Positions 1-32,547 of a stretch of 32,547 bases of DNA are shown piece after piece. The position numbers and the translations under genes are program-made. Under the pieces are notes generated by a model. It was not told where the DNA came from. It ran no database searches and worked only from the letters and a program-made list of their open reading frames with translations. Each line of letters starts with the position of its first letter. The stretch's first letter is position 1. This DNA comes from Candidatus Peregrinibacteria bacterium CG1_02_54_53 (GTDB taxonomy: Bacteria; Patescibacteriota; Gracilibacteria; Peribacterales; Peribacteraceae): NCBI GenBank assembly GCA_001872575.1, contig MNWP01000010.1:1-32547 (forward strand), read 5' to 3'.

Positions 1-131
1 AGAGAGGACGAGTATGGAGACATGGAGTAAGGGGTGAGATGCCGTCTTTGAAAAAGCGGCATACCCTATGGCCGACACCAAAAAGTCAAGCTTTACCGCT
101 TGCACATGCGGAAAATATGCTTTGGTTGTAG
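1..131 (+). CDS. Possible 3' end of a gene entering from the left (hypothetical)
   Basis: A frame is open from the first bases of the window to a TAG at 129-131, about 42 codons, with an internal ATG at 39. The visible tail is basic, with Pro and His, and ends in AHAENMLWL. I do not recognise the family. It could be the C-terminus of an upstream gene, a short peptide starting at 39, or chance. Sequence left of the window would decide. Confidence 0.25.
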   Translation, partial: RGRVWRHGVRGEMPSLKKRHTLWPTPKSQALPLAHAENMLWL

Positions 132-149
132 ATCAGATTTAAGCGATGA

Positions 150-374
150 TTGTCGCATTCATGGACACGGAACGATCAGAGATTTTCCTCAGTCTGTAGC
201 GTCATGCCGCACCCGGGCTGCGACGAACCGACCCAAAGGTGTGATGGTCTTTGTAAATCAGCCATCGAACTTTGTGGCTTATTTGGAAAATACAATCCCT
301 CGAACGGCAATTGTGTTGAATGTGGAGTCGGTTATGAAGTGCAGGGTAGGGACTGTGTGTATAAAGGTTTTTAA
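150..374 (+). CDS. Small Cys-rich protein or fragment (hypothetical)
   Basis: This 74-codon frame begins at a TTG right after an in-frame TGA at 147-149, so the true N-terminus may be missing. The product has eight cysteines, regularly spaced, in motifs such as CDEPTQRCDGLC, NGNCVECGVGY and GRDCVY, resembling the disulfide-rich modules of secreted proteins. No signal peptide is visible. Another frame (100-411) overlaps it and also encodes cysteines near its start, so a frameshifted or decayed gene is possible. No function is assigned. Confidence 0.3.
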   Translation: MSHSWTRNDQRFSSVCSVMPHPGCDEPTQRCDGLCKSAIELCGLFGKYNPSNGNCVECGVGYEVQGRDCVYKGF

Positions 375-422
375 TTACAAAAGTTCCCAATCGTTCCCGA
401 CAGCTCATTGACTGATTTCTAG

Positions 423-596
423 TTACAGGATCAGGTCGTCCTTTTCCTCAACTTGGCTGTTCAGAATCGTTGTGATGCAATCGAGTGAGAATTTGAGTTC
501 TGTGAACTTTTTGGCCAATTCAAGCATATCGAAGTTTCGTTCCCACCAGTTCCCTTCAGCTCCACCACATCCTTTGCCACAAAAACCACACGACAC
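423..596 (-). CDS. Small zinc-finger-like protein, GTG start (hypothetical)
   Basis: On the minus strand a frame runs from a GTG at 596-594 to a TAA at 425-423 and encodes about 57 residues. It starts with CGFCGKGCGG, a plausible metal-binding knuckle, followed by a charged helical stretch (MLELAKKFTEL) and an acidic end. There is no ATG start and no SD. The frame stays open upstream into the purE promoter area, so the start is uncertain. The composition looks coding, but the support is composition only. Confidence 0.3.
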   Translation of the reverse strand: MSCGFCGKGCGGAEGNWWERNFDMLELAKKFTELKFSLDCITTILNSQVEEKDDLIL

Positions 597-601
597 CCAT
601 T

Positions 602-628
602 TTGCATTTATCGTTTTCCATTTATCAT
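602..628 (+). promoter_or_regulatory. Putative purE promoter, leaderless-type spacing
   Basis: TTGCAT (602-607) and TATCAT (623-628) are separated by 15 bp and are followed six bases later by the purE ATG at 635. Initiation about seven bases after the -10 box would put the RNA 5' end at the start codon. The short spacer makes this one of the weaker examples of the pattern. Confidence 0.4.
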
Positions 629-634
629 TCCCAT

Positions 635-1084
635 ATGAAAATCACCCTCCTCCTCGGCAGTAAGTCCGATACCGAATTCGCACAGAAGATCGCCGATGCG
701 CTCAAGGAATTTTCCGTCCCGTCTGAAATCGTCGTGGCCTCGGCTCACAAGGTGCCCGAGAAGGTGGTGGAGATCATCCAAAAGCTCAATGCCGATCCGC
801 AGCCGCAGGTCGTCATCACCGTGGTCGGAATGAGCAACGGGCTTGCCGGGGTCGCCGCCGCAAGTTGCGTGCACCCCGTGCTCACCTGCCCGCCCGCCAA
901 GTCACTCGAAGAGTATCAGGTCGATCTGCACTCCAGCCTACGCATGCCGTCGGAAGTACCGGTCTTAACCGTTCTTCATCCCAAGAATGCGGCGCTGGCT
1001 GCCGTGAGGATCCTCGCCGAGACGGATTCTGAACTGAAGAAAAAGGTGCTGGACCGCATTGAGAAAATAAAGGCAAACTACTAG
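635..1084 (+). CDS. purE: PurE, phosphoribosylaminoimidazole carboxylase (class II-like)
   Basis: The protein has 149 residues and acts in the carboxyaminoimidazole ribonucleotide (CAIR) step of purine synthesis. The PurE fold is marked by LLLGSKSD (5-12), SAHK (36-39, SAHR in most PurE) and GMSNGLAG (65-72). After that, TCPP (84-87) and SSLRMPSE (100-107) resemble the class II enzymes of animals and some bacteria, which carboxylate AIR directly with CO2. Class I mutases act on N5-CAIR made by PurK, and no purK is seen here. I chose the ATG at 635 because it starts the conserved beta strand; upstream codons in frame match nothing. purM lies 8.6 kb downstream, so the purine genes are scattered. 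Confidence 0.9.
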   Translation: MKITLLLGSKSDTEFAQKIADALKEFSVPSEIVVASAHKVPEKVVEIIQKLNADPQPQVVITVVGMSNGLAGVAAASCVHPVLTCPPAKSLEEYQVDLHSSLRMPSEVPVLTVLHPKNAALAAVRILAETDSELKKKVLDRIEKIKANY

Positions 1085-1098
1085 AATAGCCCTCTTCC

Positions 1099-1830
1099 AT
1101 GCCCTCTCACCGTGGATCAATGCGCTCCGGCGTACGGGAACTCGACGCACTCCTCGACGATGCAAATCGCGCGGAACAACTTCTGAACGAAGGAGAGAGC
1201 TGCGTTACCGCTGACCGGGCAAAACTCCACGCCAAGTACGACACATTGATCAGAGAATTCCGCTCTCTGCGACATGACAATCGAGGGCAGAAAGCTGAAG
1301 CCAAAGAGCTGATAACGATTCTTGCAGATCAGCGCAAGGTGCTGCCGACAGTGAAACCCAATCACGGCATGCTGGAGCACTTTCAGAGAGAGCTCCGGAC
1401 TGCGTGCGTCATGAAAACCGACATATGGCCACATACCCTCGAACGACGTGAAGAGATCGCAAACCAGCCGATACTGCCGAGCTATTCACACGAGAACCTC
1501 CTCCCCAAGACCCACCAGCTCATCGACGAACTGCAACATGCCATCGCACAGCTCGCACGTTCCGAAGATATGGTGCATGACCTCGATGAAACCAAGCGGC
1601 GTGTTACAGAGTCTTGCAAGGAACTACAGAAGGCCAGTCACCAAGTTTCTTTTGATGAACCTGACGATGGAGCCACATCGGACTGGCGTAAGCTGTATCG
1701 CCTTGCCTCCCCCTTACACGCTCTCGTCATCGAAATACAAACGGCACTGATACAGCGGGGAGAATGGAATCCTGTGCGTCTCGGCATATTTATCGACAAG
1801 CTCAGGGCCCTGCTTCTGCAGTATTCATAA
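1099..1830 (+). CDS. Hypothetical helical protein, 243 aa
   Basis: The ATG at 1099 lies 15 bases after the purE stop and is preceded by a pyrimidine-rich stretch rather than an SD. The product is hydrophilic and Arg/Glu/Leu rich, with long predicted helices (for example ELDALLDDANRAEQLLNEGE and a later region near residues 145-180), so a coiled-coil or helical-bundle protein is likely. There is no signal peptide, membrane segment or catalytic motif that I recognise. Tight spacing suggests cotranscription with purE. Confidence 0.65.
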   Translation: MPSHRGSMRSGVRELDALLDDANRAEQLLNEGESCVTADRAKLHAKYDTLIREFRSLRHDNRGQKAEAKELITILADQRKVLPTVKPNHGMLEHFQRELRTACVMKTDIWPHTLERREEIANQPILPSYSHENLLPKTHQLIDELQHAIAQLARSEDMVHDLDETKRRVTESCKELQKASHQVSFDEPDDGATSDWRKLYRLASPLHALVIEIQTALIQRGEWNPVRLGIFIDKLRALLLQYS

Positions 1831-1882
1831 ACACAGAAATCCGGTGGAAGAATGTAAAAGAAACGGCTAGTATCAGCCTTCT

Positions 1883-2278
1883 ATGGCAAACGAAGACGTC
1901 AGCAATTTTCAGCGCATGGGGCTGGCGGTGGCCGATGCCCTCAGAGCTCGGATGGAAATCGATGAACACGGCGGGGTCACGGCAGATCAGGCGAAAAATA
2001 TTCGGCTGGAGGTTGTACACAGAGCAAAGGCCCTCCTCGATGCATTCGAATTATTGAACGGAAAATTTTTCCCTGATATGGACAACCTGATGAGCATCAT
2101 GAAACTGCGCGAATTTGTGCGAGACTGCATCTTTGTACTCTCCGTCGATCGTCCGATATGCCCCAACCACCTCGGCAATCTACTCACCGAGTTGGAGCGT
2201 TTGCCCATCTTAAGCCCCACTGCTGTGAGTTCCTCTCTTCTGGGGCCGGAATTTATGGGCAAGACGGAACAGAATTGA
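1883..2278 (+). CDS. Hypothetical protein, 131 aa
   Basis: Starts with ATG at 1883, nine bases after a TAGTAT -10-like box (1868-1873). The product is mostly helical and soluble, with no signal or membrane segment, and two cysteines (DCIF, ICPN). It ends 40 bases before the uracil-DNA glycosylase gene. I do not recognise the family. Codon choice matches its neighbours, which supports a real gene. Confidence 0.6.
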   Translation: MANEDVSNFQRMGLAVADALRARMEIDEHGGVTADQAKNIRLEVVHRAKALLDAFELLNGKFFPDMDNLMSIMKLREFVRDCIFVLSVDRPICPNHLGNLLTELERLPILSPTAVSSSLLGPEFMGKTEQN

Positions 2279-2318
2279 ATTCCGCACATATCCCCGTCAA
2301 TATTGGTAGGATAGGACT

Positions 2319-2885
2319 ATGGAACTCACCCTCCCGCTCCTGCAGGAGAAACTCAAAGCATGGAAAGGCTGCCCGTTGCACGAGACCGCGAATGCGGTGC
2401 TAGGAGAGGGCAACGCCCATGCAAAAGTGCTGTTCATCGGTGAAGCTCCGGGGGAGCAAGAAAATCGACTTGGGCGCCCTTTTGTTGGACCAGCCGGAAA
2501 ATTCCTCGATGAATTGCTCGGAAGTATCGGCCTCAGGCGCGAAGACGTGTACATCAGCAATGTCGTGAAGTACCGTCCTCCCGCAAATCGCGATCCGACA
2601 GACGAAGAGAAAGCACAGTGCATGCCCTGGCTGCAACTCGAAATCGCCCTCATCAAGCCCAAAGTGATCGTGCCGTTGGGCCGCCATGCACTGGGGCATT
2701 TCTTTCCCAAGCTCAGCATCTCGGTCGCTCACGGCACGCCACAAAAACTTACGGATGAGGTAACGGTGTTTCCGATTTATCATCCGGCAGCCGCCCTGCA
2801 CAACGGCAATCTGCGACAATCTCTCTTCGATGATTTCAAAGCGCTCGACAACTTTCTCCAATCCACCACTCCCCCTACGCCCTAA
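2319..2885 (+). CDS. Family 4-type uracil-DNA glycosylase lacking two Fe-S cysteines
   Basis: 188 residues, the size of family 4 enzymes that excise uracil from DNA. Motif GEAPGEQE (41-48), GRPFVGPAG (52-60), RPPANRDP (86-93) and HPAA near the C-terminus are all present. Family 4 enzymes bind a 4Fe-4S cluster through C-x2-C, the Cys before RPP and a later Cys. Here those positions are Trp15, Cys18, Tyr85 and Cys101, so only two ligands remain and a normal cluster is unlikely. The start ATG at 2319 follows a TAGGAT box by six bases. The stop codon (2883-2885) lies inside a CCCTAA-type tract. DNA repair activity is inferred from the retained catalytic motifs. Confidence 0.85.
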   Translation: MELTLPLLQEKLKAWKGCPLHETANAVLGEGNAHAKVLFIGEAPGEQENRLGRPFVGPAGKFLDELLGSIGLRREDVYISNVVKYRPPANRDPTDEEKAQCMPWLQLEIALIKPKVIVPLGRHALGHFFPKLSISVAHGTPQKLTDEVTVFPIYHPAAALHNGNLRQSLFDDFKALDNFLQSTTPPTP

Positions 2886-2903
2886 CCCTAATCCTAACCC
2901 TAC
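2875..2903 (+). repeat. CCCTAA telomere-like tract between udg and the next gene
   Basis: A short degenerate array of CCCTAA/TCCTAA hexamers. It supplies the TAA stop of the glycosylase gene and ends two bases before the GTG start of the next gene. Two related tracts lie at 6366-6434 and 23554-23597, all with the C-rich strand as the coding strand. Confidence 0.85.
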
Positions 2904-2905
2904 CC

Positions 2906-3268
2906 GTGACTTCTCTTCTCTTCGGCCTCTCGCTGGCCTCTCTGCTCTCGGTGACGTCCCTCGTCATCATCCTGATCCGCGTAAGTCCGCTCACGGCACC
3001 GACACAGGCGATTCCCGCATTCTTCTTAAGTCTTTTTCTCTCAATCAGCACCGCAGGGGCTCTGCTCTTTCTTCTTCTGTGGAAATGGCTGCCCACACAC
3101 AACTGGGATTCCGGACGGGTGATGAGCGTTGCCCTGCGCGAAGGGGTCTTTCTGGCACTAGTCGTGGTGATTCTCGTGATATTCCATCTTCTGGAGCTCT
3201 TTACATGGTGGATCGCTCTGCTGATCTTCGCGATCTTCGGATTGATTGAGCTTGCCTTGGATCAATGA
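2906..3268 (+). CDS. Small membrane protein, about 4 TM segments
   Basis: 120 residues. The start is a GTG at 2906, directly after the CCCTAA tract. Hydrophobic segments lie near residues 4-25, 36-58, 78-94 and 98-116, so it should sit in the cytoplasmic membrane with short loops. The stop overlaps the pheS start as ATGA (3265-3268), which implies translational coupling with pheS. I do not recognise the family and no charged active-site pattern is evident. Confidence 0.65.
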   Translation: MTSLLFGLSLASLLSVTSLVIILIRVSPLTAPTQAIPAFFLSLFLSISTAGALLFLLLWKWLPTHNWDSGRVMSVALREGVFLALVVVILVIFHLLELFTWWIALLIFAIFGLIELALDQ

Positions 3269-4314
3269 CAGAAAACGCTACACTACACACAGATATGGGC
3301 GAATCCCCTTCCTCCTGGCAGGACTTCGAACGGCGGCTTCAGGCTGCCAAATCCGTTGACGATCTTGCGAGTATCGAACAGGAACTCTTCGGGCGCAAAG
3401 CGGGCGCCATGATGATGGCCCTTAAATCACTGCACGACAGAAATCCCGATGACCGCCGCAAGGCCGCAGAGGAGCTGAACACATGGAAACGCCAACTGGA
3501 GGAACTGATCGTCCAGCGCCGACGCGATCTTGCCAGCCCATCGGAGGAGATGCTGCGCTCTTCGGATCGCATCGATGTGTCACTGGAGCTTCCGCAGCAC
3601 GAGCATGGTCATCTGCACCTCATTCCGGAATTTATTCGAAGTGTGGAGGAGGTATTCGGCCGAATGGGTTTCGATATCGCCGACGGTCCCGAAATCGAAA
3701 CGGAAGAATACAACTTCAACCTTCTCAACATTCCGCGCGATCATCCTGCGCGCGACGCACAAGATACTTTCTGGCTCAAGACGAAAAATCCTGAAGACCG
3801 ACTGCTTCTGCGTACACAAACCTCACCGATGCAGATTCGCTATATGCAGAGCCATAAACCGCCACTGCGCGTGATCGCGCCGGGTAAGGTTTACCGCAAA
3901 GATTCCGACGCAACGCACTCGCCCATGTTCCACCAGTTCGAGGGCCTGATGATCGGAGAGGATGTGACACTGGCGAATATGAAAGCCATCATGATCACCG
4001 CCATCCGTGAGCTCGTATCGCCCACTGCGGAATTCCGTTTCCGCACGGGATTCTTTCCGTTTGTGGAACCGGGGCTGGAAGTGGATATGCGCTGGCAAGG
4101 AGATGAAGAAGACAGCCGCGAAGGCAAGTGGCTTGAAGTGGTGGGGTGCGGCATGGTGCATCCGAACGTGTTGAAAAATTGCGGCATTGATCCGAAGAAG
4201 TACCAGGGCTTCGCATTCGGCTTCGGCGTGGAGCGCATGATCATGATCAAGCACCAGATCCCGGATTTACGAGCATTTTTCTTGGGAGATTTGAGGTTCT
4301 TGCGGCAGTTTTAA
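3265..4314 (+). CDS. pheS: Phenylalanyl-tRNA synthetase alpha subunit
   Basis: 349 residues, normal for bacterial PheS, the catalytic subunit that attaches Phe to its tRNA as an alpha2-beta2 enzyme. After the N-terminal helical part come GFDIADGPEIETEEYNF, HPARDAQDTFWL, the motif 2 region (LLRTQTSPMQIRYM, GKVYRKDSDATHSPMFHQFEG) and the motif 3 region (GFAFGFGVERMIMI). The start overlaps the preceding stop. No pheT is present. The last 18 codons are unusual: they have AT-rich codons (TTA, TTG) and are followed 174 bp later by a second diverged copy of the same tail (4419-4488). The family consensus near the end is usually FE-x-DLRFL, while this copy reads FFLGDLRFL and the downstream copy reads FFEGDLRFL. 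Confidence 0.95.
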   Translation: MTENATLHTDMGESPSSWQDFERRLQAAKSVDDLASIEQELFGRKAGAMMMALKSLHDRNPDDRRKAAEELNTWKRQLEELIVQRRRDLASPSEEMLRSSDRIDVSLELPQHEHGHLHLIPEFIRSVEEVFGRMGFDIADGPEIETEEYNFNLLNIPRDHPARDAQDTFWLKTKNPEDRLLLRTQTSPMQIRYMQSHKPPLRVIAPGKVYRKDSDATHSPMFHQFEGLMIGEDVTLANMKAIMITAIRELVSPTAEFRFRTGFFPFVEPGLEVDMRWQGDEEDSREGKWLEVVGCGMVHPNVLKNCGIDPKKYQGFAFGFGVERMIMIKHQIPDLRAFFLGDLRFLRQF

Positions 4315-4324
4315 CAGACCGGCG

Positions 4325-4353
4325 AAGCGCGGGTCTCGCGGGTTCCCGCGCTT
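4325..4353 (+). other. GC-rich hairpin after pheS
   Basis: AAGCGCGGG (4325-4333) pairs perfectly with CCCGCGCTT (4345-4353) around an 11-base loop. No T-run follows, so it is a weak terminator candidate. It is the first of two hairpins in the segment between the two copies of the pheS tail. Confidence 0.6.
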
Positions 4354-4381
4354 AAGCCGCACCTTTGAGGGAAAGGAGAGC

Positions 4382-4416
4382 TCATGAGAGGAAAACCGCA
4401 GGTTTGCCTTTCATGA
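4382..4416 (+). other. Long near-perfect hairpin inside the pheS-tail insert
   Basis: The arms 4382-4397 and 4401-4416 pair over 16 positions with one mismatch and one G-U pair around a GCA loop. The hairpin ends two bases before the second pheS-tail copy. It could be a recombination or RNA-processing structure, or one end of a small element. Confidence 0.65.
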
Positions 4417-4418
4417 AA

Positions 4419-4488
4419 GATCTTGCACCAGATCCCGGACCTGCGTGCATTCTTTGAGGGCGACCTGAGATTTCTCAGGCAGTTCTAA
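4419..4488 (+). pseudogene. Second, diverged copy of the pheS 3' end
   Basis: These 70 bp align without gaps to the true pheS end (4245-4314). The first 21 bases match at 19 positions, including GCACCAGATCCCGGA. In the following 16 sense codons, 14 differ, 13 of them synonymously and one Leu/Glu. It still encodes HQIPDLRAFFEGDLRFLRQF and a stop, with the Glu typical of PheS. Its TAA (4486-4488) overlaps the TAG of the convergent small gene, as expected if this is the ancestral pheS terminus. The pattern matches integration of an element, or replacement of pheS by a foreign copy, with the old tail left behind. Confidence 0.85.
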
Positions 4489-4757
4489 CTGTGCTGTCTG
4501 GGACACTGATAATCACGGATGTCTCCTGATAAAGGATAGACACCACGACGATTCTCAGGCTCCTTTACTTCATCGGGATCGGGCTGGAATCCGTGCAGCT
4601 CCGCTATCTCTCTCACAGAATCATGTGTAGCAATCTCCTTGCAGGCAGCTTGCACGGCTGCAGATATTATCTGTTCCATCTGCTTGTCTTCCTGACCAAG
4701 ACGAACGAAAAACTCCTCAGGCAGTGACTCGTTTGTTGCACGGGATAGGGTCTCCAT
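4485..4757 (-). CDS. Hypothetical protein, 90 aa, leaderless
   Basis: Minus-strand gene; I chose the ATG at 4757-4755 because a consensus promoter (TTGACA, 16 bp, TATAAT) ends six bases before it. A GTG at 4778 would lie upstream of the inferred transcript start. The product is acidic and helical, with the segment EIAELHGFQPDPDE and a Cys near the end (RDYQCPRQHS). There is no signal or membrane segment, and I do not recognise the family. Its stop overlaps the remnant pheS stop at 4485-4488, so it once converged directly on pheS. Confidence 0.65.
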   Translation of the reverse strand: METLSRATNESLPEEFFVRLGQEDKQMEQIISAAVQAACKEIATHDSVREIAELHGFQPDPDEVKEPENRRGVYPLSGDIRDYQCPRQHS

Positions 4758-4763
4758 AAGTAA

Positions 4764-4791
4764 ATTATAAACTCTCACTTATTGCTGTCAA
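4764..4791 (-). promoter_or_regulatory. Consensus sigma70-type promoter of the leaderless 90-aa gene
   Basis: On the minus strand TTGACA (4791-4786) and TATAAT (4769-4764) are separated by 16 bp, and ATG follows after six bases. The expected transcript start falls on or next to the ATG. The -35 box overlaps the end of the upstream transporter gene. Confidence 0.8.
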
Positions 4792-5498
4792 ATACGAAAG
4801 AGGAACGGATTGAAGTGCGTATCCCGGTCATAGAAATCCTCCTGTTCCCTCTTCTTGAGAAAACCAACGATGCCGTACGTCGCAGGAGTGAACAGTACTT
4901 CGATTCCCACTTTGAGCAGATAGTTGCTCACGATAAGACTGAGTGCAATCGTCCACGGAAAGACGCCGAACAAGCAAGCCAGCGTAATGAAGACGGCGGT
5001 ATCGAGCCCCTCGCCTACGAGTGTCGAACCGATGGTGCGTACCCACAGATGACGACCCTGCATCCACACCTTCATCTTGGCGAGGATGAAGGAATTACTG
5101 AACTCGCCGAAGAGATAGGCCAGCATACTGGCGGCAACGATCGTACCGGAACTGACACTTCCGAGAATTGCACCGTATGCGCCGTCACCCGCGTACTGCA
5201 ACCACGCCTCTTCGCCGGGGAGCACCTGGATGAGCCAGAGACATCCGCTCATGAGCAGTGACATCGCAAATCCCGTCCAAATCACGCGTCGTGAACGGGC
5301 ATATCCATAGACCTCGGTAAGGATATCACCGAAAATGTAGCTCAACGGAAAGAGCAACGTTCCTCCGTCGAACGAAAGTCGAAGCCCAAACAACGAAAAG
5401 CCCGCATCCACAATTTTTGCCGACGACGCAATGTTACTGACCAGCAACACCGCGACGAACGTCGCCATCACAAGGTCGAAATAACGATAAGAGCGCAT
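4788..5498 (-). CDS. yhhQ: YhhQ/VUT-family queuosine precursor transporter
   Basis: 236 residues with about six membrane segments. The family imports queuosine precursors (preQ0/preQ1) for tRNA modification. Characteristic stretches are DGGTLLFPLSYIFGDILTEVYGY, which holds the conserved Asp, Glu and Gly, plus SNSFILAKMK and VGEGLDTAVFI. The start ATG (5498-5496) lies 11 bases from the pyrE stop, so the two are probably cotranscribed. No tgt or queA/queG gene is present, so use of salvaged queuosine bases is an inference from family membership. Confidence 0.85.
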   Translation of the reverse strand: MRSYRYFDLVMATFVAVLLVSNIASSAKIVDAGFSLFGLRLSFDGGTLLFPLSYIFGDILTEVYGYARSRRVIWTGFAMSLLMSGCLWLIQVLPGEEAWLQYAGDGAYGAILGSVSSGTIVAASMLAYLFGEFSNSFILAKMKVWMQGRHLWVRTIGSTLVGEGLDTAVFITLACLFGVFPWTIALSLIVSNYLLKVGIEVLFTPATYGIVGFLKKREQEDFYDRDTHFNPFLFRI

Positions 5499-5509
5499 AA
5501 GAAAAATGG

Positions 5510-6142
5510 TTAACTCTGCCAGTTCTCGGGGCCACGAATGAACCGTCGCGCTGTTTCAATATCAGCTTCCGGCAGCCGTCCCTGTCCACTCGCCACATCG
5601 AGCAGAAGTGAGAACGTGGAAAGCGGATGGAGGTGCACCTGCGCAATTTGGGCCTTTTCGGTTGCCTCGAGCAATTCATAGCTGAAGATCGCCACGACAT
5701 CAGAAAGCGTTGCTTTGCCTTCGTCGCGCAGTGCCTCAACCGATGAAACCGCGCTGCCACCCGTCGAGAGCAGATCTTCGATGAGGACAACATGTTTCTC
5801 AGGTCTAAGATCTCCTTCGATGAGCTTCTTCGTTCCGTGTTCCTTGGCCTTGGCACGCACGTAGACAAATGGCAGGTTCAGACGATCCGCAACGAGTGCA
5901 GCCCATCCGATGGCCGCCATGGCGGTACCTGCGATCGCATCGGGCGGAACAGTGAGCGAGTGCACCCGCGAGACGAATGCATCCACGACGAACTTGCGCG
6001 CTTCGGGGTGGCTGTAGAGCATGCGATTGTCGCAGTAGATCGGGGATTTGATGCCGCTCGTCCAGGTGAAAGGCGGATCTACCGAAAGCTTCACGGCACC
6101 GATATTGAGGAGGAGTTCCGCGATACGTTGTCCGTGGGGCAA
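5510..6142 (-). CDS. pyrE: Orotate phosphoribosyltransferase
   Basis: 210 residues, the usual PyrE size. It joins orotate to PRPP to give OMP in pyrimidine synthesis. The PRPP-binding motif VLIEDLLSTGGS is clear in the middle, preceded by the Lys-rich loop YVRAKAKEHGTKK, and the N-terminal TWTSGIKSPIYCDNR fits the substrate region. The likely start is a TTG at 6142-6140, as no ATG precedes the conserved part. A TACACT box (6161-6156) and a C-rich leader precede it. It diverges from rsmG. Confidence 0.9.
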   Translation of the reverse strand: MPHGQRIAELLLNIGAVKLSVDPPFTWTSGIKSPIYCDNRMLYSHPEARKFVVDAFVSRVHSLTVPPDAIAGTAMAAIGWAALVADRLNLPFVYVRAKAKEHGTKKLIEGDLRPEKHVVLIEDLLSTGGSAVSSVEALRDEGKATLSDVVAIFSYELLEATEKAQIAQVHLHPLSTFSLLLDVASGQGRLPEADIETARRFIRGPENWQS

Positions 6143-6200
6143 GGCAGGAGGGGGAAGTGTATCCTGACGCTACCATGTGCCAGCTTCAGTCTCAATTCCC

Positions 6201-6941
6201 ATGATCACCGAAGAGATGCATCATCGGCAACAGCAGCTTCGCGACACCTTTCTCGCAGAGAACGCGAAACTGAATCTCTCGGCCTTTCGCACACCCGAGG
6301 CCTGCTGGACGGGCAACATTCTGGATTCGCTCGCAGCGCTCGAAGTGGAACCGTTTCGAAGCCTCAACCTCAACCCTAGCCCTAACCCTAATCCTAGCCC
6401 TAACCCTAACCCTAACCCTAATCCTAACCCTAACCTCAGATTTCTCGACCTCGGCACAGGCGGAGGATTTCCCCTGCTGCCCCTCGCCCTCGAATTGCCA
6501 CACCACACATTCGTGGGCATGGATGCAACACAGAAGAAAATCTCAGCCGTTGACCGTATGGTGACCGCGCTCGGTATCACCAATGTCTCGCTTGTCTGCG
6601 GGCGCTCCGAGGAACTTGCCCGTGACAGCGTACATCGCGAGCAATACGACATCGTCCTCTGTCGGGCGATAGCGGAGCTCAATGTGCTCTTAGAGCTCGC
6701 GGCTCCGTTTGTGAAAGTCGGGGGAATCATTCTCTGCTGGAAGAGCCTGAAGATTGAACAGGAGTTGAGAGATTCTCTCCTCGCCCGGTCAGAACTCTCA
6801 TGCCAGATGGAACAAACTTTCGAATATGACTTGGGTGGTACCTGGGGAAAGCGGCAAATTCTCGTGTTCAAGAAACGTGCGAAGACGAGCAATAAATATC
6901 CGCGCGAGGCCGGTATCCCGAAGAAGAATCCCCTCAAATAA
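6201..6941 (+). CDS. rsmG: 16S rRNA (guanine-N7) methyltransferase RsmG with Asn-Pro repeat insert
   Basis: 246 residues from the ATG at 6201; a GTG at 6177 is an alternative. RsmG (GidB) methylates G527 of 16S rRNA. The N-terminal helices (TFLAENAKLNLSAFR, ACWTGNILDSLAAL), the SAM motif DLGTGGGFP (83-91) and the CRAIAELNVLLELAAP region fit the family. Between residues 56 and 78 a telomere-like CCCTAA array is translated in frame as repeated Asn-Pro, with a few Ser-Pro. It falls in the linker between the N-terminal helices and the Rossmann fold, where a loop extension should be tolerated. The end carries a short basic tail. Confidence 0.92.
   Translation: MITEEMHHRQQQLRDTFLAENAKLNLSAFRTPEACWTGNILDSLAALEVEPFRSLNLNPSPNPNPSPNPNPNPNPNPNLRFLDLGTGGGFPLLPLALELPHHTFVGMDATQKKISAVDRMVTALGITNVSLVCGRSEELARDSVHREQYDIVLCRAIAELNVLLELAAPFVKVGGIILCWKSLKIEQELRDSLLARSELSCQMEQTFEYDLGGTWGKRQILVFKKRAKTSNKYPREAGIPKKNPLK
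6366..6434 (+). repeat. Telomere-like (AACCCT)n array translated inside rsmG
   Basis: About eleven hexamers of AACCCT with AGCCCT, AATCCT and AACCTC variants. The unit is six bases, so length changes of whole units keep the reading frame and add or remove Asn-Pro pairs. It is the longest of three such tracts in the window. Confidence 0.92.
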
Positions 6942-6944
6942 TCA

Positions 6945-7187
6945 TCAGAATGCGTGTGCCTCTTTGCGATCCAGGACATTGAAACATCCCGTCGCTTCGA
7001 TGGCACGATGAACGGCACGCGTCACGAGGGACGGCTCGCCGCCGTTTTCTACACTGAACACCCATGCGTTTCGCCGTCTCTCGGATGTACAACCCGTCTG
7101 TTCCACGACGGCGCGCTCACCGAGCAAGGCGGTACCCATGTCGATGTCGGGTTTCTTGTGGGCGCAGACGGTCTCTCGTTTGTGCAT
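6945..7187 (-). CDS. Hypothetical protein, 80 aa
   Basis: Minus-strand frame from the ATG at 7187-7185 (a TTG two codons earlier is an alternative) to a TGA at 6945. The product has segments such as GTALLGERAVVEQTGCT and NAWVFSVENGGEPSLV and is soluble, with two cysteines. A plus-strand frame of similar size (6954-7196) covers the same DNA. I prefer the minus strand because its codons favour G/C in third positions, but the choice is uncertain. Its stop lies four bases from the rsmG stop, so the two genes converge. Confidence 0.4.
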   Translation of the reverse strand: MHKRETVCAHKKPDIDMGTALLGERAVVEQTGCTSERRRNAWVFSVENGGEPSLVTRAVHRAIEATGCFNVLDRKEAHAF

Positions 7188-7297
7188 AGACAATGAAAGG
7201 AATGCACTGCGATTGTAAATTCACCCTTCGACCTGTCAACGCAGAACTGCTACGATTTCGGCATGCCTAAGCGCTATATCCCCAACCCTTCGACTTT

Positions 7298-7365
7298 CCC
7301 GCTTTCGCGGGATCGCTCCAGTCTTCGCCCTTTGGGCTTCGCCCGGCAGGCAGGGCAGGCGACCA
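7298..7365. repeat. Palindromic GC-rich intergenic element before rlmE
   Basis: It contains CCCGC-TTTC-GCGGG (7298-7311), GCCC-TTT-GGGC (7327-7337), the 8-bp direct repeat CTTCGCCC at 7323 and 7337, and a GGCAGG/GGGCAGG run. Such compact palindromes often belong to dispersed intergenic repeats; one at 11778-11829 shares the general style but not the sequence. Confidence 0.5.
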
Positions 7366-7374
7366 CTCCTCTGT

Positions 7375-7968
7375 ATGATTAAACCTTATGTGCCAAATGA
7401 TAGTTGGAGTAGAAAAGCAGCCAAGGAGGGCTTCAGAGCCCGGTCGGTCTACAAGCTTATGGAAATCGATGAACGCTTCAGACTGCTCAAGCCGGGACAG
7501 ACCGTTGTGGATCTGGCCGCCGCACCGGGCAGCTGGCTGCAGTACGTGAGTAAGCGTATCGGACCCAAAGGGCTCGCAATCGGGTTCGATCTGCAGACCA
7601 TCACTCCCATTGCCGAGAACGTACGCACCTTCGAGCAGGACATCACACAGCCCGAGAAGATCGATTCCCTTCTCGAAGCGCAGCACCTGCCGGCCATCGA
7701 CCTCGTGCTCTCGGACATCGCCCCCTCCACGAGCGGCATTCGGGACATCGACCAGTGGCGCAGTATCGAGCTCAATCAGGTCGTGATTGCCATAGCCGCC
7801 CGATGGCTCAGGCCCGGAGGGTACTGTGTGTTGAAAGTTTTTCGCGGTGCGGACTTCGATGCGTTTCTGCGCGAGGTGAAAGCGGACTGGAAGAATGTGA
7901 AGATCGTCACGCCCCGTGCGAGCCGCGATCGCAGCAAGGAAGTTTATCTTGTGATGAAGAAGGCATAA
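7375..7968 (+). CDS. rlmE: 23S rRNA 2'-O-methyltransferase RlmE (FtsJ/RrmJ)
   Basis: 197 residues. RlmE methylates U2552 in the A-loop of 23S rRNA, a late step of large-subunit assembly. The SAM-binding motif VDLAAAPGSW (45-54) and the full catalytic tetrad K27-D114-K154-E189 (in SVYKL, LSDIAPS, VLKVF and SKEVYL) are present, with normal family spacing. The start ATG at 7375 gives a complete N-terminus (DSWSRKAAKEGFRARSVYKL). No FtsH gene is adjacent. The upstream 180 bp hold only a palindromic repeat and a doubtful 39-codon frame. Confidence 0.93.
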   Translation: MIKPYVPNDSWSRKAAKEGFRARSVYKLMEIDERFRLLKPGQTVVDLAAAPGSWLQYVSKRIGPKGLAIGFDLQTITPIAENVRTFEQDITQPEKIDSLLEAQHLPAIDLVLSDIAPSTSGIRDIDQWRSIELNQVVIAIAARWLRPGGYCVLKVFRGADFDAFLREVKADWKNVKIVTPRASRDRSKEVYLVMKKA

Positions 7969-7969
7969 G

Positions 7970-7998
7970 TTGCAATATTTTAATTTATTTGTTATAAT
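7970..7998 (+). promoter_or_regulatory. Strong promoter of a leaderless gene
   Basis: TTGCAA (7970-7975), a 17-bp AT-rich spacer and a perfect TATAAT (7993-7998). The gene's ATG is at 8006, seven bases after the -10 box, so the RNA should begin at the start codon. The promoter starts just after the rlmE stop. Confidence 0.8.
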
Positions 7999-8005
7999 AT
8001 ATATT

Positions 8006-8410
8006 ATGTCAGAAAGCATAAATTCTCCGCAGATCAATTCTTGGCAGGAAATACTGGATCACGCAAAAACATGGCCGGCACGGGAGCAACGGGTGTTTTT
8101 TGATGCAATGAGGTACGTCTTCGAGAAGATTTCAGCTATTGCCACAGGAACGCAATCGCAAGGCTTGAAAGATGAGTATGCTGCAGAAGCGAGCCATGTC
8201 CTCACAAACGCATCGGCGATTTGTTCCCGAAATATCCAGAGTGGCCAAACACCTGCCGTGTTCCATGAATTGCTTTGCCGCTATCTGCAATTGCGACCTT
8301 CGCTCGTCATCACCTCACGAGAAGCATGGGAACCCATCGCCCCCGGAAAACCGGCACCTATTGAGATCATGGGGAACAGTATTCGCGCGCGCGTAGAGCA
8401 ACTTCTCTGA
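8006..8410 (+). CDS. Hypothetical protein, 134 aa, leaderless
   Basis: I chose the ATG at 8006 because a consensus promoter ends seven bases before it; an in-frame TTG at 7970 lies inside the -35 box and cannot be on that transcript. The product is soluble and largely helical: an N-terminal SWQEILDHAKTWPAREQ segment, a middle AAEASHVLTNASAICSRN segment and a Pro-rich IAPGKPAPIEIMGN part before the end. I do not recognise the family. Confidence 0.65.
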   Translation: MSESINSPQINSWQEILDHAKTWPAREQRVFFDAMRYVFEKISAIATGTQSQGLKDEYAAEASHVLTNASAICSRNIQSGQTPAVFHELLCRYLQLRPSLVITSREAWEPIAPGKPAPIEIMGNSIRARVEQLL

Positions 8411-8439
8411 TGGCGTTTCCAACTTTTTTCAAATAGCCC

Positions 8440-8445
8440 TATACT
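8440..8445 (+). promoter_or_regulatory. -10 box before the FtsE-like gene
   Basis: TATACT lies seven bases before the ATG at 8453, the spacing seen for other leaderless genes here. The best -35 candidate is TTTCCA (8416-8421), 18 bp upstream, which is weak. Confidence 0.5.
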
Positions 8446-8452
8446 TTTCTCC

Positions 8453-9241
8453 ATGATTGTTCTCAGGGAAGTGAAGAAAATCTTCGGAAAGAACATCGTG
8501 CTCGATGGTATTTCACTCACGATCAACCCGGGCGAGTTCGTGTGCCTGGTCGGCCCCAGCGGGGCCGGCAAGACGACGCTGCTCGAGCTGCTCATCGGCG
8601 CACAGCGCGCAACGGAGGGAGTGGTCGAAGTGGACGGCGTGGATCTGCGTGCGATTCCCGCGCCGGTACTCCAGCTGTATCGGCGCAGAGTCGGCTTCAT
8701 CTTTCAGGATGAGCGGCTGATCCCCCATCGCACCGTTGCCGAAAACTGTGCACTCCCGCTCGAGGCCAGCGGATGGCACGATGCAGCCATTCAACAGCGC
8801 GTTGCCGATGTGCTCCAGATTCTGAGCCTTACCACCCTCGCCAATGCTCTGCCGTCTGATCTTTCCGGCGGTGAGCGTTCGCGCGTGGCGATTGCCCGTG
8901 CCGTCATTCACGAACCAATGATCCTTCTGGCCGATGAGCCGACAGGAAACGTAGACCCGCAGCAGTCAATGGAGATCCTCAAGCTCTTTCAGCAGATCCA
9001 TCAGAGCGGCACAACCGTGGTGCTTGCCACACACGACAGCGGCTTAGTCGAGACACTGCAGACGCGCGTCGTGCACCTGCAGGCCGGCAAGATCGTGCAG
9101 GACGGAACAGGCGGTTATCCCTCTGCCGGACCTGCGCCCCAGGCCGCCAAACACGAGATCCTCGTCAAAGAACCGGCACAAAATTCCGGAGAGGAACCAC
9201 CCGAGAAACGCAAAATCAAGATAACGGCGATCCACTCGTAG
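8453..9241 (+). CDS. ftsE: FtsE-like ABC transporter ATP-binding protein
   Basis: 262 residues. The first ~220 form an ABC ATPase of the FtsE/LolD/MacB group: Walker A GPSGAGKT (34-41), Q-loop FIFQDERLI, signature LSGGERSRVAIARA, Walker B ILLADEPTGNVD and H-loop ATHD. RRRVGFIFQDERLIPHRTVAEN matches FtsE, which with FtsX links cell division to cell-wall hydrolysis. No ftsX follows; the next gene is on the other strand. The last ~38 residues are a Pro/Glu/Lys-rich tail not found in E. coli FtsE. LolD-like or other roles remain possible. Confidence 0.8.
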   Translation: MIVLREVKKIFGKNIVLDGISLTINPGEFVCLVGPSGAGKTTLLELLIGAQRATEGVVEVDGVDLRAIPAPVLQLYRRRVGFIFQDERLIPHRTVAENCALPLEASGWHDAAIQQRVADVLQILSLTTLANALPSDLSGGERSRVAIARAVIHEPMILLADEPTGNVDPQQSMEILKLFQQIHQSGTTVVLATHDSGLVETLQTRVVHLQAGKIVQDGTGGYPSAGPAPQAAKHEILVKEPAQNSGEEPPEKRKIKITAIHS

Positions 9242-9659
9242 AACTCTCTGCACTGACCTGCGGCGGAACCGGAGGAGAAGGAGAGAATGACACGAAACGG
9301 ATGAGTGCGCCGCTCATGAGTACGAAGTACACCATCTCCGGCAGCAGTGTGGTGAACGGCATCATTCCACGCGAAAGCAACACGACATCGGCAACGAAGA
9401 GTGCGAAAAAGTGCAACAGGAGCGCGAGCGAAAGCAGGCGGAACCCCTCGGGACGAAGAAAAGCCAAGAGCGCAAGTGCGGCCAGCACGAAGAACAGGGC
9501 TCCATGTTGCAGTGAAAAGTAATAGTGCAACGGATCGGCAAGCGATATGCCGTAGAGCCGTTCCACAAGCGACGGCGAAAAAAAGAAGAGTGACGCAAAT
9601 GAGAGATTGATGGCACAGGCGATGAAGAGAACCGCCCGAAGGCTGCGGGAATTTTGCAT
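9216..9659 (-). CDS. Membrane protein, 4 TM segments
   Basis: 147 residues with hydrophobic segments near 8-28, 46-66, 72-92 and 103-122, and a Ser/Pro-rich C-terminal tail. It resembles small DoxX-like or DUF4345-like four-helix membrane proteins in layout, but I cannot assign it. Its last 26 bases overlap the end of the FtsE-like gene, convergent. The upstream 50 bp separate it from purM, with which it diverges. Confidence 0.65.
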   Translation of the reverse strand: MQNSRSLRAVLFIACAINLSFASLFFFSPSLVERLYGISLADPLHYYFSLQHGALFFVLAALALLAFLRPEGFRLLSLALLLHFFALFVADVVLLSRGMMPFTTLLPEMVYFVLMSGALIRFVSFSPSPPVPPQVSAESSTSGSPLS

Positions 9660-9709
9660 AACAACATCGTACCTTCTCCGGTCGTCTTCGGCTATGCTGG
9701 ATACCGATC

Positions 9710-10777
9710 ATGACGACGTACAAGGATTCCGGCGTCGATGTCCCTGAGGGGGATCGTGCATCAGCACTCGCCTACGCACATGCCGTTTCGACGTTTGCAT
9801 CTCGCAAAAATATGGCGGGAGCACCCGTCGAGGAAAAGGACGGATATGGAGGATTCCTCGATATGGGTGACCACTATCTCGTGATGAGCGACGACTCGAC
9901 GGGATCGAAGATCGATCTCGCTTTCGATGTGGGCAAATACGACACTCTGGGTTTTGACCTTGCCGCCATGGTGGCCGATGACGCCGTATGCACGGGCGCC
10001 GAGCCCATCGCCATCAGCAACACCATCGATGTGCCCAAGATCGACGCCGCGATCATCGATCAGCTGATGGGCGGACTCGCCAAGGCGTGCAGCGCACAGA
10101 AAATTGTCGTACCCGCCGGCGAGATCGCCGAAGTACCCGGTGCCGTGGCACGAGGGGTTTGGAGCGCGACCGTCATCGGCATCGTCGCCAAAGATCGCGT
10201 GCTCAAGCCCGAGACGGTGAAGCCGGGCGATGTCATCATCGCCCTCAGGGATAGTGTGGCACGGAGTAACGGCTTCTCGCTCATCCGCACGGTCCTTGCC
10301 AAAGCCCACGGCAAAGACTGGTTCAATAAAGAGTGGAAAAACGGCATGACGTGGGGCGAAGTCTTTCTCACACCCAGCACCATCTACTCGGCGGCAATTC
10401 TCGCACTCACCGGACGTCACGGTGAACCCGTGCACGTTCCCGTGAAGGGCGTGGCGCACATCACGGGCGGTGGCATTCCCAGTAAACTCAGGCGCGTGCT
10501 CAAGAAATCCGGCTACGGAGCTGTGCTCACCGATCTGTGGCCACCGCACGAGGCACTGATCGACGTGATCAAACTGGGTGATGTTCCGGTTGAAGAAGCC
10601 TATCGCACCTGGAACATGGGCAGCGGCATGCTGGTGATTTTGGAAAAGGAGAATGCAAAGAAGGCACTGGAGCTGCTCAATGCAAACGCCATCGAGGCGA
10701 AACAAGCAGGCACAATCACCGAGAACCCAACGATCGAAATACAGCCACACGACGGAAAGGTGCTCCGGTTCAAGTAA
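9710..10777 (+). CDS. purM: Phosphoribosylformylglycinamidine cyclo-ligase (AIR synthetase)
   Basis: 355 residues, the usual PurM size. The enzyme uses ATP to close FGAM into AIR, which is the substrate of PurE. TYKDSGVDV at the N-terminus, DSTGSKIDLAFDVGKYDTLGFDLAAMVADDAVCTGAEP in the ATP/substrate region, VARSNGFSLIR, and HITGGGIPSKLRRVL are family hallmarks. The ATG at 9710 follows a TATGCT box by 12 bases. It probably forms its own transcription unit, since the next gene has its own promoter-like sequence. Confidence 0.95.
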   Translation: MTTYKDSGVDVPEGDRASALAYAHAVSTFASRKNMAGAPVEEKDGYGGFLDMGDHYLVMSDDSTGSKIDLAFDVGKYDTLGFDLAAMVADDAVCTGAEPIAISNTIDVPKIDAAIIDQLMGGLAKACSAQKIVVPAGEIAEVPGAVARGVWSATVIGIVAKDRVLKPETVKPGDVIIALRDSVARSNGFSLIRTVLAKAHGKDWFNKEWKNGMTWGEVFLTPSTIYSAAILALTGRHGEPVHVPVKGVAHITGGGIPSKLRRVLKKSGYGAVLTDLWPPHEALIDVIKLGDVPVEEAYRTWNMGSGMLVILEKENAKKALELLNANAIEAKQAGTITENPTIEIQPHDGKVLRFK

Positions 10778-10788
10778 ATTGAGGGGTG

Positions 10789-10818
10789 TTGTTTTCGGGA
10801 ATGCGCATGGCGTACGCT
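10789..10818 (+). promoter_or_regulatory. Putative leaderless-type promoter
   Basis: TTGTTT (10789-10794), 18 bp, TACGCT (10813-10818), then ATG at 10826 after seven bases. It would drive the transglutaminase-like gene independently of purM. Confidence 0.45.
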
Positions 10819-10825
10819 TTCGTTG

Positions 10826-11713
10826 ATGGAGAAATTCGCCGCCTCCGCGCAGAACGAGCGCTGTGTGCAACGCCGACCCCTCCACCCCAAACGGTCGTCC
10901 ATTGCCGATATGTCGATTCTGAGACGCTTGGCAATCATCGGCGTTATTTGCGGTGCGACGAACGAAATGGCACAGACGAAAATACCGTACGAGGCACCTC
11001 CCGCTGTAACGCAAAACCTGCGAACGATGGATGATATCCTCTATACCGTTCGCGCGGAACTCGGAGATATTTCCATCGAGGAACAAGTCATGTCGCCCAA
11101 CGATGTCGCTCTGCCGCCGGATCCCGGTATCGCACCATTCGCCATGACGAAGGCCGGTATCGCAAAACTCTGGTCGATGTGCGAAAAGTTGTGGTCAGAA
11201 CCTGGCGAAGCTGCAATTGATATTTCGCACGACGTCGAGGCATCGGCACGCTATTTGCAGGATTATCGACTTTCGAAAGATGAGGCGAGCCAGATTGATC
11301 CTGAGCGCCTTGATTGTAACGACCACGCCAATGTCACCTGTGAACGGCTACAGCAACAGGGAATGCCCATGTACCTGCTCTCGATCTGGCCAGAGGATCC
11401 GTCAAAACGCTTCGACAAGGGATGGCACCAAATGGCGGTCTGCAAAGTGCGCGAAGACTGTTACTTCATCTTCGATGATCAGAAGATGACACTGTGGCAC
11501 GGCAGCCTCGCGGCATTCGCGCGACAGTACGGATCGGACATATGCACGCGCATCATTCCATACGTGGGTATCTCGACGTATGTCGAACCGAAGTATGACA
11601 ACTTTGTCTCCAAGTTTCTCGTACAGGGTTTGCATGGCACCGAAGATGAACGGAATATGCGATCGCTCAATTTGCCGCTGCATCGCAGACCCGTGCAGCT
11701 CGTAAGCCGTTGA
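10826..11713 (+). CDS. Predicted secreted transglutaminase-like cysteine peptidase
   Basis: 295 residues from the ATG at 10826. A hydrophobic stretch, ILRRLAIIGVICGATNEMAQ, about 30 residues in, could be a signal peptide if translation starts at the inner ATG near 10910. The central part has the order expected of a transglutaminase/NlpC-like papain fold: Cys164 in DCNDHANVTC, His201 in GWHQMAVC and Asp217/218 in FIFDDQ. This supports a Cys-His-Asp peptidase or transglutaminase-like enzyme acting outside the cytoplasm, perhaps on the envelope. Overall similarity is weak, so the fold is an inference from these three motifs. Confidence 0.55.
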   Translation: MEKFAASAQNERCVQRRPLHPKRSSIADMSILRRLAIIGVICGATNEMAQTKIPYEAPPAVTQNLRTMDDILYTVRAELGDISIEEQVMSPNDVALPPDPGIAPFAMTKAGIAKLWSMCEKLWSEPGEAAIDISHDVEASARYLQDYRLSKDEASQIDPERLDCNDHANVTCERLQQQGMPMYLLSIWPEDPSKRFDKGWHQMAVCKVREDCYFIFDDQKMTLWHGSLAAFARQYGSDICTRIIPYVGISTYVEPKYDNFVSKFLVQGLHGTEDERNMRSLNLPLHRRPVQLVSR

Positions 11714-11777
11714 TCAATATTGACAAACCACAGAACCCGCGTAGGATGTCCTCGAAATGCACCAGAGGAATCTGCTT

Positions 11778-11829
11778 GCCCTGAGCGTAGCCCGCCCGGA
11801 CGTTGTCCGGTACGGACGGGTCGAAGGGC
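11778..11829. repeat. Palindromic repeat in the 250-bp gap before the LeuA-like gene
   Basis: The outer ends GCCC and GGGC enclose a nested hairpin, CCGGAC-GTT-GTCCGG (11796-11810), flanked by CCCG/CGGG. The wording CCCTGAGCG ... GTCGAAGGG resembles a palindromic intergenic repeat type common in assembled bacterial genomes. The rest of 11714-11965 holds no convincing gene; a minus-strand frame crosses it but is rejected. Confidence 0.5.
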
Positions 11830-11965
11830 TCCTCGGCCTGGCTCTCCTCCTCCTTACGGCGGAAGGCAGGCTGCGTGCATAAGAAAAGAATCTGAAAAAA
11901 CAGCACGAGCCCCCCCTTCCAAGCGAGACGAGGCTTTTTGTAATTCCATTCTTCTACTCTCACCC

Positions 11966-13561
11966 ATGGAAACATCTGTTCAGTCAAACGTTATGGTCTT
12001 TGATACGACTCTCCGAGATGGGGATCAAGCAGGTGTGCTATTCGATGAGAAACAAAAAGTCATCATCGCTCATGCGCTTGAGGAAATAGGAGTCGATGTC
12101 ATTGAGGCGGGCAATGCTTTCTCGGGTTCATTTGATCAACAGGCAATTACGCGCATCGCGCGAGAGGTGAGAGGTCCCATCATCTGTTCACTTGCCATCT
12201 GCAAACAGGAAGCTGTTGAAGCGGCGGCAAAATCACTGGAGGGCGCTGCACATGCGCGTATCCATCTCTATCGAGCATCCTCGCAAGAGCACTTGCAAAA
12301 GGTATTTCATGGAATGGGCGAGGAGCAGTACTTGGATGATATCGCTCGGCATATAGAACTCGCGCGGGGGTACGTTTCAGATGTGGAGTACAGCGCGGAG
12401 GACGCGACGAACACTCCCCGCGAATTCTTGGCACGTATCGGGAAACGAGCTGCCGAAGCGGGTGCGACGACCTTCAATATTCCAGATACCTACGGACAGG
12501 CACTGCCGACGGAGATGGAGGAACTCATGGCCTATCTTTGCCGTAGTATTCCAGCCATTCAAGAACATACAATGCGACAGAGTACGCACAATCACGATGA
12601 CCACGGACTTGCAACGGCCAACACATTGTATGCCCTTAAAGGTATGGGGGGCGCACTTCAGCAGGCGGAACTCACGATCAATGGATTGGGGGAACGGGCC
12701 GGCAATGCCTCTCTGGCCGAGACCGTGATGACGGCGCGCTACAGGAAAGACCATTTCCCAACAGTGAATTTCGACCATATCAGAACAGAAATGCTTGTTC
12801 GATTGAGCCGTGTTGTCAGTGCATTGAGTGGAGTTGTGGTTCCTCGCAACACCCCATTCGTCGGCGCCGGAATCAATGCGCTCGGTACAGGAACGCATGT
12901 CGCCGCTCAGGACAGGATTGGCATACGCAGCGGTGCGTATCGCGACAATGTTCCACAAGACGTCGGATTCGGGGATTTTGACATCGAGTTCGGTGCAACT
13001 TCGGGCAAAGGAGTCGCAGACGTGTATGCACGTAGATTGGGATACAACATCCCCGCGAACGAACTGATTCCATTTACAGCATTCGCCAAAGCATTCGCAG
13101 AAACAAAACGTGGAACGGATTGTCGCATTGTCACACCTGATGAATACCGCTCGCTCCTCTTCCGGTATTTTGGAATTGGCATTCCTATTGTGAGTACAGA
13201 AGAAAAACAATTCCTGCGCGCCACGAAAAACGGGCAGTGGGAAGTGGAGTTGACTATTGCCGATCGAGACGGGGAGAAAACGTACATGGGACGCTCAGAA
13301 GAAAAACAAGGCGTGCTCCAGGCGGTTACGGCAATCCTGCACGAGCAGTCCGGACTGGACTTCGAATTCGTAGAACAATGGGAGGAATCTGATAAAACAC
13401 AGGGTGAGAGGAGCGGCAGTGTAACAGGAGTAACGATTCGAATCGGGAAAATGGAATTACAGGGCTTTGCACAAGGCACCGATGTGACGGAAACGACGGT
13501 CCGCGCCCTCTTTGAGGCAGTAAACAAAGCGAAGCTTGCTCACCTCACTTCCGAGCAGTGA
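11966..13561 (+). CDS. Divergent 2-isopropylmalate synthase-like enzyme (LeuA family)
   Basis: 531 residues from the ATG at 11966; the frame is open further upstream but that part runs through a palindromic repeat. The TIM-barrel part has FDTTLRDGDQ (usually RDGEQ), GVDVIEAG, VEYSAEDATNT, NIPDTYG, the metal ligands in HNHDDHGLATAN (usually HCHNDLGLA) and NGLGERAGNASL. The last ~130 residues resemble the LeuA regulatory dimerisation domain. The HQDG and LGKHSGR regions are strongly altered (THVAAQDR, FGATSGKG). No leuB, leuC or leuD gene is nearby. Isopropylmalate, citramalate or another Claisen-type condensation with acetyl-CoA is possible. Confidence 0.75.
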   Translation: METSVQSNVMVFDTTLRDGDQAGVLFDEKQKVIIAHALEEIGVDVIEAGNAFSGSFDQQAITRIAREVRGPIICSLAICKQEAVEAAAKSLEGAAHARIHLYRASSQEHLQKVFHGMGEEQYLDDIARHIELARGYVSDVEYSAEDATNTPREFLARIGKRAAEAGATTFNIPDTYGQALPTEMEELMAYLCRSIPAIQEHTMRQSTHNHDDHGLATANTLYALKGMGGALQQAELTINGLGERAGNASLAETVMTARYRKDHFPTVNFDHIRTEMLVRLSRVVSALSGVVVPRNTPFVGAGINALGTGTHVAAQDRIGIRSGAYRDNVPQDVGFGDFDIEFGATSGKGVADVYARRLGYNIPANELIPFTAFAKAFAETKRGTDCRIVTPDEYRSLLFRYFGIGIPIVSTEEKQFLRATKNGQWEVELTIADRDGEKTYMGRSEEKQGVLQAVTAILHEQSGLDFEFVEQWEESDKTQGERSGSVTGVTIRIGKMELQGFAQGTDVTETTVRALFEAVNKAKLAHLTSEQ

Positions 13562-13628
13562 AAGTGCCTCGCTTTCCCTTTGAATGAAGAGAGTGTAGGC
13601 TGGGCGTCAGATTTTCCCCACTCCTTCC

Positions 13629-13943
13629 ATGCTTACGCCGATCTTCGCACTCATCCTCCTTACGGGCTTCGTCTTCATGGTCATCTGGGCCGCACGCTTC
13701 GCCACGAAGCACCAGCTCAAGTCCGCCATCTCGTGGTTTCTTGCCATTGGTATTGTGGGCACCCTGCTCGCCGGAACCCTGAGCGGATTTGCACAGCATC
13801 GTTTCTCGAGCCTGCGCCCGGGATTCGATGGCTCCTCTCTCATGATGGGAGGCAGGTACCGCGGCGAGAAAGGTGGATGGTTCTGCCCCTACGCTGACGA
13901 GGCACTGGAAGCAGGTGCCGCTTCTTCTGCAATGCAGAAGTAA
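13629..13943 (+). CDS. Small membrane protein, 2 TM segments
   Basis: 104 residues. Two hydrophobic segments (about 4-22 and 34-53) are followed by a soluble Gly-rich tail with one Cys (GGWFCPYADEALEAG). The ATG at 13629 is preceded by a pyrimidine-rich stretch and no SD. It ends nine bases before the VIT1-family gene, so the two are likely cotranscribed. I do not recognise it. Confidence 0.55.
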   Translation: MLTPIFALILLTGFVFMVIWAARFATKHQLKSAISWFLAIGIVGTLLAGTLSGFAQHRFSSLRPGFDGSSLMMGGRYRGEKGGWFCPYADEALEAGAASSAMQK

Positions 13944-13952
13944 CCGTCTATC

Positions 13953-14705
13953 ATGACTCAGCACCACGCAGACCTTCAGCAGGCGCTCGCCGCCCATGAG
14001 GAAGCCGATATCCACGGCTCGCGATTGCGCGAGTACATTCAAGATATCGTGTTGGGCGGTAACGACGGCATTGTCACCACCTTCGCGGTGGTGGCGGGCA
14101 CAGCAGGCGCACGACTGCCCTCGATGGTGGTGATCATCCTCGGACTTGCCAATCTGCTGGCCGACGGCATTTCGATGGGCGCGGGTGTCTATGTCTCACT
14201 CAAGTCGGAACGCGACCGCTACGTGCGGCTGCGCAAAGAGGAGGCACAGGAAATCGACGATGATCCCGAAATTGAGCGTGAAGAGGTGCGCCGAGCATTC
14301 AGACAGAAGGGATTCAGCGGCGAAATGCTCGAGAACGTCGTCATAACGATCACCGCCGACAGGGAGCGCTGGGTCGATGCCATGATGCACGAAGAGCACG
14401 GCCTCGCCGGATCCGAACACGAACGACCCTTGCTCAAGGGATTCATGACGTTCTGCTCATTCGCCTTCTTCGGTGCCATCCCGCTGATCCCCTACCTCCT
14501 ACAGTTGCCTGAATCCATCCAATTTGAATCTGCCCTCGTCTCAACGACTCTCGCCCTCATTCTTCTGGGGGTCACCCGCAGCACCGTCACGCGTGAGCGC
14601 ATCTTCAAGGGACCGCTCGAAATCGTGAGCATCGGCCTCGTGTGTGCGGCGGTGGCGTACGGCGTGGGTGCGGCTCTGCGTGGCGTCTTTGGCATCGTCA
14701 CATAA
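13953..14705 (+). CDS. VIT1/CCC1-family Fe(II)/Mn(II) transporter
   Basis: 250 residues. The first membrane part carries the family signature: [19 protein letters not shown] followed by [25 protein letters not shown] cytosolic acidic helical domain (about residues 90-150, rich in Glu and containing EREEVRRAF and MMHEEHG) corresponds to the metal-binding hook of VIT1. Three more membrane helices follow. VIT1 proteins move Fe2+ or Mn2+ out of the cytoplasm, by H+ exchange in plants. A role in iron or manganese detoxification is inferred. Confidence 0.88.
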
Positions 14706-14776
14706 GTGACCTGCGATCATCTGATCCTAAAACATGTATCGAGTTCCTTTCGCCAAAACCCCAACTAAAAAGGCAC

Positions 14777-14804
14777 TTGTCCGAAAAACGTCCTTTTCTA
14801 TGAT
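14777..14804 (+). promoter_or_regulatory. Promoter of the multispan membrane protein gene
   Basis: TTGTCC (14777-14782), 16 bp, TATGAT (14799-14804), then ATG at 14811 after six bases: leaderless spacing. The spacer overlaps a weak inverted repeat. Confidence 0.65.
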
Positions 14805-14810
14805 AACCAA

Positions 14811-16580
14811 ATGAGAGAGAATGAATCAGTGGCAGAAAACCCAACCGATCTCCGGACAAGAGACATTCTTCTCTTTACCGCAGCGGTATTTATCCTATCG
14901 GCAAATGTTGTCACAATTTATTACCTTCTGCTGAACCAAGATATATTTGTAAATGGATTCTGGGTGATGTTGCGCGAATTCCGCGGTCAATTGCTGCAGC
15001 ATCCAAACGGCGCAGCCACAACCCTGTTCCGAAGTATGCAACACAACACATATAACGACTTGGGCATAGTACCACTGCTCCCCCTTTCTTTCGTCTTCGG
15101 TCTCAATCGCTTGGGATACACCCTCAACCTCGTCAATGTATATTTCATTCCTTCATTTGTTATATATTTCATACTCATCGATGCGATTTACAAACAGAAC
15201 GATAGAAGATTCTTGTTGATGGGTGGCCTTAGTATCGCACTCATCTACTTCGCACAGCCTCACTTTTGGTATCTTACCTTCAGAGGACACATCGACATCG
15301 GAGTGCTGATTATGCTGAACGGAATCATTCTCTTCCTCTTCCATCATCCAATACGGAAACAACGGCTCTATCATTTGCTGTTGCTGGGACTGTTGTGTGC
15401 AATAGCGATCCTCTTCCGTCGCTGGCTCTCCATCTGGATCACTGCGCTATTCGTTTCGCTGGCCGGGGAACAATGTTGCTTATGGTTATGCAGGAAAATC
15501 CACAGAAGAGAATTTTTCTATTCATGTCTTAAGCTGTTTTTGGCCGCTCTGTGTGCACTGGCACTCCTTCTTGTCTTCGCATGGTCAGTCACCATCACAG
15601 CGCTTTCGACCAATTATCACGAACTCTATTCCGCATATGGCTCGTCGGGCAATTTCTTCACTGGTTTCTGGTCAACCATTCAGGTTCTCGGTTTGTCCTC
15701 CGTTGTCATTGCGCTGGTGTCAATCATGTACTCTTTCGCACGTTTTCCTGCTGTGCGTTCCCTCATTGTCTTTCTCGTAGTGCAGTCTCTGGTCTTCTTC
15801 GTACTGTTTTTTAGGATTCAACGCTTCGACCCACATCACTTCCTCGGCTTACTACCCGTTATTCTTCTCAGTACCGGCTTGTGCGTATCCGATATTCTCC
15901 TGAGAATCCGCAGTCTAATACTTCGGTTACTAATTTTTGTCATCATCGCATATTTCGTCTTGTCGAACATACTGACCGCATTTTTCTTTCCCCATTACAT
16001 ACACCCATTCACAACACTATCACCGCACTTCTTTACTTCTATGCGCCTGCTGCCACGCGTACGGGAGGATATGAATGAATTCAACAAACTACGGATGACA
16101 CTCAATACATTGATTGATGAATCGCCGGGACGCATTTATGTTCTTTCGGACGGAAGTGTCCTTAAATTTCAATTACTGCAATATGCATATGTATCTTTCC
16201 TCGATGGACCAGATCAAGTGAATAAAAATACCAACATGACAGCTGTTGTTGACAAGGTGAATGGCTTTCCTCAGAACTTTTTTACTGCGAAATACGTTGT
16301 TGTGGCCAATCCCATTTTGAGCCTCATCAAACCGGAAGATTCGCAGGTGATGCACATATTGGCGGATGCGCTCCTGCAGGGAAAAACATTCGCACACTCT
16401 TATGACAAACGTCCCGAAGAATTTCATCTCGATCGTGGAGTGACAGTCAGCATATTCGAGCGTAAAAGGCCAATAAGAAAAACTGACATTGCGAAGCTCT
16501 CATCTGAATTTCGTGCAATATACCCTGATCATCCCAAAATTTTTTCTATCTCTGTACCCCAAAACCTACTCTCTGAGTAG
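14811..16580 (+). CDS. Multispan membrane protein, possible GT-C glycosyltransferase
   Basis: 589 residues. About 11-12 hydrophobic segments occupy residues 18-420, followed by a soluble C-terminal domain of some 150 residues (LNTLIDESPGRIYVLSDGS). This layout, with a long polar first loop containing FWVMLREFRGQLLQHP, fits GT-C enzymes that use lipid-linked sugars, but the acidic DD/ED motif expected in the first loop is not clear, so the call is tentative. The gene has lower G+C and more AT-rich codons than its neighbours, suggesting transfer from elsewhere. It has its own leaderless-type promoter and a hairpin over its stop codon. Confidence 0.55.
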   Translation: MRENESVAENPTDLRTRDILLFTAAVFILSANVVTIYYLLLNQDIFVNGFWVMLREFRGQLLQHPNGAATTLFRSMQHNTYNDLGIVPLLPLSFVFGLNRLGYTLNLVNVYFIPSFVIYFILIDAIYKQNDRRFLLMGGLSIALIYFAQPHFWYLTFRGHIDIGVLIMLNGIILFLFHHPIRKQRLYHLLLLGLLCAIAILFRRWLSIWITALFVSLAGEQCCLWLCRKIHRREFFYSCLKLFLAALCALALLLVFAWSVTITALSTNYHELYSAYGSSGNFFTGFWSTIQVLGLSSVVIALVSIMYSFARFPAVRSLIVFLVVQSLVFFVLFFRIQRFDPHHFLGLLPVILLSTGLCVSDILLRIRSLILRLLIFVIIAYFVLSNILTAFFFPHYIHPFTTLSPHFFTSMRLLPRVREDMNEFNKLRMTLNTLIDESPGRIYVLSDGSVLKFQLLQYAYVSFLDGPDQVNKNTNMTAVVDKVNGFPQNFFTAKYVVVANPILSLIKPEDSQVMHILADALLQGKTFAHSYDKRPEEFHLDRGVTVSIFERKRPIRKTDIAKLSSEFRAIYPDHPKIFSISVPQNLLSE

Positions 16581-16581
16581 G
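16565..16581 (+). terminator. Hairpin over the stop codon of the membrane protein gene
   Basis: CCTACTC and GAGTAGG pair around TCT; the TAG stop lies in the 3' arm. It is followed by GGCTGGTTTT rather than a clean T-run, so terminator function is plausible but not strong. Confidence 0.45.
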
Positions 16582-16645
16582 GGCTGGTTTTCGGGAAATG
16601 CCAATGCCTAGGCACACGACCGCAAGACGTTTACTATAGACACGT

Positions 16646-17635
16646 ATGGCTGCCATTACGTTTCTCGAAGTGGATCCGGAAGATGCCGTGCTAGTGAAGA
16701 GTATTTTCTCCGATGCGCTGATCCTCAAGGAACCTCTGGCCGGCGAGGGAGTGATGGAACAGTGTGCCGATGCGGAAATTCTCTCATGCTTCATCTACTC
16801 CAAAATCACAAACGACACGCTCGCACAACTGCCGAAACTGAAGTTGCTCATCACGCGCTCCGTGGGCTTCGACCACATTGATCTGGAAGCCTGCAAGGCA
16901 CGCAAGATCGTCGTCTGCCACGTACCCGACTACGGTTCTCACGTGATTGCAGAACACGTCTTTGCCTTGTTGCTCTCGACCATGCGTCACATCACCGAGG
17001 GGGAGAAACGGGTGGAGGGCGGCACTTTCGACTATCACGGGCTGAAAGGCATGACCTTGCGCGGCAAAACCATCGGCATCGTGGGAACCGGCAAGATCGG
17101 TCGTCGTGTCGCGCAGGCCGCTCACGGCTTCGGCATGCGTATCATCGCCTTTGACCGCTGTCGCACACTCGAGCTTTCGGATCTGCTCGGCTTGGAATAC
17201 GTTTCATTGGAAGAACTCTTGAAACAGAGCGATATCATCACGCTGCACTTACCGGCAATCCCCGAAGCGGAGCACATGATCAATGATGCCGCCATCGCCC
17301 GGATGAAGCAGGGAGTCATTCTCGTCAATACCGCACGCGGGTCGCTCATCGACTCCAAGGCACTGCTGCGTGGACTGAAAGGGGGAAAAATCCGCTACGC
17401 CCTGCTCGATGTGCTCGAGCACGAAAAGAACTTCGCCGAAAATAAGGAACTCATCGATCATCCGAACGTGGTGACCACGCCGCACATCGGATTCTACGCC
17501 GACGACAGCGTGACGAGCATATTCACCGATTGTTTCGAAACCATCCGCCAGTGGCAATTCGGTCAGGTGCCCGAACACGTCATCAAACCGACGACCAGGG
17601 TATGTGACCTGCCGGGCATCAAAAAGCCTGCGTGA
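16646..17635 (+). CDS. D-isomer 2-hydroxyacid dehydrogenase (D-lactate dehydrogenase-like)
   Basis: 329 residues. The NAD-binding motif GIVGTGKIGRRVAQAA lies near residue 140, followed by the acidic Asp (FDR) that favours NADH. The catalytic Arg is in NTARGSLID, the Glu in DVLEHEKNF and the His in TTPHIGFY. RSVGFDHIDLEACKARKI and HVPDYGSHVIAEH place it in the D-LDH/phosphoglycerate/glycerate dehydrogenase group. Reduction of pyruvate to D-lactate in fermentation is the most likely job, but the substrate cannot be read from the sequence. The ATG at 16646 lies eight bases after TACTAT (16632-16637). Confidence 0.82.
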   Translation: MAAITFLEVDPEDAVLVKSIFSDALILKEPLAGEGVMEQCADAEILSCFIYSKITNDTLAQLPKLKLLITRSVGFDHIDLEACKARKIVVCHVPDYGSHVIAEHVFALLLSTMRHITEGEKRVEGGTFDYHGLKGMTLRGKTIGIVGTGKIGRRVAQAAHGFGMRIIAFDRCRTLELSDLLGLEYVSLEELLKQSDIITLHLPAIPEAEHMINDAAIARMKQGVILVNTARGSLIDSKALLRGLKGGKIRYALLDVLEHEKNFAENKELIDHPNVVTTPHIGFYADDSVTSIFTDCFETIRQWQFGQVPEHVIKPTTRVCDLPGIKKPA

Positions 17636-17650
17636 GATGAATCGGCTTTT
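17622..17650 (+). terminator. Weak terminator after the dehydrogenase gene
   Basis: AAAAGCC (17622-17628) pairs with GGCTTTT (17644-17650) across the stop codon, with the T-run forming part of the stem. The loop is 15 bases, so stability is modest. Confidence 0.4.
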
Positions 17651-17687
17651 GCCTTCATAGAATCGCTTCAAATAGGCCCTTAGGCCT

Positions 17688-17715
17688 TTGACAAAGCCAA
17701 ACGGGCCTGTAAACT
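17688..17715 (+). promoter_or_regulatory. Promoter of the zinc-ribbon protein gene
   Basis: A perfect TTGACA (17688-17693), 16 bp, TAAACT (17710-17715). The -35 box sits inside a small palindrome, CTTTG-A-CAAAG (17686-17696), and an AGGCC/GGCCT inverted repeat lies just upstream (17674-17687); either could be an operator. Unlike most genes here, this one has a leader of about 90 bases before its ATG. Confidence 0.65.
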
Positions 17716-17810
17716 GGCCCTGCAAAGTCCTTCGAACAGACGCTATCGGTAACCACGAGAAACCTGGTAGAAGGAATAGCGCATTTACTTCCTTCTTTCC
17801 ATTTCTCTGT

Positions 17811-18083
17811 ATGGCAGATCAACAGATCACCTGCCGCGACTGCGGTGCCGCATTCACGTTCACGGAGGGCGAACAAGAGTTCTACGCCTCCAGGAACCTC
17901 AACGCGCCACAGCGCTGCAAGGATTGCCGCAACAAGCGCAAGGATGAGCGGAACCAAAAGTTCGACGCTGTCTGCGCCCAGTGTGGTGCCGAGTGTCAGG
18001 TGCCGTTCAAGCCGAAGCCGGAGTCTGAAGGAGGCCGTCCCGTGCTCTGCACGGCGTGCTTCCGGGCTTCGAAGGCTGCGTAA
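17811..18083 (+). CDS. Zinc-ribbon protein with two CxxC pairs
   Basis: 90 residues. The first half, ITCRDCGAAFTFTEGEQEFY ... CKDCRNKRK, matches the small zf-trcl-type zinc ribbon found in many CPR and other bacterial genomes. The second half, CAQCGAECQVPFKP ... CTACF, is another CxxC/CxxC ribbon. Nucleic-acid or ribosome contact is the usual guess for such basic proteins, but no function is established. The start ATG at 17811 follows a CT-rich leader. A classical terminator follows, so the gene is monocistronic and probably well expressed. Confidence 0.85.
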   Translation: MADQQITCRDCGAAFTFTEGEQEFYASRNLNAPQRCKDCRNKRKDERNQKFDAVCAQCGAECQVPFKPKPESEGGRPVLCTACFRASKAA

Positions 18084-18106
18084 TCGCTTCCTTTCGACTT
18101 CAAGAG

Positions 18107-18131
18107 AGCCCCGCATTGCGGGGCTTTTTTT
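18107..18131 (+). terminator. Strong intrinsic terminator
   Basis: AGCCCCGC-ATT-GCGGGGCT: an eight-pair GC-rich stem with a 3-base loop, followed by a T-run that begins at the last stem base (18125-18131). It ends the zinc-ribbon gene. Confidence 0.95.
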
Positions 18132-18200
18132 GTTATTGTGCACCGCAGAAAAAACTCCCCTTCACAACGAAAAAACTTTTGCTACTATGACCTCCATTTT

Positions 18201-18710
18201 ATGGCCCTCTGGACTTCTCGCATCGCGCTGTTCCTCGTGCTCCTCACCTCTGCTACGCCTGGGTGGGCGCTCATGATCGAAACGCCGCGCAAAGAATTCA
18301 CCGAACGTGAGAAAGAGCGAATTCTGCTCCCCTGCAAACGAGCAACCCCCGATCGTCGCATTCGTTGCGAAGTGCGCGAGATGAAGCGTGCCGAAGCGGA
18401 ATGGGGCATGAGCAATCCAGTGAACGCCTACGACGTCTACAACTGGATGGATCTGGGCGGGCAGCAGCTTCGAAACCGACTGCAACAGGAGCGCCTGCAA
18501 GCTTTTACAGAGCACTGGCGGCAAACACGTAAGGTCTACAGTGCATTTGAACCGACCGATGATGTAAACACCCAGCGCCTTCCCTATGTGAACGCCATCC
18601 GCGAGAGCCGTTTAGACTGCATGTACGCACGACATGGCCATGCGCGTGCACTCTGCTTCGACATTCAGATAGACCTATCGCAGAAAATGATGCGCACCCC
18701 GCCACGCTAA
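18201..18710 (+). CDS. Secreted protein of unknown function, 169 aa
   Basis: The ATG at 18201 opens a typical signal peptide: a short basic start, the hydrophobic core IALFLVLLTSA, and likely cleavage after GWA. A TACTAT box lies 12 bases upstream (18183-18188). The mature part is charged and helical, with four cysteines that could form two disulfides (LLPCKR, IRCEVRE, LDCMYARHGHARALC). The longer frame starting at 18138 lies in the preceding terminator region and is less likely. I do not recognise the family. Confidence 0.6.
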   Translation: MALWTSRIALFLVLLTSATPGWALMIETPRKEFTEREKERILLPCKRATPDRRIRCEVREMKRAEAEWGMSNPVNAYDVYNWMDLGGQQLRNRLQQERLQAFTEHWRQTRKVYSAFEPTDDVNTQRLPYVNAIRESRLDCMYARHGHARALCFDIQIDLSQKMMRTPPR

Positions 18711-18726
18711 GCCGGCACGAAGACGG

Positions 18727-18755
18727 TTGACTCCCGAAACACCCGATACTACAGT
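18727..18755 (+). promoter_or_regulatory. Putative promoter of the aspartokinase leader
   Basis: TTGACT (18727-18732), 17 bp, TACAGT (18750-18755). Initiation near 18762 would give a leader of about 145 bases before the aspartokinase start, long for this window. Confidence 0.5.
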
Positions 18756-18789
18756 CACTCTGCCAATGCGCCACTCGTCGCTCCCATCC

Positions 18790-18846
18790 ATGAAGAAGGC
18801 GACCAAGAAGAACTCCACTCATCTGGAGGCGTGGTTGCGTAGGTAA
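18790..18846 (+). CDS. Possible 18-residue leader peptide, Lys-rich
   Basis: ATG at 18790 to TAA at 18844-18846 encodes MKKATKKNSTHLEAWLRR. Four of the first seven residues are Lys and two Thr are present, in the codons favoured by genes here. It lies between a promoter and a hairpin upstream of an aspartokinase, a pathway typically controlled by Lys and Thr. That position suggests an attenuation leader, but an ORF this short may be chance. Confidence 0.35.
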   Translation: MKKATKKNSTHLEAWLRR

Positions 18847-18874
18847 ACATCTTTCTCTCCTTCCTTCCCCACCA

Positions 18875-18896
18875 CCCTCCAGAGACCAATGGAGGG
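18875..18896 (+). promoter_or_regulatory. Hairpin masking the aspartokinase ribosome-binding site
   Basis: CCCTCCA (18875-18881) pairs with TGGAGGG (18890-18896) around an 8-base loop. The 3' arm covers most of GGAGGGG (18891-18897; first base counted as the G of the ATG at 18889), one of very few SD-like sequences in the window, nine bases before the ATG at 18907. Pairing would block initiation. Confidence 0.5.
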
Positions 18897-18906
18897 GATT
18901 TCGCCT

Positions 18907-20598
18907 ATGGCACACCGCAATACTCCACCACCGGCAAACGGGTACGATGCCCTGCTCAACAATGACGTCTACGTTACGAAGATCGGAGGCGACAACGCGG
19001 GCAAGCTCGCCTCAAATGCCAATATCGTTCACAGACGTGCACAGAACATGCGCACGCAAATACTTGCGGTCTCTGCCATCCGCAGCTCTCATCCGAGTTT
19101 TTCGGATATGACGCATCCTTTCGTCATCGAAAAGGAGCTTGCCACGAACGGAAAGAGGAAACCGGGTTTCAACACGACATCGCATCTCATCGCCATCGCC
19201 CGGGCGCTGGCCCGCAATGACCGTCCGGCTGCGGAGGACATGGCAGGTCGGATCTCCGCATTCACCCGATCGATCGTCGACGGTGAGGTGATACAGGATG
19301 GATTGATGGAGGATCGCGAGCGTACGCGCGCCCGACTTCAGGGATGTATCACTCGGACAATCGACGATCCCGATGACCCGCATTCGCTCCAATCTCTGAT
19401 CAGTAATGCGCATCCTGCACATATCCGACACGTTGGAGAAGATTGGTTGCTCACGGAAGGAAACCATTCGCAATCGATTACGGGCATCGGCGAACGTCTC
19501 GCGCAATCGGTGACACGAACGTACTTCGAAGGACGCAACGTGCCGTCGGCAGAACTCGATAACGGAGATGAGCAGACCATCTACTCCATGATGTGGCAGG
19601 GGGACGTGAGCGGGGCACGAGGGCAGCTCTGCGAAAATCTGCGACAATCACTGCAACGAACGCTGTCATCTCGTCGTGTCCTGATTGCCGGCGGATACGC
19701 GCCTCCCCTTGGAACCGAACGTGGCTACAGTGACAAAACAGGGGCGCTCATCGCGCACGTGGTTCATCAACTGGGCCAACAGATTGTCTATCTGATCGAA
19801 AAAGCGAAGCCCATCATGTCGGCGGATCCGAATAATGTGCATGGAACGCGCGTGATACCAAACATGACCCCTTTCCTTGCAAAGGAACTTTTCGGCAATG
19901 CTCGAGGAGCCGATGCCGGCGCACTCCATCCTGAAGCCCTCGATATGCTCGCAGAGGACGACATTCCGATCGTCGTACTGAATGCAGAAGAGGAGCCTGC
20001 TCCGCACAACACCACACTCATTCAGGCATTCAATCCGGAACCGAACGGTGTCGAGATTGTGCACAGCAGGTCCGTTCCCTTCGCGCTCCAAATCGTCACA
20101 GGAAAGATGATCGGCCAAACGGGGTTCGAGGAAGATATTGCCCGTTGGTTCGCCGAGCACAACGTGTCGATTCAGCATATCGCCACGAGTGAAGGATCGA
20201 TCTCATACACGTTCGATAACGGAAAGGAGTCCGCCGCCACAGTCGCAGCGCTTCGTCAGCATGTGCATGATCGCTACGGCGTGAATGGCGAGGAGGTCAT
20301 TCAGGCTGTCGATCATCTGGCCGTCGTATACTGTCTGGGCAATGACATGCGCACTCCGGGGCAGGCCGAAAAGGCGACCTTCGCTCTGCATGGGGCCGGC
20401 GTGAATATCCGTATGATCACGCAGGGACTCAACCAATCGGTCATGGCATTTCTCGTCGACAAAGACGATGCCTCCCGTGCCGTGCAGGCCTTGCATGACA
20501 TCTTCATCACGCTTCCTGATGGAGTCTATCGAATCCTGATGGACGAGACTCGCCTGAGGATCGCCGGTGCCGTTACGGCCCTCAGGCAGCAAATGTGA
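18907..20598 (+). CDS. Divergent aspartate kinase with C-terminal ACT domains
   Basis: 563 residues from the ATG at 18907, which sits nine bases after GGAGGGG; an ATG at 18889 is in frame but would lie within that SD. The kinase motif VTKIGGD (23-29; KFGGTS in normal enzymes), GGYAPPLGTERGYSDKTGA (normally a GRGGSD-type sequence), SADPNNV, and ARGADAGALHPEALDML follow in the right order. The C-terminal ~160 residues form two ACT-like repeats (VTGKMIGQTGFEEDIARWF; AVVYCLGNDM) that usually bind Lys or Thr. The product would make aspartyl phosphate for Lys/Thr/Met or diaminopimelate synthesis. Several active-site positions differ, so activity is inferred. Confidence 0.8.
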   Translation: MAHRNTPPPANGYDALLNNDVYVTKIGGDNAGKLASNANIVHRRAQNMRTQILAVSAIRSSHPSFSDMTHPFVIEKELATNGKRKPGFNTTSHLIAIARALARNDRPAAEDMAGRISAFTRSIVDGEVIQDGLMEDRERTRARLQGCITRTIDDPDDPHSLQSLISNAHPAHIRHVGEDWLLTEGNHSQSITGIGERLAQSVTRTYFEGRNVPSAELDNGDEQTIYSMMWQGDVSGARGQLCENLRQSLQRTLSSRRVLIAGGYAPPLGTERGYSDKTGALIAHVVHQLGQQIVYLIEKAKPIMSADPNNVHGTRVIPNMTPFLAKELFGNARGADAGALHPEALDMLAEDDIPIVVLNAEEEPAPHNTTLIQAFNPEPNGVEIVHSRSVPFALQIVTGKMIGQTGFEEDIARWFAEHNVSIQHIATSEGSISYTFDNGKESAATVAALRQHVHDRYGVNGEEVIQAVDHLAVVYCLGNDMRTPGQAEKATFALHGAGVNIRMITQGLNQSVMAFLVDKDDASRAVQALHDIFITLPDGVYRILMDETRLRIAGAVTALRQQM

Positions 20599-20635
20599 TT
20601 GGAAACGAATGCTCCATAATCACAAAGGAACGCCC

Positions 20636-20664
20636 TTGCTCTGTACCTATGGGGTAGGTATGAT
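20636..20664 (+). promoter_or_regulatory. Promoter with CsoR-like operator at the head of the copper island
   Basis: TTGCTC (20636-20641), 17 bp, TATGAT (20659-20664). The spacer is nearly filled by TACCTATGGGGTAGGTA (20644-20660), an inverted repeat with arms TACCTA/TAGGTA that contains TACC-N4-GGGTA, like known CsoR operators. Repressor bound there would exclude RNA polymerase. The ATG of the next gene begins four bases after the -10 box. Confidence 0.7.
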
Positions 20665-20668
20665 TCTT

Positions 20669-20878
20669 ATGATGGAAAGACCGGAGAAAATCTTTTGGGG
20701 TCTGGTCGTCACCGCGATTCTCTACCATATGCTTGCTCCTTCCTTCGAAGGCGGCGGTGCAACCGCTCAGGCGATTGGCGCGGATCCCGTTGCGCAAATC
20801 GATGAACAGGCACTCCCCTCGGGTTCCTGCAATGCCGGCGGAGGCGGATGCGGATGCGGCGGAGCCCTCCTTCCTTGA
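20669..20878 (+). CDS. Small membrane protein with Gly/Cys-rich metal-binding-like tail
   Basis: 69 residues from the first of two tandem ATGs (20669, 20672). One membrane helix spans about residues 8-24 (FWGLVVTAILYHMLA). The C-terminus reads GSCNAGGGGCGCGG, with Cys54, Cys61 and Cys63, a flexible soft-metal site. The promoter overlaps a CsoR-like palindrome, so induction by copper is likely. No signal cleavage site is evident, so it should stay anchored with the Cys tail on one face. I know no named family; a copper-binding role is inferred from the Cys tail and the operator. Confidence 0.6.
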   Translation: MMERPEKIFWGLVVTAILYHMLAPSFEGGGATAQAIGADPVAQIDEQALPSGSCNAGGGGCGCGGALLP

Positions 20879-20903
20879 AATCCCCATCCAAACACCCTAC
20901 ACT
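20875..20903 (+). promoter_or_regulatory. Internal promoter within the copper island
   Basis: TTGAAA (20875-20880) overlaps the preceding stop codon; 17 bp later comes TACACT (20898-20903), then ATG at 20913 after nine bases. No CsoR-like palindrome is visible in it, so it may be constitutive. Confidence 0.55.
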
Positions 20904-20912
20904 TGGGCATTC

Positions 20913-21293
20913 ATGCGCACATTCCTCCTCGTTGCCATCGGCCTTCAGACCTTCTTCGGAACCGGATGCCGGACGGCACTCGCGCATGCACAGGAATCTG
21001 CAACCGAGACGGAAATGGCCGCACCGACGCGTGATTCTCATGAGACGTGTGGGCAGGAAAGTACCGAGCCGGATGATGACGAGGGCGGTCTTCCTTGTCT
21101 TGGCCACTGCCTCGCCGAGGCAACGCAGCGCTCGGTGAGTGATTCTTCTGTGCAGCTGCCGACGATCGCATCGCTTGCGCTGGGCTACTCCGCTCAATCC
21201 CCTGTTCCTTCTTCAGAGCAAAAATGCAACCTTGCGGTGTTTCCCTGTTCCCTTTCACCGCCACCAATCGATACGGTCGTGCTGAGACAATAG
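20913..21293 (+). CDS. Secreted Cys-containing protein of the copper island
   Basis: 126 residues. The N-terminus MRTFLLVAIGLQTFFGTGC is a signal peptide, perhaps with a lipobox-like end, and ALAHA is an alternative cleavage site. The mature part is acidic and has HETCGQE and GLPCLGHCLAEA, then a Pro/Ser-rich region with two more cysteines. Small extracytoplasmic Cys/His proteins of this type often sit beside copper genes, but I cannot place it in a family. The shape suggests a periplasmic or surface metal-binding factor. Confidence 0.55.
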   Translation: MRTFLLVAIGLQTFFGTGCRTALAHAQESATETEMAAPTRDSHETCGQESTEPDDDEGGLPCLGHCLAEATQRSVSDSSVQLPTIASLALGYSAQSPVPSSEQKCNLAVFPCSLSPPPIDTVVLRQ

Positions 21294-21351
21294 AGAGAAG
21301 GAAAGCGCATATTGTGCGCTTGTTTCACTATTCCTTCCCCTTCTCTTCTCC

Positions 21352-22752
21352 ATGTCCGCATCCTCAGAAAAACGACAAGTCACCCTGCGCATCAGCGGGA
21401 TGACCTGCCACAGTTGCGAACTCCTTCTGGAACGTACGATCAAATCCGTTCCGGGCGTGACGCACGTCAACGTGCTGCACCGCAAAGGTATCGCCAGAAT
21501 CACAGCCTCGGTCGATACGCTGCCGTCATTCGAACAGCTCGAGTCGGTAATCCGTGATGCGGGATACGCCGTTGTTTCAGAACAGGAAAATCTGACCGTT
21601 CGACGGGATTGCAGTATCCGACAAGAGCCTGAGCCCTCGCAGCAGAAATGGATGGAAATCGGCGGTGCACTCGTCATCATCTTCGCCATCTACAAGTTGC
21701 TGGGTGCATTCGATCTTGTCTCTCTTGCTCCTTCCACTGCCGGGGCACTTACTTTCGGAGGAACGCTTCTCATCGGCGTCGTTGCAGGAATGAGCAGCTG
21801 TCTCGCCGTCACGGGAGGTCTTCTGCTCGCGATGGCCGCCAAGTACAACGAACTCCACGGCGGTTCCACGCCCGGTCAACGCCTCAAGCCCCTCCTGCAG
21901 TTCAACATCGGCCGTCTGGCCTCGTATTTCGCACTCGGCGGACTCGTCGGCCTGTTGGGGCAATCCATCACGCTCTCGACGCAAATGACGGGGCTCATGA
22001 GCATCATCGTTGCCTTGGTCATGCTCTATCTCGCACTCACGATCCTGAAGATCATCCCTAAGGGAAGTTTTCCGATTCAGCCCCCAAAGGCCTTCACGCA
22101 CTGGATTGCCAACCTGTCGGAGAATAATCATCCGGCCGCCCCATTCGCCCTCGGCGCACTGACGTTCTTTCTGCCATGCGGCTTCACCCAGTCATTGCAA
22201 CTGGTTGCTCTCGCCTCCGGCAGTTTCTGGGCCGGCGCCATGACGATGTTCACGTTCGCGCTTGGCACTCTGCCCTCTCTCATCGGTATCAGTTACATCT
22301 CTGCGAATGCACGAGGCACATCTTCGCGCCTCTTTCTGCGATTCGCAGGAACACTGGTGCTGGTGCTTGCACTTTTCAATCTCAATAACGGATTCACTTT
22401 GGTGGGTGTCGATATCCCCCAAACCATGGCTGCCGCATTCGGGCCAAAGAATCCCACAGGTACCCAGCCATCCGCAGCCGTACAGAACGGCGTACAGGAA
22501 GTTTCGATGGTCGTCGCGGGCTACGGCTACGAACCAAGCTCACTCACGATCCGCTCGGGCGTACCTGTGCGCTTTCACGTGGACGGTACCAAGGCAGGAG
22601 GCTGCACACGCGGCTTCGTCATCCCCTCGCTCGGCATCAGCAAGGTTCTTGCAGCAGGAGACAACGTCTTTGAATTCACGCCGCAGAGTCCCGGCCGCAT
22701 CCCCTTCAGCTGTTCCATGGGCATGGTTCGCGGATCCTTTACCGTCATTTGA
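21352..22752 (+). CDS. HMA - SafE/DsbD-like membrane - cupredoxin fusion protein
   Basis: 466 residues in three parts. Residues 8-78 are an HMA Cu(I)-binding domain with GMTCHSC (Cys19, Cys22). Residues 100-355 are six or so membrane helices of the SafE/DsbD-like type, with GVVAGMSSCLAVTGG and FFLPCGFTQS bearing the paired Cys/Pro motifs. Residues 378-466 form a cupredoxin-like domain with GGCTRGFVIP and SCSMGMVRGSF, where Cys, His and Met could bind copper. The order suggests transfer of copper from cytosol through the membrane to an external cupredoxin. The ATG at 21352 follows a CT-rich stretch. The DsbA-like gene follows after 21 bases, likely in one operon. Confidence 0.85.
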   Translation: MSASSEKRQVTLRISGMTCHSCELLLERTIKSVPGVTHVNVLHRKGIARITASVDTLPSFEQLESVIRDAGYAVVSEQENLTVRRDCSIRQEPEPSQQKWMEIGGALVIIFAIYKLLGAFDLVSLAPSTAGALTFGGTLLIGVVAGMSSCLAVTGGLLLAMAAKYNELHGGSTPGQRLKPLLQFNIGRLASYFALGGLVGLLGQSITLSTQMTGLMSIIVALVMLYLALTILKIIPKGSFPIQPPKAFTHWIANLSENNHPAAPFALGALTFFLPCGFTQSLQLVALASGSFWAGAMTMFTFALGTLPSLIGISYISANARGTSSRLFLRFAGTLVLVLALFNLNNGFTLVGVDIPQTMAAAFGPKNPTGTQPSAAVQNGVQEVSMVVAGYGYEPSSLTIRSGVPVRFHVDGTKAGGCTRGFVIPSLGISKVLAAGDNVFEFTPQSPGRIPFSCSMGMVRGSFTVI

Positions 22753-22773
22753 TTTCCTTACTCCCTCTCTCTC

Positions 22774-23550
22774 ATGAACTCTCTCCAGTGGAAAGAACTG
22801 CGCGACTCTAAAGTTCCTGCTCCTGCCGGCGCTCAACCGGGTATGTGGTTCGGAGTATCCATGGTTCTCGTGGGCGTCATCATCGGTTTCTCTGCAGGAC
22901 GTTTTGCCGGCGGAGGACTCACCTTCGCCAATACCGTTCCCACTCCGACAGCCCCAATTCCGACGGCTCCCAGCCCAGCCCCGACCCCTGCGCCGGTGCC
23001 GGATCCCGAGACTGCCATCAATGTCATTCCTGTCGACTTTGAAAAGGATCATATTCGCGGCAGTACGAATGCCGATATTGCCGTCATTGAGTACTCCGAT
23101 TTCGAGTGTCCGTTCTGTCAACGCGTACATCCGACCATGAAACAGCTTCTCGAGCAGAACACGGGCAAGATCATGTGGGTGTACCGCCATTATCCTCTCA
23201 GCTTCCATCCGCAAGCGGAACCTGCGGCCATTGCTTCGGAATGCGTAAATGAGCTGGGAGGCAACACCGCCTTCTGGAAATTCGCCGATGCGGTGTTCGA
23301 AGGGGGCTCGTTCGATTTCCCTGCCATCGCTCAGAAGATCGGCATCAACGCCGATGCCCTGCAAACCTGCATCGATAGCGGAAAGTACAAGGCGCAGGTG
23401 CAGGAACAGTTGTCACAAGGCTCGGCCTCGGGCATTCAGGGCACACCGGGCACCATCGTTCTCAATAGAAAAACGCAAGAGAACCGCATCGTCTCGGGCG
23501 CCCAGCCGCTTCAAAACTTCCAGAATGCGATTGATGACCTCCTCCAGTAA
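22774..23550 (+). CDS. Membrane-anchored DsbA-like thioredoxin-fold oxidoreductase
   Basis: 258 residues. A membrane anchor lies at about residues 24-48 (FGVSMVLVGVIIGFSAGRF), then a Pro/Thr/Ala spacer, then a thioredoxin-fold domain beginning IEYSDFECPFCQRVHP with active-site C112-P-F-C115 and the cis-Pro loop GIQGTPGTIV. This resembles the BdbD/DsbA group that forms or repairs disulfides outside the membrane. In a copper island it may keep Cu-binding cysteines of the neighbours in order or counter copper-driven mis-oxidation. It is likely cotranscribed with the genes on both sides. Confidence 0.85.
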   Translation: MNSLQWKELRDSKVPAPAGAQPGMWFGVSMVLVGVIIGFSAGRFAGGGLTFANTVPTPTAPIPTAPSPAPTPAPVPDPETAINVIPVDFEKDHIRGSTNADIAVIEYSDFECPFCQRVHPTMKQLLEQNTGKIMWVYRHYPLSFHPQAEPAAIASECVNELGGNTAFWKFADAVFEGGSFDFPAIAQKIGINADALQTCIDSGKYKAQVQEQLSQGSASGIQGTPGTIVLNRKTQENRIVSGAQPLQNFQNAIDDLLQ

Positions 23551-23553
23551 TTC

Positions 23554-23597
23554 CCCCAACCCTAACCCTATCCCCTAACCCTATCCCCTAACCCTCC
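23554..23597 (+). repeat. CCCTAA-type tract with 13-bp higher-order repeat
   Basis: CCCTAA-like units arranged as about three copies of CCTAACCCTATCC. It fills the gap between the dsbA-like gene and the HMA gene, and ends one base before the ATG at 23599. Confidence 0.85.
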
Positions 23598-23598
23598 T

Positions 23599-23823
23599 AT
23601 GCGTACTCTCGTTCAAATCCCCGGCATTCACTGTCAATCCTGTGCCGTTCTCATCAAAGATGTCAGCCAGGAATTTCCCTCCATTCAGAACATTGACGTC
23701 AATGTAGACGCCAAAACGGTCGATCTGCGCCACGACGGCCACTTCGATCTCACGTTGTGGACAGGAGCCGTCGAAGAGCTGAATAGCGCCTACAGAGTTC
23801 AGCCCGTCTCGCAAACACTGTGA
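23599..23823 (+). CDS. Stand-alone HMA-domain copper chaperone
   Basis: 74 residues, the size of CopZ. The motif GIHCQSC (Cys12, Cys15) and the beta-alpha pattern (SQEFPSIQNIDVNVDAKTVD) match the HMA family, which carries Cu(I) to P1B ATPases. The usual Met before the first Cys region is replaced by Ile-His. The start ATG follows the CCCTAA tract with no SD. A terminator-like hairpin follows 26 bases after the stop, closing the first operon of the copper island. Confidence 0.82.
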   Translation: MRTLVQIPGIHCQSCAVLIKDVSQEFPSIQNIDVNVDAKTVDLRHDGHFDLTLWTGAVEELNSAYRVQPVSQTL

Positions 23824-23848
23824 ATAATTCAAAAAGCAACTCGAATAG

Positions 23849-23876
23849 AAGGAGGCTCCTCAAGAGGGGCCTCCTT
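23849..23876 (+). terminator. Terminator-like hairpin after the HMA gene
   Basis: AAGGAGGC (23849-23856) pairs with GCCTCCTT (23869-23876); CCT/AGG extends the stem inside one mismatch around CAAG. The tail GCATTTGCTTT is only moderately T-rich. Confidence 0.7.
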
Positions 23877-23968
23877 GCATTTGCTTTCGCTCCGAAACTT
23901 CCGCATTTCCCTATCCTCATGTTACCTTTTCATTTCCTCCAATAGACACCTGTACTGGCAACTACGGC

Positions 23969-24853
23969 ATGACAGCTTCCGGCGTACGGGAGAAGCACTT
24001 CTTCTGGGCGCTCATCCTCAACGGTGGACTTGCTGTCACAGAACTCGCCATGAGCGTCGTAACTGGGAGCACGGCAGTGCTCGCAGACGGCCTCATGAAT
24101 GTCGACGACCTTGCAGCGCTCGTCTTCAGTATCTACAGCGAACGAAAGATGCGGCAGGCTGCCGACGAACGGCGCACCTTCGGCTACGGGCGCATGGACG
24201 CGCTCGCGGGTTTTGTGAAGGGCTGTCTATTACTGCTCTCCTCGTTGGTTGTCATCCTCCAAGCGGGACGCCTGCTGCTGATGCCCGAAACAGTCGCAGG
24301 TACAACCGTTCTCTTTATTGGGGTTGCCTCGCTCGCAGTCAACTTCATTTCCTCCGTCATGCTCAGGGCCGATGCATGTTGCAGCCTTAATGCGCGGGGG
24401 ACATACGCCTGCATGAAATATGACATGTTCGGTTCGACCGCTCTGATTGTGAGCGGTTTGCTCTCGAACTCCTTCAACGTCGCATATTTCGATGTTGCTG
24501 CCGCCCTCCTCATCGCTTTCTTCATGGTCCGAAGCGGATGGGGCATCTTTGTGGAAGGTGCCCGACTCTTCCTTCAATCTGCTCCGACGGATTTTCTGTA
24601 CGACGACTTCGAAAAGGCTGTTCTCGCCATCGAGGGCGTGACCGCTGTCGGCGATATTCACGTCTGGATCCTAACGCCGAAGGAACACCATTTGACCTGC
24701 AAAGTCACGCTCAGGAATGGGGACATCTGCCGCTGTGACAAGATCATCCGTGCAATCGAACAGATTGCCGGAAGGATGGGAATTCAACACACTACAGTCC
24801 AGCCGGTGTACACTAAAGAAACACTTCAGCGTTTCTGCAAAGCACCCACGTGA
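23969..24853 (+). CDS. CDF-family cation transporter with Met/Cys in the metal site
   Basis: 294 residues, six membrane helices and a cytoplasmic C-terminal domain (DDFEKAVLAIEGVTAVGDIHVWILT), typical of cation diffusion facilitators. FGYGRMDALAGF matches the family GYGRxE loop. In the transport site the usual H(or D)xxxD of helix 2 reads M43-N-V-D-D47, and HxxxD of helix 5 reads C148-M-K-Y-D152. Both His positions thus carry soft sulfur ligands. CDF proteins usually export Zn2+, Co2+, Fe2+ or Mn2+; these changes together with the copper context point to Cu(I) or another soft metal. The next gene overlaps its stop (TGATG). Confidence 0.82.
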   Translation: MTASGVREKHFFWALILNGGLAVTELAMSVVTGSTAVLADGLMNVDDLAALVFSIYSERKMRQAADERRTFGYGRMDALAGFVKGCLLLLSSLVVILQAGRLLLMPETVAGTTVLFIGVASLAVNFISSVMLRADACCSLNARGTYACMKYDMFGSTALIVSGLLSNSFNVAYFDVAAALLIAFFMVRSGWGIFVEGARLFLQSAPTDFLYDDFEKAVLAIEGVTAVGDIHVWILTPKEHHLTCKVTLRNGDICRCDKIIRAIEQIAGRMGIQHTTVQPVYTKETLQRFCKAPT

Positions 24854-25305
24854 TGCGGGCACAGAAAAATTGCCGGCATTCCATTCTGATGTTTTTCGGT
24901 GCAAGTTTCACCCTCCACCTCTTCTGGGAAAATTTTCAAGCGCCGCTGTATCAGGGATTCACATCGTTCCGACAACATTTCTGGATCTGCCTCAAGGCGA
25001 CAGGGGGCGATCTCCTCTTCATGCTTGTCATTTACACCTCCCTTGCGCTCATCCATCGCGATCCCCTCTGGATCTCCAACCGACCGACGTATGCGCATCC
25101 CGCAACGTGGATCATTATGCCACTCATCGGCGCTCTCCTTGCCATAGCATTCGAGCTCTGGGCCGTTTATGTCGCGAATCGCTGGCAGTATGCAGCGATG
25201 CCGCTGATTCCAGTGGTGGGGGTTGGCCTGCTCCCTGTTCTCCAGATGATTATCATTCCGCTTGCAGCCGTTGCAATCAGTTTACGTCTCGCTCCTCGTG
25301 GCTAA
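24853..25305 (+). CDS. 4-TM membrane protein of the copper island
   Basis: 150 residues. The ATG overlaps the stop of the CDF gene, so translation is coupled. Hydrophobic segments lie near 10-27, 49-69, 86-108 and 117-143. The loops carry FTLHLFWENFQAPLYQG, with His, Glu and Gln next to aromatics, and RPTYAHPATW. I have an impression of similar proteins in other bacteria but cannot name a family. The coupling suggests a partner of the transporter. Confidence 0.6.
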   Translation: MRAQKNCRHSILMFFGASFTLHLFWENFQAPLYQGFTSFRQHFWICLKATGGDLLFMLVIYTSLALIHRDPLWISNRPTYAHPATWIIMPLIGALLAIAFELWAVYVANRWQYAAMPLIPVVGVGLLPVLQMIIIPLAAVAISLRLAPRG

Positions 25306-25501
25306 TCTTGACAAAGCCCTTCTACCCTGCAACCCGTTATTGCGATCTTTATGCGCAGTGCCCTCCCTTCGCAACTTCACCCTTTTCCGTGTCTACCCGC
25401 ATGTGAACGATGACGGCGGGGAAGAAGGAGAGAAGGCCCGTTTTTTTCCTTTACCCACACCCTAGGTTATGGTATCTTTCTGTACACTTTCTCACCGCAT
25501 C

Positions 25502-25774
25502 ATGACCATCCAGAAGCAGAAAGCACTCATCGGCTACAAGAAAGCACAGAGCCTTCTCAAGAAAATCATCACGATGGTCGAAGAGGACCGGTACTGCATC
25601 GATATCATGCAGCAGAACCTGGCTGCCATCGGCCTGCTTAAATCTGCACACCAGCTCCTTTTTGAAGGTCATCTGAACAGCTGTTTCAAGAGCGCACTCG
25701 AGACGAACAGCCCCGCCAAAAAGCAAAAAATGATCGACGAGATTCTGACGGTGACGAAGATGGCGACTAAGTGA
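25502..25774 (+). CDS. csoR: CsoR-family copper-sensing repressor
   Basis: 90 residues, all helical, of the CsoR/RcnR/FrmR family. The Cu(I) ligands of CsoR are present with exact spacing: Cys32 (in YCIDI), His57 and Cys61 (in EGHLNSC), 25 and 4 residues apart. In this family Cu(I) binding releases DNA. The ATG at 25502 follows a TACACT box (25483-25488) by 13 bases. Two palindromes that could be its operators lie at 20644-20660 and 28168-28192; none is evident in its own promoter. The 196-bp gap upstream contains a stray TTGACA (25308) but no gene. Confidence 0.9.
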   Translation: MTIQKQKALIGYKKAQSLLKKIITMVEEDRYCIDIMQQNLAAIGLLKSAHQLLFEGHLNSCFKSALETNSPAKKQKMIDEILTVTKMATK

Positions 25775-25811
25775 GCGGTAAAAGCAATGCATGGTATAAA
25801 GAATAGGCAGG

Positions 25812-25817
25812 TATACT
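25812..25817 (+). promoter_or_regulatory. -10 box before the CPD-type ATPase gene
   Basis: TATACT, seven bases before the ATG at 25825, the leaderless spacing seen elsewhere. No good -35 box and no CsoR-like palindrome is visible, so the gene may also be read from csoR. Confidence 0.45.
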
Positions 25818-25824
25818 CCTCTGC

Positions 25825-28086
25825 ATGCACGATCACTCTGCAAACCAGCCCGATTCCCTCGCACCCCGCATCGACTGTTCGTGCGGCAAATCCTGTATGA
25901 GCTGTAATGCAGAGGATCTCTGCGTTTCTTCGGGATGCACTATGGAAGCTAAACAATATGAATACGGTCTGCAGAAACGCATCAAACACGACATACATGG
26001 TCACCAACCACACAAAAATCATGAAATGTCTCCAAAGCATGATGATCATGACATGAGCAAAATAAGCCATCATGATCATGAATCAGCCATGAATAACCCG
26101 CGAATGGCCAAACATATGGAAACCGACATGCGACGTAGATTCTGGATTTCACTAATCCTTACGATTCCGATCGTCCTTCTTTCGCCTCTCGGAGCTTCAC
26201 TGACAGGCCTTACGCTTCCATCGGAAATTTTCGTTAACTGGATCCTACTTACTCTCTCCACGCCCATCGTCTTCTGGGCAGGATCAATCTTTCTTATAGG
26301 AACATACCACTCCCTCCGGGCCAGGAAGCTCAATATGGCCGTTCTCATCGCCACGGGGGTGCTTGCAGCCTACGTGGGAAGCACCATCCTCATGTTCACT
26401 GTCGGAGGCGAAACGTTCTTCGATGCCGCCGCTATGCTCGTTACGTTCGTGTTATTCGGGCATTGGATGGAGATGAAATCACGTCGTGGAACATCCGAAG
26501 CGCTGCGAGCACTCTTCGATCTTATCCCGCCACAGGCAACCGTTATACGCGACGACAAAGAAATATCCATTTCAAGCGCTGAGATCGTTCAAGGCGATAC
26601 CGTCGTACTCAAGCCGGGTGATAAAGTGCCCGTGGACGGAAAAATTACCGAGGGAGAGAGTGCCATTGATGAATCGCTTGTCACAGGCGAATCCATGCCT
26701 GTCTCCAAAATCAAAGGTGATACGGTTGTCGGAGGATCAGTGAATCAAACGGGCACCGTTAAATTCAAAGCATTGCAAGTGGGAGCCGACACCGTTCTTG
26801 CACAGATCATAAAGCTTGTCGAAACCGCGCAGAACTCCAAAGCACCAGGGCAGCGCATCGCGGATAAGGCTGCTGCAATCCTCGTCATCGTCGCCATCGG
26901 CTCCGGCGTGCTGACGTTCTTTGGGTGGTACGTGTTCGGTAGTGCATCGATTCTGACATCCCTTACTTTCGCCATCTCCGCCGTCGTCATCGCCTGTCCT
27001 GACGCACTGGGCCTCGCTACACCGACCGCCGTGGCAGTCGGAACAGGGATCGGCGCCAAGCACAATATCCTCATCAAAGATGCCGCAACACTGGAAAATA
27101 CTTCACGCCTCACCGCCATCGTGCTTGATAAAACAGGGACACTGACAGAGGGGAAACCGAAGGTGACAGATGTCATTGCCTTGGACGATTTCAAAGAATC
27201 CGATGTGCTGGCGTACGAAGCAAGCGTGGAAAGCGGATCGAATCATCCGCTCGCAAAAGCTATTGTGACAATTGCTCGAGAACGCAATGCCCATGCTTTC
27301 TCTATACAAGATTTTACATCCATCGCCGGACATGGCCTGAAGGCGACGGTGAATGGTAGACTGGTATTAGTGGGAACGGAAAAAATGATGAAAGACAACG
27401 GCATCACGACTGAAGCAGCGCAGGATGATCTAAGAAGACTGGCCGGAAAAACTTTCAGCCTGCTTTCCATTGATGGAAAGTTGAAAGGTATCATTGCGGC
27501 TGCAGATACCCCCAGACCGAGTGCGAAGCGGGCCATCGACGGTCTGAAGGCACTTGGCATTCTACCGGTAATGATGACAGGCGATCATCGGCAGGTGGCA
27601 AAAGAGACGGCAAAAGAACTCGGCATCGAGCGTGTTTTCGCGGAAGTGCTTCCAGAACACAAAGCGGATCAGGTGAAGAAATTACAAGAAGAAGGGAACT
27701 TTGTTGCCATGGTCGGCGACGGGATCAACGATGCTCCTGCACTCGCACAAGCGAATATCGGCATTGCGATCGGCGCAGGGACGGACGTGGCGATTGAAAC
27801 GGGAGATATCGTACTTATGAAGTCCGATCCGGCCGATATTCTTAATGCCATTATTTTAAGCAAGGCGACCGTCCGCAAAATGAAACAGAATCTTTTCTGG
27901 GCGGCGATTTATAACGTGCTCGCGCTCCCCGTCGCCGCAGGCGTGTTCTACCCCTCCTTCGGTATTGCACTCGCGCCAGAGATCTCAGCACTACTTATGT
28001 CCCTTTCCTCCATTGTTATTGCATCGAATGCTGTCCTCTTGAAGCGCGTCGAATTCTCCTTGTCTGTCGCACAAACGCCTCAATGA
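25825..28086 (+). CDS. P1B-type metal ATPase with CPD motif and Cys/His-rich N-terminus
   Basis: 753 residues. Core P-type motifs are present: TGES (from T287), phosphorylated D435 in DKTGT, the P1B signature SNHPL, and [12 protein letters not shown]. The membrane metal site in helix 6 reads C391-P-D393, not CPC (Cu+) or CPH (CopB). The N-terminus lacks an HMA domain and instead has CSCGKSCMSC ... CVSSGC (about 18-38) and a His/Met/Asp-rich run (about 55-90), like CopB proteins. It has the YNxxxxP and MSLSS elements of Cu pumps. It probably exports a soft metal; the substrate is open. Codons are more AT-rich than in copA, suggesting a separate origin. Confidence 0.88.
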   Translation: MHDHSANQPDSLAPRIDCSCGKSCMSCNAEDLCVSSGCTMEAKQYEYGLQKRIKHDIHGHQPHKNHEMSPKHDDHDMSKISHHDHESAMNNPRMAKHMETDMRRRFWISLILTIPIVLLSPLGASLTGLTLPSEIFVNWILLTLSTPIVFWAGSIFLIGTYHSLRARKLNMAVLIATGVLAAYVGSTILMFTVGGETFFDAAAMLVTFVLFGHWMEMKSRRGTSEALRALFDLIPPQATVIRDDKEISISSAEIVQGDTVVLKPGDKVPVDGKITEGESAIDESLVTGESMPVSKIKGDTVVGGSVNQTGTVKFKALQVGADTVLAQIIKLVETAQNSKAPGQRIADKAAAILVIVAIGSGVLTFFGWYVFGSASILTSLTFAISAVVIACPDALGLATPTAVAVGTGIGAKHNILIKDAATLENTSRLTAIVLDKTGTLTEGKPKVTDVIALDDFKESDVLAYEASVESGSNHPLAKAIVTIARERNAHAFSIQDFTSIAGHGLKATVNGRLVLVGTEKMMKDNGITTEAAQDDLRRLAGKTFSLLSIDGKLKGIIAAADTPRPSAKRAIDGLKALGILPVMMTGDHRQVAKETAKELGIERVFAEVLPEHKADQVKKLQEEGNFVAMVGDGINDAPALAQANIGIAIGAGTDVAIETGDIVLMKSDPADILNAIILSKATVRKMKQNLFWAAIYNVLALPVAAGVFYPSFGIALAPEISALLMSLSSIVIASNAVLLKRVEFSLSVAQTPQ

Positions 28087-28151
28087 ACAGATTCACATAG
28101 CTATAGTGAAGTAGGCAGTAATGTGAGGCTACACATCATCATTTTCGCCTC

Positions 28152-28192
28152 TTGACGTATGAATGCTATACCTATACCATAGGTATAGGTAT
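28152..28192 (+). promoter_or_regulatory. copA promoter with perfect 11-bp palindromic operator
   Basis: TTGACG (28152-28157), 17 bp, TACCAT (28175-28180). Over the -10 box lies an inverted repeat, arms ATACCTATACC (28168-28178) and GGTATAGGTAT (28182-28192) separated by ATA. It contains the TACCTA/TAGGTA words of the operator at 20644. CsoR binding would block polymerase; Cu(I) would relieve it. Confidence 0.8.
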
Positions 28193-28211
28193 TAGTTTTT
28201 CCCACAGCAAA

Positions 28212-30569
28212 ATGCCCGATTCTCATAATCACGCGACAAAAACTCCCTGCAACGGCAAGGTTTCACTCTCGCTCAAGGGAATGCATTGCGCTTCGTGCGC
28301 AGGCCTCATTGAGCGCTCACTCAAGAAACTCCCCGGCATTCAAAGTGCCAATGTGAATTTCGCCGCAGAGAAGGCATCGGTGCTCTTCGACCCCGCAAAA
28401 ACCTCGACGGAAAAACTGATTCACGCGGTGGAAGAAGCCGGCTATCACGCCTCGGTCGCCGTGGAGCATGACCGTGATGCCGATCGTAAACGCCGGAAAG
28501 CAGAGGTGCTCTCGGCGCGGCACAGCTTCATGGTGGCCTTCATTCTCAGTGCCCCGCTGCTTCTGCTGATGATCGTTCCGTTTTTTCCTGAAAGTTCGAT
28601 GAGCATGCTGCTGGGACCGTGGATGGGCATCCTCTCGCTCATCTTCGCCACCCCCGTGCAGTTTTGGCTGGGGGCGGGGTTCTACCGCGGATTTTGGTCC
28701 AGTCTGAAGATGAAGACCTTTACCATGGACAGTCTCATTGCCATCGGTACGTCGACGGCCTATTTCTTCAGTCTTCTGAATTATATGGTTGCATCGTTGG
28801 AACGTCGCTCGCTCATCGGTGAGACGGCGAATCTCTACTTCGAAGTCGCTGCGCTGCTCATCACGTTCGTATTGCTTGGCAAGTGGCTCGAAGCGCGCGC
28901 CAAGGGCCGTACGAGCGAAGCCATCGAAAAACTGATGGGTCTGCAGCCCAAAACCGCCCGCGTACTGCGCGACGGCAATCCCGTCGATATCCCCATAGAA
29001 GAAGTGAAGATCGGCGATACGATCGTCGTACGTCCGGGCGAGAAGATCCCCGTAGACGGCATCGTTACCCGCGGCCTCTCCGCCGTCGATGAATCGATGC
29101 TGACCGGCGAGAGTATTCCTACCGAGAAGAAAGAAGGCGATCGTGTATTCGGTGCAACACTGAACCAGAACGGCTCCATCGAGTTCACTGCAGACAAGAT
29201 CGGCGCCGAAACCGCGCTGGCCCGCATTATCCGGTTCGTCGAAGAGGCACAGGGCAGCAAGGCGCCCATTCAGAACTTCGCCGACGCCATTGCACGCTGG
29301 TTCGTGCCCGCAGTTATCCTTGCGGCGATTCTGACCTTCGTCGTGTGGATGCTCATCGGCCAGACCCTCACCTTCGCCCTGCTCGCATTCGTCTCGGTCA
29401 TCGTGATCGCCTGCCCCTGCGCACTCGGTCTTGCCACTCCCACGGCGTTGATGGTCTCGACCGGTCGCGGCGCAGAACTGGGCGTACTGATTCGCGGCGG
29501 TGAGCCGCTCGAGGCGGCGAATGCCATCGATACCGTCATCTTCGATAAGACCGGCACACTCACCCACGGCAAGCCCGTGGTGACGGATATCCTGCCCACA
29601 GGATCGCTCTCGAAACAGGAGCTCCTCGGTATCGCGGCCAGCTTAGAACAGGTCTCGGAACATCCTCTGGCCGAGAGCATCGTTCGCAAAGCGAACGAAG
29701 ATCAGGCGGCACTGTCGTCTGCCGAACATTTTCGTGCAATCCCCGGACACGGAGTCGAGGGGATGATTGCAGGAACGCTCACCTACCTCGGCAACCGAAA
29801 GTTGATGGAACAATTTCAGATTGCAACGGAGCAAATCGAGACGCAATTACGCACGCTCGAAGAACAAGGAAAAACTGCGATGATCCTCGCCCGAAAAGAT
29901 GGCGTTCTCGGGCTCATCGCCGTTGCCGATACTCTCAAGGAAACCACTCCCGCAGCCATTGCCGCACTGAAGCACATGGGCCTTACATCCGTAATGATCA
30001 CGGGGGACAATACACGTACGGCGCAGGCGATTGCGAAACTCGCGGGTATCGATCAAATCCTCGCCGATGTGCTGCCCGAGCAGAAGGCAGAAGAAGTGAA
30101 ACGCCTGCAAGCCGAAGGAAAGCGTGTCGCCATGGTGGGTGACGGCATCAACGACAGTCCGGCACTTGCGCAAGCCGATTTGGGAATCGCCATGGGCAGC
30201 GGCACCGACATCGCCATGGAAACAGGTGGCATCGTGCTGGTGAAGAACGATCTGCGCGATGTTGCAACGGCAATCCATTTAAGCCGCACCACCGTAAGCA
30301 AGATCAAGCAGAACCTCTTCTTCGCGCTCTTCTACAATGTCGTGGGCATCCCCATCGCTGCCCGCGCCTTTGCGGGTTTCGGCATCATCCTGCGACCGGA
30401 GCTGGCCGGACTCGCCATGGCCCTAAGCTCCGTCTCGGTCGTGACGAATTCGCTGCTGCTCAAAAGATGGAAGCCGGGAAAATTGAACCTGCTGTCCCGC
30501 TTCGCACCCGTCATCATGACCGTAGGATTCACGGGGCTCTTTCTCGTATTTGCACGCCTGAGCGCGTGA
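28212..30569 (+). CDS. copA: Cu(+)-exporting P1B-type ATPase CopA
   Basis: 785 residues from the ATG at 28212. The frame extends upstream to 28152, but that region is promoter and operator. An N-terminal HMA domain carries GMHCASC (Cys26, Cys29). The eight-helix core has TGES (T298-S301), C401-P-C403 in helix 6, phosphorylated D445 in DKTGT, the HP motif (SEHPLAES) and GDGIND (643-648), all canonical for P1B-1 Cu(I) exporters. A short His-bearing start (MPDSHNH) precedes the HMA. Control by CsoR through the palindrome in its promoter is likely. The lipoprotein gene follows after 15 bases and is probably cotranscribed. Confidence 0.96.
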
Positions 30570-30584
30570 TCCCCCTCTCTGCAA

Positions 30585-31553
30585 ATGTCTTTTCGCTCTC
30601 TTCTGACCTTCATCGGCCTCACGCTCATCCTCACAGGATGTGCAACGCAGACAACCATGAAGCCGCAGGCACCCGAACCTGAAGGCAGCGGCCTCTCACT
30701 CGTCGATAACCACGTGCATGCGTTGGCATTCGACCGCATGAACGCCGATCGCCTCTATCTCGCAACTCACGAAGGACTACTCGTGCTCACGCCCGAAGGG
30801 CACCTCTCGCAGGTTTCAACAGAACAACACGATTTTATGGGATTTTCGATACATCCCTTCGATCCCCAGCGCATGTTCGGCAGCGGCCATCCTGAATCAG
30901 GCGGCAATCTCGGATTCATTCAGTCGAGTGACGGAGGGCGCTCTTGGCAGAAAATTGCGGATGTGACGACGGATGGACCCGTCGACTTTCATGCCATGAC
31001 CGTCAGCCAGACAAATCCGAATCTCCTTTTCGGATGGGAGGATCGACACATCTACCGTTCTGAAGACGGAGGTGTCAGCTGGAGTATCGCCAGCCGTTCT
31101 CCCGTGAACGTCCTCAGCCTCGCCACCGATTCCGAGGATGACCGCATTCTCTATATCGGAACAAATGCCGGTCTTCTGAAAAGCGCAGATCGTGGCGAAA
31201 CATGGGAACACGTAAACCTCGTGGACGAGGTGCCCATCTTCGGTCTATTCAGTAATCGGGACGGCACACTCACGCTTGCAACAAGCTGGGATGGGCTTCT
31301 GCAGATCAATCTGCACGATCCCGATTCACGCATCACACGCCTCTCTCCCCTCCCCGATAAGCTCGTTGCGAAAACCGTAACCGTCGATCCTGGCGATTCA
31401 ACAATCATCATTGCTGCCGCCGAGGACCATGTGTTTCGCTCTGATGATGGAGGAATGAGCTGGCAGAATTTTCTTCCTACAGGCAAGGCACCGCAGAGCA
31501 ATCCGGAAATCTGCTCTGCAGGATCAAACGCAGGCTGCGGTGAAGTTGAATAA
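30585..31553 (+). CDS. BNR-repeat lipoprotein (F510_1955-like), copper-associated
   Basis: 322 residues. A lipoprotein signal peptide ends LILTGC with Cys19 as the lipidated residue. The rest is a beta-propeller with Asp-box/BNR repeats: SSDGGRSWQK, SEDGGVSWS, SADRGETWEH and SDDGGMSWQ. HVHALAFDR, ATHEGLLVL, DFMGFSIHPFDP and SGHPESGGNLGF match proteins annotated as F510_1955 family glycosylhydrolases, which often sit near copper genes; glycosidase activity is not shown by the sequence. The C-terminus has two Cys in a Gly/Ser/Asn-rich tail (EICSAGSNAGCGE). It follows copA and probably acts on the outer face of the membrane. Confidence 0.82.
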   Translation: MSFRSLLTFIGLTLILTGCATQTTMKPQAPEPEGSGLSLVDNHVHALAFDRMNADRLYLATHEGLLVLTPEGHLSQVSTEQHDFMGFSIHPFDPQRMFGSGHPESGGNLGFIQSSDGGRSWQKIADVTTDGPVDFHAMTVSQTNPNLLFGWEDRHIYRSEDGGVSWSIASRSPVNVLSLATDSEDDRILYIGTNAGLLKSADRGETWEHVNLVDEVPIFGLFSNRDGTLTLATSWDGLLQINLHDPDSRITRLSPLPDKLVAKTVTVDPGDSTIIIAAAEDHVFRSDDGGMSWQNFLPTGKAPQSNPEICSAGSNAGCGEVE

Positions 31554-31587
31554 GACCCACCATGCGTTGCGCACAGTGGGTCTTTTC
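31552..31587 (+). terminator. Intrinsic terminator after the copper island
   Basis: AAGACCCAC (31552-31560) pairs with GTGGGTCTT (31576-31584) around a 15-base loop, followed by TTTCTC. It begins at the lipoprotein stop codon and closes the copA operon. Confidence 0.8.
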
Positions 31588-31624
31588 TCGTCGTTTCTCG
31601 CTCTTCTCGTGTTCCTCCGAATCG

Positions 31625-32176
31625 CTACTCGGCCGAGGCAGCGGTTTCGGGCTTGGGCCGCGAGTCGCGGCGGCGACGGCCGCTCAACATGTCCAGCAGA
31701 CCGCCAATGGGATCACGGTCATTTTCCTCCGGCTCGTCGACGGACGCTTCCTCGAGGACAACGTCTTCTTTGCCCATCGACACGATACCGAGTTTGCGGC
31801 CGCAATCCTTGCACCACAGTTCCACCATCTTGGTGGCCTCGGTTTCGCCATCGCACGGCTTGGTCATCATCTCGACAACCCCCGTAATGATCCGGTCCAT
31901 GTAGTGGCCGGTCTTGTCCAGCACGCGTCCTTTGCGGACGAATTGCCCGCTGACATTGTGCGGCGCTGTGGTGGCCTGCACCTGAGGCTGCTCGCTGCCA
32001 TCCTCGCGGTCGATCTCTACGACATCCTGGTCGTAGAAGACGAAGGCGTAGCAGTGCTCAGGAAACTCGAACGTCTGCCTGGGATCGCGAGTGGTGACTC
32101 GCGGATCCTCGTGTTCCTCACCCGAGGTGACAAAAAAATGGACCAATGTCCTCGTTTCACAACCGAGCGTTTTCAC
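31625..32176 (-). CDS. Zinc-ribbon-containing hypothetical protein, 183 aa
   Basis: I chose the GTG at 32176-32174 because AAGGAG (32188-32183) lies six bases upstream, one of the few good SD sites here; a GTG at 32224 is in frame but has none. The N-terminal half has TRTLVHFFVTSGEEHEDPRV and CYAFVFYDQDVVEID, a beta-rich domain. A CKDCGRKLG pair near residue 135, with an earlier Cys, suggests a zinc-binding element. The C-terminus is acidic, then Arg-rich (SGRRRRDSRPKP), probably disordered and able to touch nucleic acid. I do not recognise the family. Confidence 0.6.
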   Translation of the reverse strand: MKTLGCETRTLVHFFVTSGEEHEDPRVTTRDPRQTFEFPEHCYAFVFYDQDVVEIDREDGSEQPQVQATTAPHNVSGQFVRKGRVLDKTGHYMDRIITGVVEMMTKPCDGETEATKMVELWCKDCGRKLGIVSMGKEDVVLEEASVDEPEENDRDPIGGLLDMLSGRRRRDSRPKPETAASAE

Positions 32177-32351
32177 CGGGAACTCCTTCACAAAAGAGCG
32201 AAAGAACGAGACCCGGCAACACACCGGGGCTCACACTTCGCGAACCACCAGTCAACCATTGACCGGGAAATAGCATTCTAGTTATTTTTAGATTATTGTC
32301 AATTTCGGATATGGGCGAACTGTAACCTGAAACGCATAAGAATTCTGTAGG

Positions 32352-32394
32352 TACGGTAGGAGGGAAGGCGCTTAACCCTTTCCCACCTACCGTA
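32352..32394 (+). other. Long hairpin reaching the transposase start codon
   Basis: TACGGTAGG (32352-32360) pairs with CCTACCGTA (32386-32394), and GGGAA (32362-32366) with TTCCC (32380-32384), giving 14 pairs around a single A-A mismatch. The last paired base is the A of the transposase ATG. Confidence 0.75.
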
Positions 32395-32547
32395 TGGCCC
32401 ATATTACGCGTTCCCAGCGCGATAAACTGGAGGTCTTGTACCAGCTTGGCATAAGGCAATCCAAGATCGCTCAGCTCATTGGCTGCTCGCAGTCCACGAT
32501 CAGTCGGGAGCTGAAGCGGAACCGTCCTCTGGTGTATGACCGCTACA
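32394..32547 (+). CDS. IS30-family transposase, N-terminal part (truncated by window end)
   Basis: The first 51 codons are visible. The start MAHITRSQRDKLEVLYQLG leads into a helix-turn-helix, SKIAQLIGCSQSTISRELKRN, which matches the N-terminal DNA-binding domain of IS30-family transposases; the DDE catalytic domain would lie beyond the window. No SD is visible and the ATG lies at the edge of a strong hairpin. It is the only clear mobile-element gene in the window. Confidence 0.88.
   Translation, partial: MAHITRSQRDKLEVLYQLGIRQSKIAQLIGCSQSTISRELKRNRPLVYDRY

Follow-up and report, generated by a model that had tools for sequence, protein, structure and literature searches.

Site A of the CDF transporters, to which transmembrane helices TM2 and TM5 each contribute one half, is a standard example of how few ligands fix the choice of metal. 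The published quartets named in the accessible part of a site-A survey are HD-HD, HD-ED, DD-HD, ND-DD, DD-DD, EN-HD and HH-DH, with Cys rarer in CDF quartets and a poor correlation between quartet composition and metal choice across the family (PMC5703985). As far as these sources reach, the natural variants that the literature compares draw on His, Asp, Asn and Glu. The CDF signature of Montanini et al. 2007 accepts H, D, N, E or L ([HDNEL]) at its position 10 and excludes Met (PMC1868760). CdfX of Cupriavidus, a CDF that lacks the C-terminal domain (CTD) and is under ZntR control, exports Zn (PMC11580412).

The annotation of E. coli ZitB includes Cu(2+) export. To our knowledge, a CDF is not a usual component of copper efflux, and a literature search, covering its sources in part, found no published precedent that ties a CDF to copper or to CsoR. 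The other described system to which our locus compares is the copper island built on CsoR and CopA. The window analyzed here (32,547 nucleotides of contig MNWP01000010.1, from Candidatus Peregrinibacteria bacterium CG1_02_54_53) shares with such islands the CsoR triad, a Cu-ATPase with a CPC motif and HMA proteins, to which a related locus in genome G063 adds CusBA; unlike them, both the window and the G063 island include a CDF. This CDF carries Met and Cys in site A next to intact aspartates. Such a clade offers a test of two questions: can a thiol site convert a zinc antiporter to the export of a soft metal such as Cu(I) or Ag(I), and can the CDF family carry a monovalent ion at all?

A CDF clade with Met and Cys in site A

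The CDF gene of the window is, judging by its sequence, that of a full-length CDF antiporter, for which proton-coupled export is predicted from the family. The protein scores 93.5 bits against Pfam Cation_efflux (PF01545, cut-off 26.6), 27.1 bits against Pfam ZT_dimer (cut-off 26.7) and 164 bits against the NCBIfam model TIGR01297 CDF (cut-off 82.35), and it has the site-A aspartates of TM2 and TM5 that mark members of the family (D47 and D152, present in 7/7 orthologs). Structure prediction, which the first-pass annotation had proposed as a check, yielded an AlphaFold2 model (pLDDT 82) with the CDF fold, in which six long helices precede an alpha-beta domain at the C-terminus; its closest PDB folds are ZnT1, the best match, ZnT7 and ZnT3. 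Fold, six helices, C-terminal domain, site-A aspartates and family scores are all shared with the ZitB/CzcD/ZnT-like side of the family. The window clade differs from it in having M (N in one member) and C where H or D open the two halves of site A, and in carrying five additional invariant cysteines.

That M43-x3-D47 and C148-x3-D152 are the two halves of site A had been read from the sequence in the first-pass annotation. A phmmer alignment to human ZnT1 agrees, as do the translation and the codons: M43 falls on H43, D47 on D47, C148 on H251 and D152 on D255, and both helices are free of gaps, with no other residues placed in the site. The window CDF, with M43 and C148, therefore departs from the Zn-type site A, in which His or Asp comes first in both halves. 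Compared with the published quartets, its four positions and their spacing are identical but the residues, MD-CD, differ, and this quartet is absent from those named in the accessible part of the survey (PMC5703985). Six of the seven clade members fail the Montanini signature, at position 10 alone; the G063 member, with Asn, passes. In the comparison set of CDFs, a Cys stands at the TM5 position only in the MD-CD clade and in two members of a separate clade of short CDFs, with D-x3-D and C-x3-D (DD-CD).

A search of 144 genomes related to that of the window returned six orthologs with 54-81% identity (57-81% within the matched stretch), all in one Peribacteraceae-level family; this family-level group accounts for 74 of the 144 genomes, and 7 of the 74 carry an MD-CD CDF. 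Samples of the class (353 genomes) and of the phylum (380, evenly drawn) gave no further orthologs. A scan of 84,980 species with two alignment-derived peptide patterns, which more divergent members could escape, found five orthologs, from Peribacteria or unassigned Patescibacteria, together with four ZitB-like proteins with His sites from other bacteria. A contig scan with the single window protein as query returned no relative, whereas this alignment-based scan did find orthologs. Across the samples and the pattern scan, the MD-CD clade was not found outside the Peribacteraceae-level family. The clade is monophyletic (support 100/100), and its stem is long (1.63 changes per site). The monophyly supports the earlier proposal of a genuine CDF branch defined by the swap. 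The MD-CD CDF is a true, conserved and family-restricted variant, and in the window and G063 its surroundings are of copper type.

D47, C148 and D152 are invariant in all seven orthologs, down to 54-57% identity; at position 43, six have Met and the seventh (G063) has Asn. Because C148 and both aspartates are kept over this range, we regard the change of site A as more than chance. C137 is likewise invariant (7/7), as are C244, C254, C256 and C290 in the six full-length copies. With helix limits taken from the AlphaFold2 model and on the usual CDF topology, C137 presumably belongs to the cytoplasmic loop between TM4 and TM5, the place of the His-rich loop of ZnTs, and the other four presumably lie within or after the cytoplasmic C-terminal domain. 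Full-length members contain 9-12 cysteines each and the partial G063 copy three; the median for 53 other CDFs is 2. These features bear on the idea of an ordinary zinc CDF whose site A has drifted with its function unchanged. Drift would be consistent with the poor tracking of metal choice by site-A composition, as given in the accessible part of the survey (PMC5703985), and with the replacement of Met43 by Asn in one ortholog. The invariance of C148, D47 and D152 down to the 54-57% identical ortholog, the further invariant cysteines and the fact that no zinc genes were seen among the neighbours examined all argue against it, however, and we consider it unlikely.

Copper genes at the window and orthologous loci

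All genes described between 21352 and 30569 lie on the + strand (Table 1). The first-pass annotation had placed the CDF in one island with CsoR and CopA, and both are indeed found there: the CsoR-type repressor has the C-H-C triad for Cu(I) and scores 55.6 bits against Pfam Trns_repr_metal (PF02583), and CopA has the CPC motif. In the other ATPase (25825-28086), CPD replaces CPC/CPH as the TM6 motif. A CsoR-type palindrome was looked for upstream of the CDF and not seen, while a clear palindrome precedes CopA; a weaker site resembling it lies at 20642-20656. Telomere-like repeats (CCCTAACCCTATCC...) occupy positions 23555-23597, between the DsbA-type and HMA genes.

Table 1. Features of the copper island in the window, and aspartate-less CDFs at other loci of the phylum
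Position	Strand	Feature	Basis or remark
21352-22752	+	Fusion of HMA, DsbD/CcdA-like membrane and cupredoxin domains	Pfam
22774-23550	+	DsbA/thioredoxin_4-type protein	Pfam, NCBIfam
23599-23823	+	Small HMA-domain (CopZ/MerP-like) protein, GIHCQSC	Pfam, motif
23849-23876	+	Terminator-like hairpin, 12 pairs (7 G-C), between HMA gene and CDF	Consensus match alone
23969-24853	+	CDF-family transporter, 294 aa; site A = M43, D47, C148, D152	Six TM helices and cytoplasmic ZT_dimer domain
24095-24109	+	Site A, TM2 half, M43-x3-D47	Codons ATG 24095-24097, GAC 24107-24109
24410-24424	+	Site A, TM5 half, C148-x3-D152	Codons TGC 24410-24412, GAC 24422-24424
24850-25305	+	x24850, uncharacterised membrane protein	No match in Pfam or NCBIfam
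25469-25774	+	CsoR-type repressor, C-x24-H-x3-C	Pfam, NCBIfam, motif; real start may be further in
25825-28086	+	P1B-type ATPase, copper-translocating subfamily	TIGR01511, 583.6 bits; His-rich N-terminus
28152-30569	+	CopA, Cu(I) P1B ATPase	HMA domain, CPC, YN and MxxSS motifs; start probably ATG 28212
28166-28192	+	27-bp palindrome CTATACCTATACCATAGGTATAGGTAT	Precedes likely CopA start; candidate CsoR operator
L135:5113-6051		Aspartate-less CDF, G057 (window's own family)	Between CsoR and HMA-CopA pair
L136:6549-7466		Aspartate-less CDF, G277	No copper gene seen
L137:5894-6799		Aspartate-less CDF, G328	Between CsoR and Cu-type ATPase
L138:5883-6776		Aspartate-less CDF, G353	No copper gene seen
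L139:5915-6856		Aspartate-less CDF, G450	Directly before Cu-type ATPase

The gene neighbourhoods of the orthologs vary. In G063, one contig carries CsoR, CusB-type and CusA-type genes, a DUF302 protein and the CDF, and a second contig carries the C-terminal part of the CDF, an HMA protein, CopA and DsbA. In keeping with its type, the G063 CusA aligned with E. coli CusA has Met at 573, 623 and 672 (numbering hand-counted from the alignment). The CDF gene is thus split across two contigs whose ends overlap poorly and both carry a repeat of about 30 bp (TTCATGCTCATTCT..., L024:1-160 and L025:1-160); for these reasons we infer the join, and the gene may be interrupted. In G013, CusB- and CusA-type RND genes lie near the CDF (the CusA-type copy is short). 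G003 and G016 have a DUF302 protein upstream of the CDF and x24850 downstream; the DUF302 literature gives no metal role. Two DsbA-type proteins are encoded near the CDF in G053, and in G041 the closest copper gene, for a cupredoxin/COX2-like protein, is 3.2 kb off; neither of these two loci has a copper ATPase, CsoR or RND neighbour.

The proposed link between this branch and copper genes therefore holds in part. It is direct in the window and G063, may run through CusB/CusA-type RND genes in G013 and runs only through x24850, a neighbour of CopA elsewhere, in G003 and G016; it is not seen in G053 and G041. The search for CDFs with M-x3-D plus C-x3-D beside csoR or copA, suggested at the outset, recovered a clade of seven (six of them with Met), but the genes are close at two of the seven loci only. 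At these two loci (window and G063; 2/7) the CDF has a copper ATPase or CsoR close by; of the canonical loci in the phylum, 1 of 21 does, a difference that is not significant by itself (p=0.15). Pooled with the HT-HA clade described below, the count becomes 5/12 versus 1/21 (p=0.016), with both the pooling and the distance criterion picked after the data were seen. Having CsoR or a Cu-ATPase at another place in the genome did not significantly predict the CDF (p=0.11 for each) and was rejected as an indicator of it.

A stronger indirect copper link than the 2/7 count is provided by x24850. Its start overlaps the CDF stop (TGATG), so that it is probably translationally coupled to the CDF, and it adjoins the CDF in G003 and G016 as well. 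Four genomes of the family that have no MD-CD CDF (G042, G012, G050 and G032) encode it at a distance of 0.1-2.2 kb from CopA, and in Pontibacter a plasmid-borne homolog immediately follows a copper ATPase. A second copy in G016 and the copy in G134 do not share a contig with CopA.

Substrate of the MD-CD CDF

We tentatively propose that the MD-CD protein is a proton-coupled CDF antiporter adapted to a thiophilic metal in a copper/silver island, with Cu(I) or Ag(I) as its likeliest substrate, a reading to which we would give a little less than an even chance. Cytoplasmic thiols would collect the metal, possibly handed over by the product of the neighbouring HMA gene; site A would bind it through C148, M43 and the aspartates, and it would be moved to the periplasm against protons. 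There its handling may pass to DsbA, cupredoxin and, for some relatives, CusBA. The Cu(I)/Ag(I) assignment of the first-pass annotation is favoured by the copper-type islands but weakened by the count above (2/7 vs 1/21, p=0.15), by the variability of Met43, which is Asn in G063, the most copper-rich locus, and by a Marinobacter relative with C-x3-D whose MerR regulator is of the divalent type. The hairpin that parts the HMA gene from the CDF also weighs against it.

The same periplasmic partners would suit a CDF for copper delivery, which would load Cu(I) into the periplasm for cupredoxin/COX2-like cuproproteins together with DsbA and the HMA-DsbD-cupredoxin protein. DsbA-type genes are found near the CDF in the window, G053 and G063, and cupredoxin domains occur in the window island and in G041, there 3.2 kb from the CDF. 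CsoR, CopA and CusBA nevertheless point to efflux, and DsbA and cupredoxin belong to copper defence too, which makes delivery the least probable of the readings considered here.

The Marinobacter protein belongs with that of G272 to a clade of short CDFs that lack the C-terminal domain and combine D-x3-D with C-x3-D. These short DD-CD proteins, relatives of cadR-linked CDFs and of the CdfX type, resemble the window CDF in the C-x3-D of TM5, whereas the window clade has M instead of D in TM2 and possesses the C-terminal domain. They form a separate clade (100/99) that is not sister to the MD-CD clade. The tree thus led us to reject the MD-CD clade as a full-length form of the short DD-CD CDFs, and the window CDF, with its domain present and its place in another clade, is not a member of the CTD-lacking DD-CD/cadR type. 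Next to the Marinobacter CDF is a MerR-type regulator whose dimer helix contains a Cys, as is characteristic of divalent-metal sensors; the sister short CDFs are linked to cadR.

In G272, the short CDF has among its neighbours a DUF302 protein 68% identical to that of G003 and a homolog of x24850. The cassette (L100:5246-8231) runs from DUF302 through the DD-CD CDF to the x24850 homolog, with two other ORFs between. That CDFs of different clades with C-x3-D occur in one gene setting (G272; G003/G016) suggests that the Cys is functional.

These relatives bring in a second possible substrate class, that of thiophilic divalent ions (Cd, Pb, Hg, or Zn if the preference is altered), carried by a thiol-modified CDF in a general metal-resistance island. 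The Marinobacter MerR, the cadR-linked sisters and CdfX are the main evidence for such a role: CTD-lacking CDFs, with C-x3-D or F-x3-D, stand beside cadR and lspA or beside a MerR with a dimer-helix Cys, and CdfX, ZntR-controlled as noted, exports Zn. The retained aspartates would in addition leave a site with two carboxylates and one thiol, which suits divalent d10 ions, and the MD-CD protein is the sole CDF found in six of the seven carrier genomes, so that a broader role is possible. On the other hand, a Pfam search of the neighbours, covering part of the small ORFs, identified no ZntA-type ATPase and no Czc, MerR or ArsR gene at the seven loci, the metal genes identified in the window and G063 are of the copper/silver type, and the short clade is not sister to that of Peribacteria. 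As no zinc genes were seen among the neighbours examined at the seven loci, homologs with the signature do not show the linkage to zinc genes that the first-pass annotation had named as evidence against its proposal. We regard a divalent substrate as a real possibility, though one that we would not expect to prevail over Cu(I) or Ag(I).

Aspartate-less CDFs in copper islands

Another group of CDFs bears on whether the family shares in copper handling. In a clade of five CDFs from the phylum (support 100/99), both aspartates of site A are gone and the two histidines remain, giving the motifs H-x3-T/A and H-x3-A/T (HT-HA/HA-HT). It is conceivable, if rather doubtful, that CDFs of Patescibacteria were recruited to copper islands at least twice, site A being rebuilt with sulfur ligands in one case and by loss of the aspartates in the other. 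If both clades move Cu(I), CDFs are not limited to divalent ions, and the HT-HA/HA-HT clade must work without aspartates thought to be needed for coupling. Three of the five aspartate-less CDFs are encoded beside a copper ATPase, two of these near CsoR too (Table 1). The CPD motif noted in the window also occurs in ATPase homologs at L139 (G450) and L160 (G354).
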